Positions 1-64,000 of a stretch of 64,000 bases of DNA are shown piece by piece. Position 1 is the first letter of the stretch. Every line of letters begins with the position of its first letter. The position numbers were made by a program, and so were the translations under genes. The stretch is taken from contig NZ_AP024597.1 in NCBI RefSeq assembly GCF_019704315.1, positions 930,001-994,000 of the forward strand, read 5' to 3'. The stretch is from Stygiolobus caldivivus (GTDB lineage Archaea; Thermoproteota; Thermoprotei_A; Sulfolobales; Sulfolobaceae). The notes under the pieces were generated by a model, which saw nothing but the letters and a program-made list of their open reading frames with translations, had not been told where the DNA came from and made no database searches.

Positions 1-1661
1 TCCTTGACCTCTCGGGAGGTAAGGAATGGGCAAAGTGGTTCGTTAACGGGAAGGTAAACGTCGGTGGGCAGATCCCCGATTCCTCAGAAGTCTTCATCAA
101 ATGGATGGATGAAAAGGGTGAAGGGCAGAAGGTCACTTACTCTCAGGTATTGAGCCAAGCTAAGAGTATAAGCTCTTGGCTTAAGAAGACGGGGCTGAAA
201 AAAGGGGACACCGTGGGGATATACCTACCTATGATCCCGGAGACCGTCTCAATATACCTAGGGATAGCTAGGGCGGGGATGATCGCAGTACCCCTCTTTT
301 CCGGGTTCGGTAAGGAACCGATAAAGGTCAGGGCAGAGGACAGCGGGATGAAAGTTATTTTCACGACCGACTACACTATAAGGAAGGGTAATGATATAAA
401 CATGTTGAAGAACCTTGAGGGCTTAGACACAAAGCTGGTAGTCTTTGAGAGGGGTGGGACTAAAGGCGATTTCACGACCTTCAAGGAAGTATTGAGGACG
501 GGAGGGGACGGACTGGAAATAACAGACTCAGAAGATCCCTTCATGATAATTTACACGAGCGGTACTACAGGAAAGCCTAAAGGATGCGTCCACACCCATG
601 ACGGCTTTCCCGTAAAAGCCAGTGCTGATATCTACTTCCAGTTCGATATGAAAAAAGGAGAGACTTTAATGTGGGTTACCGATTTAGGTTGGATGATGGG
701 CCCATGGATGATAACGGGGGGCTTATTGCTTAACGGGAAGATAGGTATGATAGAAGGTTATGTAAACTACAGCACGCTCACGAAATTTATCGAGGACTAT
801 AAGGTCGACATCTTAGGGCTCTCCGCCAGTCTGGTCAGGCTCATGAAGAGTGAAGTGGAAAAGGGGAGGATAGGAGTTAGAATCGCCGGGAATACGGGTG
901 AGCCGATAGACCTGGAGAGTTGGAAATGGCTTTATGAGTCTGTCAAGGGCCCCGTAATAAACTACTCCGGGGGAACCGAAATATCCGGGGGTATTTTGGG
1001 TAATTACGTGATTAAGGAGATTAGGGCGTCTTCGTTTAACGGTTTTTCTCCCGGTATAAAGGCTTCAGTATTTGACGAGGAGGGAAGACCAGCCCGACCC
1101 AACGTCGAGGGCGAATTGGTTATCTTAAGCGTCTGGCCTGGGATGACGAGGGGTTTTTGGAAGGATAGGGAGAGGTATATGAACACCTACTGGAGCAGGT
1201 GGAAAGGTGTTTGGGTCCACGGTGATTTAGCATATTATGACCAAGAGGGGTACTACTTCATAGTAGGTAGGAGTGATGATACAATAAAGGTAGCGGGTAA
1301 AAGGATAGGCCCAGCTGAAGTAGAGCAGGTCATTAACTCCTACGCAAATGTGGTAGAGAGTGCTTGTGTCGGTGTCCCGAGCGAACTTAAGGGCGAAGAA
1401 ATACTGTGTTTTGTGGTAGCAAAACAAGGTGTCGACAAAGAAGGACTACTCCGTTACACCCAACAGATGTTGGGAAAAGCTCTTGCCCCAAAGGGCATCA
1501 TATTGGTTAAGGAGCTACCAAAGACCCGAAACGCTAAGATAATGAGGAGGCTTATAAGGGCCGTAGTCTTGAATAAGCCTCTGGGGGACACCAGCTCCCT
1601 AGAAAACCCTAATTCCCTGGAGGAGATAAGGAAAATAGTTAGTAACTCTTCTACTACGTAG
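1..1661 (+). CDS. AMP-forming acyl-CoA (acetyl-CoA-like) synthetase, 5' end outside window
   Basis: Activates a carboxylic acid to acyl-AMP and transfers it to CoA in the cytoplasm. The open frame runs from base 3 without a start, so the N-terminus lies before the window; the first in-frame ATG at 105 is internal. Before that ATG the frame reads WFVNGKVNV, like the WF-NG-LN segment near the start of acetyl-CoA synthetases. The ATP-binding P-loop IIYTSGTTGKPKG lies near residue 150 counted from 105, followed by YSGGTE, HGDLAYYD, GRSDDTIKVAGKRIGPAEVE (hinge and C-terminal domain) and the late catalytic lysine context TRNAKIMRR. All core motifs are intact. The acid substrate (acetate, propionate, 3-hydroxypropionate or other) cannot be told from motifs. 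Confidence 0.93.
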   Translation, partial: LDLSGGKEWAKWFVNGKVNVGGQIPDSSEVFIKWMDEKGEGQKVTYSQVLSQAKSISSWLKKTGLKKGDTVGIYLPMIPETVSIYLGIARAGMIAVPLFSGFGKEPIKVRAEDSGMKVIFTTDYTIRKGNDINMLKNLEGLDTKLVVFERGGTKGDFTTFKEVLRTGGDGLEITDSEDPFMIIYTSGTTGKPKGCVHTHDGFPVKASADIYFQFDMKKGETLMWVTDLGWMMGPWMITGGLLLNGKIGMIEGYVNYSTLTKFIEDYKVDILGLSASLVRLMKSEVEKGRIGVRIAGNTGEPIDLESWKWLYESVKGPVINYSGGTEISGGILGNYVIKEIRASSFNGFSPGIKASVFDEEGRPARPNVEGELVILSVWPGMTRGFWKDRERYMNTYWSRWKGVWVHGDLAYYDQEGYYFIVGRSDDTIKVAGKRIGPAEVEQVINSYANVVESACVGVPSELKGEEILCFVVAKQGVDKEGLLRYTQQMLGKALAPKGIILVKELPKTRNAKIMRRLIRAVVLNKPLGDTSSLENPNSLEEIRKIVSNSSTT

Positions 1662-1672
1662 GGTAAGAGACT

Positions 1673-1684
1673 CCCCCCCCCCCC
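1673..1684. repeat. Run of 12 cytosines
   Basis: A pure C12 tract starts 12 bp after the stop codon of the synthetase gene and 74 bp before the MFS gene. A tract of the same length occurs at 61997-62008. Long C runs are rare in this AT-leaning DNA and are prone to length change in replication and in sequencing. Confidence 0.95.
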
Positions 1685-1758
1685 GTAACGCTTTTATCAA
1701 CTACCAAAGGATAAGTTTTAAAAACGTACACGGTTGATGTGACTCCCGCATTCAGGAG

Positions 1759-2850
1759 ATGAACATTGAGATGAAAAAGGAGGAACTGCTGTTAGTCCTT
1801 TCCTCTTCTATAGGGGGTATAGCATGGGGGTCTAATGTGCTTATCATACCCCTATACTTCAAGTCATTAGGCTTAAACCCACTCCTTATCGGAGAAATCA
1901 TCTCTTCTTCTATTATAGTCGGCACGCTCCTGTCCCTGTTCTGGTCTACCTTGGGTGACGCATACGGGAGGAAAAAGTTTATCTATATATCTCGGGGAGT
2001 TAGCGTAATAGCGTATCTGTTCCTCCTTTTCACACCTTTTTCATATTTGTTTGTAAACCAAGGATACGGGCTTATCTCGGTGCTAATCGCGGAGAAAAGT
2101 AAGGACCTCGATAAGGCACTGAGTTATAGGTCTTCCCTTAATATCCTCTTTTCTGTCTTAGGTTCCCTCCTACCTCTCTTCACGAGTTACAGACAAATAA
2201 TAATACTAGACGGCTCTGTTATCCTGTTCTCGTTACTCCTCCTGATCCCGGTACCAGAATCGTATAAGGGGACAGGCAAAATAAGCTTAAGGATAACGTC
2301 GTTCAAGCTCTTGGGGAAGCTGTCCACCGAAGCTATAGTAGGCTTAGGTGCAGGGATCTTACTCCCTATGATGTCCTTATGGTTCAATTTAAGGTTCGGT
2401 GTAGAGGCGTCTACACTATCCCCCATCTATGCCTTATCGGAGATAACATTAGCCACGGGGACTCTGGGCGCCCCTCTACTCTCCAAGACTGTGGGTAGGG
2501 TGAGAGCAATATTTATTACTCATGTCATCGCGATTATCGTCCTCGTCCTGATACCCTTTTCCACATCCCTAATAGAAGCAGGGACTCTTTACGTTATAAG
2601 GAACACGTTAATGAACTTAACTTCCCCCCTGATGTATTCATTGATATTTTCCGTGGTCAAAGAAGAGGAAAGGAGTAGGGTCGACAGCTTTTTACAACTA
2701 CTCGACGCGATCCCGAGGTCGATAGGCCCTACCATGACGGGTTATTTATTCACTTTAGGGGGGCTAAATATCCCGTTTTTCGTCACCGCTTCACTTTACT
2801 CCTTATCTACTGTTTTATTCTATTTTTTCTTCAAGGACATCAAGCTATAA
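1759..2850 (+). CDS. MFS transporter
   Basis: Integral membrane secondary transporter of about 363 residues with around 11-12 hydrophobic segments. The loop between helices 2 and 3 carries the MFS signature GDAYGRKKF near residue 66, and a weaker repeat lies in the second half. A purine-rich AGGAG directly precedes the ATG, and a second ATG at 1771 (MKKEELLL) is an equally good start. The substrate is not apparent. It stands alone, downstream of the acyl-CoA synthetase and its C12 tract. Confidence 0.85.
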   Translation: MNIEMKKEELLLVLSSSIGGIAWGSNVLIIPLYFKSLGLNPLLIGEIISSSIIVGTLLSLFWSTLGDAYGRKKFIYISRGVSVIAYLFLLFTPFSYLFVNQGYGLISVLIAEKSKDLDKALSYRSSLNILFSVLGSLLPLFTSYRQIIILDGSVILFSLLLLIPVPESYKGTGKISLRITSFKLLGKLSTEAIVGLGAGILLPMMSLWFNLRFGVEASTLSPIYALSEITLATGTLGAPLLSKTVGRVRAIFITHVIAIIVLVLIPFSTSLIEAGTLYVIRNTLMNLTSPLMYSLIFSVVKEEERSRVDSFLQLLDAIPRSIGPTMTGYLFTLGGLNIPFFVTASLYSLSTVLFYFFFKDIKL

Positions 2851-3180
2851 GGGGGTCTTCATGCCTTTGTAGCCTATAAAAAACCCTTAAAGTAGGTGTT
2901 ACCGTTTTTAATGAAATGTTTGAAAGAGAGAAAATAATTAAACAACGCTACCAGGAACGTCCAGGCTAATTTCCTTCCGGTCTCCTCACCCTCTGTTATA
3001 CATGCCCAAAGAGTATACGGTACCTCTAAGTTAATATAAGGCCTTATGGAGGACGTCTTGTCCTATAAAAGACGACATGATATAAGTACTCTATTACCCC
3101 TACGAGGACCAAGATACGCGACCCAGCGTATAAGGTCCCTACCTTAGAAACCTTTCAAGGAGCTGAAAAGCCTACAAAAA
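2851..3180. other. Intergenic, no gene seen
   Basis: The 330 bp between the MFS gene and the end of the sfsA remnant hold no convincing ORF. A small hairpin (CGTCTT ... AAGACG) lies at about 3053-3075, between two convergent genes, and may act in termination. Confidence 0.5.
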
Positions 3181-3386
3181 CTATCTTGTAATTCCTTGGC
3201 AAAGCGGTATATCTCCTTTATAATATAACTTTTCGTCCTCTAAGTAAAACGTTTTTACCTCGACCCTGACCCCTTCTCTTAAAGCCCTGATGAAAGTCAT
3301 TGAAAAACACTTGTCTGTATCGAAATTAGGAGAAAAGCAGACTGCATCACTCCTAAAAACTAAGACCAGCAGGAGTGCAGAGTACC
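3181..3386 (-). pseudogene. sfsA: sfsA, 3' fragment cut off by IS607
   Basis: Reading the minus strand from 3386 down gives an open frame of 68 codons (YSALLLVLVFR, then DAVCFSPNFDTD, then GDIPLC) ending in TAG at 3181-3183. This is the C-terminal part of SfsA, with the family's F-P-N / DP-like segment and final I-P-L motif. It has no start of its own. Joined to the N-terminal part at 5307-5758 it restores an SfsA of about 219 residues, close to the usual length. The reading frame is otherwise intact, which suggests a recent insertion. Confidence 0.9.
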
Positions 3387-3500
3387 GTTTGTCCCTACAC
3401 TCTCATTTCAATCATTTTATCTTCATTCATGATCGAGTGTAGGGGCTTAGCCCTCAGCCACCTACCTAATTTTACGGTAGGCGGGTCATGGGGCTCCTTC
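3387..3500 (-). ncRNA. Probable TnpB omega RNA / right-end structured region
   Basis: In IS200/605 and IS607 elements the guide RNA overlaps the 3' end of tnpB and runs into flanking DNA. Here this stretch holds three short palindromes: CCCTACACTC (3393-3402) with GAGTGTAGGG (3435-3444), GGGCTTAGCCC (3443-3453), and CCTACC (3461-3466) with GGTAGG (3476-3481). If processed in the usual way, the guide would begin with GGTACTCTGCACTCCTGCTG, i.e. the sfsA 3' fragment. The fold and extent are inferred, not shown. Confidence 0.45.
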
Positions 3501-4633
3501 GAGCCCAACGGCACGGGGCTCACATGTCCAGCTCTCTTCAAGAGGTTATACAGAGCTACTACGTCCCTGTGCCACAGCTCACCTCCTTTCTCACACCTAC
3601 CCACCCTTAGAGCAGTGCTCCCATTGGGTGGGTAGAGAACATTACAGCCGTGTACTGGGCATGTGGAAGAAGTATATGCTGGGTTGACCAAAATCACTGG
3701 AACACCGAACTCCCTAGCCTTCTCGATAATAGCGTTCTTCATGGAAGAAAATGCGGAACGGTAAATTCTCAACCTAAGTTGAGAGTCCCTCACGTCCTTA
3801 ACCATGTGCTCTGGAGCTCTCTTAGGTAAGTCCTCCAAGATTATAACACTCCTGCTTTCAAAAGCCTCCATAACGACCAGCCTAGCCAACTTCCTCCTGA
3901 CGTCCACCTTCTTATCCCTCTCCCTTAACTTCCTTAACTTCCTCCTAGTTTCCCTGTCCTTAGTAGACTTACCAGTAGTAATTTTCCTCCTCCTATACTC
4001 ATAACCGAGAGTGGTCTTCTTCGTCATAGTCTCTAAAAGTACTGGTTTCCCGTGAACTAGGAGTGATATAGCGTTTTCATTTAAGTCCACTGGAATGTAG
4101 CCCTGAGGAGTGTATGGCTTTGGTTCATCCTTCTTAAAGACGATGTAGAGTTCTATTACGTTACCCTTTAAGAGCTTAAACCTAGCCTCACTTGCAACAC
4201 TCCAACCACTATTGTAGTACCTCCAGAATATTTTAGGGAAGAGCGGGGATAGGGAAACCCTACCGTGTTTTGTAACTATCGTTATTTTATCAAGGCTGAA
4301 CTTCCACACGTGGTCATCTAAGTGTACTGTGACCCTCCTTATCGTCGGCTTATCGGTATAAGCCCTACCCCTCTTTTTCATTTTCTCAAAGCTGTCCAAC
4401 CTTTCACTGGCGTCTTCACAAGCCGTGTAGATGTAATGTGACGGTAAGCCCTTATGTCTCTCCCTCTCCGCTTTGTATATACCCGCTTTGATCTTAGTGA
4501 ACGAGGTAGTGTTGTTCCACAACCCGTACTCTATCGCATCACCTAATATCTCCGTGTACTCCTCCTCAACCTCTTTCAGCTTCTTGTAGGTCTCGTAACT
4601 CACTTTAACCCTCAGCTTTACCGTCCTCTGCAT
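3395..4633 (-). CDS. tnpB: TnpB, RNA-guided nuclease of IS607-type element
   Basis: 412 residues, normal for TnpB. The RuvC-like active site is complete: D183 in YIPVDLNEN, E267 in VIILEDLP and D357 in WHRDVVALYN. The zinc-binding insert is unusual, with CPVHGC at 325-330 and only one later Cys (C347) before WHRD, so ligands may be C325, H328 or C330, C347 and H355. The start overlaps the end of tnpA by 29 nt, as is usual in IS607 elements. By family knowledge it cuts DNA guided by an omega RNA made from its own 3' region and helps retain the element at the donor site. It appears intact and potentially active. Confidence 0.93.
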   Translation of the reverse strand: MQRTVKLRVKVSYETYKKLKEVEEEYTEILGDAIEYGLWNNTTSFTKIKAGIYKAERERHKGLPSHYIYTACEDASERLDSFEKMKKRGRAYTDKPTIRRVTVHLDDHVWKFSLDKITIVTKHGRVSLSPLFPKIFWRYYNSGWSVASEARFKLLKGNVIELYIVFKKDEPKPYTPQGYIPVDLNENAISLLVHGKPVLLETMTKKTTLGYEYRRRKITTGKSTKDRETRRKLRKLRERDKKVDVRRKLARLVVMEAFESRSVIILEDLPKRAPEHMVKDVRDSQLRLRIYRSAFSSMKNAIIEKAREFGVPVILVNPAYTSSTCPVHGCNVLYPPNGSTALRVGRCEKGGELWHRDVVALYNLLKRAGHVSPVPLGSKEPHDPPTVKLGRWLRAKPLHSIMNEDKMIEMRV

Positions 4634-5246
4634 TTAACTCACCGATGACCTTTTTTACGCCCTGAATAAACAGTGTCTTCTTATGGCTTCTCATTCCGTA
4701 AATTTTTCCTGCAAATGAGGTTATGATAGAGATCAGGTCTTCTACGAGTTCCTGTGTTGCGTCCTTAGGCTCTTCACCAAAAACTACCTCAATTCTTACC
4801 CCCATTGCTGAGAAGAACTCCTCCAAGTATTCGAACCCGAACCTAGTAAGTCTGTCCTTGTATGTTATTAACACGACGTCTATACTTCTGCTCTCTACCA
4901 ATTTGAACAGCTTTAGCAGTCCCTTCCTCTGCGTATTTAACCCACTAGCAATGTCCTTCAACACTTCAACTACCTTATATCCCTTTGCCGTTGCGTAGTT
5001 TGTTAAGTAGTTTATTTGCCTCTCCAAGTCCTCCTTTTGATCAGCTGATGACACCCTAGCATAAATTACTGCCCTACTCTCCTCCCTCCTCTCTAGGTAT
5101 TTCTTAACCTCGCTGTAAGGTATCCTATACTTCCCACCCTCAGTTGTTACCACCCTAATCTTGCCTTCCCTTATCCACCTCAAGAGTGTTGAGTATGAAA
5201 TTCCTAACAGTTGGCAAGCCTCCTTAGGTCTCAGTAGTCTCTCCAC
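4605..5246 (-). CDS. tnpA: IS607-family serine transposase TnpA
   Basis: 213 residues. An N-terminal MerR-like helix-turn-helix (LLRPKEACQLLGISYSTLLRWIREGKI, about residues 4-30) precedes a serine-recombinase domain with the catalytic motif YARVSSADQ (nucleophile about S66) and the DRLTRFGFE segment. This order, small DNA-binding domain then resolvase domain, marks IS607 rather than large serine recombinases. It is the first gene of the element, and tnpB follows with overlap. No damage is visible, so the element may be autonomous. Confidence 0.95.
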   Translation of the reverse strand: MERLLRPKEACQLLGISYSTLLRWIREGKIRVVTTEGGKYRIPYSEVKKYLERREESRAVIYARVSSADQKEDLERQINYLTNYATAKGYKVVEVLKDIASGLNTQRKGLLKLFKLVESRSIDVVLITYKDRLTRFGFEYLEEFFSAMGVRIEVVFGEEPKDATQELVEDLISIITSFAGKIYGMRSHKKTLFIQGVKKVIGELNAEDGKAEG

Positions 5247-5306
5247 AAATTTAGTTAGAAATAAATGAACATAAAAAGATTTCTATTAACATAAAAAAGG
5301 ATTCAG

Positions 5307-5758
5307 CCCTCCTTCTTAAGCTCTATTAACTCTTCTAAATGTCTCTTCCCCCTTTTAGTTGGGGCGTCCGGGAACAGTGCCTTACCGTCCTTAACAAGAG
5401 TACACCCCTTCACTTCCACAAACGTATTATCGAACATAAAGTCTACCCTGCTCTTCCCTATCTTGACTTCCGCTTTGGCACCAGCTGGGAGGAACTTCCT
5501 CGCTACCTCATTGTGAATACTCGAGTCTGTTAACACCCACTCTTTACCGCTCCACGCCGCGGTGACCTGACAACTCGTCTTCCTCTTGCCTTGTGTTTCC
5601 CTTATGAGGACTTTATTTCCACGGTAAATGAGCTCTTTGAGCCTGCCCGGGTCGTGGAGGTGACATAACCTCCCTGACTTGGTTACCACCAAGAAGCGGT
5701 TAGGTCTCGACTCCACTACCTCTTCTTTCAACGGAGGGAAAGTGTAGACTAACATCAA
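5307..5758 (-). pseudogene. sfsA: sfsA, 5' fragment truncated by IS607
   Basis: SfsA (sugar fermentation stimulation protein family, DNA-binding/nuclease-like fold) starts MLVYTFPPL and carries the family segments [26 protein letters not shown] and VEVKGCTL. The frame runs cleanly into KKEG and then meets the IS607 end, giving a chance TGA at 5305-5303. The missing third lies beyond the element at 3181-3386. The truncated product lacks the C-terminal core and is probably inactive. The start faces a divergent promoter region shared with the winged-helix gene at 5818. Confidence 0.92.
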
Positions 5759-5788
5759 CCGTGTGGGGTAATTGTCCCCCTTTTAAAG

Positions 5789-5796
5789 TTTATATT
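5789..5796 (+). promoter_or_regulatory. TATA box for the winged-helix/ATPase operon
   Basis: TTTATATT lies about 25 nt before the ATG at 5818, the spacing expected for leaderless archaeal mRNA. This supports the internal ATG at 5818 over the upstream GTG at 5761. Confidence 0.6.
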
Positions 5797-5817
5797 CTAC
5801 TCTTACTAGAAATATTT

Positions 5818-6354
5818 ATGGTATCGAAAGATGAGGTGAAAAATGCTATACTGAAGATCACAGAAGGGAGGGGCGATATCGAGTTTACAAGGAACGGGCT
5901 GTACCAGCACACTGGTAAGTCAAAAAAGGTGGACGATATCCTTGAAGAACTTATAAAAGAGGGGTTTATAAAGGTGTCCAGGACTGCAGGAAGGGCTAAG
6001 TACTACGTATTAAACATAGAAGGGGCTAAACCGGTAGGGGAAGAGAAAGGGGTCAAGGGGGGAGATAAGGGCGATATGGAAGGGGTAAAGAGGGCGTTGA
6101 GGGAAGTATTAGAGGAGTACTTTGGTAAGCCTAAAGACTTCAAAGACCTAGATAGGGTATACGAGGAGATGAAGGACGATTTAGGCTATGTACAAATTAA
6201 AGACCTAAGGGAGCAACTCGGGTTGACCTTAGAGCAATTTATGGCTAAGTTCAGGGACTACGTCGTGAAGAACTACGAGTTAATCCCCGGCGGAAAGGAG
6301 GGGATAATAAACAGTGGGGCCGTCTACGGTATAATAAGGAAGAAAAAGGTGTAA
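5818..6354 (+). CDS. Two-domain winged-helix protein, partner of ATPase
   Basis: 178 residues from the ATG at 5818 (MVSKDEVKNAI). Residues about 1-65 look like a winged helix: helices, then KVDDILEELIKEGFIKV and a YYVLN wing. After a Gly/Lys/Glu-rich linker a second helical domain (FKDLDRVYEEM ... LREQLGLTLEQFMAKF ... AVYGIIRKKK) resembles another winged helix. This suggests DNA binding. It ends 6 bp before the ATPase gene, so the two are surely co-transcribed and their products probably work together. No named family is recognised. Confidence 0.75.
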   Translation: MVSKDEVKNAILKITEGRGDIEFTRNGLYQHTGKSKKVDDILEELIKEGFIKVSRTAGRAKYYVLNIEGAKPVGEEKGVKGGDKGDMEGVKRALREVLEEYFGKPKDFKDLDRVYEEMKDDLGYVQIKDLREQLGLTLEQFMAKFRDYVVKNYELIPGGKEGIINSGAVYGIIRKKKV

Positions 6355-6360
6355 ATATTT

Positions 6361-7677
6361 ATGCCGTGTGAGTTCGCTGATTATTCAGTAGCTAAATATG
6401 AAGACGAAAACGTGAAATTAGCAGGTAGGCTTTGGGTCGCTACGCTAAAGGAAATAAAGGGCGTAATTAACGAAGGGAAGGACGTCGTGATAACGATAGT
6501 GGGAAAGCCCGGGATGGGTAAGACCACTGTACTTAACGCTGTAAAAAAGGACCTGAAGGGCCACTTTATAATCTACTTAGACTTGGTAGGGAACAGCCTC
6601 TTGTCCAAGACCGCCTGGTACTACATCGAAAACACAAACCTCGTAGAGCTCATCAGGAGTAAAGCTTACAGTGTATTGGAAGGACATAAAAAGGACATAG
6701 GTTATACCTTCATGGCTTCTCTGAGTAAGGAATTTAACAACTGGTTAAAACACCTTTGCGAAAAAAGGAAGTGGCATGACGAATGGGGGTATGCGGAGAG
6801 GGCTTACTGTATGCAGTACGATAGGGACATAAACGGGGTCATCGCGTTAATAAACGACCTGTCCAGGTTAGGTAAAACGGGGGTATTGTTAGACGAGCTT
6901 AAGGCTGATCAGGGCGTACTATATGAACTACACAAGTTAATCAATGAAGTGAGAGTCCCTATAGTAATTACCGCAGTCCCTGAAGTCATTACAGAAATAA
7001 AGGACAAGGCTTTACTTAGACGGCTGAACGAGTTTAAGAGGGAGCTGATACTTACCGAAGAGGACAAGAAGGAGATACTGTCTACTTATTGTCCCGATTA
7101 CGCTGAGGAACTTTTCTCCGACCAACAGATCCGCCGATCAGATACTGTGAGCTCCCTCATCGATATAGCGAGGATTACCGTCAGGTCGGCGTTAGAAGAA
7201 TGTGAGGACGAGGAATTTAATAAGGACAAGTGCGTAAGGGAAAAGTTAACTCAGAGGGATGAAGTCGCAGACCCGCAGGACGCGTCCAGGAAGTTAGAGG
7301 TGGCTATTAGGAGCGGTTTGCTGGAACTAAAGGACAAATTTAACATTAAATATGTCCACAAGACGGGTAGGAGGATAAATGAAAAACACGTAACTGTAGA
7401 TATTTTCTTTATAAAAGATGACATAGCATATTTAGGTGATGTGAAAATAAGCAATGACTTGACACTGGATAACATCAGTAATATGAAGAAGTTGATAGAC
7501 TATGAGAAGTACCAAGGCTACCCGGTCAAGAAGTTCCTTGTGACCAACGTGACTAACGTCGACCTACCGGGGTTTAAAGTCGTCCCGGTGGACCTCGAAA
7601 CCATTAATAAAGTAGTGAACGGCGACGTAGATAGACGGAATAAACTAGTAGAGGAGATTTTGCGGGAATTGGGTTGA
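6361..7677 (+). CDS. P-loop ATPase with C-terminal PD-(D/E)XK-like domain
   Basis: 438 residues. Walker A is GKPGMGKTT at 48-56; Walker B is GVLLDE at 174-179, followed by a VITAVPE strand near 205 and an LLRRLNEF arginine patch near 220, as in archaeal AAA/STAND-type ATPases. The last 110 residues read VTVDIFFIKDDIAYLGDVKIS then helix and strand, matching the D...(D/E)xK pattern of restriction-like nucleases. The gene follows the double winged-helix gene with a 6-bp gap. Likely roles are nucleic-acid sensing or cutting (defence) or plasmid/chromosome maintenance. The nuclease reading is an inference from motif shape. Confidence 0.75.
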   Translation: MPCEFADYSVAKYEDENVKLAGRLWVATLKEIKGVINEGKDVVITIVGKPGMGKTTVLNAVKKDLKGHFIIYLDLVGNSLLSKTAWYYIENTNLVELIRSKAYSVLEGHKKDIGYTFMASLSKEFNNWLKHLCEKRKWHDEWGYAERAYCMQYDRDINGVIALINDLSRLGKTGVLLDELKADQGVLYELHKLINEVRVPIVITAVPEVITEIKDKALLRRLNEFKRELILTEEDKKEILSTYCPDYAEELFSDQQIRRSDTVSSLIDIARITVRSALEECEDEEFNKDKCVREKLTQRDEVADPQDASRKLEVAIRSGLLELKDKFNIKYVHKTGRRINEKHVTVDIFFIKDDIAYLGDVKISNDLTLDNISNMKKLIDYEKYQGYPVKKFLVTNVTNVDLPGFKVVPVDLETINKVVNGDVDRRNKLVEEILRELG

Positions 7678-7848
7678 AGCGTTATTTAGGCCTAAGTTAA
7701 GGCAGACGTTATCGAGAAGTCCCTCAAATAATAGGCGATCACTGCTTAGGATGGACAAAGGCGACATGCTGTAAGGGCAGAAACACACGGTTTTTAACCT
7801 AATGTATTAGTGTTTACGTTTAAAGCTACGAAATCGACTTCTTTATAC

Positions 7849-8766
7849 ATGGGAGTTAAGGAGGTAAAGCCTTGGGGTGTTAACGTACCCTTTATAATCC
7901 TCTCAATAGTCTATTGGGCCTTAGGCGGACTTTCACTCCGCTTTGACGTCTCGTTGCACCCTTACTTTATGTTACTCGGTGCGTATTCCCTCTTCTTCGG
8001 CATGGTGCAGAGGCTCTTTTTCCCCGCTACAAAATATTTCCCGCTACAAATATTGACCCTAGTCCTCCTAGCAGTCCCCATGTACTATTTCCAAATTTTT
8101 GCGTCTTTAACACTATCACTTACCGAGGTATGGGCACTAATCGACGTTAAGAGATACGGTGGTAAGTCCCCTGTAAACATTTTAGTCCTATCCTCACCCC
8201 CTCTGTCTGTAATAGCTTGGCTCCTACATCAGGACCTCTGGGTGATGATAATACCCCTACTCACCTATACCTTGGGTGTCAATATAGGGGTGTTTACCTC
8301 GAATTTGCGTACCAGACCGTTATTCGGGGTAAAACAGATCCCCCTCTTGGCAACGGTACTCCTCACCGCGGTGTTTCACTGGTTATATTACGTTATAGGT
8401 ATAATCTACCTCTTAGCTATCTTTAGGTTTACTGTCGGAAAGGGTAACTTGAGTGCATATATCACATTATTTTCCGTCTCCGTCTCACCCCTCATGAGCT
8501 TGCTCTTAGGGGACGTATTTCACTCGTTCTTTGTGGGAGTGATGTCACCTTTATTCTTCTCTTGCATTGTTTACTCCACCAGCAGGTACAATTACGGCTT
8601 GGTCTGGGTACCCGTACTCCTTTCCTTCGCTTCTTATCTCTCTAGAGACGTTAGCTTAGCACTCGCAGGTCTAATTTGGGCTTTAGCTTTCCTTTCCTTC
8701 CTCTATTTAATAAAGGACAGTTTTACACTTCACACAATAAGGTATGGAGTCTCAAGGCTAAAATAA
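7849..8766 (+). CDS. Multi-pass membrane protein, family not recognised
   Basis: About 305 residues with roughly eight to nine hydrophobic segments and very few charges outside loops. An upstream GTG at 7810 is possible, but the ATG at 7849 (MGVKEVKPWGVNVPF) follows a CTTTATAC stretch and starts just before the first helix. No transporter, respiratory or enzyme motif stands out; a few conserved-looking His and Trp residues lie in helices. It is a single gene followed by an inverted-repeat element. Confidence 0.7.
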   Translation: MGVKEVKPWGVNVPFIILSIVYWALGGLSLRFDVSLHPYFMLLGAYSLFFGMVQRLFFPATKYFPLQILTLVLLAVPMYYFQIFASLTLSLTEVWALIDVKRYGGKSPVNILVLSSPPLSVIAWLLHQDLWVMIIPLLTYTLGVNIGVFTSNLRTRPLFGVKQIPLLATVLLTAVFHWLYYVIGIIYLLAIFRFTVGKGNLSAYITLFSVSVSPLMSLLLGDVFHSFFVGVMSPLFFSCIVYSTSRYNYGLVWVPVLLSFASYLSRDVSLALAGLIWALAFLSFLYLIKDSFTLHTIRYGVSRLK

Positions 8767-9099
8767 GTGATTATACTTTGTCAGGTATTTAAGGGCTGAG
8801 GTCTTCTCGTTAATACACTCACTGTTTAAGTCGCCTTGCCCTTTAAACTTTGATTGGTCATAATGACCTCAGTACCTAATTGTATGAAGTATACCGTAAC
8901 AGTCTGTCATAGTGAATTGGTTAGTAACAGTATGTCACGCTCAAGATGTTTTAGAAACATAAGGGCGTAGGCCTCGTGATGTCGGGTTCGAAGCAGGTCC
9001 GTGATAGGTCATCTTTAGCTTATTGATTAAGGGCTAAGCTACGTATACGCTCATAAAAATTGGAGTTGGTGGAGATTAAAGCCTGAAGTAGCAAATGGA
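8767..9099. other. Intergenic with a degraded short inverted-repeat element
   Basis: No gene is seen. The first 100 bp are a decayed copy of the family-1 inverted repeat (8772-8868). Further on is a pair of direct repeats, GTAACAGTCTGTCA and GTAACAGTATGTCA (about 8897 and 8924), of unknown meaning. Confidence 0.6.
8772..8868. repeat. Family-1 inverted-repeat element, copy A (degraded)
   Basis: It begins TATACTTTGTCAGG with a TTCTCGTTAA inner stretch and ends CTTGCCCTTTAAACTTTGATTGGTCATA, matching both ends of better copies (for instance 36931-37033), but with many changes. Confidence 0.6.
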
Positions 9100-10182
9100 C
9101 TAAAGTGCAGTACGGCGTGTTCTCCTCCTCGGAGCATCTTCATCGATGCTTACGTAATCTAGTTCTCTTTCAGCGTTTATCTCCCTAATAGCGAGTTTAA
9201 TAGGCTTGTCTATACTAATTTCGACCTCTCCGTGTTCAGGGTGGTTAATCTTAACTTTTTGGGAACTAATAAGGTAATACCTATATCCATTTCTGTTCGA
9301 AGGTATATTACGGAACGGAATTTCAAATGGGTCACGCGGTACTATATCCGCTATAGTAAGTAGGGGAAACTTGACCTTCACCGGTATAGTCCCTACAACA
9401 ACTTTCATTTTAATTTCTGTATTTGGCGGGAACAAGTTGACAAGATATATCTGGTGTTCTCCGTATCTTACTTCTAACCCTTCAGGTCTTACGGAGTTTC
9501 TGACAACCTCAGATACAGTCTCCTCGTTTAGGGTAATGAACGGGTCTTTGAAAATTAGGACTTTCCAGTTTCCTGCCTCCTTTATGTGAGCAATAGAGTT
9601 ACCTAACAATGATTCAAGGTCTTTAATGTCTTCTTCGCTAGGTGACGTTATAGTGATGGTGGTGTTATCATTTACCTCTACGTTCAAATCTAACATTTCC
9701 TCTAGAATTCTACCCAACTTTTCCAATGCGGTCTTCTCTATTCTTTTCTTGATCTCCTTCTCTAGGTCAGTCTTTAACTGTTCTTCGTTGTTGAAGGCAA
9801 TGTAATCAAATATCACCTCACCTTGGACTCTTACCCTCAAGTTCTTAAAATTATTAGGCAAAGAGTAATTCAACTCCCATATGTGTTTATCAAAACCGAG
9901 AGTCTGTCTTATTGCCTCTTCGCTTGAATTTAAACTTAGTATGGCATGGGATCTTAGTACAAAGGCCTTGTTATTATCCACGCCTATAACGTAGCTGCTC
10001 CCTTTTTTAGGGCAAGTCACGATTATGTACTCTGACAGGAGGGAAGAACTGCAGTTACCCTCACGTATCTTGTCCATCAGGCCGATGAATGCTGAGTACA
10101 TGCCTTCGTTTGCGAAATTAGAATAAATGTAAACCATTTTTTTACCATTAAGTATTTCATAAAGTTCTTCTAAGGCTAACAT
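9100..10182 (-). CDS. Hypothetical protein, about 360 residues, Arg-rich tail
   Basis: Start taken at 10182 (MLALEELYEIL) because a TATA-like element lies about 28 nt before it; the longer frame starts at 10203. No transmembrane segment or signal peptide is seen, so it is probably cytoplasmic. The N-terminal third looks alpha/beta (KKMVYIYSNFANEG, EYIIVTCPKKG). The middle has a charged helical stretch (KTDLEKEIKKRIEKTALEKLGRIL). The C-terminal half is beta-rich and ends in DEDAPRRRTRRTAL, a basic tail that could touch nucleic acid. No family is recognised. Confidence 0.75.
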   Translation of the reverse strand: MLALEELYEILNGKKMVYIYSNFANEGMYSAFIGLMDKIREGNCSSSLLSEYIIVTCPKKGSSYVIGVDNNKAFVLRSHAILSLNSSEEAIRQTLGFDKHIWELNYSLPNNFKNLRVRVQGEVIFDYIAFNNEEQLKTDLEKEIKKRIEKTALEKLGRILEEMLDLNVEVNDNTTITITSPSEEDIKDLESLLGNSIAHIKEAGNWKVLIFKDPFITLNEETVSEVVRNSVRPEGLEVRYGEHQIYLVNLFPPNTEIKMKVVVGTIPVKVKFPLLTIADIVPRDPFEIPFRNIPSNRNGYRYYLISSQKVKINHPEHGEVEISIDKPIKLAIREINAERELDYVSIDEDAPRRRTRRTAL

Positions 10183-10204
10183 AATTTTGATGTTGAAAAA
10201 CATT

Positions 10205-10216
10205 TTTATATTTTTT
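10205..10216 (-). promoter_or_regulatory. TATA box for the 360-residue unknown gene
   Basis: On the minus strand AAAAAATATAAA lies about 28 nt before the ATG at 10182, which points to a leaderless transcript and decides between the two possible starts. Confidence 0.5.
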
Positions 10217-10330
10217 ATTGCGTGTTAAGTCCCTCTCGGTCTAACCTAATTTTTATCCGAGCAATTGGTATTACCGCCTTAGTTTTACGGGACGTAATAT
10301 TTATTAAAACGGAAACAGAAATATTATCCC

Positions 10331-10441
10331 ATGCAAAGACAGATAATAAGGGAGGTATATAAAGAAGATAAAAGAAATTATATTGATGCCAAAGAGTTTG
10401 CTACAAAGATAGTCTATGAAAAAATAAGAGAGGTAGACTGA
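10331..10441 (+). CDS. Possible small protein, 36 residues
   Basis: An ATG-to-TGA frame with a charged, helix-friendly composition (starts MQRQIIREVYKEDKRNYIDA and ends KIREVD), unlike the random AT-rich translation around it. A TTTATTA stretch lies roughly 30 nt upstream. It could be an antitoxin-like or regulatory peptide, or a remnant. It is short, so chance cannot be excluded. Confidence 0.35.
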   Translation: MQRQIIREVYKEDKRNYIDAKEFATKIVYEKIREVD

Positions 10442-10703
10442 ATAAGGAGCACAAAGTCTTAGGATAAAGATATGAATAATATTTTTTGAGGTTTCATACA
10501 TTTTTAATTCATTGTAATCTTACCTATACATTCATTAAAATTATTACAGTTATAGTCACTGACCCTTTGCCTTAACAAACAAAAATACTATCTAATACTA
10601 GTACTGAAATATCAGTCTGATCTTCTAATCTAAATATTAAATGACTATTTCTTCTATTCTTTTGTACTGGTGGAAATTGGAAAACTTTTATTAATAAAAT
10701 TTC

Positions 10704-13646
10704 ATGGATTATTATGTGCTAAGGGAAATAATAACAATTTTGGTGTTCCTCTTCTCAATTATACCCTCTCTTAATATACCCAGTTATGAAACGCCATTCT
10801 CTCCACATTACCAGTTTTACGGAGGTACTCCTTCAGAGTGCCTCCTTAGCAGGTTAGGCGAGTCTGTAAAGGCCCCTATAGGTATAGCGGACTACGGGAT
10901 ATCACCAAACGGTCCTTTTATTAGGAACACTACCCAGCTCATGGGTGTGGTGAAGATCTACAGCCTTAAGGCCAGTTCCACCGCGTCCTATGCCCCAAAC
11001 TCGATCACGTTTCAACTCAACGCTGTTATAAGTTACCAACACGACGGTAAACAATACGCGATTTGGGTCCAGAACGTACTGCTTTACGACACGAAGACCC
11101 GTAATGTCGTCTTCGTCGACAACCTATGGAATTTCACGTCTTTACACGCTAACGTAACCGGAGTAAAAGGTTCGGGTAACATTAGTGCAGCGGATATACG
11201 TAACCACTATATTACCTTTTATTACGATTATGCTGAGACCCCCGGGTCTAATGTAACCGTGTCTTTGCCCGCTGAAATAATGTTACTCTCGAACGTCACC
11301 ACTAATTTAAAGGGGGAACCGGTGGTCTGCTTCTGGTATAATGACGGTTATGGGTGGCAAAAGTATGACGAAGTGACCCTAACGAACGCACCCGGTTCTA
11401 CTAATGTCTATTTCCTTATAGACGGTTACAATTACACAGGTAATAAGGAGTATTATGACGCGGAGTTTGTAATTGCCGGTCCCGGGGACGGGTCTTGTGT
11501 AGATGTTACAAGTTCCTATTTAACTCTCAGGCTGGAGTACTGGAACGGACATAATTTCCAAGAGGTCAGGAACGCGTTTAATTTCGGTAGTGATACGGGA
11601 GAGACAGCTTGGGGGGTTAAGACCTCATTTTACACATCTGCCAACGGGGAGCCCGAAGTTTTAATCACGTCCGGGAAGCAAGTCCTTACCCAGTTATGGG
11701 AGGACGACCAAGTCTCTACCCTTGTAATACATACTAATATAGTACAAGGTAATATAACAGTGTTACCTGAACACTCCCTAAACTCGCCTAATTACTCTGT
11801 GTATTCTGTACCTTTTAGGGGTGGTGAAGCCGTCCTCACTATAGTCCAAGGTGAGTTCGGGATCATAGTGTCTAATAGCTCAGGGGTGGCGGGAGAAGCT
11901 AACGTGGTCATAAGCAGTCCCGGTATTTACACTGTGTCTATAACACAATTCAGCGTCAAGGCAGAGGGAACGGTCATGGTGCCAAATACGGGTACAGAGG
12001 TGGAATTCCCCGTGAACATAACCGCTGAAGGAGTAGTAAGGCTCTCTGTCACGTCTAACGGTAACCTGTCTATATCTTATCCCCTGTCGGTGTCGGTTAA
12101 CGGTTCTCTATCACTCCCCATAACGGTCTCGGCTAAGAATTTGACTCCAGCTGTCTACGACGTTATAATTAACGTTACTTTGCTCCCGGGTATATGGAAG
12201 GTAGTGTTCGTAAAAGTGGTGGTAATCTCCGACAAATACACGTTTAACTTAACATATGAGAGTAAAGGGGACATGCCCAGACCGTATGTAGTACTTAAGT
12301 TCCCTAACGGTAGCTCTGTTAATCTACAACTACCCGTAAGTACGGTAGTACCCAATGGGACGGTATATAACGTAGAGAGGGTTATAGATGAGGGAGATGT
12401 GAGGTGGGTCACCCCCAACTCCACTGAGGGCATAGTAAACTTCACCACTACCTTGTCCATCGAATATTTTATGCAGTTCCTCGTTAACTTTACCTTTACT
12501 GTAAAAGGTGATAAAGGATACGGTATCCCTTATATACAGTATTGCTATCTGGGGCACTTAAACGACACAGCCCCCGGCTTAGTATGGGCTGACGCCTATT
12601 CAAAATACTCCTATCCGGAATGTCTGCCCGGGTCAGGAAATGGAGAGAGGTGGATATCTTTTAACTACTCGGGGGTTATCAGTAAGCCCGGAGAGGTAAT
12701 TAACACCTATTACTATAACCAGTTCTTCGTTAATGTAAAAGAATTACCTTTTCCACTTTACGCGTTAATCAACGGCAGTAATACCACCTTGGTATCTGGA
12801 TGGTATAACGCGAGTGACGTAATAGAAGTAGAGAACATTACTTACTACCCGAAGAGCGGGGAAAGGTATGTAATATTATCAGTTTCACCTCCAGTCATTA
12901 GGGTAAATTCTCCCGTCAATATTGACGTTAATTACGTGAAACAGTACCTTGTCACGGTAGAGAGTGACATCCCGCTTTACGCGTTGGTTAATGGCTCTAA
13001 TATTACACTAACGACGGGCTGGTATGGTTCAGGAGATACGATACACGTGGAGAACATCTCCCACTACCTTAATTACCTAACTAGGGAGGTTCCGTTAAAT
13101 ATTACTCCTAAAGATTTTGTAGTTGAGTCCCCAGTAACAGTAAAGGTAAGGTCGGTTACCCAATATTTTATAACCCTCATATCCCCTATCCCGGTGAAAT
13201 TGGACGTTAACGGTAGCCCACAAGAGGCGTTGGGAGGGCTGTGGCTTGACTCTGGTTCCAGAGTGACTATACTGAACTACTCTTTTTATATGTCGCCCTT
13301 CGAGAAGTGCATAATAACTGAGATCAGCCCCGAGACATTTAATGTGAGCTCCCCGGAGACCGTGGTAATAGAGACTGAAAAGGAGTTCCTAGTGGTGGTA
13401 GACAACGTGTCTGCTTGGTACCCTTACGGCTATAAGCTTACCCTGAACGCCCACATCCCGTTCTATGAAGTAGGTAAATTCGTAGGTAATTTTACGGTAC
13501 CCGTCGGGTCAGCTATCACGGTAAGGGGCTTTGTGGAGGAGCATTTAGTGGAGTACATTAATTACCCGCTGATTGGGAGGGCCTCATCAGTACTGGTTAT
13601 AATACCAGTTTTGTGGTATTTAATCAAGAGGGTGAAAAAACATTAA
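10704..13646 (+). CDS. Thermopsin-family (A5) secreted acid protease with repeat domains and C-terminal anchor
   Basis: 980 residues. An N-terminal hydrophobic segment (about 8-22) is a signal sequence. The thermopsin signature APIGIADYGIS is at about 57-67, followed by a long beta-rich region with many N-x-S/T sites, typical of extracellular Sulfolobales proteins. Residues about 675-900 hold related beta modules, clearest in YALINGSNTTLVSGWY and YALVNGSNITLTTGWY, each followed by a V-x-SP strand. The C-terminus has a short hydrophobic helix and a KRVKKH tail, so the protein is probably membrane-anchored outside the cell. Thermopsins act at high temperature and low pH; the exact catalytic residues are not settled. 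Confidence 0.88.
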   Translation: MDYYVLREIITILVFLFSIIPSLNIPSYETPFSPHYQFYGGTPSECLLSRLGESVKAPIGIADYGISPNGPFIRNTTQLMGVVKIYSLKASSTASYAPNSITFQLNAVISYQHDGKQYAIWVQNVLLYDTKTRNVVFVDNLWNFTSLHANVTGVKGSGNISAADIRNHYITFYYDYAETPGSNVTVSLPAEIMLLSNVTTNLKGEPVVCFWYNDGYGWQKYDEVTLTNAPGSTNVYFLIDGYNYTGNKEYYDAEFVIAGPGDGSCVDVTSSYLTLRLEYWNGHNFQEVRNAFNFGSDTGETAWGVKTSFYTSANGEPEVLITSGKQVLTQLWEDDQVSTLVIHTNIVQGNITVLPEHSLNSPNYSVYSVPFRGGEAVLTIVQGEFGIIVSNSSGVAGEANVVISSPGIYTVSITQFSVKAEGTVMVPNTGTEVEFPVNITAEGVVRLSVTSNGNLSISYPLSVSVNGSLSLPITVSAKNLTPAVYDVIINVTLLPGIWKVVFVKVVVISDKYTFNLTYESKGDMPRPYVVLKFPNGSSVNLQLPVSTVVPNGTVYNVERVIDEGDVRWVTPNSTEGIVNFTTTLSIEYFMQFLVNFTFTVKGDKGYGIPYIQYCYLGHLNDTAPGLVWADAYSKYSYPECLPGSGNGERWISFNYSGVISKPGEVINTYYYNQFFVNVKELPFPLYALINGSNTTLVSGWYNASDVIEVENITYYPKSGERYVILSVSPPVIRVNSPVNIDVNYVKQYLVTVESDIPLYALVNGSNITLTTGWYGSGDTIHVENISHYLNYLTREVPLNITPKDFVVESPVTVKVRSVTQYFITLISPIPVKLDVNGSPQEALGGLWLDSGSRVTILNYSFYMSPFEKCIITEISPETFNVSSPETVVIETEKEFLVVVDNVSAWYPYGYKLTLNAHIPFYEVGKFVGNFTVPVGSAITVRGFVEEHLVEYINYPLIGRASSVLVIIPVLWYLIKRVKKH

Positions 13647-14064
13647 GTAGCCACATGGCACTCCCGTAGAGTTTATTGGGAAAAAGGGTCGCACGTATAG
13701 TATTTATCGAAAATCGTGACAGCTGAGTATTATTACCCTCAACACTTACGAGAATACTTACGTTTAACCTTACGTTAAACCCTGGTAAGTCACTAACTCC
13801 TAGTCATGAAGAATAAACAACACATAATCTAAACTAGTATACCAGGTCGGTTGATAAAGGGGGACGTTGCTATTAGTGTAGGGTCAAAAAATTCTCTAGA
13901 TGAGGGAACTGATGTTGGCCTTTAGTCCCTGACAGAGTATGAAACACGTCGACTCAGGGATTTACGTAAAATGGTACTCGGGATTACCTTCCGTCTCAGG
14001 GCCGTTAACGTCGCCTCTTTTTATGTGAAATGTATTAAAAGGGGGTATAACATACGATCTTCAC
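13647..14064. other. Intergenic, no gene seen
   Basis: About 420 bp. It contains TTACGTTTAACC followed by TTACGTTAAACC (about 13757-13782), a small direct repeat, and the promoter region of the methyltransferase (TGTATTAAAAG about 30 nt before its ATG). Confidence 0.4.
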
Positions 14065-15003
14065 ATGAAGAGGATCACGCTTCAAGATTACCTCGACTTT
14101 GTCAAAGCCCATGGTGAAGTCGCCTTTGGCGATAGTAAAATAAAGTTGGAGCCCATAAAAGTTACACGGCTGGTACCGGAGGACGGGGAACTAACTGATG
14201 TCTCCACGACTGTATGGAGCTTCCCGGAAAGAGGGAGTTGGGCTACCCATAAGGGAGATTATAGGGGAAATTTTGCACCGCAAATACCGAGGGCCGTAAT
14301 ACTAAAATACACCAAGCCCGGTGACCTAGTCTTAGACCCGATGGTAGGTAGCGGTACTACTTGTGTTGAGGCGATATTATTAGGTAGGGACTGTATAGGT
14401 GTTGACATCAACATTAATGCCGTAATGCTCGCGTTTCACCGGGTCTATTGGCTAGAGAAATACTTGGAGGAGTGTAAAGACTGTGAAAGTCTCAGAAAGG
14501 CTAAAGTAGAACTCTACTTGGGCGACGCAAGGGACTTAAAAGGAGTGGAAGATAGTTCAATAGACCTAGTGGTCACTCACCCACCTTATTTTAACATAAT
14601 AGACTATATGAGCGGTGTAGAAGGTGACCTATCAAACGGGAATAAGCTTGAAGACTATATTAAGGCGTTGAGCGACGTAGGCAGAGAGGTCTTCAGGGTG
14701 CTGAAAGACGGAAAACAGTTTGCCGTACTGTTAGGTGACACCAGAATAAGGAAACATTACGTCCCTATAACGGCTTATGCATTGATGAGTTTCTTAAATT
14801 TGGGTTTCGTGCTCAGGGAGGAGGTCATAAAGATCCAGCACAAGATGAAGACTACCAGAGAAGTGTGGATAAAAGCCAAGAGGGACTTCCTCCTGATATA
14901 CCACGAGAAGATGTTCATATTTGATAAAGTAGTCTCAGAAAAAGAGTTGGGTAAGTACAAATACAGTTCAAGGGCTTTTCTCGATAAGCTGGGGCTAACG
15001 TGA
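14065..15003 (+). CDS. DNA methyltransferase (N6-adenine/N4-cytosine class)
   Basis: 312 residues. AdoMet motif I DPMVGSGTT lies at 91-99 with GVDIN shortly after, and catalytic motif IV is THPPYF at 171-176, so motif I comes before motif IV. An N-terminal WSFPERGSW ... FAPQIPRAVI segment matches the pre-motif region of N4/N6 methylases. The catalytic tetrapeptide HPPY is intermediate between the SPPY and DPPY forms, so the modified base is uncertain. No restriction endonuclease or specificity gene is adjacent, so it is an orphan methylase within this window. Confidence 0.88.
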   Translation: MKRITLQDYLDFVKAHGEVAFGDSKIKLEPIKVTRLVPEDGELTDVSTTVWSFPERGSWATHKGDYRGNFAPQIPRAVILKYTKPGDLVLDPMVGSGTTCVEAILLGRDCIGVDININAVMLAFHRVYWLEKYLEECKDCESLRKAKVELYLGDARDLKGVEDSSIDLVVTHPPYFNIIDYMSGVEGDLSNGNKLEDYIKALSDVGREVFRVLKDGKQFAVLLGDTRIRKHYVPITAYALMSFLNLGFVLREEVIKIQHKMKTTREVWIKAKRDFLLIYHEKMFIFDKVVSEKELGKYKYSSRAFLDKLGLT

Positions 15004-15051
15004 CCGCTAATTTACACAAGGGTCAAAAGGCTTCCTCCTAGTTCCTTTCTG

Positions 15052-16203
15052 TTACATAACCCTTTCCCTTAAGAATATCCTCAATATGAATAAGGAGAAC
15101 CCTAAAGATATGACAGTTAATATTGCAAAAGAGTTCCTGATACCGAAGAAGTTGACTACAGAAGAGATGATAATGGGTATGAAAGAGCTGAACCCCATCA
15201 TAATAGCTGAAAAGTAACTGTTAGCCACGCTCCTTTCCTCCACAGGGAACCCCCTCGATAAGGAAATCAGTGATACCGGGTAAGTTAAACCGTGCGGTAT
15301 CCCGAGGACTATCAATGCCAGTATGTAAACAGATAAATTAGGAGCTAGGAAGACCATTAAGAGGCCCGTTAAGGTTAAAGACGTTGAGATCCACACCGGG
15401 GCCCAAATGTTTTTGGGAGGTGATATAGTCAGGATTAGCCTACCCAAAAACGATGTAGCGAAAAAGACACCGAACAGTGCGGTAGCCAGAGAATAGGAGG
15501 CTTTAAACTGTTCAACTGCATATATCCCACCGAAAGTCGTTAACATACCGAAAGGGATACCGTACATTAGGTTCAAAGACACGGACAGTTTAAACTCGTC
15601 TTTTTCCCAGACCCTCACCCTCCCGTCCTCTTTCTCAGTACCCTCTTGGGGGAACTTAATTAGCGGTGAGATAATAGCGACAAGGATAGCGAAGACTGAG
15701 AAAGGTAAGAATGCTTGAAATAAGGAGAACCTTAGTAATATTGCGGACTCTATCAACGGCCCTATTATAAGGGAAGTACTTAGAGCTAAGGTGTAGAGGG
15801 AAAGCATCCTTTCTCGCAGCCTTTGGTCTTTAAAGAGGCTCGCATAAGTCATTATATTTGGCATTAAGAGGCCCATTGCGAAACCTAAAACCGGGGCTAA
15901 AAACCAGATGTTGAGGGAATCGGCGAAGAAAAAGAGAGGAAAAGTTACGGCGTAAGCAACCGAGGATATTATGAACGCTTTTCTCCTCTTGGTACTCTTT
16001 AGTCTCGAGTTTAAAAAACCGCTTGATATGAATGAGAAGATCGCTGCTAATGAAGAGATTATCCCTATCAGGATGCTCGGGAAGTGAAAGTAATATTCAG
16101 CTATTAGAGGTACGGTAGTGATCAACATATTATTTGAAGCCCTTAAAGAGAAAGTAATAGCGATTATAATGAGGGCCGGAATTATCGGTAAGGGTCTCTT
16201 CAT
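15052..16203 (-). CDS. MFS transporter
   Basis: 383 residues with about 12 hydrophobic segments; a basic loop SRLKSTKRRKAF near residue 70 sits where the MFS helix 2-3 signature is expected. Start MKRPLPIIPAL follows a TTTATTTAACG stretch on the minus strand. Convergent with the methyltransferase gene. Substrate unknown; drug or sugar efflux types are both possible. Confidence 0.82.
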   Translation of the reverse strand: MKRPLPIIPALIIIAITFSLRASNNMLITTVPLIAEYYFHFPSILIGIISSLAAIFSFISSGFLNSRLKSTKRRKAFIISSVAYAVTFPLFFFADSLNIWFLAPVLGFAMGLLMPNIMTYASLFKDQRLRERMLSLYTLALSTSLIIGPLIESAILLRFSLFQAFLPFSVFAILVAIISPLIKFPQEGTEKEDGRVRVWEKDEFKLSVSLNLMYGIPFGMLTTFGGIYAVEQFKASYSLATALFGVFFATSFLGRLILTISPPKNIWAPVWISTSLTLTGLLMVFLAPNLSVYILALIVLGIPHGLTYPVSLISLSRGFPVEERSVANSYFSAIMMGFSSFIPIIISSVVNFFGIRNSFAILTVISLGFSLFILRIFLRERVM

Positions 16204-16564
16204 ATTATACTTTAGATATATCGTTAAATAAAAAGTTTCAAGCCATACAGTCTAGGCCCTAAAGATTAGGTAAACAAAGGCCTTATTGTCGATCTGTAAG
16301 TTATGGGTTCAACCAGGGTTAGGTAGTTTTCCTTCATATACTGTGGGTATAAGTTTTAGGAAAAATTTGGGCTGCTATTACTTAAATGACGGTTTGATAC
16401 GGAATAATTCTCTTGTTCAGTAAGTTAATGGTTTAGAGAAGGAAGTATATTATTCTAGATAAGAACCTTTACACTAGCAATTCCTAGGGTATTTATGCAA
16501 GAGTCTGATAATTTCATTTTTGCCATTTAATTTTTAATAACGTAATTAATAATAAAAAGGTAAC
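16204..16564. other. Intergenic, AT-rich, no gene seen
   Basis: 360 bp between two minus-strand genes. It carries the promoter of the MFS gene; nothing else was recognised. Confidence 0.4.
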
Positions 16565-17245
16565 TTAATTAGATAAGATTCTAACTATTTTTTGTGTCAG
16601 GAGTTGGTATGGCGGTTCTAGGTTTTTTATTATTTTTCTTATATCATTACTTAATCTTAATTTTTCTCTAATTCTACTGTAACCGTAGAGTTCTTTGTTT
16701 ATTTCATTAATCAGCACGTAGAGATTTTCTATTATATCAAAAAACAAGTTAGTGTATAACATTAATATTTCCTCCAGTATGGATATTACTTCACTAAACA
16801 CTGTTACTTTTTCAACCTTTGTTATAACTTCAGATAACTTACTCCTAATTTCATGTAGGGTACTTATTATTTTATCACATAGAGAAACAGTTATTTCAAT
16901 CTCCTTTCTCCTCAATTTACCGCTACTTCTCAACAGATTCATCTTTAACCGAATTATTTCTGAAAGCGATATGTCATTAAGTTTTTTAATTTCTTTGAGC
17001 ATTGTTAGTAGCTCTTCCGCTTTGCCTTTAGAAATGACAAAATTCTTAGAGCTTTCAAGTAAAGCCATATTAACTTCATATTGATTTGTAATATTCTCTA
17101 GGAACTCCATATCTCTTTTAGATGGCTTTAATGAATTAATGTTTGATAACCTTTCACGAAACGCATACACTATTATTGGTAAATTTAATGACCTTGATTG
17201 TCCCCTACTCAAATCTTGATGAACGACATTTAATGTGTAACCCAC
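16565..17245 (-). CDS. Hypothetical helical/coiled-coil protein
   Basis: 226 residues, almost wholly helical, rich in Lys, Glu, Leu and Ile. Long amphipathic stretches (ELLTMLKEIKKLNDISLSEIIRLKM, EVITKVEKVTVFSEVISILEEIL) suggest a coiled coil or a HEPN-like bundle. The GTG start is supported by a TTATTAATATC element about 25 nt upstream (17264-17275). Base composition is clearly more AT-rich than its neighbours, which hints at transfer from a virus or plasmid. No family was recognised. Confidence 0.65.
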   Translation of the reverse strand: MGYTLNVVHQDLSRGQSRSLNLPIIVYAFRERLSNINSLKPSKRDMEFLENITNQYEVNMALLESSKNFVISKGKAEELLTMLKEIKKLNDISLSEIIRLKMNLLRSSGKLRRKEIEITVSLCDKIISTLHEIRSKLSEVITKVEKVTVFSEVISILEEILMLYTNLFFDIIENLYVLINEINKELYGYSRIREKLRLSNDIRKIIKNLEPPYQLLTQKIVRILSN

Positions 17246-17450
17246 GATATTTTCTTTTCCTCGAGATATTAATAAGCGTTTTTTACGGGATAAATTACTA
17301 CAGAACGGTATTTTAATATTAGATGTATAATAATGAATTGGTATAAAAATAATAATGAGTTAAATTAAGGGTTATAACGGTCTAATAAACTACCAGAATC
17401 AAAAGAAAAGCTAGTAATTTGCAATTATTATCTCTTTTACTAAAAATCGA

Positions 17451-17924
17451 TTATAATAGAAGTGTGTAGAGATACAAAGCTAGTATATATGCACCAATTG
17501 TAAGTATAGGTATCACGACTTCATATATAACCCAATTTCTTACTCCTCTCCTTAATAACATAGACCCTATACCGGAAGCAGAGTGAAGTATAAAGAAGAA
17601 CGTTAAAGGCCCGATTAGTATTATGTGGAGTTGCAGGCTATTCCCTCTGTTCAGGAGACCAAAAGTCAAGGCGGATATCACAGTCGACGTTTGCGGACCT
17701 GCCCCAAAACCCGTTACCCCCTCTAATGTTGCGAGGACTAATAGGAACCAAGCCGTAAACCTCTGGAAAGAAGGTGTATAAATAGAATCCTTGAAATTTG
17801 GGCTGAAAGCCTTTCTTGACAAGGCTACCAACACTACGCCCGGGACTACCAAGGGAGTAAAATAAGGTGAAACGGAAGCCAGTACAGTGCCCGTGAGTAA
17901 CATTATCCTATTTCTTAGCGACAT
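17451..17924 (-). CDS. Membrane subunit next to sulfite-oxidase-like protein (cytochrome b-like)
   Basis: 157 residues with four to five hydrophobic helices. Histidines in LQLHIILIG and FFILHSASG lie in neighbouring helices and could hold a haem, as in membrane anchors of molybdoenzymes. The start overlaps the end of the molybdoprotein gene by 17 nt, so the two are translationally coupled. Likely role is passing electrons between the molybdoprotein outside and the quinone pool. The haem role is inferred from position and His placement only. Confidence 0.7.
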   Translation of the reverse strand: MSLRNRIMLLTGTVLASVSPYFTPLVVPGVVLVALSRKAFSPNFKDSIYTPSFQRFTAWFLLVLATLEGVTGFGAGPQTSTVISALTFGLLNRGNSLQLHIILIGPLTFFFILHSASGIGSMLLRRGVRNWVIYEVVIPILTIGAYILALYLYTLLL

Positions 17925-18546
17925 CTGGATACCCCCGGGATTCCCAATAACCTAAATAGTCCTTATCTGTAACGTGGATCCTGACCAACCATTTGGTATA
18001 ACAGTATCCCCACCACCTTGGGACTGCCAACCTAACCGGGTAACCGTGGGGTCCCGGTAAAGGCTTCCCGTCAACCTTATAAACTATTAAAGTATCCTCT
18101 TCCATAGCCTTATACAAGGGTAGGTCAGCCGTATAACCATCAGCACCAAAAGTCACTACTTTAATAGCGTTAGGTTTTACCTCGGCCATATTTAAAACGT
18201 GCTTCAGGGGTACCCCGGTCCATTCAACATCAGCTTTTAGGAAATACGAGTCGGAAACACATTGGATCGTATCCCTCAGGGAGATGGAAGGCATCTGTGT
18301 TAAGTCCTGATAAGTCAATTGGAGGGGGTTGTTGACTTGGCCATCTACAGTCAATACATAGTTACTTAGAGACAGTGAGGGAGTATAATCACTGTACTGG
18401 ACTACGTACCATGAGGTAAATGGGGTGAGAGACTTGTTAGTGTGGGGAGATAAGACTCCGTTACTCCCGAGTTTCCATAACGCAATTAACGATGTGGCTA
18501 CTACCATCGCTTTTAAAAAGTTCCTCCTGCTAGCCAACGAAGGCAT
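17908..18546 (-). CDS. Sulfite-oxidase-family molybdopterin protein, Tat-exported
   Basis: 212 residues. The N-terminus has a twin-arginine motif (SRRNFLK, 6-12) and a hydrophobic stretch, so the folded protein is probably exported with its cofactor. The oxidoreductase core shows DTIQCVSD, with C96 as the expected molybdenum ligand, VEWTGVPL, GADGYTADLPL, GPHGYPVRL and WWGYCYTKWL, all typical of the sulfite oxidase/MsrP family. It lacks a separate dimerisation domain, as in MsrP (YedY). Substrate could be sulfite, a sulfoxide or another oxyanion. Confidence 0.88.
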   Translation of the reverse strand: MPSLASRRNFLKAMVVATSLIALWKLGSNGVLSPHTNKSLTPFTSWYVVQYSDYTPSLSLSNYVLTVDGQVNNPLQLTYQDLTQMPSISLRDTIQCVSDSYFLKADVEWTGVPLKHVLNMAEVKPNAIKVVTFGADGYTADLPLYKAMEEDTLIVYKVDGKPLPGPHGYPVRLAVPRWWGYCYTKWLVRIHVTDKDYLGYWESRGYPDVAKK

Positions 18547-18702
18547 GTGAGAAAGGACGCTAATTGGAGAAATAAGTTTTTACCAGATTTTTACATTCAG
18601 TTACACATAGAGGGCCAAACCCTACTTTCCATAACCACACATGCCAAGGTATATCAAAGAAAAGGCCCCTGCCTTTTTGAAGACTGATTGAGTGTAGTGT
18701 AA

Positions 18703-18823
18703 TGTCGTCACTAGGATATTTACATTATCTCCGTTAACGTTAGGACGCATAAAACATTTTCTTAGCATCTTCTCCTCCTAGAGATTTTTATTAATTAATA
18801 AATTTATACCTTAATGACAGCAC
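18703..18823. repeat. Family-2 dispersed repeat, copy 1
   Basis: About 120 bp, matching 24456-24568 over its full length. Its core AACGTTAGGACGCATAAAAC is nearly the same in both copies. Ends are weakly inverted (TCGTCACTAGG against reverse of CCTTAATGACAG), suggesting a MITE-like or hairpin element. Confidence 0.7.
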
Positions 18824-19060
18824 AATGAGTATATTCAACACACCGACGATTGTGCATATCAATAAAACTGTGAGAGTAGACATGTAGTTAGGGCTTTAAA
18901 GGTCAGAGTAAACATAAGATCGCCATAAGTTATTACTACAAAAAGGATCTGGACTAGCTTCACCTCCCCTTCATCCATAACTAAATTAGTCAAGTGAGGG
19001 CTAAACGAATTTGGAATTCTTTAGAAAGTTCTATAAATCAAGAAAATTTGGGAAAATTAA

Positions 19061-19068
19061 TATAAATA
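19061..19068 (+). promoter_or_regulatory. TATA box for the Ser-rich protein gene
   Basis: TATAAATA lies about 28 nt before the ATG at 19092, standard spacing for a leaderless or near-leaderless gene. Confidence 0.6.
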
Positions 19069-19091
19069 ATTAAAGATTACTAGCTACTGAA

Positions 19092-19358
19092 ATGAAACTA
19101 AGTAAACCAATATTAGGAGCAATAGGCGGTGTAATTGCAATAATTGCAGTAGTGATCATAATAGTTGCTATTGTACACCCGGGATCAGGAAGCGCAACCG
19201 TTTCCAGTTCATCATCAAATGGCATGAACTACGGTTCTATGGGAAGTTCCAGCAGTGCAGGTGGTTCTAGTACAAGTTCAACAAGTAATGGGATGGGAAG
19301 CTCTACGACTAGCTCGTCCTCTTCGTCAAGCCCCGGAGGTTATCCGTGGGGAGGGTGA
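19092..19358 (+). CDS. Short Ser/Gly-rich exported protein, sulfocyanin-like N-terminus without cupredoxin
   Basis: 88 residues: a signal/anchor helix (PILGAIGGVIAIIAVVIIIVAIV, about 6-28), then HPGSGSATV and a low-complexity Ser, Gly, Thr tail with repeated NGM and GSS units, ending PGGYPWGG. The N-terminal anchor plus Ser-rich linker recalls Sulfolobales sulfocyanins, but the copper-binding cupredoxin domain is absent: the stop codon comes straight after the linker. It could be a truncated sulfocyanin, a small surface protein in its own right, or a glycosylated filament subunit. Confidence 0.6.
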   Translation: MKLSKPILGAIGGVIAIIAVVIIIVAIVHPGSGSATVSSSSSNGMNYGSMGSSSSAGGSSTSSTSNGMGSSTTSSSSSSSPGGYPWGG

Positions 19359-19651
19359 TTCATAAGGTGACCGTCGGATAGGAAGTTAATTCATTACTTT
19401 TTCAAGCTTTGTCAGGGACTAAAGGATAAGGCAGATTCTCTTTTTTAGAGGTTTTTTGGCCCTACACTAACAGCACTGCCCTTTATTAACTGACCGGGTA
19501 TAGAGTTAAAATATTTATATTAATGTCATAAAGTAAAATAACAGCTGTCCATTTGATACTCAATATAAACATGACTAATAATAATAATAAAATAAAGTTA
19601 TATAATTCAACTAGATCAAATAGTAAGCTAAAAAGGGGATACATTAACCCT
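19359..19651. other. Intergenic with family-1 element
   Basis: Holds inverted-repeat copy B between two convergent genes, a position where it could also end both transcripts. Confidence 0.5.
19404..19502. repeat. Family-1 inverted-repeat element, copy B
   Basis: Starts AAGCTTTGTCAGGGACTAAAGG and ends GCCCTTTATTAACTGACCGGGTATA; the inner CCCTACACTAACAGCACTG is the type-1 core. The right end is well kept and the left end has drifted. Confidence 0.8.
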
Positions 19652-20719
19652 TCACTTTACTTTCCTTCTGGAAGCATGGGACAAAATGTACACAGAGGGG
19701 ATAAACAATACACCTATAAGGAAAGCTATTAAAGCTTCATCGAATAAAATGCCTGTAGTACCTCTCAACACATTATATTCTCCAAATGCGAAGAGGAAAG
19801 CGGAGACCAGTGAGAAGACCTTAGGTATTCCCTTAATAATTTTCAAGGTCGAGAGAGCAAAGATAAGTAGGCTAAAGTATAGAAACGTTACGGAAGGGAC
19901 CAAGAGCGTATTGTAAAAAAGTGAATAGTTAAGGTTTCCTAGGAGAGTGAGTGGAATTATAGCAAAATTAAGGAAAAACATCTTCTTGGTGCTAGCCATA
20001 GGTCTTAGCAAGTTATTAATTGCAGTCAACTCAGCTAAGATCAGGCCGTAGTTACCCCACGTGGAGGCGATCACGGTATATGGAGACGGGATCAGAAACG
20101 TGCCATAGAGTAAAATTATAGAAGAAATAAGGAATGAGTATAAGATAAATGGAGAGTCTTTGGATTTATCTCCCTTAGCAAACGTGGATAAAGTTATACA
20201 TACTAAGAGAAGAGAAGAGGACAATATGTTAATAAACAGTGAAGTAAGGGGAGGAGTAGTCCCCAACCCGACTTTCCAACCCAACGGTAACGAGAACAAT
20301 ATCTGGAAAGAGTATATTAAGGGGAACGCGTAAAGGGGATCGGTAAACGTAACGAGAGAAAACACGGAAACCGGGATTATAACAGAGAGTATTATAGGTA
20401 AGGTCCCGTCTAAGTTCAAGACGTAGTAAGGGATATAGATAGAGGTGTAGATTACATATAAGTAGTAGCTTATCAACCATGTGAACAAGAAGGCCTTAGA
20501 AGCGACAGGCCCTAACTCTTTAGTGTAGAGGTAAAGTCCTTGTTGTCCCCATGCTCGCCTCACTGAGTAATATGTAATAATAACTATGGATAGGGAAAGT
20601 AAGATCGACGGTAATACTACGAATAATGATAAGTGTAGAGTAGAAAGGATCCCGGGGGCTGTTGTTGAGCCTATGAAAGTAAACAGTATTAATCTCCTCA
20701 ACGTGTCTTGTCTTGACAT
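19652..20719 (-). CDS. Multi-pass membrane transporter, amino-acid permease-like
   Basis: About 355 residues with 10-11 hydrophobic segments. Start chosen at the ATG at 20719, since the longer frame begins with a TTG one codon earlier. The first helix has an SGT-like stretch (FIGSTTAPGIL) where APC-superfamily permeases carry the G-S-G-I substrate motif. It is shorter than typical APC proteins (430-480). Substrate not known. Confidence 0.65.
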   Translation of the reverse strand: MSRQDTLRRLILFTFIGSTTAPGILSTLHLSLFVVLPSILLSLSIVIITYYSVRRAWGQQGLYLYTKELGPVASKAFLFTWLISYYLYVIYTSIYIPYYVLNLDGTLPIILSVIIPVSVFSLVTFTDPLYAFPLIYSFQILFSLPLGWKVGLGTTPPLTSLFINILSSSLLLVCITLSTFAKGDKSKDSPFILYSFLISSIILLYGTFLIPSPYTVIASTWGNYGLILAELTAINNLLRPMASTKKMFFLNFAIIPLTLLGNLNYSLFYNTLLVPSVTFLYFSLLIFALSTLKIIKGIPKVFSLVSAFLFAFGEYNVLRGTTGILFDEALIAFLIGVLFIPSVYILSHASRRKVK

Positions 20720-20722
20720 CAA

Positions 20723-21841
20723 GAAATCCTTGGTACAGGTTAGAAATAAAGATTTACCTAAAAGATTGGGGGAACGAGAACTCCTCGTCTGAAAACCTAA
20801 TTAATTAGCTTATAAAGAGCAACGTAATTAGTGGGGGGTACATATACGGGATAGGAGGGCAGTAACTTGTCCCTTGTTATCTAGCTAAGAATTAAAATAA
20901 TTTTCCTCATTCTTTTTTAGATATCTCCTTAAAGTGAGTTTGATAAGAACCTTAAACTGACGTAAAATTATCCTTAGGTAGTAGATACCTCTTATTGATT
21001 ATTTATTTCAATTATTAATTAAAAAGGAAAGTTAAAAAAATTCTGATATTATTAATTTTAACTTAATTTTAACTCCACTTTATTCTCTACCTCCATTGCG
21101 AAAAGGCAGTGGCGATTCGTGTTTCTTTTGCGATTTCCATTTGTCTAAGTATAGTTAAATAATAGCTATATATTAATTAAATATAATATATATAGTGTAG
21201 TAATATTAATACATAGTATGTGTAAAAGTAAAGGATGAATGATTTATAATTTAACTAGAATAATTTCGCATACACTTTACTATTAGCCCGCGAAATATAC
21301 TAATTCGAGAGACGATATTTCAATTTGCAGTGAATATGTTAGTGGGTTCAAAAGTAAAATTTTGCGGTAAAATCGTGTGTACCCTTAGAAAAACTAATCT
21401 GGTTAAGACTTCAGTTCTCATTATCTGTCTTAGGATAGTATAAGCGATATAATTTAGAATGTAAAGTTTTCTAAATACGCTTTTACTCATTTGACTGTGA
21501 CACGGGCACCTAAAACCGCTCAAAGACCCTTAATGTGTTAGGTAGAAGATCATGCCATTAAGAGTCTCATAATCTATAAATACTGAACAGAGTATACACA
21601 GTAAGTATCGAGTTTTACGTAATAAAAAATTTTAAAATTACTAACGACATAAAAAAATCACTTTTTATTAATTTATATTCTTATCAGTTATCAATATAAC
21701 AATTATTCATATAATACCGTGGGATTCAAAACAATTAGTTATAGTATATCTTTCAGCTAACATAAAAATTCTATCAAACTATGGTAATAGAGTAAAAAAT
21801 AATATACATTTTTATACTAGTAAAGACAACTCATTATATTA
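20723..21841. other. 1.1-kb AT-rich region without recognisable gene
   Basis: Very AT-rich (runs such as ATATATATAG at about 21190) apart from a G/C-bearing island at 21090-21150 (GCGAAAAGGCAGTGGCGATTC, broken by the AT background). No ORF with a coding look was found on either strand; the 67-codon frame at 21320-21523 reads as noise. It could hold an unannotated RNA, a control region, or decayed mobile DNA. Confidence 0.5.
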
Positions 21842-22135
21842 ATGGAAAACCTAAATAATTATGTAGGAAATTTAAGCCAATATACAGTTTCGATGATGAA
21901 TAAAATAGGTTATTCAAAGTGTTGGAAACTAAGTACGAAACTCATTACAAACCCAGAAGCGTTCCTAAAAACATTGCTTCAAGATTACCACGCTGTAATT
22001 GTGGTAGTTGGGAGCAGAGAGAATGAGGTAGTCAAAAGGATATCACCTATAATGGGTAGTAATAGGATACCGATCTACCTCTTCACGGACTCATCACTAG
22101 ATGAGGAAAAGTTCATACTCTGCGTTAAGGAGTAA
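21842..22135 (+). CDS. Hypothetical 97-residue protein upstream of hypA
   Basis: Small alpha/beta protein: a helical N-terminus (NLNNYVGNLSQYTVSMMNKIG), then strands and helices (YHAVIVVVGSRENEVVKRISPIMG, RIPIYLFTDSS). It ends 42 bp before hypA on the same strand and may belong to the same maturation operon. It resembles no hydrogenase accessory protein that can be named with confidence. Confidence 0.65.
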   Translation: MENLNNYVGNLSQYTVSMMNKIGYSKCWKLSTKLITNPEAFLKTLLQDYHAVIVVVGSRENEVVKRISPIMGSNRIPIYLFTDSSLDEEKFILCVKE

Positions 22136-22177
22136 GGAATTATCTGCTTTTTAATTACGCCCTACAAATATTATTAT

Positions 22178-22615
22178 ATGCATGAGTGGTCTGTAGCTGA
22201 GGGAATTTTAAGGAGCGTCATAGAATGGGCTAAAGAAAACAACCTTGACTCCGTAAGAAAAGTAAAAGTCGCAATACCGTCCTTTACTTTTTTAGAACTA
22301 GATATCCTTAAGGAGGCTTATGACACACTGAAACGTGGGACTGTACTGGAGAAGAGTTCGTTGGAAGTCGTATATAAAGACCCATTATTTAAGTGTAGAA
22401 ACTGCGGTAACACATTTAACCTGAACCAGGTCTTAGGAGAACTAAACGAGGTAAGGGAGGAATTCGGTGAAGAATACCCTTTACACCTGGTGCCGGGCCT
22501 AGCACCGGCCTTCATAAAGTGTCCCAAATGTGGGTCAAACGACGTGGAAGTAAGTCCTCAAGACATAACAATTGAAGAGGTAGAAGTAAATGGAACCGCT
22601 GGAAGCTCTGGCTAG
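22178..22615 (+). CDS. hypA: Hydrogenase/urease nickel metallochaperone HypA
   Basis: 145 residues. The N-terminal [10 protein letters not shown] provides the nickel-binding His2, and the zinc site is two CxxC pairs, CRNCG and CPKCG, separated by about 45 residues, a long insert typical of archaeal HypA. HypA delivers Ni to [NiFe]-hydrogenase together with HypB. A 26-nt overlap with the next gene, an MRP/MinD-type ATPase, fits the archaeal pairing of HypA with an ATPase-type HypB. No hydrogenase structural gene is in the window. Confidence 0.92.
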
Positions 22616-23345
22616 GACTAAGCTCTCCAACAAGAGAGTTATAGCAGTAATGAGTGCAAAGGGAGGAGTAGGAAAGAGTATTATATCCGCCTTACTCTCA
22701 CTCTCTTTTTCTTCCTCCAGGCAGACAACGCTAATTGACCTAGACATACATACTATGGCTTCTACGAAGCTATTTGGTTTAGAAGGGAAAGTCCACGAGG
22801 TTAACAAGAAGGGGATAGTACCGTTTTCGTTCGGTAAGTTAGGTGTAATAAGTTTAGGGGGAATAGTCAAGGACCGATACGTAGTACTGCCCGGTTCAAA
22901 CACTAGGGACGTAATGCAGTCACTTATCGCGTATTCAGACGTAGGGGAGATAATAGTGTTCGACCTACCCCCGGGGTTAGGAGACGAAGTTCTCCTGTTA
23001 GAGCATTTGACAGACTTTACACCTATTGTAGTTACCATACCTTCTAAGGTTTCCGTCAAAGTCGTAGAGTACCTTTTGAGGTACCTAAAGGAGAGGGGGA
23101 AGAGACCGGTCTTAGTAGTAAACATGGCGTATTTCGACTGTAACGGGAAAAAAGCGCGGCCTTTCGGCGGGATGGATTATGTTAAAAACGTAAGCGAGAA
23201 ATATGGGCTAAGCTTGGTCGAAGCGCCTATAGACCCGGAAATAGAGGACTATATAGGTAGGATTCACGAATACAACGGGGTGGTCAGGAGTAAGATAAAA
23301 GAGGTAGAAAATTTAGTAGGGTTTCCCCCATATAGTAGCTCATAA
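22590..23345 (+). CDS. MRP/MinD-type P-loop ATPase, likely ATPase-type HypB
   Basis: 251 residues. Deviant Walker [10 protein letters not shown] near residue 22 and the DLPPGLGD Walker B-like motif put it in the MinD/Mrp (SIMIBI) class. In Thermococcus kodakarensis an ATPase of this class (HypB-AT) binds HypA and supplies nickel in place of the usual GTPase HypB; the overlap with hypA here points to that role. A Cys near [16 protein letters not shown] (one Cys only) does not form the CxxC of Fe-S carrier Mrp proteins, which also favours HypB-AT. Confidence 0.82.
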
Positions 23346-23525
23346 AGGGGGATGTCGTAGTGATATCCCTCGATGAAATAGTTCGTTTACAATTGTCAAT
23401 TAGAACAATTCAGAACAGTCTACTACTCTTTATATCGCAAGATTATATATATTAAAAAACATTTAATTTTAATGTAAAATTAGGACATGAAATACTGTTA
23501 TAAGATTTATTAGATAAGATATTTT

Positions 23526-24119
23526 TCATGAATTTTTAAGCTTCTTGGCCACTTGAGCCAACCTCTTTCCTTGAAACCTTGCAATTTTTATTTCGTTTTC
23601 ATCCAGTTCCTTTTTAGAGCTTAGGTGTGTAGCACCGTATGGGCTTCCTCCAGTAACAGTGGACGAAATCTCCGTTATAGCGTATCCGAGGGGGACTATT
23701 ATCATCCCGAAGTGATACGCATAAGTGGACATAGTTAGTATTGTAGTTTCATGTCCTCCGTGTATTGTAGACGCTTCAGTGAAGAAGGTTACAGGTTTAC
23801 CGTAAAGGTCCCCCGCTCTCCACAAGGGTGCTGTGGTATCTAAGAACGTCTTCATGCCCCCTGCCATATTTCCGTATCTTGTGGGAGAACCTATGGCTAT
23901 CCCGTCAGCCCATTTAAGGTCTTCTAGGCTCACTTCAGGTATATCCTTTGTGTTATCAAGTGGGACATGGAACTTTTCTATTAATTCAGGATAAATGGTC
24001 TCCCTTACCTTTCTAAGCCTTGTTTCAGCTCCTTCCTCTTCCGCTCCCTTCAATATCTCCTTAGCTAATTCTACTATTGACCCATAACCGTAGAACAAGA
24101 CAAGTATTTTTACGTCCAT
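23526..24119 (-). CDS. wrbA: NAD(P)H:quinone oxidoreductase, WrbA type
   Basis: 197 residues, the normal WrbA length. It shows the flavodoxin-like FMN site (ILVLFYGYGSIVELAKEI), GSPTRYGNMAGGMKTFLD, the GGHETT segment and SPYGATHL, all WrbA hallmarks. It binds FMN and carries out two-electron reduction of quinones, protecting against semiquinone stress. It is a single gene on the minus strand, convergent with the hypA operon. Confidence 0.95.
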   Translation of the reverse strand: MDVKILVLFYGYGSIVELAKEILKGAEEEGAETRLRKVRETIYPELIEKFHVPLDNTKDIPEVSLEDLKWADGIAIGSPTRYGNMAGGMKTFLDTTAPLWRAGDLYGKPVTFFTEASTIHGGHETTILTMSTYAYHFGMIIVPLGYAITEISSTVTGGSPYGATHLSSKKELDENEIKIARFQGKRLAQVAKKLKNS

Positions 24120-24165
24120 ATCATTAAAGGAATCGAAGTTAATTTAAAACTTGATCCACCGTATT

Positions 24166-24264
24166 TATACCCTGCCAGTGTAAAAAGAGCAACAGTAGCT
24201 TTAACTTAAGGTATATACTTGTATGTGACGATAAACTCGGGTTTTAGCACTTGGCTGAGTTAAG
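24166..24264. repeat. Family-1 element, copy K (subtype 3)
   Basis: Starts TATACCCTGCCAGTGTAAAA, then AGAGCAACAGTAGCTTTAACTT, broken off from the type-1 core; ends GGGTTTTAGCACTTGGCTGAGTTAA. The AACAGTAGCTT(T/G)AACTTAA inner part matches 57539-57590 and defines a third subtype. Confidence 0.55.
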
Positions 24265-24455
24265 TAATATTATAATATCCAAACTACTTAAGCGGGCAGG
24301 GCATTTGCTCGTCCATTAGGTTTTAAACCCGATTGAACTTAACCAGTTTAAAAAGCAATGTTGCTGGCAAAACCGTCAAGCGTATTGGGTCAAAAGCCTT
24401 GATCTTCCACCTCAGGTGAACTAACGGCTTTTTCGTAATAGGTGTTAGAGCGTAG

Positions 24456-24568
24456 TATCGTTACTAGGGTATTTATATTTCTCTATTAACATTAGGACGC
24501 ATAAGACCTTTTCTTTTCCCTCTATGGAGATTTTCATCAATTAAAAATCTAAACCCTAATGTCAGCAC
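24456..24568. repeat. Family-2 dispersed repeat, copy 2
   Basis: Matches 18703-18823. The core reads AACATTAGGACGCATAAGAC; ends are TCGTTACTAGGGTATTTA and, inverted, TGACATTAGGGTTTA, a better end match than in copy 1. Confidence 0.7.
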
Positions 24569-24637
24569 TCTCACTATGATAATTATAATTTGGAAATTAA
24601 CAAGATTTATTAAGGGTTAAGGCTGTTAAATTACTTT

Positions 24638-26410
24638 GTGAACGTTCTTCAGAGGTTGGGCTATTTTGAAAAGTGGTTTATTCTAGGTATTATAGCGGGT
24701 ATAATAGCCGGTATGGCCGCTACTGTATTTTATACTTTACTACACTTGTTTGAATTTATATTTATCCGTAAGTTTATAGGTATCTCTTACCCGGAGCCTA
24801 TAGGAGAAGGGGGAAAGGTCTCCTCCTTTGTTTTTCACCCCGGGGACTACTACCTAATACCCGTATCAGTTGCTATAGGTGGGCTACTTTCCGGGCTCAT
24901 AGTCTACACGTTCGCACCTGAGGCTGAAGGTCACGGTACAGACGCTGCGATAAGGGCTTACCACTACTACCAAGGAAAAATAAGGTGGGTAGTAGTGCCG
25001 GTGAAGATCATAGCTTCAGCAATAACCATAGGCTCCGGAGGGAGTGCAGGGAGAGAAGGGCCTACTGCGCAGTTCTCAGCAGGAATAGGGTCTATCTTAG
25101 CCGACCTATTAAAGCTCCCCCCAGAGGACAGACGAAAAATGGTAGCTGTAGGTATCGGGGCAGGAATTGGGACCATCTTTAAAACACCCATAGGCGGAGC
25201 CTTACTATCTGCCGAAATACTTTATAGGAGAGACCTTGAACCTGAGATATTATATCCTTCTTTGATAGCTTCAGCAGTAGGTTATGTAATATTCGGCTCA
25301 ATATACGGCTTTACACCGGTCTTCGGATATTACTCAGAAGTGTTCGACCCCCTCAGACTACCGTTATACGCGGTACTAGGAATAGTTAGCGGACTCTTGG
25401 CAATACTCTATGTAAAGTCATTTTACGGTGTGAACTCCATTTTTAAAAAGCTAAAGATCAGTAACTATTTCAAGCCCGTGATCGGAGCGTTGATAATGGG
25501 GTGTATAGCGTTAATAGCACCTGAAGTAATGGGGACCGGTTATGGATGGATAAACTTAGCAGAGTATGAAAAGATCAATGTATTTTACTCCCCCCTTATA
25601 CCCGCCCTGTTACTCCTTGCCCTACTCCCTATACTCAAGATTTTGGCTACCTCCTTCTCCATAGGCTCAGGAGGTAGCGGAGGGGTATTCGCACCGGGGC
25701 TCTTTATCGGGGCTTTTGTCGGAGCTGACTTAGGCCTCATCTTTCACTATCTATTCCCTAACGTAGTCCCTACGATAGCGCCATTCGTTATAATAGGTAT
25801 GGCGTCGTTTTTCGGTGCTGCAGGGAAAGTACCGCTATCGGTAATAGTAATGGTCACCGAAATGACAGGTAGTTTACAGCTCCTACCCGGGACCATGATA
25901 GCCGTAGCCCTTTCATACTTAGTTTCAGGGAATTATACGATCTATCAAGCCCAAGTCCCTACCAGAAGGGACTCCCCAGCACATAAACTTGAGTATGAAA
26001 TACCGTTGCTGAAAATGGTGAAAGTGGGCGACGCTCAGCTCTCCGACATTAAGGTAAATATAGATGATAATGTGGGCACAGCTATATCTAAGATGCTCGG
26101 GAACAGTTTCATGAGTTTACCCGTAGTAGACGGTAACAACACTTTTATAGGAGTAGTGTACTTAAGGGACTTAGAAAAGGCAAGCATAGATGAGAGTATA
26201 GGTAAATACGTAGTCAGAGGGGCACCGTATGTTAGACCGGAATCTACTTTAGAAGATTGTTGGGACATAATGGCTAGGCTTAGGAGCAGATGGGCATGCG
26301 TGGTAAAGGACGGGAAGTACTTGGGTGTATTAACTATAGATAACTTACTAAAGGCATATGAAAAAAACGCCAGTAAACTAAAACAAGACTCTTCTAATAG
26401 GACGACATAA
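24638..26410 (+). CDS. CLC chloride channel/transporter with two CBS domains
   Basis: 590 residues from a GTG start. The anion-selectivity motifs are present: [11 protein letters not shown] at 132-142, with gating glutamate E140 that marks proton-coupled exchange in CLC antiporters, [16 protein letters not shown], and [12 protein letters not shown] near 350. About ten membrane helices are followed from about residue 455 by two CBS modules ([18 protein letters not shown] ... and [17 protein letters not shown] ...), which bind adenosine nucleotides and regulate transport. Probably acts in acid or chloride homeostasis at the cytoplasmic membrane. Confidence 0.95.
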
Positions 26411-26467
26411 ATTCTCTCTATGCAAAGATACTATACAGAGGAACCAGACGTCTGCTCAGGTCTACTC

Positions 26468-26496
26468 ATAAGGGGTTTGCTGGAACAAACCCTTAT
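26468..26496. terminator. Hairpin after CLC gene
   Basis: ATAAGGGGTTTG pairs with CAAACCCTTAT around a short loop, 58 bp after the CLC stop codon and 90 bp before the end of convergent rfbC. It may end one or both transcripts, or be a decayed repeat. Confidence 0.4.
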
Positions 26497-26586
26497 TCCA
26501 ACTAATTATACACACTTGGATCATTAGCTCATAACGGGTTTTCAACTTAGAAATATGGGGACGTCTCTAAGGTAGCTCATTAAACT

Positions 26587-27117
26587 TCATCTAAACACTT
26601 CTGCTTTTTCAAGGGGTGGGCATTGTAAGTCTTTATCGCTCATTATGACCTCTTTTATAGGCCAATCTATCAGCTTATAGTTTACGCACCTTTCATGTTC
26701 TGGGGAATAATCGTTATGCGTTATAAAATAGACTACTATGGAGTCTTCAAGAGCTTGGAAGCCGTGAGCAAAGCCGGGTGGGATCCACAACATGTGGTGG
26801 TTCTCTCCACTTAGCTCTGCGCTAGTGTACTTACCGAAAGTACTAGAAGACCTTCTGACGTCTACTGCTACGTCTATGATCTTCCCTCTGGGGACGAACA
26901 CGATTTTACCTTGCTCTTTTGGTGTTATCTGGTAGTGTAACCCCCTCACTACTCCTCTAATAGAATAAGACATATTGGCTTGTAGAGGGGTCGGGATACC
27001 AAACCTTGCGAAGTCACTGGACTTAAATATTTCAAGGAAGAAGCCCCTCCTATCAGGGAATACCTTAGGTTTAATACGGATTACTCCCATCCCTATATCT
27101 TCAAATTCGAAAGGCAT
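26587..27117 (-). CDS. rfbC: dTDP-4-dehydrorhamnose 3,5-epimerase
   Basis: Third step of dTDP-L-rhamnose synthesis. 176 residues with the RmlC cupin hallmarks: DRRGFFLEIFK, QANMSYS, RGLHYQ (catalytic His), GKIIDVAVDVR, LWIPPGFAHGF and the following Tyr-rich YFITHNDYSPEHE. It is transcribed away from rfbDAB at 27514, and the 400-bp gap between them carries both promoters. With rfbA, rfbB and rfbD the pathway is complete. Confidence 0.96.
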   Translation of the reverse strand: MPFEFEDIGMGVIRIKPKVFPDRRGFFLEIFKSSDFARFGIPTPLQANMSYSIRGVVRGLHYQITPKEQGKIVFVPRGKIIDVAVDVRRSSSTFGKYTSAELSGENHHMLWIPPGFAHGFQALEDSIVVYFITHNDYSPEHERCVNYKLIDWPIKEVIMSDKDLQCPPLEKAEVFR

Positions 27118-27513
27118 TAATTACAAATATATGAAGTATTATAAAAAATGAATTATAGCTATTGAGGAGCTCAACTATATTCCAAGTGTTTTTATGATGT
27201 AGTAGTTATGAACACATGTTACCGAAGTGTTACTTGTTCGCTTAATTAATGTTTACCCTTGTTATGTTACGTGGCTTTAAACCGTTACGGTAAAAACTCT
27301 AGGGATAACAAAAAGTACCCTAAACATTTGCCTTAAGGTTTAGCCTAGAGGATGAAGTCCTGATCCGATTTTAACGTTCTCGCTATTTTCTTTAATTTCC
27401 TTATATACAATTTTATTTTACACTCTATTAATTATTCTATCATAAGTAATTTTCTATTTTATCATCATCCATTCTTGAAAAAGATTTATAATTTCTATTG
27501 AATAATAAACTCA
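27118..27513. other. Divergent promoter region of the rhamnose locus
   Basis: About 400 AT-rich bp between rfbC and rfbD. Each end has a TATA-like element about 25-30 nt from its start codon. No ORF or repeat was recognised. Confidence 0.5.
27485..27492 (+). promoter_or_regulatory. TATA box for rfbDAB
   Basis: TTTATAAT sits about 26 nt before the rfbD start codon, in a leaderless arrangement. Confidence 0.6.
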
Positions 27514-28338
27514 ATGCGAATATTACTTACAGGGGCCTCAGGTCAATTAGGAGTTGAACTTTCTAAATTACTTTCGCAAAAGAACGAGGTCATAAGACTT
27601 TATAATTCATCAGAAGTACCAGACGGCTATAAGATAGACTTGACAGACTTTCCCCACCTGGAAGACTTTATAATAAAGAAGAAGCCTGAAGTAATTATTA
27701 ACACTGCTGCAATGACAGAAGTGGACAAGTGCGAGATAGAAAAAGAGAAAGCATACAAGGTAAACGCTGAGGCTGTAAGGCATATTGTAAGGGCAAGTAA
27801 GGTCATTGACGCCTATTTATTACACGTTAGCACAGACTATGTCTTTGACGGAAATAAGGGGCTGTACAGGGAAGAAGACATACCTAACCCGGTTAACTAC
27901 TATGGCTTAAGTAAGCTCCTCGGTGAGGCCTTCGCGATGTCCTACGACGATAGCCTGGTAGTGAGGACGTCCGGTGTGTTCAGGAATAAAGGTTTTCCCG
28001 TCTACGTGTACAAGACGTTAAAAGAAGGAAAGGCGGTCTCAGCCTATAAGGGGTATTACTCCCCTATTTCAGCGAGGAAATTAGCCCTAGCTATTGAGGA
28101 GTTAATAAACCTCAAGAAGACCGGTGTACTCCACGTGGCAAGCGAAAGGATCTCGCGCTATGAACTAGCCCTGAAAATAAAAGAGAAATTTAATTTACCC
28201 GGGGAGATCAGGGAAGTGGAAGAAGTAAAGGGGTGGGTAGCTAAAAGGCCTTACGACTCGTCCCTGGACTCCTCTAAGGCTAGGAAGCTCCTCTCTACAG
28301 ACTTTTACACCCTCGATATCGAAGGGATGGTGGTGTGA
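27514..28338 (+). CDS. rfbD: dTDP-4-dehydrorhamnose reductase
   Basis: 274 residues, extended SDR fold. The N-terminal dinucleotide loop is GASGQLGVEL, followed by VNAEAVRHI, HVSTDYVFDG (catalytic Thr/Asp context), the active-site YYGLSKLLGE (Y-x3-K), and RTSGVFRNKGFPVYV. It reduces the 4-keto group to give dTDP-L-rhamnose, last step of the pathway. First gene of an operon; rfbA starts 3 bp after its stop. Confidence 0.95.
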   Translation: MRILLTGASGQLGVELSKLLSQKNEVIRLYNSSEVPDGYKIDLTDFPHLEDFIIKKKPEVIINTAAMTEVDKCEIEKEKAYKVNAEAVRHIVRASKVIDAYLLHVSTDYVFDGNKGLYREEDIPNPVNYYGLSKLLGEAFAMSYDDSLVVRTSGVFRNKGFPVYVYKTLKEGKAVSAYKGYYSPISARKLALAIEELINLKKTGVLHVASERISRYELALKIKEKFNLPGEIREVEEVKGWVAKRPYDSSLDSSKARKLLSTDFYTLDIEGMVV

Positions 28339-28341
28339 AAA

Positions 28342-29376
28342 ATGGAGGCTGTAATCCTTCACGGTGGGCAGGGTACCAGGCTCAGGCCCCTAACACATAC
28401 CGGCCCTAAACAGCTCATAAAAGTAGCCGGAAAACCTGTCTCGCAGTGGGTCTTAGAGCAGATAAGGGACGCAGGGATAAAGGACGTGGTAATTATACTG
28501 GGCGATAACACACCTACGAGGGTCGTAGATTATTACGGAGACGGGAGCAGATTCGGGGTGAAAATAACTTATGTATATCAGGGAAAAGCTAGGGGACTAG
28601 CGGACGCTGTATATAAAGTAAAGGACGTAGTTTCAGATAAATTCCTCGTCTACCTCGGGGATAACGTCGTACCCTATGACTTAGAAAAATTCTCGTCCTT
28701 TAAGGGTTCAGCATCTATACTTTTAGCGAAAGTCGAAAACCCCAACAGGTTCGGTGTGGCGGTAATAGAGGAAGGAAAAGTGGTAAAGCTCGTTGAGAAA
28801 CCTAAGGAGCCAATATCGGACCTAGCACTGGTAGGTGTCTACGGTTTTACAAGGGAGATCTTTGATGTAATAGAAGGGCTCAAGCCCAGCTGGAGGGGTG
28901 AGCTGGAAATAACTGACGCGATCCAGGGGTTAATAGATAGGGGGAGGGAAGTAAACTACGAGGTAGTACAAGGCTGGTGGAAAGACACCGGGACCCCTAG
29001 GGACATACTCGAGGCTAACGCTTTTCTCCTTGACAGACACGCTGAGAGAAAGATAGAAGGAGAAGTCGAAAATTCAACCATTGACGGGAGAGTAATAGTG
29101 GAGAAAGGGGCTGTGATAAAGAACTCTGTCGTAAGGGGGCCTACATACATAGGTAAGGACAGTAAGGTCGTCAACTCGTACATAGGTCCTTTCACTTCTG
29201 TAGGTGATTCTAGTGAAATTGTTGACAGCGAAATAGAATACAGTGTGATCCTAGACAGAGTTAGGATTAAGGGCGTATCGTTGATGGACTCACTAGTTGG
29301 TAATAACGCAAATGTAGAGAAAGGAGGAAGGTGGCAAAAGTTAATTATAGGTGAAAACTCTTCGGTGATATTATGA
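28342..29376 (+). CDS. rfbA: Glucose-1-phosphate thymidylyltransferase with left-handed beta-helix tail
   Basis: 344 residues. The nucleotidyltransferase signature GGQGTRLRPLTHTGPKQLIKVAGKP is at about 8-32, with YLGDNV (metal site) and KPKEPISDLALVGVY. Residues about 245-344 carry hexapeptide-like repeats (STIDGRVIVEKGAVIKNSVV ...) forming a left-handed beta-helix, an extra absent from short bacterial RmlA but usual in archaeal homologues. It makes dTDP-glucose. Overlaps rfbB by 4 nt (ATGA). Confidence 0.93.
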   Translation: MEAVILHGGQGTRLRPLTHTGPKQLIKVAGKPVSQWVLEQIRDAGIKDVVIILGDNTPTRVVDYYGDGSRFGVKITYVYQGKARGLADAVYKVKDVVSDKFLVYLGDNVVPYDLEKFSSFKGSASILLAKVENPNRFGVAVIEEGKVVKLVEKPKEPISDLALVGVYGFTREIFDVIEGLKPSWRGELEITDAIQGLIDRGREVNYEVVQGWWKDTGTPRDILEANAFLLDRHAERKIEGEVENSTIDGRVIVEKGAVIKNSVVRGPTYIGKDSKVVNSYIGPFTSVGDSSEIVDSEIEYSVILDRVRIKGVSLMDSLVGNNANVEKGGRWQKLIIGENSSVIL

Positions 29377-30332
29377 AAATAGTGGTAATAGGAGGAGCAG
29401 GTTTTATAGGCTCTGCATTCGTAAGGGAGCTTAACAAAAGGGCAATTAAGCCATTAGTCGTTGACTTACTTACTTATGCCGGTAGAGAGGAGAACCTACG
29501 TGGTACAGACCACGAGTTTATAAGAGCTGATGTGAGAAGTGATGAGATCCACGAGATCATTAAGGGGTATTCACCGGAGGTAGTAATAAATTTTGCAGCT
29601 GAGACGCATGTAGATAGGTCGATTTATAAGCCCCAAGACTTCATTACTACTAACGTCTTAGGGACGGTCAACCTGTTGGAAGCTTCGAGAAAGTTCGGCT
29701 TCAATTACGTCCACATTTCGACAGACGAGGTTTACGGTGAAGAGTGCGGGGACGAGGAGTCGCCTTTAAGGCCTTCCTCTCCGTATAGCGCTTCTAAAGC
29801 GTCAGCGGACCTCTTCGTAAAAGCCTATGTCAGGACTTACGGCATAAAGGCGATACTAGTCAGGCCCTCTAATAATTACGGGCCGAGACAGTTCCCTGAG
29901 AAGTTAATCCCTAAGGCTATAATAAGGACTTTATTGGGTATGCACGTACCGGTCTACGGTGACGGCAAGGCTGAGAGAGACTGGATCTATGTCGAGGACA
30001 CCGCGAGGATAATATACGAGGTCATGGAGAGGGCTAAGTGGAGAGGAGAGGCATATAATATCCCCGGGGGGCAGAGGTATAACGTATTAGACGTTATGAG
30101 GATGTTAGGAGAAGTCATGGGTAAAGAAGTTAAGATAAAGTTTGTCTCAGATAGACCGGGTCATGATAGGAGGTACTGTATGACTACGAGCCTCAAATAC
30201 GAAGTTACCCCAATAAAAGAAGGGTTAAGGAAGACTTACGAGTGGTATTTGAATAACAAGTGGTGGTGGGAGCCCTTAATAGGTGATAAGTTCTTCGTCG
30301 AGGACGAGCCTTGGGTAGCTTCTAGGAGTTAA
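29373..30332 (+). CDS. rfbB: dTDP-glucose 4,6-dehydratase
   Basis: 319 residues. NAD-binding loop GGAGFIGSAFVREL, the ETHVDRSI segment, HISTDEVYGE (catalytic T-D-E), active-site YSASKASADLFV, RPSNNYGPRQFPEKLIP and a C-terminal DRPGHDRRY motif, all as in RmlB. It performs the second step, dTDP-glucose to the 4-keto-6-deoxy sugar. Last gene of the rfbDAB operon; convergent with the FkbM-type gene. Confidence 0.96.
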   Translation: MKIVVIGGAGFIGSAFVRELNKRAIKPLVVDLLTYAGREENLRGTDHEFIRADVRSDEIHEIIKGYSPEVVINFAAETHVDRSIYKPQDFITTNVLGTVNLLEASRKFGFNYVHISTDEVYGEECGDEESPLRPSSPYSASKASADLFVKAYVRTYGIKAILVRPSNNYGPRQFPEKLIPKAIIRTLLGMHVPVYGDGKAERDWIYVEDTARIIYEVMERAKWRGEAYNIPGGQRYNVLDVMRMLGEVMGKEVKIKFVSDRPGHDRRYCMTTSLKYEVTPIKEGLRKTYEWYLNNKWWWEPLIGDKFFVEDEPWVASRS

Positions 30333-30349
30333 GTGAACTCCCGCACCTA

Positions 30350-31099
30350 TTACTTGACCTTATTATATAGGATATAAGTAGTCGTAGGGCTAGTATCTGT
30401 TCTCTTTAACTCCTTAAACCCCTTTTCTTTCAAGATTCCTTCTATGAGATTTATCCTTTGTTTTCTCACCTCTATCAGGATTTCCCTTGTATTCTCTAGA
30501 GTCTTAGTAGCTCCCCTAATGACGTTAATTTCCGCATCCTCGACGTCTATTTTAAGCAAATCTACGTTAGATATCTCTAATGAGTCTAGGGTAATAGTCT
30601 TTACCTTAATTAACGTCCCGTTACTACCGAATAGTGATGAACCTACTGAGCTTACGCTGAAATTCATTTCCGCGGATTTATCAAATAATGCCATGTTATA
30701 TAGCTGTACTCTCTCGGTTAGGTTATTGTCTGTAACGTTCTTTTTCAATAATCTATAGCTGAACGGGTTAGGTTCAAAAGAATAGACATAGGCTCCCGCC
30801 TTACCTGCCCTCAACGTGTAAGTGCCTATATATGCTCCGGCATCGACAAAAGTCTTCAAGTCCTTAAAATTTATCCATCTAAGTACAGAGTATTCATGAG
30901 TTCCTAATAAAATCCCTAAATCATAATCCAGCATTGAATACCTTAAGTTCCAGACCATCCCATTATACTTTACCCTCACATAATTTTCGTCGTCTTCCCT
31001 CATTGTCCTTTTACGAGTAAAAAAGTACTTGAACATCTTGTACGAATCGCTAACACTAAGAGGTCTGACCCTAGTATACTCTAATATTTTACTTGACAT
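30350..31099 (-). CDS. FkbM-family methyltransferase
   Basis: 249 residues. AdoMet site FVDAGAYIGTYTLRAGKAG with YSFEPNPFSY (acidic loop), then LLKIDVEDAEINVIRGATK, the FkbM hallmark. Members of the family O-methylate sugars and secondary metabolites. Its place between the rhamnose operon and a glycosyltransferase suggests it methylates a sugar of the S-layer glycan or another surface glycan. Confidence 0.9.
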   Translation of the reverse strand: MSSKILEYTRVRPLSVSDSYKMFKYFFTRKRTMREDDENYVRVKYNGMVWNLRYSMLDYDLGILLGTHEYSVLRWINFKDLKTFVDAGAYIGTYTLRAGKAGAYVYSFEPNPFSYRLLKKNVTDNNLTERVQLYNMALFDKSAEMNFSVSSVGSSLFGSNGTLIKVKTITLDSLEISNVDLLKIDVEDAEINVIRGATKTLENTREILIEVRKQRINLIEGILKEKGFKELKRTDTSPTTTYILYNKVK

Positions 31100-31320
31100 T
31101 GTTAATAATATTACTCCGTGTTAGTTTATAAGTATTAAAGTGGATAAGACTAAGTTTTATAGCGTAAATTTACCTTTGTGGAGGACTTAGTATGCAGAAA
31201 ACCACAAGGTTTTATAGTCGTATATCGTCGTAATAGCATTGAGGTATTCTAACACTACCGTGAATTCTAGGGATTAAATTAACCTTTTATCCCAAAATAC
31301 TTTATTCGATTTGTAACTAC

Positions 31321-32385
31321 ATGGGTTTTACTATCGTCTTAAGGGTCTTATGGAACGGCGGGGTCGCGAGGATCGCTGTAGAGCAGAGCAGGGTGACCAA
31401 GTCTAAACTCCTCGTCCTCAGGGAGAGCTTTAACGACTATGACCTAAAAGGCGTTGATGTCTCCTTTCTGAGGAGAAAAGGCGAAAAGGGGTCCTTCACT
31501 CCCCTCTTTAGGAGGCTTACAAAACTATACGCCCCACAAAGGGGGGACGAAGCTACCGTAGACCTCGACCTCATCCTTAAGGCTGTACGACTCGTAAAAG
31601 GTAAAGCACTTTACCACGACCAGTTCGCCGGTATATCAGGTTACCTTAGAAAACTGTTTTACGGTGAAGACTACGCTTTATACCTGCACGAGACCTCCCT
31701 ACCCCTGAAGGGCCTTAAATACTCCTTACCGAGGAAGGTGGAGTGGGAGGTACTGAAGAAAGCTAAAGTCGTTATGACCAACTCCATGTGGAACGCTGAT
31801 ACGCTAAAGGGGTTCGGTATTAACGCTGAAGTACTCTACCCGGGGTGTTATCCGGACAAGGACATAGAAAGGGAAAGGGAAGACATAGTGCTAGCCGTGT
31901 CCATGTGGGACGCGGGCAGGAGGCCGGAACTCTACGGCGAACTGGCGAGGAAAATTAAGGGAAAATTAATAATGGCAGGGTCTTGGGCCAGGAAAGATAC
32001 TATGGAGAAGTTCATGAAAGACTACCCTGAAGTCGCGGTCACAGGGAAGATAAGTGAAGGGGAACTCAACTCCCTCTATAGGAAAGCGTCGCTCTTTATA
32101 CGCTTCGGTTTTAACGAGAGGGGGCCTGGGATGGGCGTATTAGAGGCGTTAGCCCACGGGACGCCGGTAATAGTGAACGAAGGTCTGGGAGGGAAAGAGT
32201 TCATAAAAGACTATGAGAACGGGTTCGTAGTGAAAGACGTGGACGAGGCAGCCCAAAGGGTGAACGAAGTGTTAAGTGACGGAGTATTGAGGGGGAAGAT
32301 GGTCAACTCTGCATGGGAAACTGCAAAGGAGTACTCTTGGTATAGGCACGGTGAGAGGTTAACGGAAATTATGGAAAAAATATGA
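31321..32385 (+). CDS. GT4-like glycosyltransferase
   Basis: 354 residues with the two-domain GT-B plan. The C-terminal half shows DIVLAVSMWDAGRRPEL, AVTGKISEGELNSLYRKASLFIRFGFNERGPGMGVLEALAHGTPVIV, which is the nucleotide-sugar site with the E-x7-E glutamates (E-R-G-P-G-M-G-V-L-E). No signal peptide or membrane helix, so it acts at the inner face of the membrane. It probably adds a sugar, perhaps rhamnose, to the surface glycan. Confidence 0.88.
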   Translation: MGFTIVLRVLWNGGVARIAVEQSRVTKSKLLVLRESFNDYDLKGVDVSFLRRKGEKGSFTPLFRRLTKLYAPQRGDEATVDLDLILKAVRLVKGKALYHDQFAGISGYLRKLFYGEDYALYLHETSLPLKGLKYSLPRKVEWEVLKKAKVVMTNSMWNADTLKGFGINAEVLYPGCYPDKDIEREREDIVLAVSMWDAGRRPELYGELARKIKGKLIMAGSWARKDTMEKFMKDYPEVAVTGKISEGELNSLYRKASLFIRFGFNERGPGMGVLEALAHGTPVIVNEGLGGKEFIKDYENGFVVKDVDEAAQRVNEVLSDGVLRGKMVNSAWETAKEYSWYRHGERLTEIMEKI

Positions 32386-32860
32386 CGTCTGCAGTTTATC
32401 CCTCAGCCGTAAGGCCTTCTAGTCTAAGCAAACACGGTGCTTTGGGCAGTTGGTGTAGAAGTCGCGGGCTGTTTAGTGATTTGCTGACTGGAAGCTTTAA
32501 CCATACTGGGAGTACTGTAATCCAGTTTAGGCACTTATTTTGTAGATGAGGTTTCAGGGACATGTCAGGGATGACAACTTTCCCGACCCGTTTAGGGATT
32601 TGAGGTAGTAGGGTTTATCGCTGTACTCAATTACCACCTTTTCCAAGTATTTATTCAATTAATTATATTTAGAAGAAATTTAGCTAATATACTTAAAAAA
32701 CTTTTCTGTTTAAGGTATTTAACCTAATTCTCTACCTAATGAATAAATACCACTCGTGAACGGTAGAAAATGAAAGATCGAAATTTGGATTTCCTTGAAA
32801 TTAAACATAGTTATGCAAAAATCTTATATTTATGATTGATATAAGATAAAGTGGATAAAT
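32386..32860. other. Intergenic, no gene seen
   Basis: 475 bp. It carries the promoter of the DUF2173 gene at its right end; the rest shows no coding signal. Confidence 0.4.
32823..32832 (+). promoter_or_regulatory. TATA box for the DUF2173 gene
   Basis: CTTATATTTA preceded by an A-rich BRE-like stretch, about 33 nt before the ATG. This would leave a leader of some 8-10 nt including GTGG, which may aid initiation. Confidence 0.6.
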
Positions 32861-33202
32861 ATGAGCGAAGCAAAACTCGAAAGGCTAATGAAAATAAAGG
32901 GAGCAATAGCAGCCGGTCATTTTTCAGCAGACGGAAAACTACTGGCGTACAAAGGGGATATACCTAAAGAAATAGCTGAAATGGTAGCTAAAATGTGTGC
33001 AGCAAACACTTTAACAGCTGAAATGCAGGCTGACGGCTTTTCTGCCCTGACTAAAATGAAGTGGTCTCCCCTCCACGGTTGGGCAGTAGCTGCTGGTGAT
33101 TATGCTGTATGTGTTATGGACCACTACGGTGTGTTCGTGAAGCTCTCTGAAGCAGACTTCAACGCTATATTTAAGGAGTTAGGAGAAACGGTCAGGTCTT
33201 AA
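32861..33202 (+). CDS. DUF2173-family protein
   Basis: 113 residues. Reads LMKIKGAIAAGHFSADGKLLAYKGDI, then MCAANTLTAEMQADGF and DYAVCVMDHYGVFVKLSEADFN, which resembles a roadblock/LC7-like fold. From family knowledge, DUF2173 proteins occur in Sulfolobales and sulfur-oxidising bacteria, often near heterodisulfide-reductase-like sulfur oxidation genes; none are adjacent here. The strong promoter and compact gene suggest high expression. Precise function unknown. Confidence 0.8.
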   Translation: MSEAKLERLMKIKGAIAAGHFSADGKLLAYKGDIPKEIAEMVAKMCAANTLTAEMQADGFSALTKMKWSPLHGWAVAAGDYAVCVMDHYGVFVKLSEADFNAIFKELGETVRS

Positions 33203-33739
33203 AAAACCTCTTTTTTCTCCCTTCCAACCTTTTTATCCCTAAAAGTGTCCTACTCATTCACATCTCCTTTGCACTTTCCATAACCCTTGAAACGGGTTTA
33301 TGGGTCACTAAGGTGTCCTTTGTGAATTGAAATATCCTCTATCTATAGTCGATTGTGGGCAAATTATAACACGTAGAAATTGTAGGGGAAACGTAAATCG
33401 CCCTTAATATACGTCACAGTAATAATTTTATGCAGAGGGGCGAGAAGGTAACGGGTATAGAGAGTTGGACAATATATAATTAGGTTTGTTACGAGCTGTG
33501 CATACTTAGTCTGTGTAAACACTCTATATTAGGATGTCATATGACACGAGTACAAAAAACCACATATGGTATTATACGACTAGGTTTCTTACGCGCGTAA
33601 AACCGTAGGTCATTTTAAGCTCGGGTTCGACCGGACCCTACAACCGGTTTAAACTGTAATCCGTGACTGTGGCTGGTAGGGAATATTACCTTAGGTCATT
33701 ATGTTAAAAATATTTTACTCTTACGTCGTTATCCAACTT
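33203..33739. other. Intergenic with family-3 repeat
   Basis: About 540 bp. It holds a copy of a third dispersed repeat (33302-33376) and two similar words, ATTAGGTTTGTTACG and ACTAGGTTTCTTACG (about 33480 and 33580). No gene was seen. Confidence 0.4.
33302..33376. repeat. Family-3 dispersed repeat, copy A
   Basis: Matches 41031-41108: both begin GGGTC-CACTAA, share TTGTGAATTGAA and end CAAAT(A/T)A...AACACGTA. Ends are not clearly inverted. Confidence 0.5.
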
Positions 33740-33955
33740 ATGCAGGGCCAACCTATAAGGATACCTAAAGAGTTAAAGCAGAAGATGATGAAGTATAACG
33801 TCAACTGGAATAAGGTGATATCCGATTTCGTAAACGAGAAGATAAGGGAGTTAGAAAGGCTGGAACACGCGAAAAAAGGTATTGAAATACTCAGGTCTTT
33901 GGAACTGTCATACGCGGGTGATAAGGAGGTGGTGAGAAATCGGAACAGTAGTTGA
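33740..33955 (+). CDS. vapB: VapB-type antitoxin
   Basis: 71 residues from the ATG at 33740 (MQGQPIRIPKELKQ); the longer frame from 33701 adds a leader unlike the family. The N-terminal strand IRIPKELKQKMMKYNVNWNKVISDFVNEKIREL is a ribbon-helix-helix DNA-binding fold, and the remainder should wrap the toxin. It is followed at once by a PIN-domain gene, the standard VapBC order. The last codons overlap the frame of the toxin's N-terminal residues. Confidence 0.8.
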   Translation: MQGQPIRIPKELKQKMMKYNVNWNKVISDFVNEKIRELERLEHAKKGIEILRSLELSYAGDKEVVRNRNSS

Positions 33956-33977
33956 CGCTACAGTCCTTTCCCATATA

Positions 33978-34346
33978 GTGTTGAAAGGTAAAGACTGGGA
34001 AAAGTTAGCGGAATACATACCTAACTCCGCTACACTGGACTTAGCCATAGCCGAGACATTAAACGCTATAACTAACGCAAAGAAGAGGAGAGTAGTGAAC
34101 GAAGAGGTGTCAGAAAAACTGCTCATGGCCTTGAACGAGTTTTCGAGCTCCATGGACGTGTATGAGAGTAAATACTATTTGAGTAGGGGCTTTAAACTCG
34201 CCATATCCCACAACATCAGTGCCTATTCCGCCCTCTACTTAGTCTTAGCCCAAGAACTGGGATATAAGCTGGTCTCACTAGACCAGAAGCAGGTCAAGCT
34301 TGCAGAGAGACTAGGTATAGAGGCGGTGAAGTTACCGAGCAGTTGA
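33978..34346 (+). CDS. vapC: VapC-type PIN-domain toxin, start uncertain and one catalytic site altered
   Basis: PIN-domain ribonuclease partner of VapB. The frame is open from 33936 (EIGTVVDATVLSH), which holds the first catalytic Asp (VVDAT), but no ATG, GTG or TTG exists there; the first usable start, the GTG at 33978, would cut it off. Later sites: E in AIAETLNA is present, the usual D in the Y-D-A-LY motif is Ser here (AYSALYLVLA), and D is present in VSLDQKQ. A 1-nt change in the GAGAAATCGG stretch could explain the missing start. The toxin may be inactive, or start at a rare codon. Confidence 0.65.
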   Translation: MLKGKDWEKLAEYIPNSATLDLAIAETLNAITNAKKRRVVNEEVSEKLLMALNEFSSSMDVYESKYYLSRGFKLAISHNISAYSALYLVLAQELGYKLVSLDQKQVKLAERLGIEAVKLPSS

Positions 34347-34443
34347 CCGGTTTACGCGGGTGACCCCTAAGTACAAAGTGTGGCTATAAACTGAGATTGT
34401 AGGTTTTAAGTCCTTGAACCCACTCTGTTAGTTTGCATTTGAT

Positions 34444-34544
34444 TATACTTAGTCAGGGACTAAAAGGCAAGGCCCGTTTCCTTATTTAGCAGATTTTTCA
34501 GCGCTATACTAATGGCACTATCGTCCTTTATTAACTGCGGGTAT
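34444..34544. repeat. Family-1 inverted-repeat element, copy C
   Basis: Starts TATACTTAGTCAGGGACTAAAA, inner ATTTAGCAGATTTTTCAG, ends GTCCTTTATTAACTGCGGGTA. Type-1 core, somewhat drifted. Confidence 0.75.
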
Positions 34545-34649
34545 TTGCTCGGTCAGTTTGTAAAGGACAACAGGAGATTTAGCCTAAACTATACGCCATC
34601 GCCGTAAATATGACGAAGCAGTTTGCCCTTTAGTGCTTTACTGAGTATA
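34542..34649. repeat. Family-1 element, copy D (subtype 2)
   Basis: Starts TATTTGCTCGGTCAGTTTG, then TAAAGGACAACAGGAGATTTAGC; ends TTTGCCCTTTAGTGCTTTA and CTGAGTATA. The inner TTTAGCCTAAACTATACGC(C/T)ATCGC is shared with 56472-56576 and, inverted, with 35999-36103. Confidence 0.85.
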
Positions 34650-34922
34650 ATATAACACTTTACATAAACCGCATAGTCAGTTATGCCTTAGATACTTGTC
34701 CGTGTACTGAGGGATATGTTCTAATCCTTCCGCTTAGTGAATGTATTAAGTTTATATTCCAAGTAGTAAGAACGGGCATAGTGTCGTTACTGAGTTATAA
34801 GGTCTCTTCACAGTACTTAAGGTATTTTAAGCCCTTTTCTTATATAACTCTGGCGGGCAGTATTTCTCTCATGCATAATTTGTAGTTTAATAACGCCACT
34901 ATGACTTACCGCAACGGTTAAC

Positions 34923-35285
34923 TCACTTTGTTATAATATTTAATATTTCGTGGACTTTTTGAGACATCTTTTTCGCTTCTTCATAACCAATCCTCATCTC
35001 ATGGAAACCGTAAATATGGAGGTACCACGCATCGACCCATATTGAATACATTTCAGGTGAAATTGCCTTAGCCCCTTCGAAGAGTAAAGCAGATGACCAC
35101 CTACCACTTTTCTTTACTTTTTCTAGTATTTCTTTCAGGTTTAGTTCTTTCACCATTAGCTTTATCGCTTCCTCTGCGGCTTTGTAATATTTCTCACTTG
35201 CTTGAACAACATCCCCCTTATCTAGTAACTCATCAGCTTCCCTAATCCAGTTTGAGATCAACGACCTTATCTGAGAGCTCGACAA
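34923..35285 (-). CDS. PaREP1-family protein, second of a pair
   Basis: 120 residues, all helical. Family core READELLDKGDVVQASEKYYKAAEEAIKLMV, as in PaREP1 proteins first seen in Pyrobaculum, which resemble HEPN bundles. The C-terminal half (WSSALLFEGAKAISPEMYSIW...) differs from that of the upstream gene. Its start overlaps the end of that gene by 44 nt. Codons for its core are identical at DNA level to the neighbour over 132 bp. The function of PaREP1 proteins is not established; a toxin-antitoxin or nucleotide-related role is possible. Confidence 0.8.
   Translation of the reverse strand: MSSSQIRSLISNWIREADELLDKGDVVQASEKYYKAAEEAIKLMVKELNLKEILEKVKKSGRWSSALLFEGAKAISPEMYSIWVDAWYLHIYGFHEMRIGYEEAKKMSQKVHEILNIITK
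35114..35245 (-). repeat. Exact 132-bp direct repeat, copy in downstream PaREP1 gene
   Basis: Identical base for base to 35454-35585, 340 bp away. It codes for the shared helical core of both PaREP1 proteins; identity stops sharply on each side. Confidence 0.95.
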
Positions 35286-35625
35286 GCTCTCTCACTTTTT
35301 CTGCCTCCACGGCTAAAATATCTTTTGTTAGGTTAGCAGTAAGTATTACAACTGCTGATTTCCATAGTTCTACTACCTTCTCGTCACCTAACTTCTGAGA
35401 TATTTGAAGGACAGCGTCGTGTAAGATCCCTAAACTCCAATAACCCTCTTCTCTTACTTTTTCTAGTATTTCTTTCAGGTTTAGTTCTTTCACCATTAGC
35501 TTTATCGCTTCCTCTGCGGCTTTGTAATATTTCTCACTTGCTTGAACAACATCCCCCTTATCTAGTAACTCATCAGCTTCCCTAAGTAATATATCTGCTG
35601 CGGAAAGAATACTAGTACTGGACAT
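35242..35625 (-). CDS. PaREP1-family protein, first of a pair
   Basis: 127 residues with the same core as the next gene (LREADELLDKGDVVQASEKYY) but a different N-terminal ten residues and a different C-terminal half (WSLGILHDAVLQISQKLGDEKVVELWKSAVVILTANL...). The two frames overlap by 44 nt, so they are translated together. The mosaic pattern, identical core and unlike ends, suggests gene conversion or a very recent partial duplication. Confidence 0.8.
   Translation of the reverse strand: MSSTSILSAADILLREADELLDKGDVVQASEKYYKAAEEAIKLMVKELNLKEILEKVREEGYWSLGILHDAVLQISQKLGDEKVVELWKSAVVILTANLTKDILAVEAEKVRELVELSDKVVDLKLD
35454..35585 (-). repeat. Exact 132-bp direct repeat, copy in upstream PaREP1 gene
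   Basis: Partner of 35114-35245; see that entry for the comparison. Confidence 0.95.
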
Positions 35626-36150
35626 TACTTTATATTATATCCCTAGTCTAAAAAAATTTTAAGGCAAATTAACTGTTACATTATACTGCCCGTGGCTCCT
35701 TACACACGGTTTAGCCGTGCTGGTTCCGGTAGTTTAACGCCGTTTGAATAACGAAAGTACCGGAAAGGGGACTATGCTTAAAGAGAAAGCCTTTATCTCA
35801 TGGATCCCCCTAATTTTCTCTATTGAGGCTGTAGCTCCAGCTAGCACAGCCTTGAAGTCGAGTAATGTAGATATTCACTTTCATCTGGATAGATAGAAAA
35901 TTTCACTTCTAACTAAACTTTTCCGCTACCCTCCTAAACTGTTTCGGTTATTGAAATAATGAATATATTATCGTTATTAATAATAATGATGATGATAATA
36001 TACTCAGTAATACACTAAAGGGCAAGTCCTTCGTTGTATATATAGCGGATGCGTATACTTTAGGCTAAAGCTCCTGTTGTCCTTTATAAACTGACCGAGT
36101 ATAAATTAAAATGATTAAAAGTTACACAGCATTATTCTACCACCCGTTAT
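35626..36150. other. Intergenic with family-1 element
   Basis: 525 bp. It contains subtype-2 copy E (35999-36103) and, just before it, an AATAATAATGATGATGATAA microsatellite-like run. No gene was seen. Confidence 0.5.
35999..36103. repeat. Family-1 element, copy E (subtype 2, inverted)
   Basis: Starts TATACTCAGTAATACACTAAA and ends GTCCTTTATAAACTGACCGA plus GTATA. It is copy D in reverse, including the GTATACTTTAGGCTAAAG core. Confidence 0.85.
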
Positions 36151-36525
36151 CTAGTCCCACGTCCACACTTTTCCTACCCTCCTAAACCTCTTCCTTACCT
36201 CACTGAAGGTCTCCTTCATCTCTTTAATAAAATGTCCGTCACCGCATAATATGTTCCCGTCCTCTATGATTTCGAGGATGAAAGTCGAGCCGTCCCTCAA
36301 TTTCTTCAGGAACACTTCAGTGTTCATGGCTACCGGCATCACCTTAGGGTCGTCTGGGTCAAAAGTCATTGCAAAACCCTCTCTCGGGTCTTTAGGAAAG
36401 GCGTCTGATACTATTAATACGTCAATATCACTTTCGTTAGTGTAATCCCCCCTTGAATAAGACCCGAAGAGTATGATCACCTTCGGGTTAAACCTTGAAT
36501 ATCTTTCGCACAGTTCCTCGAACAA
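36151..36525 (-). CDS. MNT-type minimal nucleotidyltransferase
   Basis: 124 residues. Pol-beta-like motif GSYSRGDYTNESDIDVLIV at 21-39 gives the G-S-x3-G and D33-x-D35 metal site. With the overlapping HEPN gene upstream (38-nt overlap) it forms a HEPN/MNT toxin-antitoxin pair, in which MNT silences the HEPN RNase, in known cases by adding AMP to it. The C-terminal extension (EMKETFSEVRKRFRRVGKVWTWD) is basic. Confidence 0.9.
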   Translation of the reverse strand: MFEELCERYSRFNPKVIILFGSYSRGDYTNESDIDVLIVSDAFPKDPREGFAMTFDPDDPKVMPVAMNTEVFLKKLRDGSTFILEIIEDGNILCGDGHFIKEMKETFSEVRKRFRRVGKVWTWD

Positions 36526-36895
36526 CCCCTTTCACCCATTCGAGGATCTTTTTACCACACTCGAAACACCTCCTAGCCGTACTCTCGTTATAATAATCTT
36601 CTGGGGGCCCTTCATCATAAACATCCGGATATCTAGAGGGGATATAATGCTTGTCCAGCTCCTGCCCGCATTCTTCTATATCTTTAGGTACTTGGACATT
36701 TGCATTACGGAGGAGAATAGTAATAGACTGGCCTCTCGCCTCGAGGTGGTAAAAGTTTAATAGTGCTTTTACTGCCTTCTCTGCAGTCTGTTGTGACTCA
36801 TAACACGTTTCTTCATAAAGTCCATATTGCATATTGACCTCGGCGGACTTTAAGTTCCTTTCAGCTTGCCTCAGCCAGTCATTGTATCTTTGCAT
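36488..36895 (-). CDS. HEPN-domain protein
   Basis: 135 residues, helical, DWLRQAERNLKSAEVNMQYGLYEETCYESQQTAEKAVKALL being the classic HEPN start. The middle has LDKHYIPSRYPDVY as in many archaeal HEPN proteins. The R-x4-6-H ribonuclease motif was not seen clearly, so activity as an RNase is uncertain. Its end overlaps the MNT gene start. Toxin candidate of the pair. Confidence 0.88.
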   Translation of the reverse strand: MQRYNDWLRQAERNLKSAEVNMQYGLYEETCYESQQTAEKAVKALLNFYHLEARGQSITILLRNANVQVPKDIEECGQELDKHYIPSRYPDVYDEGPPEDYYNESTARRCFECGKKILEWVKGVVRGTVRKIFKV

Positions 36896-37265
36896 TTATG
36901 AGTAGAATCCCCCTTCCAATTATTTATTGTTATACTCGGTCATGGAACAAAGGGCAAAGTCAATTCTCTCGCTTAGTAATTTTTTGGCACTACACTAACG
37001 GCACTGTTGCCCTGTATCAACTGACCAAGTATACTACCTTTTCCCCATCTTGTAAACGTGATAGGCAAAACAAGAGTCGAAACTCCTAACTATTCTCAAA
37101 ACGTTTACCCCGTTCTCTTCTGTAATCCTTTGTCCAGCAATAGACCCAACTACATGCCCTTCTTTAATGGAGTCCTTAACTTTACAGTTTATCAGAGATT
37201 GATGTCAATTACAAAGGCACTAAATAATGTTATTTATACCGCCTATTTTATAATAAGATACGGTC
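36896..37265. other. Intergenic with family-1 element
   Basis: 370 bp between divergent genes; copy F occupies 36931-37033. An 88-codon frame at 37058-37324 runs into tenA in another phase and is judged spurious. Confidence 0.5.
36931..37033. repeat. Family-1 inverted-repeat element, copy F (best kept type 1)
   Basis: Left arm TATACTCGGTCATGGAACAA then AGGGCAAAG; right arm, inverted, TATACTTGGTCAGTTGATAC then AGGGCAACAG. The inner part is TTCTCTCGCTTAGTAATTTT and GGCACTACACTAACGGCACT. Confidence 0.9.
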
Positions 37266-37910
37266 ATGAAAACTTCTCAAATATTAAAGGAAAGGGTAGG
37301 TGGACTCTGGGAAAAATACGTTAAACACGAGTTCGTGAAGCAGATGAAAGAAGGTACACTCCCTCAAGAGTCCTTTCGTTACTACTTAATACAAGACTCG
37401 AAGTACGTGGAAGTCATGTTAAGGGGCTTAATGAGGGCTTCCTCTTTTGCACCGTCCAGCCAGGCTACTCAAATCCTCTCGACTATCCTCAATACTAGGG
37501 ATAAGGGTATGGAAGTACACAATTACCTCCTGGACAAGCTGGGTATTACACATGAGGAAATAACCAACACGGGATATAACCTAGCAAACTACGCTTATAC
37601 ACGCCACTTATATTACTACTCTACAAAGGGCTGGAAGGAATTCCTCTCTGCATGGGCACCTTGTATGTGGGGTTACTACGAAGTAGGGAAGTACGTCGCA
37701 GACTCCCCGAACCAGCTCTTCTCAAAGTGGGCCGAGTTCTACGCCTCTGACGAGTATAAGAGGAGAGTAGAGGCGATCTTAGGGGCCTTAGACTCTTATG
37801 AGTTCAGTGAGGACTTATTGATACCGTTTTCAGCCAGTGTGAGGTTTGAGATAATGTTCTGGGAGTATTCGTTACGCCGAGAAGAGACTCCATTTTACGA
37901 GCTCATTTAG
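37266..37910 (+). CDS. tenA: TenA-family thiaminase II/thiamine salvage enzyme
   Basis: 214 residues, usual TenA length. Active-site Cys lies in WAPCMWGYYEVGKYV; the C-terminal FWEYSLRREE gives the catalytic glutamate. TenA hydrolyses aminopyrimidine breakdown products of thiamine for reuse as HMP. Start ATG is preceded by TTTTATAATAAG at about 25 nt. It is a single gene; no other thi genes are near. Confidence 0.9.
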   Translation: MKTSQILKERVGGLWEKYVKHEFVKQMKEGTLPQESFRYYLIQDSKYVEVMLRGLMRASSFAPSSQATQILSTILNTRDKGMEVHNYLLDKLGITHEEITNTGYNLANYAYTRHLYYYSTKGWKEFLSAWAPCMWGYYEVGKYVADSPNQLFSKWAEFYASDEYKRRVEAILGALDSYEFSEDLLIPFSASVRFEIMFWEYSLRREETPFYELI

Positions 37911-38139
37911 TACCCAGGTCGGCTGGGATTGCGAAATGGTGTGAGTTGAGGTCAATGACGTCAAGTATAGTAGTGTTGAGGAGGGCTTTCCACCAGTATG
38001 GCTGAGATAAGGGTTCCCCGCCGCTAAGGAATAAAATAGCGACCCTCCCCTGCGGTTTTATTGCTTTCCTACATTAAGCTCAGCTACGGCTTTTAACTTT
38101 CGGTTAACCGTTTTTTATTAATTAAGTATAATACCTTAT

Positions 38140-39102
38140 ATGGGGCTGTTAAATAACGAAAACTTAGACGAGGTAAAGAGGGACTTATTCTCGTACTGCA
38201 GGCAAAAACTAAGTGTGACCCCTAGTGAAGAGGACTTCAAAGACTTCGTCAATACCTTTAAAGGTTACGACTCAAACCTAGTACGAAAAGAATACGAATA
38301 TAACGTGGAAAACATAACCTCTTTATACGACATAATAAATGAAAACACTTTGAGGTTTAAGACCTTTATTGAGCCCAAACACGACGGGACACAGATAGTC
38401 ATGAAGGTAGACCACACAGTCCATTTAGCTCACAAAAACGGTACGGGGCTGGAGATACAAGACTTGAGGTTACTGTTCGGCGTCTTTGTAAAATATAGGG
38501 GAGACTTAATTAAGGTTATAGAAAAGGCTAGAGAGGACGGGACCGTAATAAAGATGGAGATATACGGTAAGGAATACTCACCGTTTAATGTAGAGAGGGA
38601 GCCCCTTAACTTCTCGGTGTTTGATGTCCTAAAAGGGGAACGCTACCTCCTGCCCTATGAGATCCCTACACCTCACCCCGTAGAGTACATCGAAGTCAGG
38701 GACGTGAAAGACATAGACACCTCAAAGGTCTTGTCGTGGCTAAAGGGCAAGGAAGGTGTCGTGGTGAAGGTCTATGACGACGGGTCCCTCCCCTACAAGA
38801 AAGCGCGTAACTTTAACATGTTAGCTTTTAAGTATAAACCCTTTGTCAGCCAGCTGGTGGACGAGGCTAGGGCAATGAAGGTCAGGGTCGACTATAGGGC
38901 ATTAGCGATGACTATCTCAGAACTAGTGACGGAATACGCAAAGGACAACACGGTCACGTTTGATGAAATGCTGGAGAGGGTAAAGGGAGACCATGAAGAA
39001 TTACGGGGCTTCATAGAAAAGAATTACGATATAATAAGGAGTTTCTGGTATACGAGCAACACCGTTAAGTCATTAATGTCGTTAATTGACAAGAGGTTAT
39101 AG
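38140..39102 (+). CDS. RNA-ligase-like covalent nucleotidyltransferase
   Basis: 320 residues. Motifs of the ATP-grasp-unrelated ligase/capping superfamily are in order: motif I EPKHDGTQIV with nucleophile K80, motif III-like IKMEIYGKEY near 142, IIIa NFSVFDV, IV EGVVVKVYD near 208 and V MLAFKYK near 229. The C-terminal helical part (DYRALAMTISELVTEYAKD...) is not an OB fold, so this is closer to RNA ligases than to replicative DNA ligase. It would seal or adenylylate RNA ends. Next to a HEAT-repeat gene; no toxin or splicing gene adjoins it. Confidence 0.82.
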   Translation: MGLLNNENLDEVKRDLFSYCRQKLSVTPSEEDFKDFVNTFKGYDSNLVRKEYEYNVENITSLYDIINENTLRFKTFIEPKHDGTQIVMKVDHTVHLAHKNGTGLEIQDLRLLFGVFVKYRGDLIKVIEKAREDGTVIKMEIYGKEYSPFNVEREPLNFSVFDVLKGERYLLPYEIPTPHPVEYIEVRDVKDIDTSKVLSWLKGKEGVVVKVYDDGSLPYKKARNFNMLAFKYKPFVSQLVDEARAMKVRVDYRALAMTISELVTEYAKDNTVTFDEMLERVKGDHEELRGFIEKNYDIIRSFWYTSNTVKSLMSLIDKRL

Positions 39103-39311
39103 GGCTATTTTTATAATTGTCGCAAGCGACGAGCCGTGGACGCACACAGACCCCGTTATTTAAATAAGGTTTAGTGTGCTAAAATAGGGTCTTGTATAGT
39201 CTGTATAATGTAGGGAGTTAAGAAGCCCGGTGGCAAGAAAACGTGTCCACCTGATGGAGAGAAAGTCATATAATACTTTACTCTTATGGGATAAAACGGA
39301 GATAATAGGAT

Positions 39312-40682
39312 ATGGAGTTCCGTCTCTCCAGTTTGTGCGGAGACGATGACAAAGACAAGGTGGAAGCTTGGAAGACAGCTATTGACCTTATAAATAAGGG
39401 CAAATTAGAAGCAGAAAAAGTAAAACACAGCGCTATTTGCTACTATAGCCTACTTTCAGCTAAGGATATGAGGGCCCTTTCGTGGGCTTGGGAAAACGTG
39501 GAAGCCCTACTCGACAAGAAAATTTTAGATATTGACGAAGTAAAGGGGCTGAAGATGTACTTTTTTAAGCTCCTTAAGTACGCTAGTTGGGTATTTTCCG
39601 AAGTATGGGACCTCGTGGATGGGTTAGCCACTAAAGGCGTAATAACTAGAGAGGACGCAGAAAAGTTCATCTCCTTATTAAAATCTTATGACGAAGACGT
39701 AAGTTCTTATGCGTGGGAATACGTCACGGTCTTGCTCGACAGAAAAATACTGAAACCTGAAGAGGTTATCGGAGTTAAGGACGCGTTCTTCCAGTTGCTG
39801 ATGACTGATGACGAGGAAATAAGTTTAGCAGCGTGGAACTCCGTTATAGGGCTGGTAGACAAGGGCATTATCTCCCCAGACCAAGTCAGGCAGTATAAGG
39901 GTTACTTCTTCCAGTTGCTTTCGGGCGGTTGGGTGTCAGGTTACGCTTGGGAAACCGTAAAGGACCTTATCGATAGGGGTATCATAACTAAGGACGAGGA
40001 CAGACCTTTCTATTCACTCCTAACTTCCGACAGTGAGTCAGTACGATTACACGCTTGGGAGAACTTAGACGTTCTCCTTAACGAGGGAGTGTTAGATTTG
40101 GAAGAAATAAAGGGATTAAAAGAGTACTTACTTGGCCTTATGAGATCCAAGAGTAAATTCCTTAGACTGGATGCTTGGGAGGTCGCCGTTAAGGTGGTCA
40201 GCAGAGGGGTACTTAACTTAGATGACTTAATAGAGAATAAAAAATACTTCCTCAGGCTCCTTAAGTTAGGCAAGACTTGTCCGAAAGCGTGGGGCTTACT
40301 ACCACCCTTGATAGAGTACAGTGTCATAACAGAGGGTGATAAGGACTTCTTTATAGACCTACTTAAATACGATAAGGGGTGGACCCGCCTCCGTGCTTGG
40401 GAGAACGTTAACACACTCCTCGAAAACTCCATAATAGAGTTTAATGACGTGTTAAGGGCAAAGAGATATTTCTTTGACCTGCTGTCCAGTAAAGACTATG
40501 AGGTCCGTCTTGCCGCATGGAAGTTTCTGGCCAAGAATATGAACAAGGGCCTTATCACCGCTGAAGAAGTGGCGGACTGGAAAGACGAGTTAAGGGACAT
40601 GATTGTAGAGGCACCTAATCATTTAATACGGAAAGACGCCCTAGAGGTCTATGAAGAGTTAAAGGCCAATGGGATAATATAA
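39312..40682 (+). CDS. HEAT-like repeat protein (about 12 repeats)
   Basis: 456 residues built of roughly twelve 37-40-residue helical repeats. Each has the pattern ...AW-x-x-V-x-x-LL-D-x-x-I(I/L)..., then a short helix with FF-x-LL and a turn with S-x-D; examples are HAWENLDVLLNEGVL, RAWENVNTLLENSII, AAWNSVIGLVDKGII. Such solenoids bind proteins or nucleic acid. No enzyme motif. It lies 210 bp after the RNA-ligase-like gene on the same strand and may share its promoter region or task. Confidence 0.8.
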   Translation: MEFRLSSLCGDDDKDKVEAWKTAIDLINKGKLEAEKVKHSAICYYSLLSAKDMRALSWAWENVEALLDKKILDIDEVKGLKMYFFKLLKYASWVFSEVWDLVDGLATKGVITREDAEKFISLLKSYDEDVSSYAWEYVTVLLDRKILKPEEVIGVKDAFFQLLMTDDEEISLAAWNSVIGLVDKGIISPDQVRQYKGYFFQLLSGGWVSGYAWETVKDLIDRGIITKDEDRPFYSLLTSDSESVRLHAWENLDVLLNEGVLDLEEIKGLKEYLLGLMRSKSKFLRLDAWEVAVKVVSRGVLNLDDLIENKKYFLRLLKLGKTCPKAWGLLPPLIEYSVITEGDKDFFIDLLKYDKGWTRLRAWENVNTLLENSIIEFNDVLRAKRYFFDLLSSKDYEVRLAAWKFLAKNMNKGLITAEEVADWKDELRDMIVEAPNHLIRKDALEVYEELKANGII

Positions 40683-41629
40683 CCCCACCGTTTTGCCTCC
40701 GTTAGTAATACAGTCTGTGAAAGAAGTTCATATAACTCTCTCTTTATTTAAATACAACATAATCTATTAAGGTCTAGCACTTTACCCACCTAGATACAGG
40801 GTCAGATAGTATTTCACGTAAAACTCTTATGTCTAATAGTTTTTATTGAATAAACGACTAATATTAAATATTTTTTAATTAAAGTGCTAATTTTCTAAAT
40901 ATTAAGTATAAAAAAAGTATAAGTATAAACGTAAATGTTAGTGTAATACTTACTATCATGATTTTTAATAAATTTTAAAATCTAATTTTTATGTAGAATA
41001 TACTAGAAAATAAAGTCTTATCGGAAAGTTGGGTCTCACTAAAGCATTCATTGTGAATTGAAGCATTTTTCTCGAATTAGTATAATTCGTTGCCAAATAA
41101 CACGTATAGATCAAATGTTCTATATAATTAAAATTACAGTATCCATATTGTCCGTCCTACTAGCCTTCTTGTATTAGTATTATCTTTATTAGCGTAGGGA
41201 GTTTCACGGATCCTCTACAAATTATAATTATCTGTCTTAAATTTATACAATTCGTGAACAAATAATACAGTGTATGAAAGACCATTCCGCATAAAGTAAA
41301 TTATAAACTTGTCACCTTACGCTTTTACACGTATTATGTATTAATATTGCTCAATGTACATAATTGTTTCAATCCAATCGTAGTTAGAAAAATAAAGATC
41401 GTAAATGAGCTGTGAAAGACCCTCACTCTAAGTCAAGATTGCTCTTATCTATAATTTGTAACTTAATGATCACAGTATGCGCTCGAAAGTATATACTATA
41501 TGTTTTGGTTGGTAAAAACGCACCAGGCTTAAGAATTTTATGTAAAATTCTAGTTCTCTCGGGGTGATTTACAAAGATTAAGGGCTATCTATGTTGACAA
41601 TTAGGAAACGTGAGCTGCTCTTAAGGTAT
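40683..41629. other. Long AT-rich intergenic region with family-3 repeat
   Basis: About 950 bp. Besides the family-3 copy (41031-41108) there is a related second word downstream: TATAATTCGTTGCCAAATAA near 41081 and TACAATTCGTGAACAAATAA near 41246. AGTATTTCACGTAAAACTC (about 40808) recurs as AGTATTTTACGTAAAACCT near 47902. No coding frame was found. Confidence 0.5.
41031..41108. repeat. Family-3 dispersed repeat, copy B
   Basis: See 33302-33376. This copy reads GGGTCTCACTAAAGCATTCA then TTGTGAATTGAAGC and ends CCAAATAACACGTA. Confidence 0.5.
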
Positions 41630-42205
41630 TTAGTTTTTATTATTTTCTAAATGCCTAGTTAGTTTTTCCACTGACTTATTTATCCTATACCATGTACCAA
41701 AGATCTCGAACAAAATTCCTATCAAAATACTTATCGAAGTAGATATTAATATTACTGGGATGATAAAGCTGTACCCCAATTGAACGATTATTCCATTTAC
41801 TATCCCTAATATAACTACCAAAATAGATAAAATCTTGGTTAGAGCGGAATTCCTCTTCAATTCTTGAGAATAAGTATAAATCCTGTTAATAAACATTATA
41901 ATATACAAAATATATTCAATCTCATTCTTAATTTTGTCTGATCTTTCAAAAATCTTATTGCTCAAATCATCTATTCCTATCGACTTAAAGTTCTCAAAGT
42001 AAATTAGGATCTCCTGGATTAGGTTAGTTAGTTCTCCATTGACAATAAAGTTCTCCGACTCCTCGATAAACCTCAATGAGAGCTCATTCTTAACCTTAGT
42101 TAACAAAAGCTCACTCAGCTTGTCCATTCTGGTTGAGAGGTAAAACGAAGCTGAGAGTAGGGAGAGTCCCACAGCTAATATGAGGTAAAAAACTATAAAA
42201 TTCAA
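41630..42205 (-). CDS. Membrane protein with long helical loop, partner of winged-helix gene
   Basis: 191 residues: an N-terminal anchor helix (FIVFYLILAVGLSLLSASFYL), about 95 residues of charged helices, then two more hydrophobic helices (ILSILVVILGIVNGIIVQLG, FIIPVILISTSISILIGILF). The start overlaps the stop of the winged-helix gene (ATGA-type overlap), so both are co-translated. No family was recognised; a membrane-bound sensor or toxin-like role is possible. Confidence 0.7.
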   Translation of the reverse strand: MNFIVFYLILAVGLSLLSASFYLSTRMDKLSELLLTKVKNELSLRFIEESENFIVNGELTNLIQEILIYFENFKSIGIDDLSNKIFERSDKIKNEIEYILYIIMFINRIYTYSQELKRNSALTKILSILVVILGIVNGIIVQLGYSFIIPVILISTSISILIGILFEIFGTWYRINKSVEKLTRHLENNKN

Positions 42206-42507
42206 TCTTTTAACTCCTCCTTCAACCTAGAAACTATTTCCCTCAGCTCGTACTTCTTCTCCCTGAATAGCTGAAGTGTATTTAAAACGTCCTCACCTTT
42301 CTTGGTAATGAAGTACAGATTGTCCCTCTTTGTAATGAGGTTTTTCTCCTCTAAGATAGGGATATACTTGTTGGCCACTTCAAATGTCAGATTAGCAGCA
42401 TACATCAGCCTTGTTTTACTTATCCCGTTATAGGACCTTTTACACGCACTTAGAATATCTAAATATATCTCAAACACGTCCCTCTTTTTCTTGTTAAAGA
42501 TTATCAT
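42202..42507 (-). CDS. Winged-helix protein, promoter displaced by IS1-type insertion
   Basis: 101 residues. FEIYLDILSACKRSYNGISKTRLMYAANLTFEVANKYIPILEEKNLI is an archaeal winged-helix domain with a FITKKGEDVL wing and a C-terminal helix. It probably regulates its own operon with the membrane protein. The start codon lies inside the 8-bp target duplication of the IS1-family element (ATG is 42505-42507, duplication 42503-42510), so the native promoter now lies 1.17 kb away at 43705. Confidence 0.78.
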   Translation of the reverse strand: MIIFNKKKRDVFEIYLDILSACKRSYNGISKTRLMYAANLTFEVANKYIPILEEKNLITKRDNLYFITKKGEDVLNTLQLFREKKYELREIVSRLKEELKD

Positions 42508-42510
42508 GTC

Positions 42511-43677
42511 GGGAGTGTTCTCAAACAGTCATGAAATTCGAGAAGTGTTTGTAATATTATATCAGTTTACTCCTAATATAGTGTATCCCCTCCAAGTAAG
42601 CCCCGTTTAACGGAGTCTTCTCCCTCGAGTAAACTACCGGGTACATCACGTTCAACAAGGCTAGACTATACTCGACTATCCCCACGTCCCTGTTAACAGC
42701 CCTCGTATCCCTTGCCAACCTAGCCAGGTGGGCCCTACAGTAAGAATGATAACTCTCCACAGTGTAAGTATACTCCTTACCCACAACGTGGTTGTTAAGT
42801 ACTTGATAAACTGAATAACCGTCAGTGTAGTACACCCTACTCTCGGGTAGGGGGTCCTGGAGGAAGCTGAAAGTCATGTAATCCCTATCACCCGTGATAA
42901 AGAAGGGTACACCATCTGCCAACGCGTTCCATATCCACAAGTCTTCCCTCTTTTGCCCATGTCTGGCCCACACGTAAGTCCAACTCTCGTCAAGCACTGT
43001 AGCTTTTGCCGTGAAACCCTCTAGTCGTTCTTGCAAGAGTAGTAGGTAGGCATACGCTTCTACCCCTTTCCTCCTTATAAAGCTGTATATTGTCGTTAAC
43101 GGTTTCCCTTCGACCCTCGCTATCCCCCTCATGCTCATCCTATTCGTGTATTCTTTCAGTACTCTCTCCTTTTGTTCTTTACCCATCTTGTGGTTTGTCG
43201 CTTGGTAGGACGTCTTCCCGCAAGTTTTGCACTTGTATTTTGTTTTTCCTCTAGCTGATCGTCCTTTACTACTCTGTTTGATTTGCACGAGGGGCAAGGT
43301 GGCCTTTCTTCTCTCCTCCTCTTTACCCCGAGTTTTTTAGTGTAGTAGTATAGTGTTGATGGCGGTATCCCTAACTTGGTGACTTGTACTCCGAGTATGC
43401 TGCTATTGTGTAAGCGAGGTCTTCCGGCTCGTGTTTTCTCGGCTTAAAATTTAAATCCCTTAAAACTAAGAGTATTAATTGTGCAAGGGTTACGAGGTCC
43501 ATCGTGTGGATCCCCATAAATCTCGTGACCCTTGCACATAAGTGTTTCTACAGTAATGTTTGCTCTCATTACTTCTAGCTCTTTCCAGCAAGTAGTAATA
43601 GAAAGGATAGTTTTTATAAATACTCTATTATTTTTACAAATCCTTATCGAATTTGGTGACTGTTTGAGAACACTCCC
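42511..43677 (-). mobile_element. IS1-family insertion sequence, 1167 bp, 20-bp perfect ends, 8-bp target duplication
   Basis: Left end GGGAGTGTTCTCAAACAGTC (42511-42530) is repeated exactly inverted at 43658-43677; similarity continues inward imperfectly for about 25 bp more (AAATTCGA-AAG--TTTGTAA). ATCATGTC flanks both ends (42503-42510 and 43678-43685), the target duplication. The enclosed gene is an IS1-type DDE transposase. Perfect ends and duplication mean a recent event. Confidence 0.96.
42557..43502 (-). pseudogene. IS1-family transposase, split over three frames
   Basis: The main open part (43297-42557) holds the DDE catalytic domain: D103 in VLDESWTYV, D159 in YYTDGYSVY, E181 in YTVESYHSYCRAHLARLAR. 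Upstream, in two other frames, lie the start (43502, MDLVTLAQL to a TAG at 43371) and a middle piece (VTKLGIPPSTLYYYTKKLGV ... CPSCKS). Together they form the usual helix-turn-helix and CxxC/CxxC zinc ribbon of IS1. Both joins need a -1 shift. One may be programmed, as in bacterial IS1 insA-insB; two suggest decay or sequence errors. Confidence 0.8.
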
Positions 43678-43704
43678 ATCATGTCATAATACTCTATGGA
43701 TAGC

Positions 43705-43719
43705 AAATTTATAAATTTT
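43705..43719 (-). promoter_or_regulatory. Former promoter of winged-helix operon, cut off by IS1
   Basis: The AT-rich AAATTTATAAATTTT lies about 30 nt from the ATG in the right-hand copy of the target duplication. Removing the element puts this TATA box at normal distance from the winged-helix gene. Confidence 0.55.
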
Positions 43720-43771
43720 CATATTTCTTTCAATAATATATATAATCTAGTAAGTAAATTATTAAAAGAAT

Positions 43772-44809
43772 TTATAAAATATAGTATCTACCGAGAATTT
43801 TGTATACTAAATATACAATAAATTCTAGTACGCATGATATAAACAATGACATAAAGGATATAAACAGAAGAGGTGATGTAGCGAATAGCGGTTCCATAAT
43901 ATTATGCGGTAGTATTCTAGGCATTAGAAGAAAACCTACTCTACTTGTGTAAAACCCCGGTTTTCCAGTATTTACTACGAATGTTACATTGGATGAACCC
44001 GAAATAGTATCGGGACCTAGAAGCCTGAGGTTAGGATTGTTAGAGTAGAAAAGGACAGCTAAAGGCAATTTAATCGGAAAACTCCTCAATTTCACCGGTA
44101 ATTCAAGAGACACTAAGGAATTAGAAGGTAAGACACCAAGTCTGAACGATGTACCTATCTCCCTACTATTTAATGACGATGACGCGTTTACGGAAGTCCA
44201 TTGAGCGTAAGTCAGAACCGTATTAGAGGAAAGCACCACAAAGGAGGCAAGGAAAAAGAGGATAAATAAACCCATAAAGACCGTCTTATAGCTCACTGTG
44301 TGTAATGTATTCCTCCGGATCTTCAAACTCCTCCTGCTTAGCGTTTCGGAGACCCCGTATATGATGAAAAGGGAGACTAAAAGAGACGCCTTTCCATTTA
44401 TTGTGTTAACAGTGGTAATAGCGTAACCTAAATAGGGTATACTGATAGGTCTGTTTAGAATTAGAGGTACGCACCCCTTTATCCATGACCTTTTAACCAC
44501 CCACGGGTCTGGTGTCGGGTTATGAACTCCCTTAGTTATATAGCCGTCCGGTAGTACTTTGATGATCTCGTGGACGATATAGTGAGAGCAAAAAGGAGGT
44601 TTATAAGCTACTATCTCCCCTACATGAGGCTGCCCCATTAGAGGTGTGATAAAGACGAGACAGCCTGGATTCAGTACAGGGACCATTGAGTCTGTAGCTT
44701 CTATATTCCATCCATAAGGAAGACCTAAAAAATATTGGGATATTAAGCTGAAAGCTAAGGAAAACAAAATTAGGGAAAGTATTGAATAAATTGCTATTTC
44801 CTTGATCAT
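43772..44809 (-). CDS. Signal peptidase I, archaeal/SipW-like (S26B)
   Basis: 345 residues. An N-terminal membrane helix is followed by ATDSMVPVLNPGCLV (nucleophile S41), IVHEIIKV (H80 in place of the bacterial lysine, as in ER/archaeal types) and ITKGVHNPTPDPW (acid about D101). A second helix follows near 140, then a 150-residue extracellular beta domain and a C-terminal helix, longer than housekeeping signal peptidases. It lies directly downstream of the fibre-subunit gene, like SipW beside TasA, so it probably matures that subunit. Confidence 0.88.
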   Translation of the reverse strand: MIKEIAIYSILSLILFSLAFSLISQYFLGLPYGWNIEATDSMVPVLNPGCLVFITPLMGQPHVGEIVAYKPPFCSHYIVHEIIKVLPDGYITKGVHNPTPDPWVVKRSWIKGCVPLILNRPISIPYLGYAITTVNTINGKASLLVSLFIIYGVSETLSRRSLKIRRNTLHTVSYKTVFMGLFILFFLASFVVLSSNTVLTYAQWTSVNASSSLNSREIGTSFRLGVLPSNSLVSLELPVKLRSFPIKLPLAVLFYSNNPNLRLLGPDTISGSSNVTFVVNTGKPGFYTSRVGFLLMPRILPHNIMEPLFATSPLLFISFMSLFISCVLEFIVYLVYKILGRYYIL

Positions 44810-44938
44810 AAGGAATCACTGGTTAGATTAATAACCGGGTTTTGAGTCAAAAAAACACATGAATTCCATTAAACCAAAGTATTTAAAAAAATAATATACC
44901 TTAACCTTTAGCCATGAGGTTTTTTGTTTTCAAGTCAT

Positions 44939-45502
44939 TTACTGTCCAGAACCTACATTATATGCAGCAGTCACGGTTATAGTGAACGCTAGTGTTGTAC
45001 CTGGAGGTACTGGTCCAGTAACTAGCACCAGCGATACTGCTATAGTACCTCCGGGGGGTAAAGTTATCGAAGGTGATGGTGGAGGTGATGGTGGAGGTGG
45101 TGGAGGCGGAGGCATTGGAGGCGGATCACTACTTACGTTTGTATAAGCTACCATGTAATATGTACTGGGATCTCCTGGTGTTATAGTTATAGTGATTTGA
45201 ACGGGCTGGTTTAAGTTATTCCTTATGTAGAACACATCACTTAATTCCTCTGCGCTATTAGGCGCTACATTGCCGAAGTTTATCTGTAGATTTCCTTGCT
45301 TATTGATAAAGGCGAAATACCCCTGCGGGCTTTGTAAATGGTTATCATTAGGTATTAAGGCTATATTAGCCAAGTTATCAGTAGTCACGTAAGCTACTGC
45401 TGTTCTTGGCGCTACATATACGAAGTCCATCGATACTATTAAGCTTAGCAATATTATGCCAGCCATTATTCCTAGTCCCAGTGCTTTTATTTCGCCCCTC
45501 AT
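44939..45502 (-). CDS. TasA/DUF1102-like fibre subunit
   Basis: 187 residues. Signal segment ALGLGIMAGIILLSLIVSM (about 7-25), then RTAVAYVTTDNLANIALIP and a beta-sandwich (DVFYIRNNLNQPVQITITI). A Pro-rich stretch with 8 consecutive Pro near residue 133 breaks the last strands. The N-terminal mature region matches archaeal DUF1102/camelysin/TasA-like proteins, which build biofilm fibres or bundling pili by donating a strand to the next subunit. The neighbouring SipW-like peptidase supports this. Confidence 0.75.
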   Translation of the reverse strand: MRGEIKALGLGIMAGIILLSLIVSMDFVYVAPRTAVAYVTTDNLANIALIPNDNHLQSPQGYFAFINKQGNLQINFGNVAPNSAEELSDVFYIRNNLNQPVQITITITPGDPSTYYMVAYTNVSSDPPPMPPPPPPPPSPPPSPSITLPPGGTIAVSLVLVTGPVPPGTTLAFTITVTAAYNVGSGQ

Positions 45503-45532
45503 TTGTCTTCAATTATTTATTATGTTATAGTA

Positions 45533-45542
45533 GTTTATAAGT
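45533..45542 (-). promoter_or_regulatory. TATA box for the fibre-subunit gene
   Basis: ACTTATAAAC on the minus strand lies about 33 nt before the ATG at 45502, in a very AT-rich stretch. Confidence 0.5.
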
Positions 45543-45711
45543 ATTATCTCTTTATTATTTTCTTATAAAATAGCTATTTTACTAATAGATAATAGTCAAA
45601 ATAGATTTGAGATATTTGTTATTTTGGAAAGAATATTTTATCTAGGTGAGTACTACCTCTCTAACTATATTTTAAAATATTCAATTTACGGGAATTAATT
45701 ATAAATAAAGA

Positions 45712-45720
45712 TTTTAAATA
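45712..45720 (+). promoter_or_regulatory. TATA box for the 108-residue secreted protein
   Basis: TTTTAAATA lies about 27 nt before the ATG at 45745; this favours that start over the GTG at 45727. Confidence 0.5.
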
Positions 45721-45744
45721 TAGTTTGTGTATATTCATACTAGT

Positions 45745-46071
45745 ATGAAACCTATCTCATGGTTCATGATAGGGATATGCTTGGCCCTTCTCATAGGAGT
45801 CGTTCTCTCACAGACATTTGTATCATCGGAGACTATTTACGCCAGAGCCTATGTGGCTAATATAGTCATAAGGGGGGAAGGAAGATTAATGTTCTACAAC
45901 CCATATCCGTTTCCACTAATTATCAATTCAACAAACGTATTAGAGACAGTTCCTCCTTTTCAAAACGTCACCATCGTAAAATACTCTTCAATAATTTACG
46001 TCACTAATTATTATGGAAACTTTAAAATGATAATATATGTAAATAGTATCGTAAATACCTCTATGACCTGA
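45745..46071 (+). CDS. Small exported protein of the fibre locus
   Basis: 108 residues from MKPISWFMIG. A signal or anchor helix (SWFMIGICLALLIGVVLSQTF) is followed by a short beta-rich domain (YVANIVIRGEGRLMFYNPYPFPLIINSTN...). Several N-x-S/T sites agree with an extracellular place. It lies divergent from the fibre subunit and 100 bp before the DUF5305-like gene. It could be a minor subunit, cap or anchor of the fibre. No named family. Confidence 0.7.
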   Translation: MKPISWFMIGICLALLIGVVLSQTFVSSETIYARAYVANIVIRGEGRLMFYNPYPFPLIINSTNVLETVPPFQNVTIVKYSSIIYVTNYYGNFKMIIYVNSIVNTSMT

Positions 46072-46174
46072 AGTCCCTGAGAAGACCTTCTACTAATCAA
46101 TCTTCTACTAATCAATAAGGTATATTACCTCTTGGTGAAAGCTTAATATTCCGGTTTTCGGAATTAACTATTTG

Positions 46175-47527
46175 ATGCCCATTAATATTAGCCACAGATT
46201 ACGTACCAGCATCATCATCATTTTAATTTTATCATTGATCATCACCCTATACATTAATTATGAATCTTATGAATCTTCTATGAACTCCCAAAAACTATTC
46301 CAAGGTTATGAGACTTTAGCTTATGTCGATTTCTTCACGTCAGCACTAATAAAACCTAACCCTTTTATCAAAGGGCAAAACATTACGGTATATATGTTAA
46401 AGAAAACACAAAAGGACTTTAATGTTATACCTTGTGTTATACTGAACGAGAACTATTCTAAACTATTAGGGATCTCTAAGTTAAAAGGGATTTCAACGGT
46501 ACCGACATATTTAGCGAAAGAGATAGTCTTGAACTTAACGAGCTTACGTAATTTTAGCTACGCGGTAATAATATCCGACGAGGGAGTGTACAATACAACC
46601 CTTTACAGCGGGGTCAGCAACTCCTCATACTTAACACTGAATGTGAGTGAAATAGCACGTGTAATTAATAACTTATCTTCGTACATACCGGGGTCTTATT
46701 CAGTCCTGATAAAGATTACCCATGAAAATATAACGACATATTTTCCGATAAACTATGACGGAAATGCGTTCCAAATACCCACTTCAGGTTCGTTGGACAT
46801 TCCACAGTACCTAAGAGTACCCTATAACCTGATTAACGTGTCCCAAGCGTCATATCCCCTAAGCTTGGTTCAACAATATTGTGTCCATTTTTACGTATAT
46901 CCCAGCAGTTCGGCTGAAGAAGCCGATTACTCGATCATAGTCAACACCACAGTGGGGACATGGGTCTATAATGAGGGGATATCAAAAGGTATCGTCTCGC
47001 TAAACATCTCTAGCTTATATAACACTATTAATAACCTACTCGTAAAATACGGTCTTTACTCCTCACAGTATGCAGTGATTATAAACTTCACGATTAAAAC
47101 TAAAAACTATACATTGTACCCATTTGTAGTCATTAATAACAACAACGGTATTCTGTCCTTCTCAGCTTACAACACTACGTTAAACATGACAGTCTATGCA
47201 GACTCTCCCGAGAAATATAGCCCGTTAGATCTGGCTTATCTAATAATACCAGCGTCTGCTTTATTTTTTATCTTCGGGTTTACAAGACCCAAGACACCAT
47301 CTGAGATGGATAAGGTACTTTCAAAGCTAAAAAAGGTTAATAAATTAACTATAGAAGTTAATTCTAAGCCTGAGGCGAAAAAGGTCGTAGAGGTAAAAGA
47401 CATTAATGATATTATTAAGTTTTCTGTAACAGCCGTCAAACCTGTCTTGGTGTATAAGGATAAGGGCATACTACAAATTTGGATCGTAGATAATGACGTA
47501 GGTTATGTTTACACTGTTAGTGAATAA
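46175..47527 (+). CDS. DUF5305-like membrane-anchored extracellular protein
   Basis: 450 residues from the ATG at 46175. N-terminal helix (TSIIIILILSLIITLYINYES), an extracellular beta-rich region of about 330 residues with many N-glycosylation sites, a second helix (LAYLIIPASALFFIFGF) and a cytoplasmic tail of about 75 residues (MDKVLSKLKKVNKLTIEV...). This plan, two membrane helices around a large outside domain, fits archaeal DUF5305 proteins, which recur beside SipW-like peptidases and DUF1102 proteins. Likely an accessory of fibre assembly or anchoring. Confidence 0.7.
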   Translation: MPINISHRLRTSIIIILILSLIITLYINYESYESSMNSQKLFQGYETLAYVDFFTSALIKPNPFIKGQNITVYMLKKTQKDFNVIPCVILNENYSKLLGISKLKGISTVPTYLAKEIVLNLTSLRNFSYAVIISDEGVYNTTLYSGVSNSSYLTLNVSEIARVINNLSSYIPGSYSVLIKITHENITTYFPINYDGNAFQIPTSGSLDIPQYLRVPYNLINVSQASYPLSLVQQYCVHFYVYPSSSAEEADYSIIVNTTVGTWVYNEGISKGIVSLNISSLYNTINNLLVKYGLYSSQYAVIINFTIKTKNYTLYPFVVINNNNGILSFSAYNTTLNMTVYADSPEKYSPLDLAYLIIPASALFFIFGFTRPKTPSEMDKVLSKLKKVNKLTIEVNSKPEAKKVVEVKDINDIIKFSVTAVKPVLVYKDKGILQIWIVDNDVGYVYTVSE

Positions 47528-48522
47528 CTCATTATATGATTTTTAAATCTAATTTAGACATCTAATAAAAAATCTGATAATAGTTTCCAAATTCCCAAAA
47601 AGTCGGGTTATGTTTGTAAACTTTTAATTCCATATCCATAAAAATAGTAAAGTGATTTACATAGAATTTATATAAAGTAAAGAGGGAATAACAATACATA
47701 TTATCTAAATACTACTTACGTATAATTCTATAGAAAGGGTAAGCACTATTAGCATCTATTGAAAAATGTGGGGCTCTAAGCCCGAATAAAACATAACTAG
47801 AGATAAGATGAGTGCTTGTCTTTCACAAGTGTGGGCTAAGCCTGTTTTTCGACAGAAAGGTTTTAATACAGAAAGCTTCGCGTTTACTACAACAAGTAGT
47901 ATTTTACGTAAAACCTTTATGCTGATATATTTTACTAATTAGACGTGTAATATTGCATACTTTATAATTAAGAATAGAAGTTTTAAGTATTTGACATAAG
48001 ATTAATACAAGTATTTACGTAAATGTTTATTACAATATATAACTGTTGGGGTCTCCAATATGAATTGAACGTGGGTCAAGCTTTACATCGAGGGCTTTTA
48101 CTCTCGGGCAATTAACACCCCCACCCAGTGGAATCTATATTATTCGGGCTGGGGTCAATACGTTATATATAAGGTGGTTTAGCTTTCACCTAAACTGAAT
48201 ATAGCCAGACGGCATAACTCACTTGCGTACTCACTACAAGGTTAGGTCATCCCTTTAATCTCTTTGCGAGTATGGCGAAAAGGACTATAAAGAGTAAGAG
48301 TGCGTCTTCATGCAAATGGGACACATTAGTAAGCAATGAGATGAGGGCTTTGCCCTTTAGGACTTGACTAAGTATTAGAGAGTTAGGGCCCAAAGCCCTA
48401 ATAGCTGGGCTTGTAAGATCACATGACAAAAGCCCAATTTCTAAGTAGAAGACATAAAAAGCAACAAGAAAAATCACATATATCTTTAATTTTTTTAAAA
48501 GGGACAAAAAGCAGAAGGAGAC
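47528..48522. other. Intergenic with a decayed family-1 element
   Basis: Nearly 1 kb. It contains GTTTAGCTTTCACCTAAAC (hairpin, about 48177-48195) and repeat copy M (48266-48376). An 86-codon minus-strand frame (48247-48507) is largely made of that repeat and is not called. No tRNA or CRISPR repeat could be confirmed near 48046-48130. Confidence 0.45.
48266..48376. repeat. Family-1 element, copy M (decayed)
   Basis: The right end CTTTGCCCTTTAGGACTTGA then CTAAGTATTA is clear; the left end GGCGAAAAGGACTATAAAGA then GTAAGAGTGCG matches GGTCAGTTAATAAAGGGCAACAGTGCC with many changes. Confidence 0.55.
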
Positions 48523-49518
48523 CTAACTTATTTTTATTAGTATCCTTCCGTCCCTTGAAGGGTCAAATAACGCTTTCAGTGCTTCCTGCCCCTGTTCAAG
48601 CGAATACGTTTTCCATACCTTTACCTTGCAGTCTTTACGGCCCTGCATTATTTCGGTTATCTCCTTTCTGTTCCCCCCAGTAGTCCCGATAATCCTTGCA
48701 TGAGCCCCGTATATACGGGAGAGCTCTAATGTAACTCCGGAGCCCGTTATACCACCGAAGAAGACTAGCCTACCGTTTAGGCCTAGCGTTTGGAGGCTGG
48801 AGTCCCATACAGAAGACCCTACCGAGTTTACTACCACATCCGCCATCCTACCTCCGGTTATCTCCGCGACTTTGTCCTTTACTTTTTCATAACCTACTGT
48901 ATAATCCGCCCCAAAGTCCTTTAGCCAACCTTTCCTGCTCACCGCAATTACGGTAGCTCCCATCCTCTTGGCAAATTGGACGGCAAATTGGCCCGTGTTA
49001 CCAGAAGCACCAAAGACTACCACAGTATCTGTCGCCTTGACTTCTGCTGCTTTTAATGCGTGATAGGCTGTAAGTGCTGATACGGGGATACTCGCTGCAA
49101 GTTCATCGCCGATGTAATCTGGGACTTTGAACAAGTTCTTGTCAGGGGCTGTAAAGTACTCTGCAAACCCCCCGTTAGTTATCACACTCATTATCCCCCC
49201 GTTCCTGCACAGCATCTCCATAGAGGACAAGCACATGTCGCAAGAACCGTCGAAAATCCTGTTATAGACCACCACTCTGTCCCCGACCTTGACACTCTTT
49301 ACGTGATCCCCTACTGCCTCCACTTCCCCGTACACTTCAGCCCCGGGTATATGGGGCATGGGCTTAACCGGGAGGCCGGTAACTACGAAGTAGTCTATTG
49401 GGTTTACGCCAGCCATCTTAACCTTTATCCTGACGTCATGGGCACCTACCTCCGGTCTTTGGACTTCAGCTACTTTGAGGTTCTCTATTCCATTTTTTTC
49501 AAATAATAGTGCCTTCAT
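48523..49518 (-). CDS. MDR-family oxidoreductase (quinone oxidoreductase-like)
   Basis: 331 residues. NADP-binding loop FGASGNTGQFAVQFAKRMGA near 165; substrate domain with AGVNPIDYFV and PHIPGAEVYGEV. The catalytic zinc ligands of alcohol dehydrogenases (Cys in G-V-C, His in G-H-E) are replaced, giving a quinone- or enoyl-reductase type active site. A CDMCLSSMEMLC stretch keeps three of the four structural-zinc cysteines. Sulfolobales use relatives as acryloyl-CoA reductase in the 3-hydroxypropionate cycle, but substrate cannot be assigned here. Confidence 0.85.
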   Translation of the reverse strand: MKALLFEKNGIENLKVAEVQRPEVGAHDVRIKVKMAGVNPIDYFVVTGLPVKPMPHIPGAEVYGEVEAVGDHVKSVKVGDRVVVYNRIFDGSCDMCLSSMEMLCRNGGIMSVITNGGFAEYFTAPDKNLFKVPDYIGDELAASIPVSALTAYHALKAAEVKATDTVVVFGASGNTGQFAVQFAKRMGATVIAVSRKGWLKDFGADYTVGYEKVKDKVAEITGGRMADVVVNSVGSSVWDSSLQTLGLNGRLVFFGGITGSGVTLELSRIYGAHARIIGTTGGNRKEITEIMQGRKDCKVKVWKTYSLEQGQEALKALFDPSRDGRILIKIS

Positions 49519-49741
49519 TAAATTAACTTCTTTTTGATTATTTAAATAAATTCCCTTGACTTAAGTAAACCTAATTACGATAATAAAGCTAATTAATGTA
49601 GCAAAGATCGAAACCCCTTAGAAAAAACAAGACCACACGTCCCGCTCTATTGTCCTTAATATTGTAACGGTCTATAAATTTTCACTTTGTCAGTTAAAAT
49701 TTACGAAGGATTTTAAGTCTTAAGTACCGACAAATAATATA

Positions 49742-50566
49742 ATGAGCGTATTAGAAGTCAGGAACGTTTGGAAAAGTTACGGGAAGCTCATAGCTAATGA
49801 AGACGTCTCCATGGACGTGAAAGAAGGGGAGATAGTAGCCCTATTGGGCCCTAACGGTGCCGGGAAGACCACCTTGGTTAAACAGGTCTACGGGGAAATA
49901 ACTCCCGATAGGGGAGAAATTAGAGTTTTAGGTAAGAAACCCGGCGACAGACACGTCAAGAAATTACTCGGTGTGATACCTCAGGAATGTGAGCCTTACG
50001 GTGACCTTTCAGTATGGGACAACATATACTATATGGGGAAGTTAAAAGGGGTGGAAAAAGACTCCATAAAGGCCAAGGGAGAGGAATTACTCAGGGAACT
50101 GGGGCTGACGGGAAAAAGGGACACGTTGGCCAGGGAACTATCGGGAGGGTTAAAGAGGAAGACACTGATCGCAATGGCCCTGATCAACGACCCTAAACTC
50201 CTCATACTAGACGAACCCACCACCGGTCTCGACGCGGAAGGGAGGAGGGAAGTGTGGAAAATACTCCTCGATATGAAGAAACAAGGGAGGAGTATGTTAC
50301 TCACTACGCATTACTTGGACGAAGCAGAGAGGCTCGCTGACAGGATATTCTTCCTAAATAAGCGGGTAATAGACCAAGGTACTCCCGCCCAAATGAAAGA
50401 GAAGTTCGCCGACTGGTATGAGGTCATCGACTACACTAACGGAAAAGTGTACAAAGTTAAGGGGGAAGAAGAGCTGAAGAAAGTCGTATTAGGCTTAAGG
50501 GGTAAGTTCGAGGTAAGGATGCCGAGCCTCGAGGAAGTATACCTAGAGGTGATAAAGAGTGAGTAA
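49742..50566 (+). CDS. ABC transporter ATP-binding protein
   Basis: 274 residues. Walker A GPNGAGKTT near 36, Q-loop IPQECEPYG, signature LSGGLKRK, Walker B LLILDEPTTGLD and the switch His in TTHYLDEAERLADR. This is the drug/Na/multi-substance exporter (CcmA-like, ABC-2) type. It overlaps the permease gene by 8 nt, so a two-gene exporter. Confidence 0.95.
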   Translation: MSVLEVRNVWKSYGKLIANEDVSMDVKEGEIVALLGPNGAGKTTLVKQVYGEITPDRGEIRVLGKKPGDRHVKKLLGVIPQECEPYGDLSVWDNIYYMGKLKGVEKDSIKAKGEELLRELGLTGKRDTLARELSGGLKRKTLIAMALINDPKLLILDEPTTGLDAEGRREVWKILLDMKKQGRSMLLTTHYLDEAERLADRIFFLNKRVIDQGTPAQMKEKFADWYEVIDYTNGKVYKVKGEEELKKVVLGLRGKFEVRMPSLEEVYLEVIKSE

Positions 50567-51281
50567 TATCGTCACTGAGTTCCTCAATTTACTCGGTATG
50601 CAGTTCAAGATGATCAAGGCTTACCTGCCCGTATTCGTCTTCTTCTCGGTAATGTTCCCGCTGGGAGTAATGTTAGTGTTCGGGTACGTAGCGGTGAGCT
50701 CATTAACGCCTTACATAGTATCCGGGACGATCACTTTTTATATCTCCATAGGGGTGCTGACGTCGGTAGCCCAGTCCATAGCCTTTGAGAGGAGTAAAGG
50801 TAGGTTCTCCCTGATGGTGTCCACTGGTATACCCAAGGAACTATACGCTATAAGTATCGCATTGAGTAACGGGATCTCGACGTTAATAGTCGTACCGGTC
50901 ATCCTCATCCTAGGTCACTACCTCCTCCACGTAGAGGTACGGTCGGTCCCACTGTTGGTGGTCTCCCTCCTTTCCTCAATATTTATGGGCTCGATGTTGG
51001 GTATGACCTTAGGCCTAGGGATAAGGAACATCTACGCTGTGAACCAGTACTCCAGTATTATAAGCTTCGTCCTGAGTTTCTTCGCCCCGGTGTACTTCCC
51101 CCCGACACTAATACCCTTACCATACAGGTTTTTGACGTTAATTGAGCCTACTACTTACGTCTCACAAGCCCTCTATTATTCATTTATCGGGAGCCCTGAG
51201 TCTTTAGTGTGGACGTTAGGGATTTTGGTGTTCGGGGCCTTCTTCGTCCTTTTAAACAGGTATGTGTTGGCGAATGAATGA
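50559..51281 (+). CDS. ABC-2 type permease
   Basis: 240 residues with six hydrophobic segments and the ABC-2 membrane layout (an N-terminal cytoplasmic start, helices around FSVMFPLGVMLVFGYVAV, and a C-terminal VLVFGAFFVLLNRYV). Pairs with the overlapping ATPase. Substrate may be a lipid, drug or peptide. Confidence 0.88.
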   Translation: MSNIVTEFLNLLGMQFKMIKAYLPVFVFFSVMFPLGVMLVFGYVAVSSLTPYIVSGTITFYISIGVLTSVAQSIAFERSKGRFSLMVSTGIPKELYAISIALSNGISTLIVVPVILILGHYLLHVEVRSVPLLVVSLLSSIFMGSMLGMTLGLGIRNIYAVNQYSSIISFVLSFFAPVYFPPTLIPLPYRFLTLIEPTTYVSQALYYSFIGSPESLVWTLGILVFGAFFVLLNRYVLANE

Positions 51282-51508
51282 ACTTTACTATCAGGGGGCT
51301 AACTTAATAAGTGAACCTAGTATAACGTGTCTGGCTAACGTGGTGTCCTTACTTTCTCCCCAAGACATAAAGGTAGAGAGACCCTGATAGGTTGACCTCA
51401 CTGAGAGAAGTTTCAGTCCTCTTTCCTCATATACCCCTTCAAAGTACTTTTTTCCTCCACGCTTTTCTACCGGCGAAGAGTAGGGACAAAGGGCCTGGCG
51501 TCAAGGAC

Positions 51509-51700
51509 TTATCTCTCTTTTAACTCCTTATCCTCAATTAGCTGTTTAGTCATTTCCGCAACTCCTTCCCCGTCAACACCAAAAAGGTCTAAGAGTGTTT
51601 TTAGCTCCTCTGTGCTCACCTTTTCCACGTCGACTACCAGCTCTAAAATGTCGCCTTCTTTTATCATGAGCCTTTGCCTTGCCTCTTTAGGTATAACCAC
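51509..51700 (-). CDS. AbrB/SpoVT-type antitoxin-like protein, 5' end unclear
   Basis: 63 residues from a GTG at 51700 (MVIPKEARQRLMIKEGDILELVVD), but the frame stays open upstream and reads YRIKVYKKGL just before it, which is the missing first strand of the swapped-hairpin AbrB fold. No standard start codon is found for that longer form. No toxin gene is next to it. Either a rare start is used or the gene is decaying. Confidence 0.55.
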   Translation of the reverse strand: MVIPKEARQRLMIKEGDILELVVDVEKVSTEELKTLLDLFGVDGEGVAEMTKQLIEDKELKER

Positions 51701-51918
51701 AAGCCCCTTTTTATAAACCTTTATCCTATACCTTTCCGTAAGTATACACCTTATTGGGAGAATAAATATTTGACAATGGGGGGAGGGGGTAGTTTAACCA
51801 AAAGGGTCTAGTGCAGAGTAGGTCTGTGTTGAGGTAGTGGGAATGTAGGTTAATGTGAGGAGGACACGGCCCAAAACGGCACCTCTGAATTAACCTTTGA
51901 ATAAACCACGGCGGTATT

Positions 51919-52344
51919 ATGTACAGTAATAGAGAGCCTCTTGATGAGAAAACGGTCAAAGCCTGGTTCGGGTACGACACGTTCAGTAAAGGAGAGGATT
52001 ATTATAACGGGAATAGTGTCCTAGCGACTTCTATCCTGAAGGTCTTCATACACGGTAATGTCGACGAGGCCACGGTCCAAGAAGGCGCTGGTGTTATAAG
52101 GGGTTTTGAGCATAAGATCTCTAGAAAGGGCTTCTTCACACTCTTAGAAGGAGTGGCCCTAAAGTGTGAAAATTTCGGCTGTTTCTATGACGACTATTGG
52201 GACAATTACTATAACGGCCCCCTTCTTGAGGTTACCGACAAGGTGTTGGTCGAAAAGGACTGGACACGCAAGGACGTCGAAAGGCCGGGGAAGATAATAG
52301 ACCGGAACGAATACGACTACCTCACTGTTCAACGTCTCAATTAA
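51919..52344 (+). CDS. Hypothetical 141-residue protein
   Basis: Mixed alpha/beta with many aromatic and acidic residues. WFGYDTFSKGEDYYNGNSVLATSIL recalls the first half of SWIM-type domains (F-x-x-G-x-x-Y), but the CxCx-n-CxH zinc ligands are lacking (only LKCENFGC). No signal or membrane helix. Not recognised otherwise. Confidence 0.6.
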   Translation: MYSNREPLDEKTVKAWFGYDTFSKGEDYYNGNSVLATSILKVFIHGNVDEATVQEGAGVIRGFEHKISRKGFFTLLEGVALKCENFGCFYDDYWDNYYNGPLLEVTDKVLVEKDWTRKDVERPGKIIDRNEYDYLTVQRLN

Positions 52345-52548
52345 TAAAGTAGAAAGAGGCCCTGCTTTCTTTGCCTTGGTTAAGGAAACCCTAATATCGG
52401 TATTACGTGAATTACGATACAAGTAGTCCCTCCCAGATGTGGACTGGTTCACGCAGTTCTTCTATAAAGACCTCAGAGCTACACCCCTTAAACTGCTTGT
52501 CGCATCTGTTTATGAAGACTGTCTGTTGGGACTCCGTTTCACGCCCTT

Positions 52549-52597
52549 CTCCGTTTCATCCGCCCTGCGTCCACAGGGCGATCCGCTTCACAGTCAT
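52549..52597. repeat. 49-bp palindrome-containing repeat, unit 1
   Basis: Starts CTCCGTTTCATCCGCCCTG and ends GCTTCACAGTCAT; the centre CGCCCTG-CGTCCA-CAGGGCG is a perfect 7-bp hairpin. Identical to 52622-52670 with a 24-bp spacer between. A partial CTCCGTTTCA also occurs at 52532. Much richer in GC than its surroundings. Confidence 0.95.
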
Positions 52598-52621
52598 AGG
52601 GCACAAAGACATTTACGCTTC

Positions 52622-52670
52622 CTCCGTTTCATCCGCCCTGCGTCCACAGGGCGATCCGCTTCACAGTCAT
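52622..52670. repeat. 49-bp palindrome-containing repeat, unit 2
   Basis: Second exact unit (period 73 bp), ending 44 bp before the DUF3800-like gene start. It may be an operator, an RNA structure in the leader, or a site for the product itself. Confidence 0.95.
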
Positions 52671-52714
52671 CACATTAATATATACGTGGAGGAGTATATA
52701 TTTTTGCTCGGCAA

Positions 52715-53239
52715 ATGATCCACGTAGGTATCGACACTTCGGGCGACAACTTGGAAAAAGGTTATTACGTAGTGGCTTTAGCTTACTCTCAAGACATATT
52801 TTCAGTAGTGTATGAGGGGAGAAAGGTACTGGGTAAAAGGGACTTTACCTTTCACGCTTATAGGGACAGCGATAAGGTCAGGGAAGTCTTCATTAATATA
52901 ATTTATTCACATTCCGTCCCTTCTGTAGTCCTCGTGACCAAGGCGGAGGTCAGGAGCAGGACCGATATAACTCTGGTGGTGAAGGAGTTATTGAAACTGT
53001 CCCACCTCTCGGACTCGTTCGTGTATTATGATAACGACGTGTTCAGAAAGACCAAGCTAGGCAAGAAAGGGTTTAAGGTCACGCTAGGCGAAAGCCTATC
53101 TATACCAGTCCAAGTCGCCGACTACTTCTCTCATTACTGGTGGGAGTTTTTTAACAACAAGAAACTAGGGGTCGGTTTCGAGAAGATACTTAAGTTGACT
53201 AAGCTCTTTTACTATAGCGATAAGCTCTTAGAGTTATGA
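52715..53239 (+). CDS. DUF3800-like RNase H-fold protein
   Basis: 174 residues. IHVGIDTSGDN at the start matches the D-E-S-G strand of DUF3800, SFVYYDNDVF gives a middle acidic site and SIPVQVADYFSHYWWEF matches the C-terminal Q-x-A-D motif. These fit an RNase H-like metal-binding fold found in mobile elements and defence contexts. It is single, with the tandem palindromic repeat just upstream. Catalysis is likely but unproven. Confidence 0.65.
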   Translation: MIHVGIDTSGDNLEKGYYVVALAYSQDIFSVVYEGRKVLGKRDFTFHAYRDSDKVREVFINIIYSHSVPSVVLVTKAEVRSRTDITLVVKELLKLSHLSDSFVYYDNDVFRKTKLGKKGFKVTLGESLSIPVQVADYFSHYWWEFFNNKKLGVGFEKILKLTKLFYYSDKLLEL

Positions 53240-53630
53240 CTCCTTAAAAGGCACCACGTGTTGCTCCAGCGTCAGTTGCCGTTTTTCAGAAAGCCTCCGT
53301 AAAAAACCTAGACCAGTAATAACAACGTGTACATTCAGCGTTTATCGGAAAAGTCGTTAAGGCTTAAGTATATTAACCTGAACGTTTATGCTAATACTTT
53401 CACCCCATAAACTTCTAAGAGGCATAACACACTGACGCCTCTAACGGATCAGATTTCTAACCGTGAGTCAATAATCCGTGACCGTGAAGGATGTATAACA
53501 CACACCTAATTAGTATAAAATACGTCATACGTAAGGACTTTGCGTAAAAATCTCCCCGTTATTCATGTATACTGGGCAAAAGTGCTGTACATGAACTGTA
53601 AGCGAGAGGGCGACGGAAATCGCACAAAGG
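53240..53630. other. Intergenic, no gene seen
   Basis: 390 bp between convergent genes; nothing coding and no clear repeat was recognised. Confidence 0.4.
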
Positions 53631-54734
53631 CTAAACGTTATGTTTCACCGCCTCCACTAACGTCAGGGACAATATAGGGCCTAAAGCCAGGCTGTCTATT
53701 GCCACTACGTCGCTACCGAGGTGTAAGACCAGCCCGACTACCAGCGGGGCGACCATAGAGCCCACTTGAGAGACGGCGTTCGCTAACCCCATAGAAGTAC
53801 CTGCACTCCCGCTACCCACTACCCTGACCACGAGGGAGTCCGTAGGTGGCCTGCACAAGAAGGACGACACACCGAGGGTGAAACTGAAAGGGACGAGCAG
53901 GTAGGGGTCCCTAGTCAGGGACACCACCAATAGGGAGGCTATAAAGGCGATTAACGACAATTCCACTAACTTTACGTCGTCGCCCTTAAGTACCCTGATA
54001 AGGGCTATCGACGTCGCTTGGCCCGCGGCATACAGTACAAAGAGTATTTCCGACACACTCCTCCCCACGCCGTCGTACAGTACCAGGAAGGGGAAGAGCC
54101 ATGAGGAAGTCCCCCACAACCCCCACTGTTCGCCCAGCCTGATCAACGCCACAGTCCAGACTTTCTTATCGACTACCACCCTAACGCTCCGCTTCGAGGG
54201 CCCTACCCTGACTTTCAGGGACAGCGTGAGGAGGGACGACACCAAGAAGGAGGAGGAGAGCAATAAGAAGAACTGCCTCCAGTAAGTGAGGATCAACGGT
54301 GATAACAGGGACAAGGCTAACATGACCGTAGGGGCCGCACTGTCGAGGAGGGCTAGGTCGCGGGTAAGCCCCTTCTCCAACGAAGAGATTATCTTTACGG
54401 AAGAGGGGTAGATCCCCGCCGTTAAAACACCTTCGGCTAGGTAGAGGAGGTAGAGGGTAGAGACGTCCCTGACGGTGGGTATAAACGGGATAAGCAGGGA
54501 AGAGGAGAGCGATGAAATAAACAGCGCTATCTTAGGCCCCACCCTGTCAATGAATACGCCCCAAGGTGTGGAACTGGTGACGTAGCCTAAATAGAAGAGG
54601 AAAAGCACTGAGCCTATCTCCACCGAGTTTAGGTGCAAGGTATAGGCAAAAGCTACCGCTACTACCCCCCAGCTGAACCTCAGAGCGAGCTGCAGGGACG
54701 TGGCAAACCAGCCCAGTGCTATGGAAGACCTCAT
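53631..54734 (-). CDS. MFS transporter
   Basis: 367 residues, 11-12 hydrophobic helices; WGVFIDRVGPKIALF near residue 58 is the helix 2-3 signature. A second-half acidic loop GSGSAGTSMGLANAVSQVG is usual for the family. GC content is higher than in the neighbouring toxin island. Substrate unknown. Confidence 0.85.
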   Translation of the reverse strand: MRSSIALGWFATSLQLALRFSWGVVAVAFAYTLHLNSVEIGSVLFLFYLGYVTSSTPWGVFIDRVGPKIALFISSLSSSLLIPFIPTVRDVSTLYLLYLAEGVLTAGIYPSSVKIISSLEKGLTRDLALLDSAAPTVMLALSLLSPLILTYWRQFFLLLSSSFLVSSLLTLSLKVRVGPSKRSVRVVVDKKVWTVALIRLGEQWGLWGTSSWLFPFLVLYDGVGRSVSEILFVLYAAGQATSIALIRVLKGDDVKLVELSLIAFIASLLVVSLTRDPYLLVPFSFTLGVSSFLCRPPTDSLVVRVVGSGSAGTSMGLANAVSQVGSMVAPLVVGLVLHLGSDVVAIDSLALGPILSLTLVEAVKHNV

Positions 54735-55128
54735 AGGTGTGTAACATAGGAGACGTGTGATATAAGTTTTGCCTTAAAAACAGTATGTGCAGTTCGGTCC
54801 TCCTTATCTTATAATCACCATAAGGGTACTGCACTACCCGGTGTTAAGGACTGTACAGAAAGGCGTGTTCTCCCTGTCTAGTGTGGTGTTTGTTGATCCC
54901 CTTCTGGACACCGCATTAGTTGCGTAGCGTGCTAGGACTTTAGCCTAAGCTCAAAGCCGCTTATCTCTTCAGGGGTACCGAGTCCTTCAGGACTTTAGAT
55001 TACTGGCCCAAGGGTTATATCCGGAGTTAATAAAGGGCAACAGCGTCGTTAGTGTAAGGGTAAAAATTTGCTGGCTAGAGAATTGACGTTGCCCTTTTGG
55101 TCCTGACAAAACATAAGGAGGGAAAAAA
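54735..55128. other. Intergenic with family-1 element
   Basis: 394 bp; copy G lies at its far end, against the 3' end of the zinc-ribbon gene. No gene was seen in the rest. Confidence 0.45.
55016..55113. repeat. Family-1 inverted-repeat element, copy G
   Basis: Left TATATCCGGAGTTAATAAAG then GGCAACAGCG; right, inverted, TTTTGTCAGGACCAAAAGGG then CAACG. Core GTTAGTGTAAGGGTAAAAAT, then TTGCT. Confidence 0.85.
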
Positions 55129-55914
55129 TTACACATAACTTACGAGGCTCTGTAGCTGGGAAGTCCCCAAAGGTTGCGGTGCTATAACTTCAATTCCGTA
55201 TAGCGTATTCCCGTTTAAGGCTACAATGATTGACTCAATATCCGAACCTGAGTAACAATAGGCTACAAACTCGTTACTTGAGACGGTTTTGAACTTGGCC
55301 GCAGACATTTGTAACACAGACTTGACCTGCGAGAAGAAATTTACGGCGTCCGAAGACGACTGGAACGCTATGCCTGAAATCGTTATTTCCTCACTCTTAC
55401 CGTTTACTGTGCCTACCATGTATTCGTAGTACCCAGAGGTTATTCCGACGGTAGGGGCCCCTTGGGTGATACTTGCGACCGACCTGTTTGCCGTCATACC
55501 GTTTAAATACTTCACAGTCGCGATCCCATCATGGACTGTAAAAGTATAAGAGGTGTAGTTATTTATGCTCCAAGTACCGCCCAGTACAGAAGAAGCCTCC
55601 GATGGCGTTACAAATGACATCCCGCTGGGGCCTGAGTGCAACACGGAAAATAGCACTATTACTACTAACACTACTGCTATTACTCCTACTGCACCTACTA
55701 TAGGTATCAGTAGTTTATTCTTCCCCTTAGGCGGTGGTGGTGGGGGCTGTTGGTAGGGCGGCCCTTGATACGGGGGTTGCGGTGTAGGTTGGTACATTGG
55801 TTGGTACGGTGTGGGTTGGGCAGTGGGCCCTTGGTAGGTCAGCGGATAGCCGCACCTCACACATGATGTCACTGTGTCTATGTTATCGAACCCACATCTT
55901 GGACACTTCTTCAT
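55129..55914 (-). CDS. Zinc-ribbon, Pro-rich, single-TM protein with extracellular domain
   Basis: 261 residues from MKKCPRCG (a TATA box about 30 nt upstream supports this start over 55929). Order: zinc ribbon CPRCG-x-CVRCG (4-22), Pro/Gln/Tyr-rich linker (25-65), basic stop KGKNK, membrane helix (LLIPIVGAVGVIAVVLVVIVLF), then about 165 residues outside the cell with a DUF-like beta domain (MSFVTPSEASSVLGGTWSINNY...). Same plan as the gene at 62419. The zinc ribbon faces the cytoplasm. Function unknown; sensing or anchoring is possible. Confidence 0.75.
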   Translation of the reverse strand: MKKCPRCGFDNIDTVTSCVRCGYPLTYQGPTAQPTPYQPMYQPTPQPPYQGPPYQQPPPPPPKGKNKLLIPIVGAVGVIAVVLVVIVLFSVLHSGPSGMSFVTPSEASSVLGGTWSINNYTSYTFTVHDGIATVKYLNGMTANRSVASITQGAPTVGITSGYYEYMVGTVNGKSEEITISGIAFQSSSDAVNFFSQVKSVLQMSAAKFKTVSSNEFVAYCYSGSDIESIIVALNGNTLYGIEVIAPQPLGTSQLQSLVSYV

Positions 55915-55929
55915 TTGGAAAAATATCAA

Positions 55930-56891
55930 TCCACTTATTTATAAACATTTTGATAGGAACGACACCGATAATAATAGAGTAGAGAAGTACGAGGCAGATC
56001 AGTTACTGCCACCAAAATATTTGTAGACTTTTGGTTACACGGCAAATGCCGTAAGAGGATAATGTTTAGTGAAAAAACGTGAAATATCCTTTATAGGACT
56101 ACATTCGTCCGAGATAACTACGCTTATAACATATAGGTCGTGGTAACCTGACGTATTAAGGCTTGTATGTACCAGTAATGCTTTAAATTAGGTCGACATT
56201 TATTGATGTCAATGAAGCGGGCCCTCCATGGGACACAGGTGGATGAAGTGAAGGACGTACGTTTTATAGCCTAAACCTCCGTGCTACCTCCACGCTTTAG
56301 GGAAAAGTTTCAGGACTTAGTACCAAGGAGTCGTTACTCCGTACAACCCCGTTACTCGTTGTAAAGAAGGGTCATCGTTATTCAATTGCAAAAGGCGGAA
56401 AGCCCCACCTTTTTACCTTAAACCCTAAATTCACCTCCCTGAATTTGATCCATGTTAATTAGGAATTGTGCTATACTCGGTCAGTTTGTAAAGGAAAACA
56501 TGTGCTTTAGCCTAAACTATACGCTATCGCTGTGAATGCGACGGAAGACTTGCCCTTTAGTGCTTTACCTAGTATAAAGAATTGAATACTATGCCGAATC
56601 AGTAATATTATCTGACAAGAGTAGTAATGACAAATGCAGTTTGAAAGACCCATGCTTATCCTCCCTTTGTAAGCAACAGGTAAGTGGTGTAGGTGAACGT
56701 TGCCTTAAAGAAGGCGATTTAACATTTGCCAAATGCAGTAGGGTGGCTTAACTTACCTGTCACAGTCAAGTCGTTCCCTCTTTTCCCTTATGCGACTATT
56801 ATGAAAGAGACTGTAATTGTCCTCCTTAGTCTTATAGCACGTTGATTCCCTACTAACCATATATTTATAATTTATAACCCTAACTAATTCT
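55930..56891. other. Intergenic with family-1 element
   Basis: 960 bp. Only copy H (56472-56576) and the promoter of the next gene were recognised; a 22-codon ORF at about 56206 is too short to call. Confidence 0.4.
56472..56576. repeat. Family-1 element, copy H (subtype 2)
   Basis: Starts TATACTCGGTCAGTTTGTAA and ends TGCCCTTTAGTGCTTTACCT then AGTATA. Inner TTTAGCCTAAACTATACGCT matches copy D almost base for base. Confidence 0.88.
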
Positions 56892-57425
56892 ATGAAACTG
56901 ATAACAGTTATGGACGAAGTTATCGACTGGTTTAATAATACTGGTGTCATAGGGATCACCATTAACTCTCAGGGACTTTACATAGCTGACTCCACGGGGA
57001 TCCGTAGGGTGCCCAAGATGTACATGTTCTTCGCAGTAGTGCTCTACGGATTGGCACTGTTACTCCTAGTAGTCATCCTATCCGTTATTTTCCTGTACGT
57101 ATTTAAGTCCCCTAAAGTGGACTGGCTTACCGGTGCAATAGTAATATTAGTGAGTAGTATCTTATTCTATAAGATAACTAGACTTTTTAGCAAGTACATA
57201 TCTCGCCTACTATACAACGTGAGCAAGCCGATAGCCCCGTGGAGTAGGATAAAGGCTGTCTCCGTGACTGACAGAAGGGCCGACAAGCAGTTGGTATACT
57301 ACGTTAACTTAGGGGACTGGTCAATCATGACCTATGACGGTGAAAGCTTTATGATACGTGATATAGAAGCACCTGTGAGCAAGTTGGAGTACGTGAAGGA
57401 GAAGTTAGGGCTATGGCGTATTTGA
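56892..57425 (+). CDS. Two-helix membrane protein, unknown
   Basis: 177 residues. A 45-residue N-terminal part with NSQGLYIADSTGIRRVPKMY, two membrane helices (FFAVVLYGLALLLLVVILSVIFLYV, WLTGAIVILVSSILFYKITRLF) and a cytoplasmic-looking beta domain of about 75 residues (AVSVTDRRADKQLVYYVNLGDW...). A TATTTATAATTTATAA run upstream is its promoter. No named family. Confidence 0.65.
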   Translation: MKLITVMDEVIDWFNNTGVIGITINSQGLYIADSTGIRRVPKMYMFFAVVLYGLALLLLVVILSVIFLYVFKSPKVDWLTGAIVILVSSILFYKITRLFSKYISRLLYNVSKPIAPWSRIKAVSVTDRRADKQLVYYVNLGDWSIMTYDGESFMIRDIEAPVSKLEYVKEKLGLWRI

Positions 57426-57500
57426 CAGCATCCTACTAAAGTCACCGTTTTAACCTTTTGCCCCTATACTTTTCATTTTGACTATTTTTATCTACATGTT

Positions 57501-57600
57501 ATACCTTGTCATACTTTAAAGGGCAAGGCAACTACATTTATACCCGGTTAGTCCATAAAGGGCAACAGTAGCTTGAACTTAAAGCATCTTAAAGCATTTA
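57501..57600. repeat. Family-1 elements, copy I (composite of two part copies)
   Basis: TATACCTTGTCATACTTTAA at 57501 and TATACCCGGTTAGTCCATAA at 57539 are both left-type ends in the same direction. The second continues AACAGTAGCTTGAACTTAAA like copy K. No right end is clear, so these are remnants. Confidence 0.55.
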
Positions 57601-57612
57601 ACAAAACAATGT

Positions 57613-57713
57613 TATACCCGGTCAGTTAATAGAGGACAACAGTACCGTTAGTGTAGGGGCAAAAATTTGCTAAAAGAGAATAAGTCCTTGTCCTCTAGTT
57701 GCTGACATAGTAA
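57613..57713. repeat. Family-1 inverted-repeat element, copy J (covarying arms)
   Basis: Left TATACCCGGTCAGTTAATAG then AGGACAACAG; right, inverted, TTTACTATGTCAGCAACTAG then AGGACAAGG. Both arms carry AGAGGACAA where other copies have AAAGGGCAA. Confidence 0.9.
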
Positions 57714-57724
57714 AACAAAAAAGT

Positions 57725-59058
57725 TTACCTTGTTATGACGTCCTCCTCTACGAGCTTAGCTCCCTTAGTTTCCCTTAAGCCTAATGTAGCCACTGCCGAT
57801 ATGACTCCCCATAGGGCTAAGAAAGCTGTCACGACCCATGAGTTCTCTAAGTACTGTGAGGGTACTCCTAAGAGGCCTACTAAAATTATCGGCATAAGAC
57901 CTCCCTCAACTGCAGCCGCTAACTGTAGTCCGTAACTCGCCCCGCTATACCTATACTTAGTAGGGAAGCTCTCCGGGTAAAAAGCCGCCATCGAAGCGTA
58001 AGGCCCGTAAGCCGCCATACCTATCAGGAACTCCATGCTGAACATAAGCCCCAGGTTACCGCTTAAGAAGCCATAGACGTAAGGGTAGGCTAGGAGGGCT
58101 ATCAACACGTCCCCTATTACCAGTGAGACCTTCCTCCCGAACTTGTCCCCTATTAGGCCGAAAACGGGAGTGGAGACCAAGCCCCCGATAGAGAACCCCC
58201 GATAGAGAATAGGTAGATGAGTGCTGATGTAAGAGGGATCTGGGCCCCTAAGAAGTCCACATACTGTGGATAGCCTAGAGCTTTACCGGCTACTTTGAGG
58301 TAGAGGCTCGGCATCACTGTAGCTGGTATATACACGGCCATGAAGACCCCGCCTACTGCGAGCATCAACAATACAATTGGTTTCCACGCATATTTGAAAA
58401 CTTCTATTGAAGGGGTTTTGCTTATTTTCCCCTCACTTTTAATCTTCTCGAAGGGCAGGCTCTCAGCGGCCATATACCTCAGGAAAGCGCCTAAAAGGGC
58501 CGCACTCCCGCCAATAATGAAACCCACCCTCCACCCTACCGTGGCGAAATCCTTACTGAACACTAAAAGCACCGTAGCTGCACCCATAAAACCTAAGGGA
58601 GACGCTATCTGTATCAATGACGTTATCAGGGCTCTCTTAGACGTGGCGTGCTCCGACACCCATGTCGCCACTCCGCCCCATTCTCCCCCTACCCCGAGGC
58701 CTTGTAGGAACCTGAAAGCGAATATCGCGATCGGAGCCACTATACCTATGGCCGAGAAGGGTGGCATAACCCCGACAAAGATCATTGCTATACCTACGAG
58801 TATTAAGTCGAAACTTAACGCGTGTCTCCTGCCCAGCTTATCCCCCACGTGTCCGAAAACAGTAGCACCTAGCGGCCTTGCAAAAAACGCTATCGCATAT
58901 GACGAGACTGAAGCCAATATCGAGACCAAGTAACTACTTGACGGGAAGAATAGTGTAGGAAAGGCTAGTAGTGCCGCGTATATAAACAGATAGTAGTCGT
59001 ACCACTCTATTATAGTGCCTATGAGACCTAACACAGCTACCTTGGATATTGAGGACAT
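57725..59058 (-). pseudogene. MFS transporter (MHS-type symporter) split by a 14-bp tandem duplication
   Basis: The N-terminal part (59058-58153) has EWYDYYLFIYAALL, GHVGDKLGRRHAL (helix 2-3 signature) and LQGLGVGGEWGG, as in the metabolite:H+ symporter family. The C-terminal part (58180-57725) starts in another frame with VSTPVFGLIGDKFGRK. CCCCCGATAGAGAA occurs twice in tandem at the join; taking out one copy gives LIYLFSIGGLVSTPVFGLIGDK without a break and a protein of about 440 residues. The gene is off in this sequence but could be restored by a single deletion. Confidence 0.93.
58182..58209. repeat. 14-bp tandem duplication breaking the MFS gene
   Basis: CCCCCGATAGAGAA at 58182-58195 and again at 58196-58209; 14 is not a multiple of three, so the frame is lost. 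Confidence 0.97.
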
Positions 59059-59358
59059 AGAATTTTATTATTATTTTCCATTTATAAGTATTCTTTTCTA
59101 CATAATTATAATATAACTATAAACCTAGCAATTTCATATTTACCATAGTTTGAAGAGTATAAGTATAGCTCGGAAATTTTCAACAGTGATACAATTTTAC
59201 TAGGACCTTCTCGCCTGATAAGTTTTTATTAACCTAGACATGTGGTATTAAAAATTTTACGATTAGAGCTCAAAAAGACAAAAATCTTAACATAAGACTG
59301 GTATAAATGTATACGTAAGTACTAATGATAAACTTCACACTGGGCCTTTCAGCAAATA
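59059..59358. other. Intergenic, AT-rich
   Basis: Promoter region of the MFS pseudogene and the end of the ABC operon; nothing else was seen. Confidence 0.4.
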
Positions 59359-59661
59359 TTAGCCAATCTTCTTTATCAGGTCGATGTATTTCTTTAGGGT
59401 CTCCACTCCCTTATCAGTTATCTCGACTATGGTTCTGGGCCCGGACAGCGTAGGCACCTTCCTCACTTTTATCAGCCCGCTCTCCTCGAGCACTTGGAGG
59501 TGCATAAAGAGCGAGCTCTTCGAGACCCCCGTCGACCTCTGCAGGTCGGTAAACGTAGTCCTGCCTATAACGTAAAGTGAGAGTAGGATACCTAACCTCA
59601 CAGAGTTTGACAAGGCTGGGTCTTTCAGTAACTCCATCAACTTCTTTAGCTCGTCACTCAC
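59359..59661 (-). CDS. Winged-helix transcription regulator (ArsR/MarR-like)
   Basis: 100 residues. SVRLGILLSLYVIGRTTFTDLQRSTGVSKSSLFMHLQVLEESGLIKVRKV is a winged-helix domain with recognition helix SKSSLFMHLQVL, and TIVEITDKGVETLKKYI is the wing and last helix. It overlaps the membrane-protein gene by 8 nt, last gene of a four-gene ABC operon, and probably regulates it. Confidence 0.85.
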   Translation of the reverse strand: MSDELKKLMELLKDPALSNSVRLGILLSLYVIGRTTFTDLQRSTGVSKSSLFMHLQVLEESGLIKVRKVPTLSGPRTIVEITDKGVETLKKYIDLIKKIG

Positions 59662-60259
59662 CCTCCACGACCTCCATTAACGACTTATACCCCGCGAAGA
59701 GCCATGAGAGCCCAAACACCAGCACAGCTACCTGCGAAAAGCTTGTCACATTAATAAAAAGGAAACACACCGTGAACGTGACCAAAGCTATCGCGTCGTA
59801 ATACCTCACTCCCGAGACGACATACGTCATATAAAGGGAAATATCAACAACTAAAATGTATAAGACTACCCCCGTTAAAAAGGCAAGGCTATTAGAAAGC
59901 GACCCCCCTACGATAAGTAATACTACCGAGGTAATGAACACAAGCCGGTTTAGGAAGTTCTCCATCAGGTAAAAAAGGCGGGCGTACTTACCGTATACCT
60001 CAAAGGCCGAGAAAAACCTGTGCAGTGAGCTATATGCCTTCGTGAAAAACCTCGCCGACACGAGCACAAAAAACCCCACCAGCACTAGCGAAGCGATATA
60101 ATAATAGGTGCAGTTGTCCAAGACGACGTAAGCCAACCCGTCTAAGAAAGTGTATGCAGACCAAGAGAGGTAGTACTTACCTAACGTCTTCCTGAACTCC
60201 CTCACCACTATAGCCTTTGCGAGCTCCTTAGACTTCACCAGAAAGTCCTTCTCCTCCAC
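59654..60259 (-). CDS. Membrane protein of the ABC operon
   Basis: 201 residues, GTG start directly after the stop of the ATPase gene (TAGGTG). About five hydrophobic helices after a charged N-terminus (VEEKDFLVKSKELAKAIVVREF). It could be a second permease subunit or an accessory protein. Not recognised by family. Confidence 0.7.
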   Translation of the reverse strand: MEEKDFLVKSKELAKAIVVREFRKTLGKYYLSWSAYTFLDGLAYVVLDNCTYYYIASLVLVGFFVLVSARFFTKAYSSLHRFFSAFEVYGKYARLFYLMENFLNRLVFITSVVLLIVGGSLSNSLAFLTGVVLYILVVDISLYMTYVVSGVRYYDAIALVTFTVCFLFINVTSFSQVAVLVFGLSWLFAGYKSLMEVVEGE

Positions 60260-61030
60260 CTAACCACCTATGTTATATATCCTGTCGAGGCTGATTAAGT
60301 TTTCCACCCTATAGCCCTTGTCCCCCTTTACGAACGAGAACTTCCTGCCCCCTACCTCCACAGTAAGTACCGCTGAGGGGTCTTCCCCCTCTATTACTGA
60401 GGCGTTAAGGAAGTCGTCAGCAGAGACTGGCCCGAAAAGCCTCCCCTCAAATATCATGTACACCTTATAGTCCTTAAAGAGCCTAACTATGTCCACCTCG
60501 TGGGTGACTATTATCCCCTCCCGGCCGTATTCCCTTATCCAGCCCGCTACGACCCTCCTCTTCCCCAAGTCCACGTTTTCAAAGGGCTCGTCTAACAAGA
60601 GTATTTTAGGCTTTGAGGCGAGGGCCAGAACGTCGCTCGCTATTACCTTTTGCCCTACCGATAGATGGTACCACCTCTTGTTAACTATGTTACTAAGGCC
60701 AATCCTGTTTAACATTTCCGTGAACAGCTCCGGGTCGACACCTTTTATCTCCTCGTAAAGGTACACGGTGTCCTTAACGCTCAGCCCGAGGTAATATGCC
60801 TCCGCCAGGTTCGTGGAGAGGATATTGTAGTTCCTCAGCTTCGACACTTCCTGCCCGTCAATAAATATGTGCCCCTTATAGCCTATTACCCCCGCTATAG
60901 CCCTCAATAGCGTCGACTTACCAGAACCGTTTGGGCCCAGTAATAGCACTTTTTCCTCTATCTTTGCGTTGACCCCCCTTATTATTTCCTGCTTGCCGTA
61001 AAACACGCACAAGTCCACGAGTTCTATCAT
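60260..61030 (-). CDS. ABC transporter ATP-binding protein
   Basis: 256 residues from the ATG at 61030 (MIELVDLCVFYGKQ); the longer frame to 61111 adds a part that overlaps the permease gene and is not family-like. Walker A GPNGSGKST, signature LSVGQKV (a variant of LSGGQ), Walker B ILLLDEPFENVD, switch His in IVTHEVDIV. The start overlaps the permease stop (ATGA). Confidence 0.93.
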   Translation of the reverse strand: MIELVDLCVFYGKQEIIRGVNAKIEEKVLLLGPNGSGKSTLLRAIAGVIGYKGHIFIDGQEVSKLRNYNILSTNLAEAYYLGLSVKDTVYLYEEIKGVDPELFTEMLNRIGLSNIVNKRWYHLSVGQKVIASDVLALASKPKILLLDEPFENVDLGKRRVVAGWIREYGREGIIVTHEVDIVRLFKDYKVYMIFEGRLFGPVSADDFLNASVIEGEDPSAVLTVEVGGRKFSFVKGDKGYRVENLISLDRIYNIGG

Positions 61031-61878
61031 AGTAGCTTCCCCTCCTCTAAGGGCTTGTAATAGAGCCTCCTTAACACCATGACGTCCACCACAGTGAGCA
61101 CCGCGACCCACACCGATATGGAGAGCAGCGATATCGGGACGGAGATCGTGGGGCCTGACGGGTTAAGCGAGTTGAGGACGAAAAGGCTGGAGTAGTTTAC
61201 GGGTGCGGGTTTCCCTAAGTAGGCGCTCATGATCAGTGTCTGTATTACCGTGTAAGGGCTCAGGTTGACTACACTACTCATGTTAGCGGAGAGGTAGCCG
61301 TAGCCGAAGAGGTAAGCGAGTATTACCGGGATATACGTTATGAGGTTCTGGGCCCTCCTACTGACCTTTAGCGTGAGTAAGTCTAAGGACATAGAGAAGG
61401 ACACAAAAAAGAACGAAGACAGTAAGATATAGGGTAACAGCGTCACCAGCGACTTAGGGTAAACACTGAAGCCGAATTCGTTGGAAAACATGAAATAGAC
61501 CAAGGCTATTAACACACCTCCTATAACTGTAGAAGCGATGACTGACCCCACGTAGATCGCAATCACGTAGTAGGTAGGGGTAAGTTTGGAGTACCTGAAC
61601 AAGTGGCTTAACGACCCGGTCTGGTAGAATAGTACTGAAGTTAAGGTAGTGGAAAAGGCACCGAGAGAGAAGATGACTATTCCACCCGCCCAACCCGCTG
61701 TATAATAGTAGACCGCTTCTTGATAAAGTGTGGGTGTTAATGACGACTTCAGGGCGGTTATCCCGGAAGAAAAAATATACGCCCCCATAAAGGCCCAGAG
61801 GGCTGTAAATAACACTGCCCAACCGAGTATATACGGGTTTGTTAAGAGCCTTTTTACCGTGTAGTTTAGTAACCTCAT
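61027..61878 (-). CDS. ABC-2-like permease
   Basis: 283 residues with six hydrophobic segments; N-terminal LLNYTVKRLLTNPYILGWAVLFTALW as in ABC-2 exporters. First gene of the operon permease, ATPase, membrane protein, regulator, all with overlapping or touching ends. Substrate unknown. Confidence 0.85.
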   Translation of the reverse strand: MRLLNYTVKRLLTNPYILGWAVLFTALWAFMGAYIFSSGITALKSSLTPTLYQEAVYYYTAGWAGGIVIFSLGAFSTTLTSVLFYQTGSLSHLFRYSKLTPTYYVIAIYVGSVIASTVIGGVLIALVYFMFSNEFGFSVYPKSLVTLLPYILLSSFFFVSFSMSLDLLTLKVSRRAQNLITYIPVILAYLFGYGYLSANMSSVVNLSPYTVIQTLIMSAYLGKPAPVNYSSLFVLNSLNPSGPTISVPISLLSISVWVAVLTVVDVMVLRRLYYKPLEEGKLL

Positions 61879-61996
61879 AAGTAATGATAGGGGCTGTGGC
61901 TTATAAAGACGCGAAAAAGTTCAGTTTTTGAACAGCCTTTACCGCGCCCTGGAACCGGTCTTTCCCCATTACCGTGTATCAAGAGGACACAGTAGT

Positions 61997-62008
61997 CCCC
62001 CCCCCCCC
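61997..62008. repeat. Run of 12 cytosines
   Basis: Second C12 tract of the window, about 120 bp before the ABC operon start. Both tracts are followed within 3 bp by GTAAC. Confidence 0.95.
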
Positions 62009-62224
62009 ACAGTAACTGAACCCATTAAACACTTAACCCGATTTTCATACTCATCATATGTCGAATATTTAAAAAACCCGCACAATTAATGTGAGAAAGT
62101 CCAACACCGCGCGTTAGGTTACTAAAAACAAACTTAACGCAATGCAATGTATAATCTACTAATAAATCTCCCGCTTGTAAAGATTATCTATGCGAGTATT
62201 GTAACGAAATACATCTGTAAGGTC

Positions 62225-62327
62225 TAGATTTTGTCAGGCATCAAAGGGCAACGTTAATTCTCTCGTTTAACAAATTTTCACCTTTACACCAATCGTGTCG
62301 TAGCCCTTTATTAACTTACCTAGTATA
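62225..62327. repeat. Family-1 inverted-repeat element, copy L
   Basis: Left TAGATTTTGTCAGGCATCAA then AGGGCAACG; inner TTCTCTCGTTTAACAAATTT; right GCCCTTTATTAACTTACCTA then GTATA. Type 1. Confidence 0.85.
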
Positions 62328-62385
62328 ATATGTACTTCAAGGTATATTTTTACTTGAATTACAAAGGACATACTATTATAAAAAT

Positions 62386-62394
62386 GTTTAAATA
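62386..62394 (+). promoter_or_regulatory. TATA box for the second zinc-ribbon gene
   Basis: GTTTAAATA lies about 27 nt before the ATG at 62419. Confidence 0.55.
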
Positions 62395-62418
62395 ACTTTA
62401 GGCGAATTTTTACTAGAC

Positions 62419-63627
62419 ATGGTAAAAATATGTCCTAGATGCGGAACACCGAACGACGACTTCAGCCCAGTGTGTGTTAGGTGCGGGTACCAGTTCCCCC
62501 CGCCGACGGGTTATAACCCCCCACCGTATGTACCCCCTGCAGGTTATACTCCTCCCCCTTACGGTAAGAAAAAGAAGAGCACGCCAATCGTTGCCGTACT
62601 GATCTTGGTAATATTGGTCGTGGCGATAGGGGGGTACCTCTATTATAAAGGTGTGTTCACCCCTGCTAGGGCACCTGTAGTCCCCCCGATCGTCGTGACT
62701 ACCCACACTTCTATAATGTCTACTACCGTACGGCCACCGCAGACTTCCACCACAGTACAACCTACACCCACTACTACCTCTCCGCCACCCCCCTCAACGA
62801 ACAAGTACTGTGCGGTCTCGTTTAACGGTAAGGACCAGTACTTCGTCACTCCCCAATTTAACGTAACTGTCAACGGCGAAAACACGACCGTAGGGCTCTT
62901 CAGTTACGTGGCCATGAAGTACCACGAGGAGACAATAGCCATAAGGGCCTACCTAACGCCAAACACTAGGGGTGTCCTCATAGGTTTGTCTGGAAACACG
63001 CTACCTTTTAACATACCTTATATAGGCTGGTCACCGTTGGTCTACATGAGTGACGGGAAACTAATAATCGCTGAGATAACGGATACGGGGCCGTCTTTTC
63101 CTAACGGGAAGGCTTACGAGTTCATTAAAGTCGGAGTAGGTCGTGGTATATACCCGAGAGTTAACGGGGGAGAGGCCGCAATGTGCGTCAACATAACTAG
63201 CCCGGGCTTTTACTGGATAGTGTTTGAGGAGTGGACTACCGGTAATGACACGTACGTCGCCGGGTACATTAACGGAGAACTAATAGCGGAGTTCTACGCA
63301 CCTGTAGCGAACGCGTCGTCACTCTTCGGGGCTATCGGGCCTTACGAGTACAACTTCGTCGGGATAGCGTACACTTATCAGTGGCCCTTGACGAATGGCC
63401 AGTGGTACCCCTTCAACGGTTCAATTAACACTATAGCCGTTTACCCGTATGTGCTGTCCCAGTCGCAAGTGGGCCAACTAGCCAGTGGTCCTTTACCACC
63501 GGGGTATTTTGCCTTGTTTATAGCCTCAAGCAAATGGTATAACCAAGCGACCGGGATATGGCAGGCGTATAATAACCCAGAGCTGGAGCTAATGACTAAC
63601 GGGAGTTCGCCACTAATTATAGAATAA
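62419..63627 (+). CDS. Zinc-ribbon, Pro-rich, single-TM protein with lectin-like extracellular domain
   Basis: 402 residues. Zinc ribbon CPRCG-x-CVRCG (5-23), Pro/Tyr-rich linker, KKKKS stop, one membrane helix (TPIVAVLILVILVVAIGGYLYY), a Thr/Pro-rich stalk (TTSPPPPST...), then a beta-rich domain that reads like a LamG/concanavalin fold (CAVSFNGKDQYFVTPQFNV ... GIAYTYQWPLTNGQWYPFNGSINTIAVYPYVLS). It shares its first 75 residues' plan with the gene at 55129 but carries an unrelated outer domain. Likely binds glycan or surface partners. Confidence 0.78.
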   Translation: MVKICPRCGTPNDDFSPVCVRCGYQFPPPTGYNPPPYVPPAGYTPPPYGKKKKSTPIVAVLILVILVVAIGGYLYYKGVFTPARAPVVPPIVVTTHTSIMSTTVRPPQTSTTVQPTPTTTSPPPPSTNKYCAVSFNGKDQYFVTPQFNVTVNGENTTVGLFSYVAMKYHEETIAIRAYLTPNTRGVLIGLSGNTLPFNIPYIGWSPLVYMSDGKLIIAEITDTGPSFPNGKAYEFIKVGVGRGIYPRVNGGEAAMCVNITSPGFYWIVFEEWTTGNDTYVAGYINGELIAEFYAPVANASSLFGAIGPYEYNFVGIAYTYQWPLTNGQWYPFNGSINTIAVYPYVLSQSQVGQLASGPLPPGYFALFIASSKWYNQATGIWQAYNNPELELMTNGSSPLIIE

Positions 63628-63755
63628 TCAGTTTTTTTCCCTTCTTGTCCTTTGTTTTTATCTTCTTACCCTTTCGCCTCGACTTATCAAACGATATTAA
63701 GTCCAGCAGTGGGAGGACTAAAGTCGTTAAGTAGGGGAAAAAGATGGTAAACCCT

Positions 63756-64000
63756 TTATGAGTATACCGCTTGTGTGGTTATCACTTGACCGTTATCTAA
63801 ATATAACTGGATGGTATAAGGCGTATTCGGTATTAGCCCTTGAGTCAGTGCGAACTGTACCCTTATGTTATTATAACCTACGTTAAGTGTCGGGGGGACT
63901 ATGTTGGTCGTGGCCATGCTTGTCCCTAAAATTTCCGCTCTAACCACTTGTGCTTGGTATGGGGAGTAGACGTATATTTGGGCAGTACCGTCGCGGAAGA
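63756..64000 (-). CDS. C-terminal part of a surface/pilin-like protein, truncated by window end
   Basis: The frame is open from the window edge (FRDGTAQIYVYSPYQAQVV...) to the stop at 63756; the GTG at 63947 is internal. About 81 residues of a beta-rich Thr, Asn and Gln-rich domain (NVGYNNIRVQFALTQGL, TIQLYLDNGQVITTQAVYS) typical of extracellular Sulfolobales proteins, perhaps the head of a type IV pilin. The N-terminus is needed to decide. Confidence 0.6.
   Translation of the reverse strand, partial: FRDGTAQIYVYSPYQAQVVRAEILGTSMATTNIVPPTLNVGYNNIRVQFALTQGLIPNTPYTIQLYLDNGQVITTQAVYS

Follow-up and report, generated by a model that had tools for sequence, protein, structure and literature searches.

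Locus organization

The DNA analysed here, referred to throughout as the window, is a stretch of 64,000 nucleotides from the thermoacidophilic archaeon Stygiolobus caldivivus, corresponding to positions 930001-994000 of a chromosome of 2,958,410 bases. The locus under study consists of two genes on the forward strand that are separated by a gap of 6 bp and preceded by a TATA-like stretch.

5781..5796, + strand: TATA-like stretch TTTTAAAGTTTATATT, recognized in the sequence approximately 22-37 bp upstream of the gene 1 start codon
5818..6354, + strand: gene 1, tandem winged-helix protein of 178 aa, with an ATG start at 5818
6361..7677, + strand: gene 2, AAA+ ATPase of 438 aa with a PD-(D/E)XK-like C-terminal domain

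The stretch at 5781-5796 is the probable promoter of a leaderless or nearly leaderless transcript, in line with the original prediction that the genes have a promoter of their own, and TATA-like stretches at similar upstream positions were noted in many relatives by unscored inspection by eye. An identical sequence, AATATTTATG, lies ahead of the start codons of both genes (window 5811-5820 and 6354-6363). A second copy of the pair, 33% identical to that of the window, is located at 2143233-2145022 on the same chromosome. At window positions 3395-5758, an IS607-type element on the minus strand (serine resolvase 4605-5246, TnpB 3395-4633) interrupts sfsA, the first part of which (Pfam SfsA and SfsA_N) occupies 5303-5758 and the apparent C-terminal part of which continues past the element, near 3200-3390.

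Predicted structure of the gene 1 protein

The double winged helix originally proposed for gene 1 was borne out by a structure model (mean pLDDT 81.5) in which a helix and a linker of low confidence (residues 69-85) connect two winged helices.

5818..6015, + strand: N-terminal winged helix, residues 1-66 (AF2 secondary structure, VIA-align and alignment)
6076..6351, + strand: linker helix and C-terminal winged helix, residues 87-178 (model, alignments and PHROG)

The N-terminal winged helix, which matched winged-helix proteins with VIA-align Z scores of up to 9.2, was variable across the family in alignments. Residues 87-178 were the most conserved part of the protein and the part that occurs alone in viruses and in plasmid pDL10; PHROG 38850 matched residues 94-177 with an E value of 3e-28. 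Fold searches with gene 1 returned generic winged helices. The tandem winged-helix protein ScpB, a weak top Foldseek match (TM approximately 0.3), was dropped as a relative, as was the origin-binding protein WhiP, to which no test linked gene 1.

AAA+ domain and nuclease-like tail of the gene 2 protein

The gene 2 protein was modelled with a pLDDT of 91.9 as an AAA+ domain (approximately residues 1-300) followed by a C-terminal alpha/beta domain.

6502..6528, + strand: Walker A, GKPGMGKTT, residues 48-56, with little or no variation among 32 sequences
6880..6897, + strand: Walker B, residues 174-179, the last two (D178-E179) invariant in 32 sequences
7018..7023, + strand: R220-R221, arginine pair invariant by conservation
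7261..7677, + strand: C-terminal nuclease-like domain, approximately residues 301-438 (model secondary structure, conservation and DUF234 profile match)
7297, 7399, 7438 and 7444, + strand: candidate catalytic residues E313, D347, D360 and K362, respectively (conservation and DUF234 register)

The features expected of an AAA+ protein, namely Walker A, Walker B and the AAA+ fold, are all present. Both Walker motifs had been predicted from the window sequence, and their key residues (G48, P50, G51, G53, K54, T55, D178 and E179) proved to be invariant across 32 relatives. R220-R221 sit where an AAA+ arginine finger is expected and may serve as one. The nearest folds to residues 1-300 were those of ORC/Cdc6, MuB, TnsC and DnaA, with Z scores of 13-15; the matches to ORC/Cdc6, MuB and TnsC extended over approximately 220-240 residues at approximately 12-17% identity, and the nuclease-like tail had no counterpart in the aligned region. 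Searches with the whole protein returned no Pfam, NCBIfam or PADLOC family above cut-off, the score for Pfam ATPase_2 being 19.7 bits against a cut-off of 33.2.

The pattern VDIFF...GDVK, previously read as that of a PD-(D/E)XK nuclease, includes three of the candidate catalytic residues, with D347 in VDIFF and D360 and K362 in GDVK. In the model, E313 lies in the first helix of the tail, and D347 and D360-x-K362 lie on the strands that follow; the predicted order of helix, strands, helix and strand is the PD-(D/E)XK topology. The tail of one relative, the single copy L079, carries a textbook PD...EVK. When a profile of 11 tail sequences was aligned with DUF234 of Sulfolobaceae ATPases, the catalytic positions fell in register at an hhalign probability of 77.9 and a score of 37.2, compared with maxima of 5.1 and 22.2 for 100 column-shuffled decoys and values of 0.4 and 14.5 for the reversed tail profile. 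DUF234 belongs to the PD-(D/E)XK superfamily. The Pfam DUF234 model did not match the window protein, a Pfam search with the tail alone returned nothing credible and a PDB profile search with the tail returned a single weak, chance-like match. The fold-library searches were performed with the whole gene 2 model and were dominated by matches to the AAA+ domain. Topology, candidate residues and the DUF234 profile match agree with a nuclease-like reading of the tail, and no housekeeping family claims the protein; a tail of another fold and a clear housekeeping match were the two outcomes that the original prediction had named as speaking against it.

Distribution and neighborhood of the pair

Conservation of the pair, proposed earlier as a check, was evident among the 31 Sulfolobaceae genomes, 29 of which carried gene 1 and the same 29 gene 2; both genomes without the pair belong to one genus, and 13 genomes contained two pairs. 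When 398 genomes of the phylum were searched by profile, full-length relatives of gene 2 were confined to Sulfolobaceae, and the matches elsewhere covered the Walker region only. Each of the 42 gene 2 homologues in Sulfolobaceae was immediately preceded by gene 1 on the same strand, an arrangement that is far from chance and that supports the two-gene unit first seen in the window. Neither gene 2 nor the full pair was present among the plasmid and virus records searched. Thus, of the two roles originally suggested for the pair, defence and plasmid control, the second was not upheld, while defence is the best-supported role.

Core pairs (defined below) had no conserved neighbors and accessory pairs had none at most loci, including that of the window. 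The core pair of genome G042, which we take to be S. acidocaldarius, adjoins a photolyase-like gene. Matches to PADLOC families numbered 150 in accessory neighborhoods versus 45 in core neighborhoods, a difference much of which may be due to L087 and L088, related loci with cas genes. Since these loci may drive the difference and CARF/Csx1 matches also occur in core neighborhoods, no general enrichment of accessory over core loci in defence genes is claimed.

Core and accessory copies

In the gene 2 tree, a core clade was separated from two accessory clades, A (which includes the window copy) and E, with L077 and L079 as single copies on long branches. The core copy, which is present in nearly all Sulfolobaceae and has a tree that largely matches genus groups, is vertically inherited. 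All 27 core copies examined kept E313 and had lost at least one of D347, D/E360 and K362; D347 was replaced by G or S in 26 of them, and the other core copy (L067) kept D347 and had lost the residues at 360 and 362. E, D, D and K were all present in each of 14 accessory copies, and a complete set with E at position 360 was found in L079. Loss of the nuclease residues is most simply placed on the core lineage. Core copies probably cannot cut, and accessory copies are probably nuclease-competent. Since the near-universal copy is the one that has lost nuclease residues, the role of the core pair may not be cutting.

Accessory copies were patchy among genomes. Clade E relics were noted in G090 and G131, the former (L151) with a decayed nuclease tail and the latter (L152) with a truncated gene 1. 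Movement of accessory pairs between genera by horizontal transfer was indicated by the gene 2 copies of L087 and L088, which come from two genera and are 83% identical, the core copies of the same genera (G042 and G011) being 56% identical. The DNA common to L087 and L088 consists of the pair and short flanks that include the 3' end of a neighboring CARF gene. Estimates of dN/dS for gene 2, available for two pairs of loci only, were 0.08 for L085/L086, indicative of strong constraint, and 0.50 for the recently transferred L087/L088.

Several features of these two loci were noted. The L087 pair is flanked by a CRISPR array and cas genes on one side and by a PIN-domain gene on the other, and the L088 pair adjoins cas3 and cas8a genes. 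The array in L087 (2933-8000) contains at least 66 repeats and lies beside genes for Cas5 of type III-D, Csm3 and Cas6; a CARF/Csx1-type gene (8498-9106) also lies there, next to the accessory pair. The CARF 3' end, 167 bp in length, is 94.6% identical between L087 (8947-9113) and L088 (8890-9056), and because this sequence stands beside both pairs, the CARF gene and the accessory pair probably moved jointly between the two genera.

Stand-alone C-terminal winged helices on mobile elements

The C-terminal winged helix of gene 1 was found as a stand-alone protein in plasmid pDL10, rudivirus ARV3, bicaudavirus ATV2 and the 50-kb contig of a metagenomic virus (L101), the protein of the last being 66% identical. 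In tblastn searches, gene 1 matched ARV3 and ATV2 over residues 110-175 at 39% identity with E values of 4e-11 and 1e-10. In a tree of the winged-helix domain, the sequences from pDL10, the metagenomic virus and a chromosomal relic nested inside clade A, those from ATV2 and ARV3 grouped with clade E and none of the mobile-element sequences fell inside the core clade. This grouping held after removal of two long-branch sequences, and a single origin of the captured domains was rejected (p-AU 6e-37). Best identities followed the same pattern, with values of 73% to clade E versus 41% to core for ATV2 and 72% to clade A versus 39% to core for the metagenomic virus; the pDL10 sequence was more divergent (50% at best versus 45% to core). 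These results indicate at least two captures, each time of the C-terminal half and each from an accessory clade with intact nuclease residues.

A stretch of 307 bp over the captured gene is 88% identical between ATV2 and ARV3 (L065 2423-2729 and L144 2210-2506, from the bicaudavirus and the rudivirus). In view of this identity, the two viruses probably exchanged the gene.

The captured gene of the metagenomic virus lies under a 31-bp pattern with a TATA box, TTTCCTAAC...TTTAAAT, which occurred at four sites in that virus and at none in 200 shuffles. In ARV3, the box of gp05, which is common to gp02 and gp03, resembles that of the metagenomic virus. A regulatory sequence shared around a strong promoter has been used as a criterion by which to recognize anti-defence genes in viruses of archaea (PMC11065993), and the winged-helix gene of the metagenomic virus fits this criterion by its promoter sequence. 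Four genes at 7820-9154 of L101 carry the 31-bp pattern, and the same criterion makes the other three, whose products measure up to 141, 91 and 146 aa, candidates for an anti-defence role.

Relation to described systems

A pair with the same architecture, SiRe_2374/SiRe_2373, was described as an abortive-infection-like prediction by Bhoobalan-Chitty et al. (2024; PMC11065993), who likened such pairs to OLD and PARIS and predicted ADG.51 (arCOG03737) of ARV3 and ATV2 to be their antagonist. By its sequence, the window pair belongs to this already predicted type. Both consist in Sulfolobales of a tandem winged-helix gene and an AAA+ ATPase gene with a PD-DExK tail, and in both the winged-helix gene is homologous to ADG.51. 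The earlier statement that no family name is known for the pair is only partly correct in view of this publication, and the defence hypothesis that the published study reached from ARV3 and ATV2 is the same as that reached here. What is new in the present analysis is the division into core and accessory copies and the repeated capture of the partner domain. The present assignment differs from the published one in that the viral homologues, said to hold the N-terminal winged helix (PMC11065993), align here to the C-terminal winged helix of gene 1.

A further difference concerns the nuclease, since the published example is very probably a core copy, whereas the window copy is an accessory one with all four residues. 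The sole copy in genome G155, which we take to be S. islandicus Y.N.15.51, is of the core type, with neither D347 nor K362 present. The published example is therefore probably nuclease-dead, as judged via the G155 copy rather than SiRe_2373 itself.

Archaeal proteins that combine ATPase_2 and DUF234 (PF01637 and PF03008) resemble gene 2 in having a P-loop ATPase with a PD-(D/E)XK-like tail, the tails matching by profile with catalytic positions aligned. These proteins carry ATPase, winged helix and tail in one chain, whereas in the window pair the winged helices are encoded by a separate gene; moreover, profile comparison gave no alignment of the ATPase domains, and the score of the window protein is below the Pfam cut-offs. 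PARIS and OLD likewise couple an ATPase to a nuclease. The latter systems use Toprim nucleases and ABC-type ATPases, as opposed to the AAA+ and PD-(D/E)XK domains of the window pair, and models of the PARIS/OLD ATPases or Toprim nucleases gave no PADLOC or Pfam match to the window protein.

Proposed function and alternatives

The window pair is, with somewhat better than even probability, a nuclease-competent accessory defence module that is countered by captured partner domains. Since viruses and a plasmid have copied half of the partner at least twice, apparently to block the pair, its role is probably antiviral. We infer contact between the two proteins, nuclease activity, antiviral action and blocking by captured domains as follows. 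Gene 2 would form an ATP-dependent assembly of the AAA+ type, bearing a PD-(D/E)XK nuclease, and the C-terminal winged helix of gene 1 would bind this assembly and either keep it inactive or direct it; DNA, either an operator or a target, would be read by the variable N-terminal winged helix. Infection would upset the complex, DNA of the virus or of the host would be cut by the nuclease, and a captured C-terminal winged helix would block activation by occupying the ATPase instead of gene 1.

The alternatives overlap in part. A strict toxin-antitoxin or abortive-infection system, the version preferred by the authors of PMC11065993, would have gene 2 as a cell-killing nuclease toxin, with gene 1 serving as its antitoxin and autorepressor; the winged helices captured by viruses or plasmids would then be antitoxins as well. 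The gene order and the DNA-binding partner adjoining a nuclease are in keeping with such a system, and mimicry of an antitoxin by a virus has been demonstrated for another system, Phd-Doc (PMC11065993). However, gene 2 of the core kind keeps gene 1 although its nuclease looks dead, and the pair is thus maintained without a nuclease toxin; furthermore, only TATA-like boxes and no conserved operator were noticed by eye in the upstream sequences, and a full AAA+ engine exceeds the needs of a simple type II toxin. We consider this version unlikely. Somewhat more doubtful is a part in chromosome or replicon maintenance, in which an AAA+ protein of the ORC/TnsC kind, partnered by a winged-helix protein, would serve replication, repair or segregation; its nuclease would process DNA, and the captured domain would let mobile elements recruit it. 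Such a part would suit the presence of the core copy in nearly all Sulfolobaceae with a tree largely by genus group, the nearness of the AAA+ domain to initiators and transposition regulators and the photolyase-like gene beside the G042 core pair, but not the want of fixed neighbors around core pairs, the patchy occurrence, decay to relics and passage between genera of the nuclease-intact form, or the derivation of captured domains from accessory clades rather than the core.

The stand-alone winged helices could also be simply viral DNA-binding regulators, that is, viral and plasmid transcription factors that derive from gene 1 but make no contact with gene 2. Their small size and winged-helix fold are in keeping with this, as are the MarR-like regulators returned by the published structure comparison (PMC11065993). 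Against this stand at least two captures, always of the same half and always from nuclease-intact clades, and the presence of the gene in two viruses under the early-gene promoter type that marks anti-defence genes; we give this explanation as little credence as a maintenance role.

For the family as a whole, we tentatively suggest, at rather less than even probability, that one system exists in two forms and that several unrelated viruses and a plasmid repeatedly captured the C-terminal winged helix, from accessory pairs only, as a counter-measure. In this reading, the core pair, present almost everywhere and with a dead nuclease, would have a sensing or housekeeping function, and the patchy accessory pairs, with an active nuclease, would provide defence against mobile elements. 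The published hypothesis regards all of these pairs as toxin-like nuclease systems of a single kind, whereas the present results distinguish core pairs, which probably do not cut, from accessory pairs, which probably do. The accessory copies are accordingly the ones to test. The viral antagonist is predicted to be a C-terminal winged helix that fits the accessory clade of its origin, and an antagonist of such clade specificity would allow direct tests of the system in laboratory strains. The core/accessory split, together with capture from nuclease-intact clades, makes the pair worth testing.
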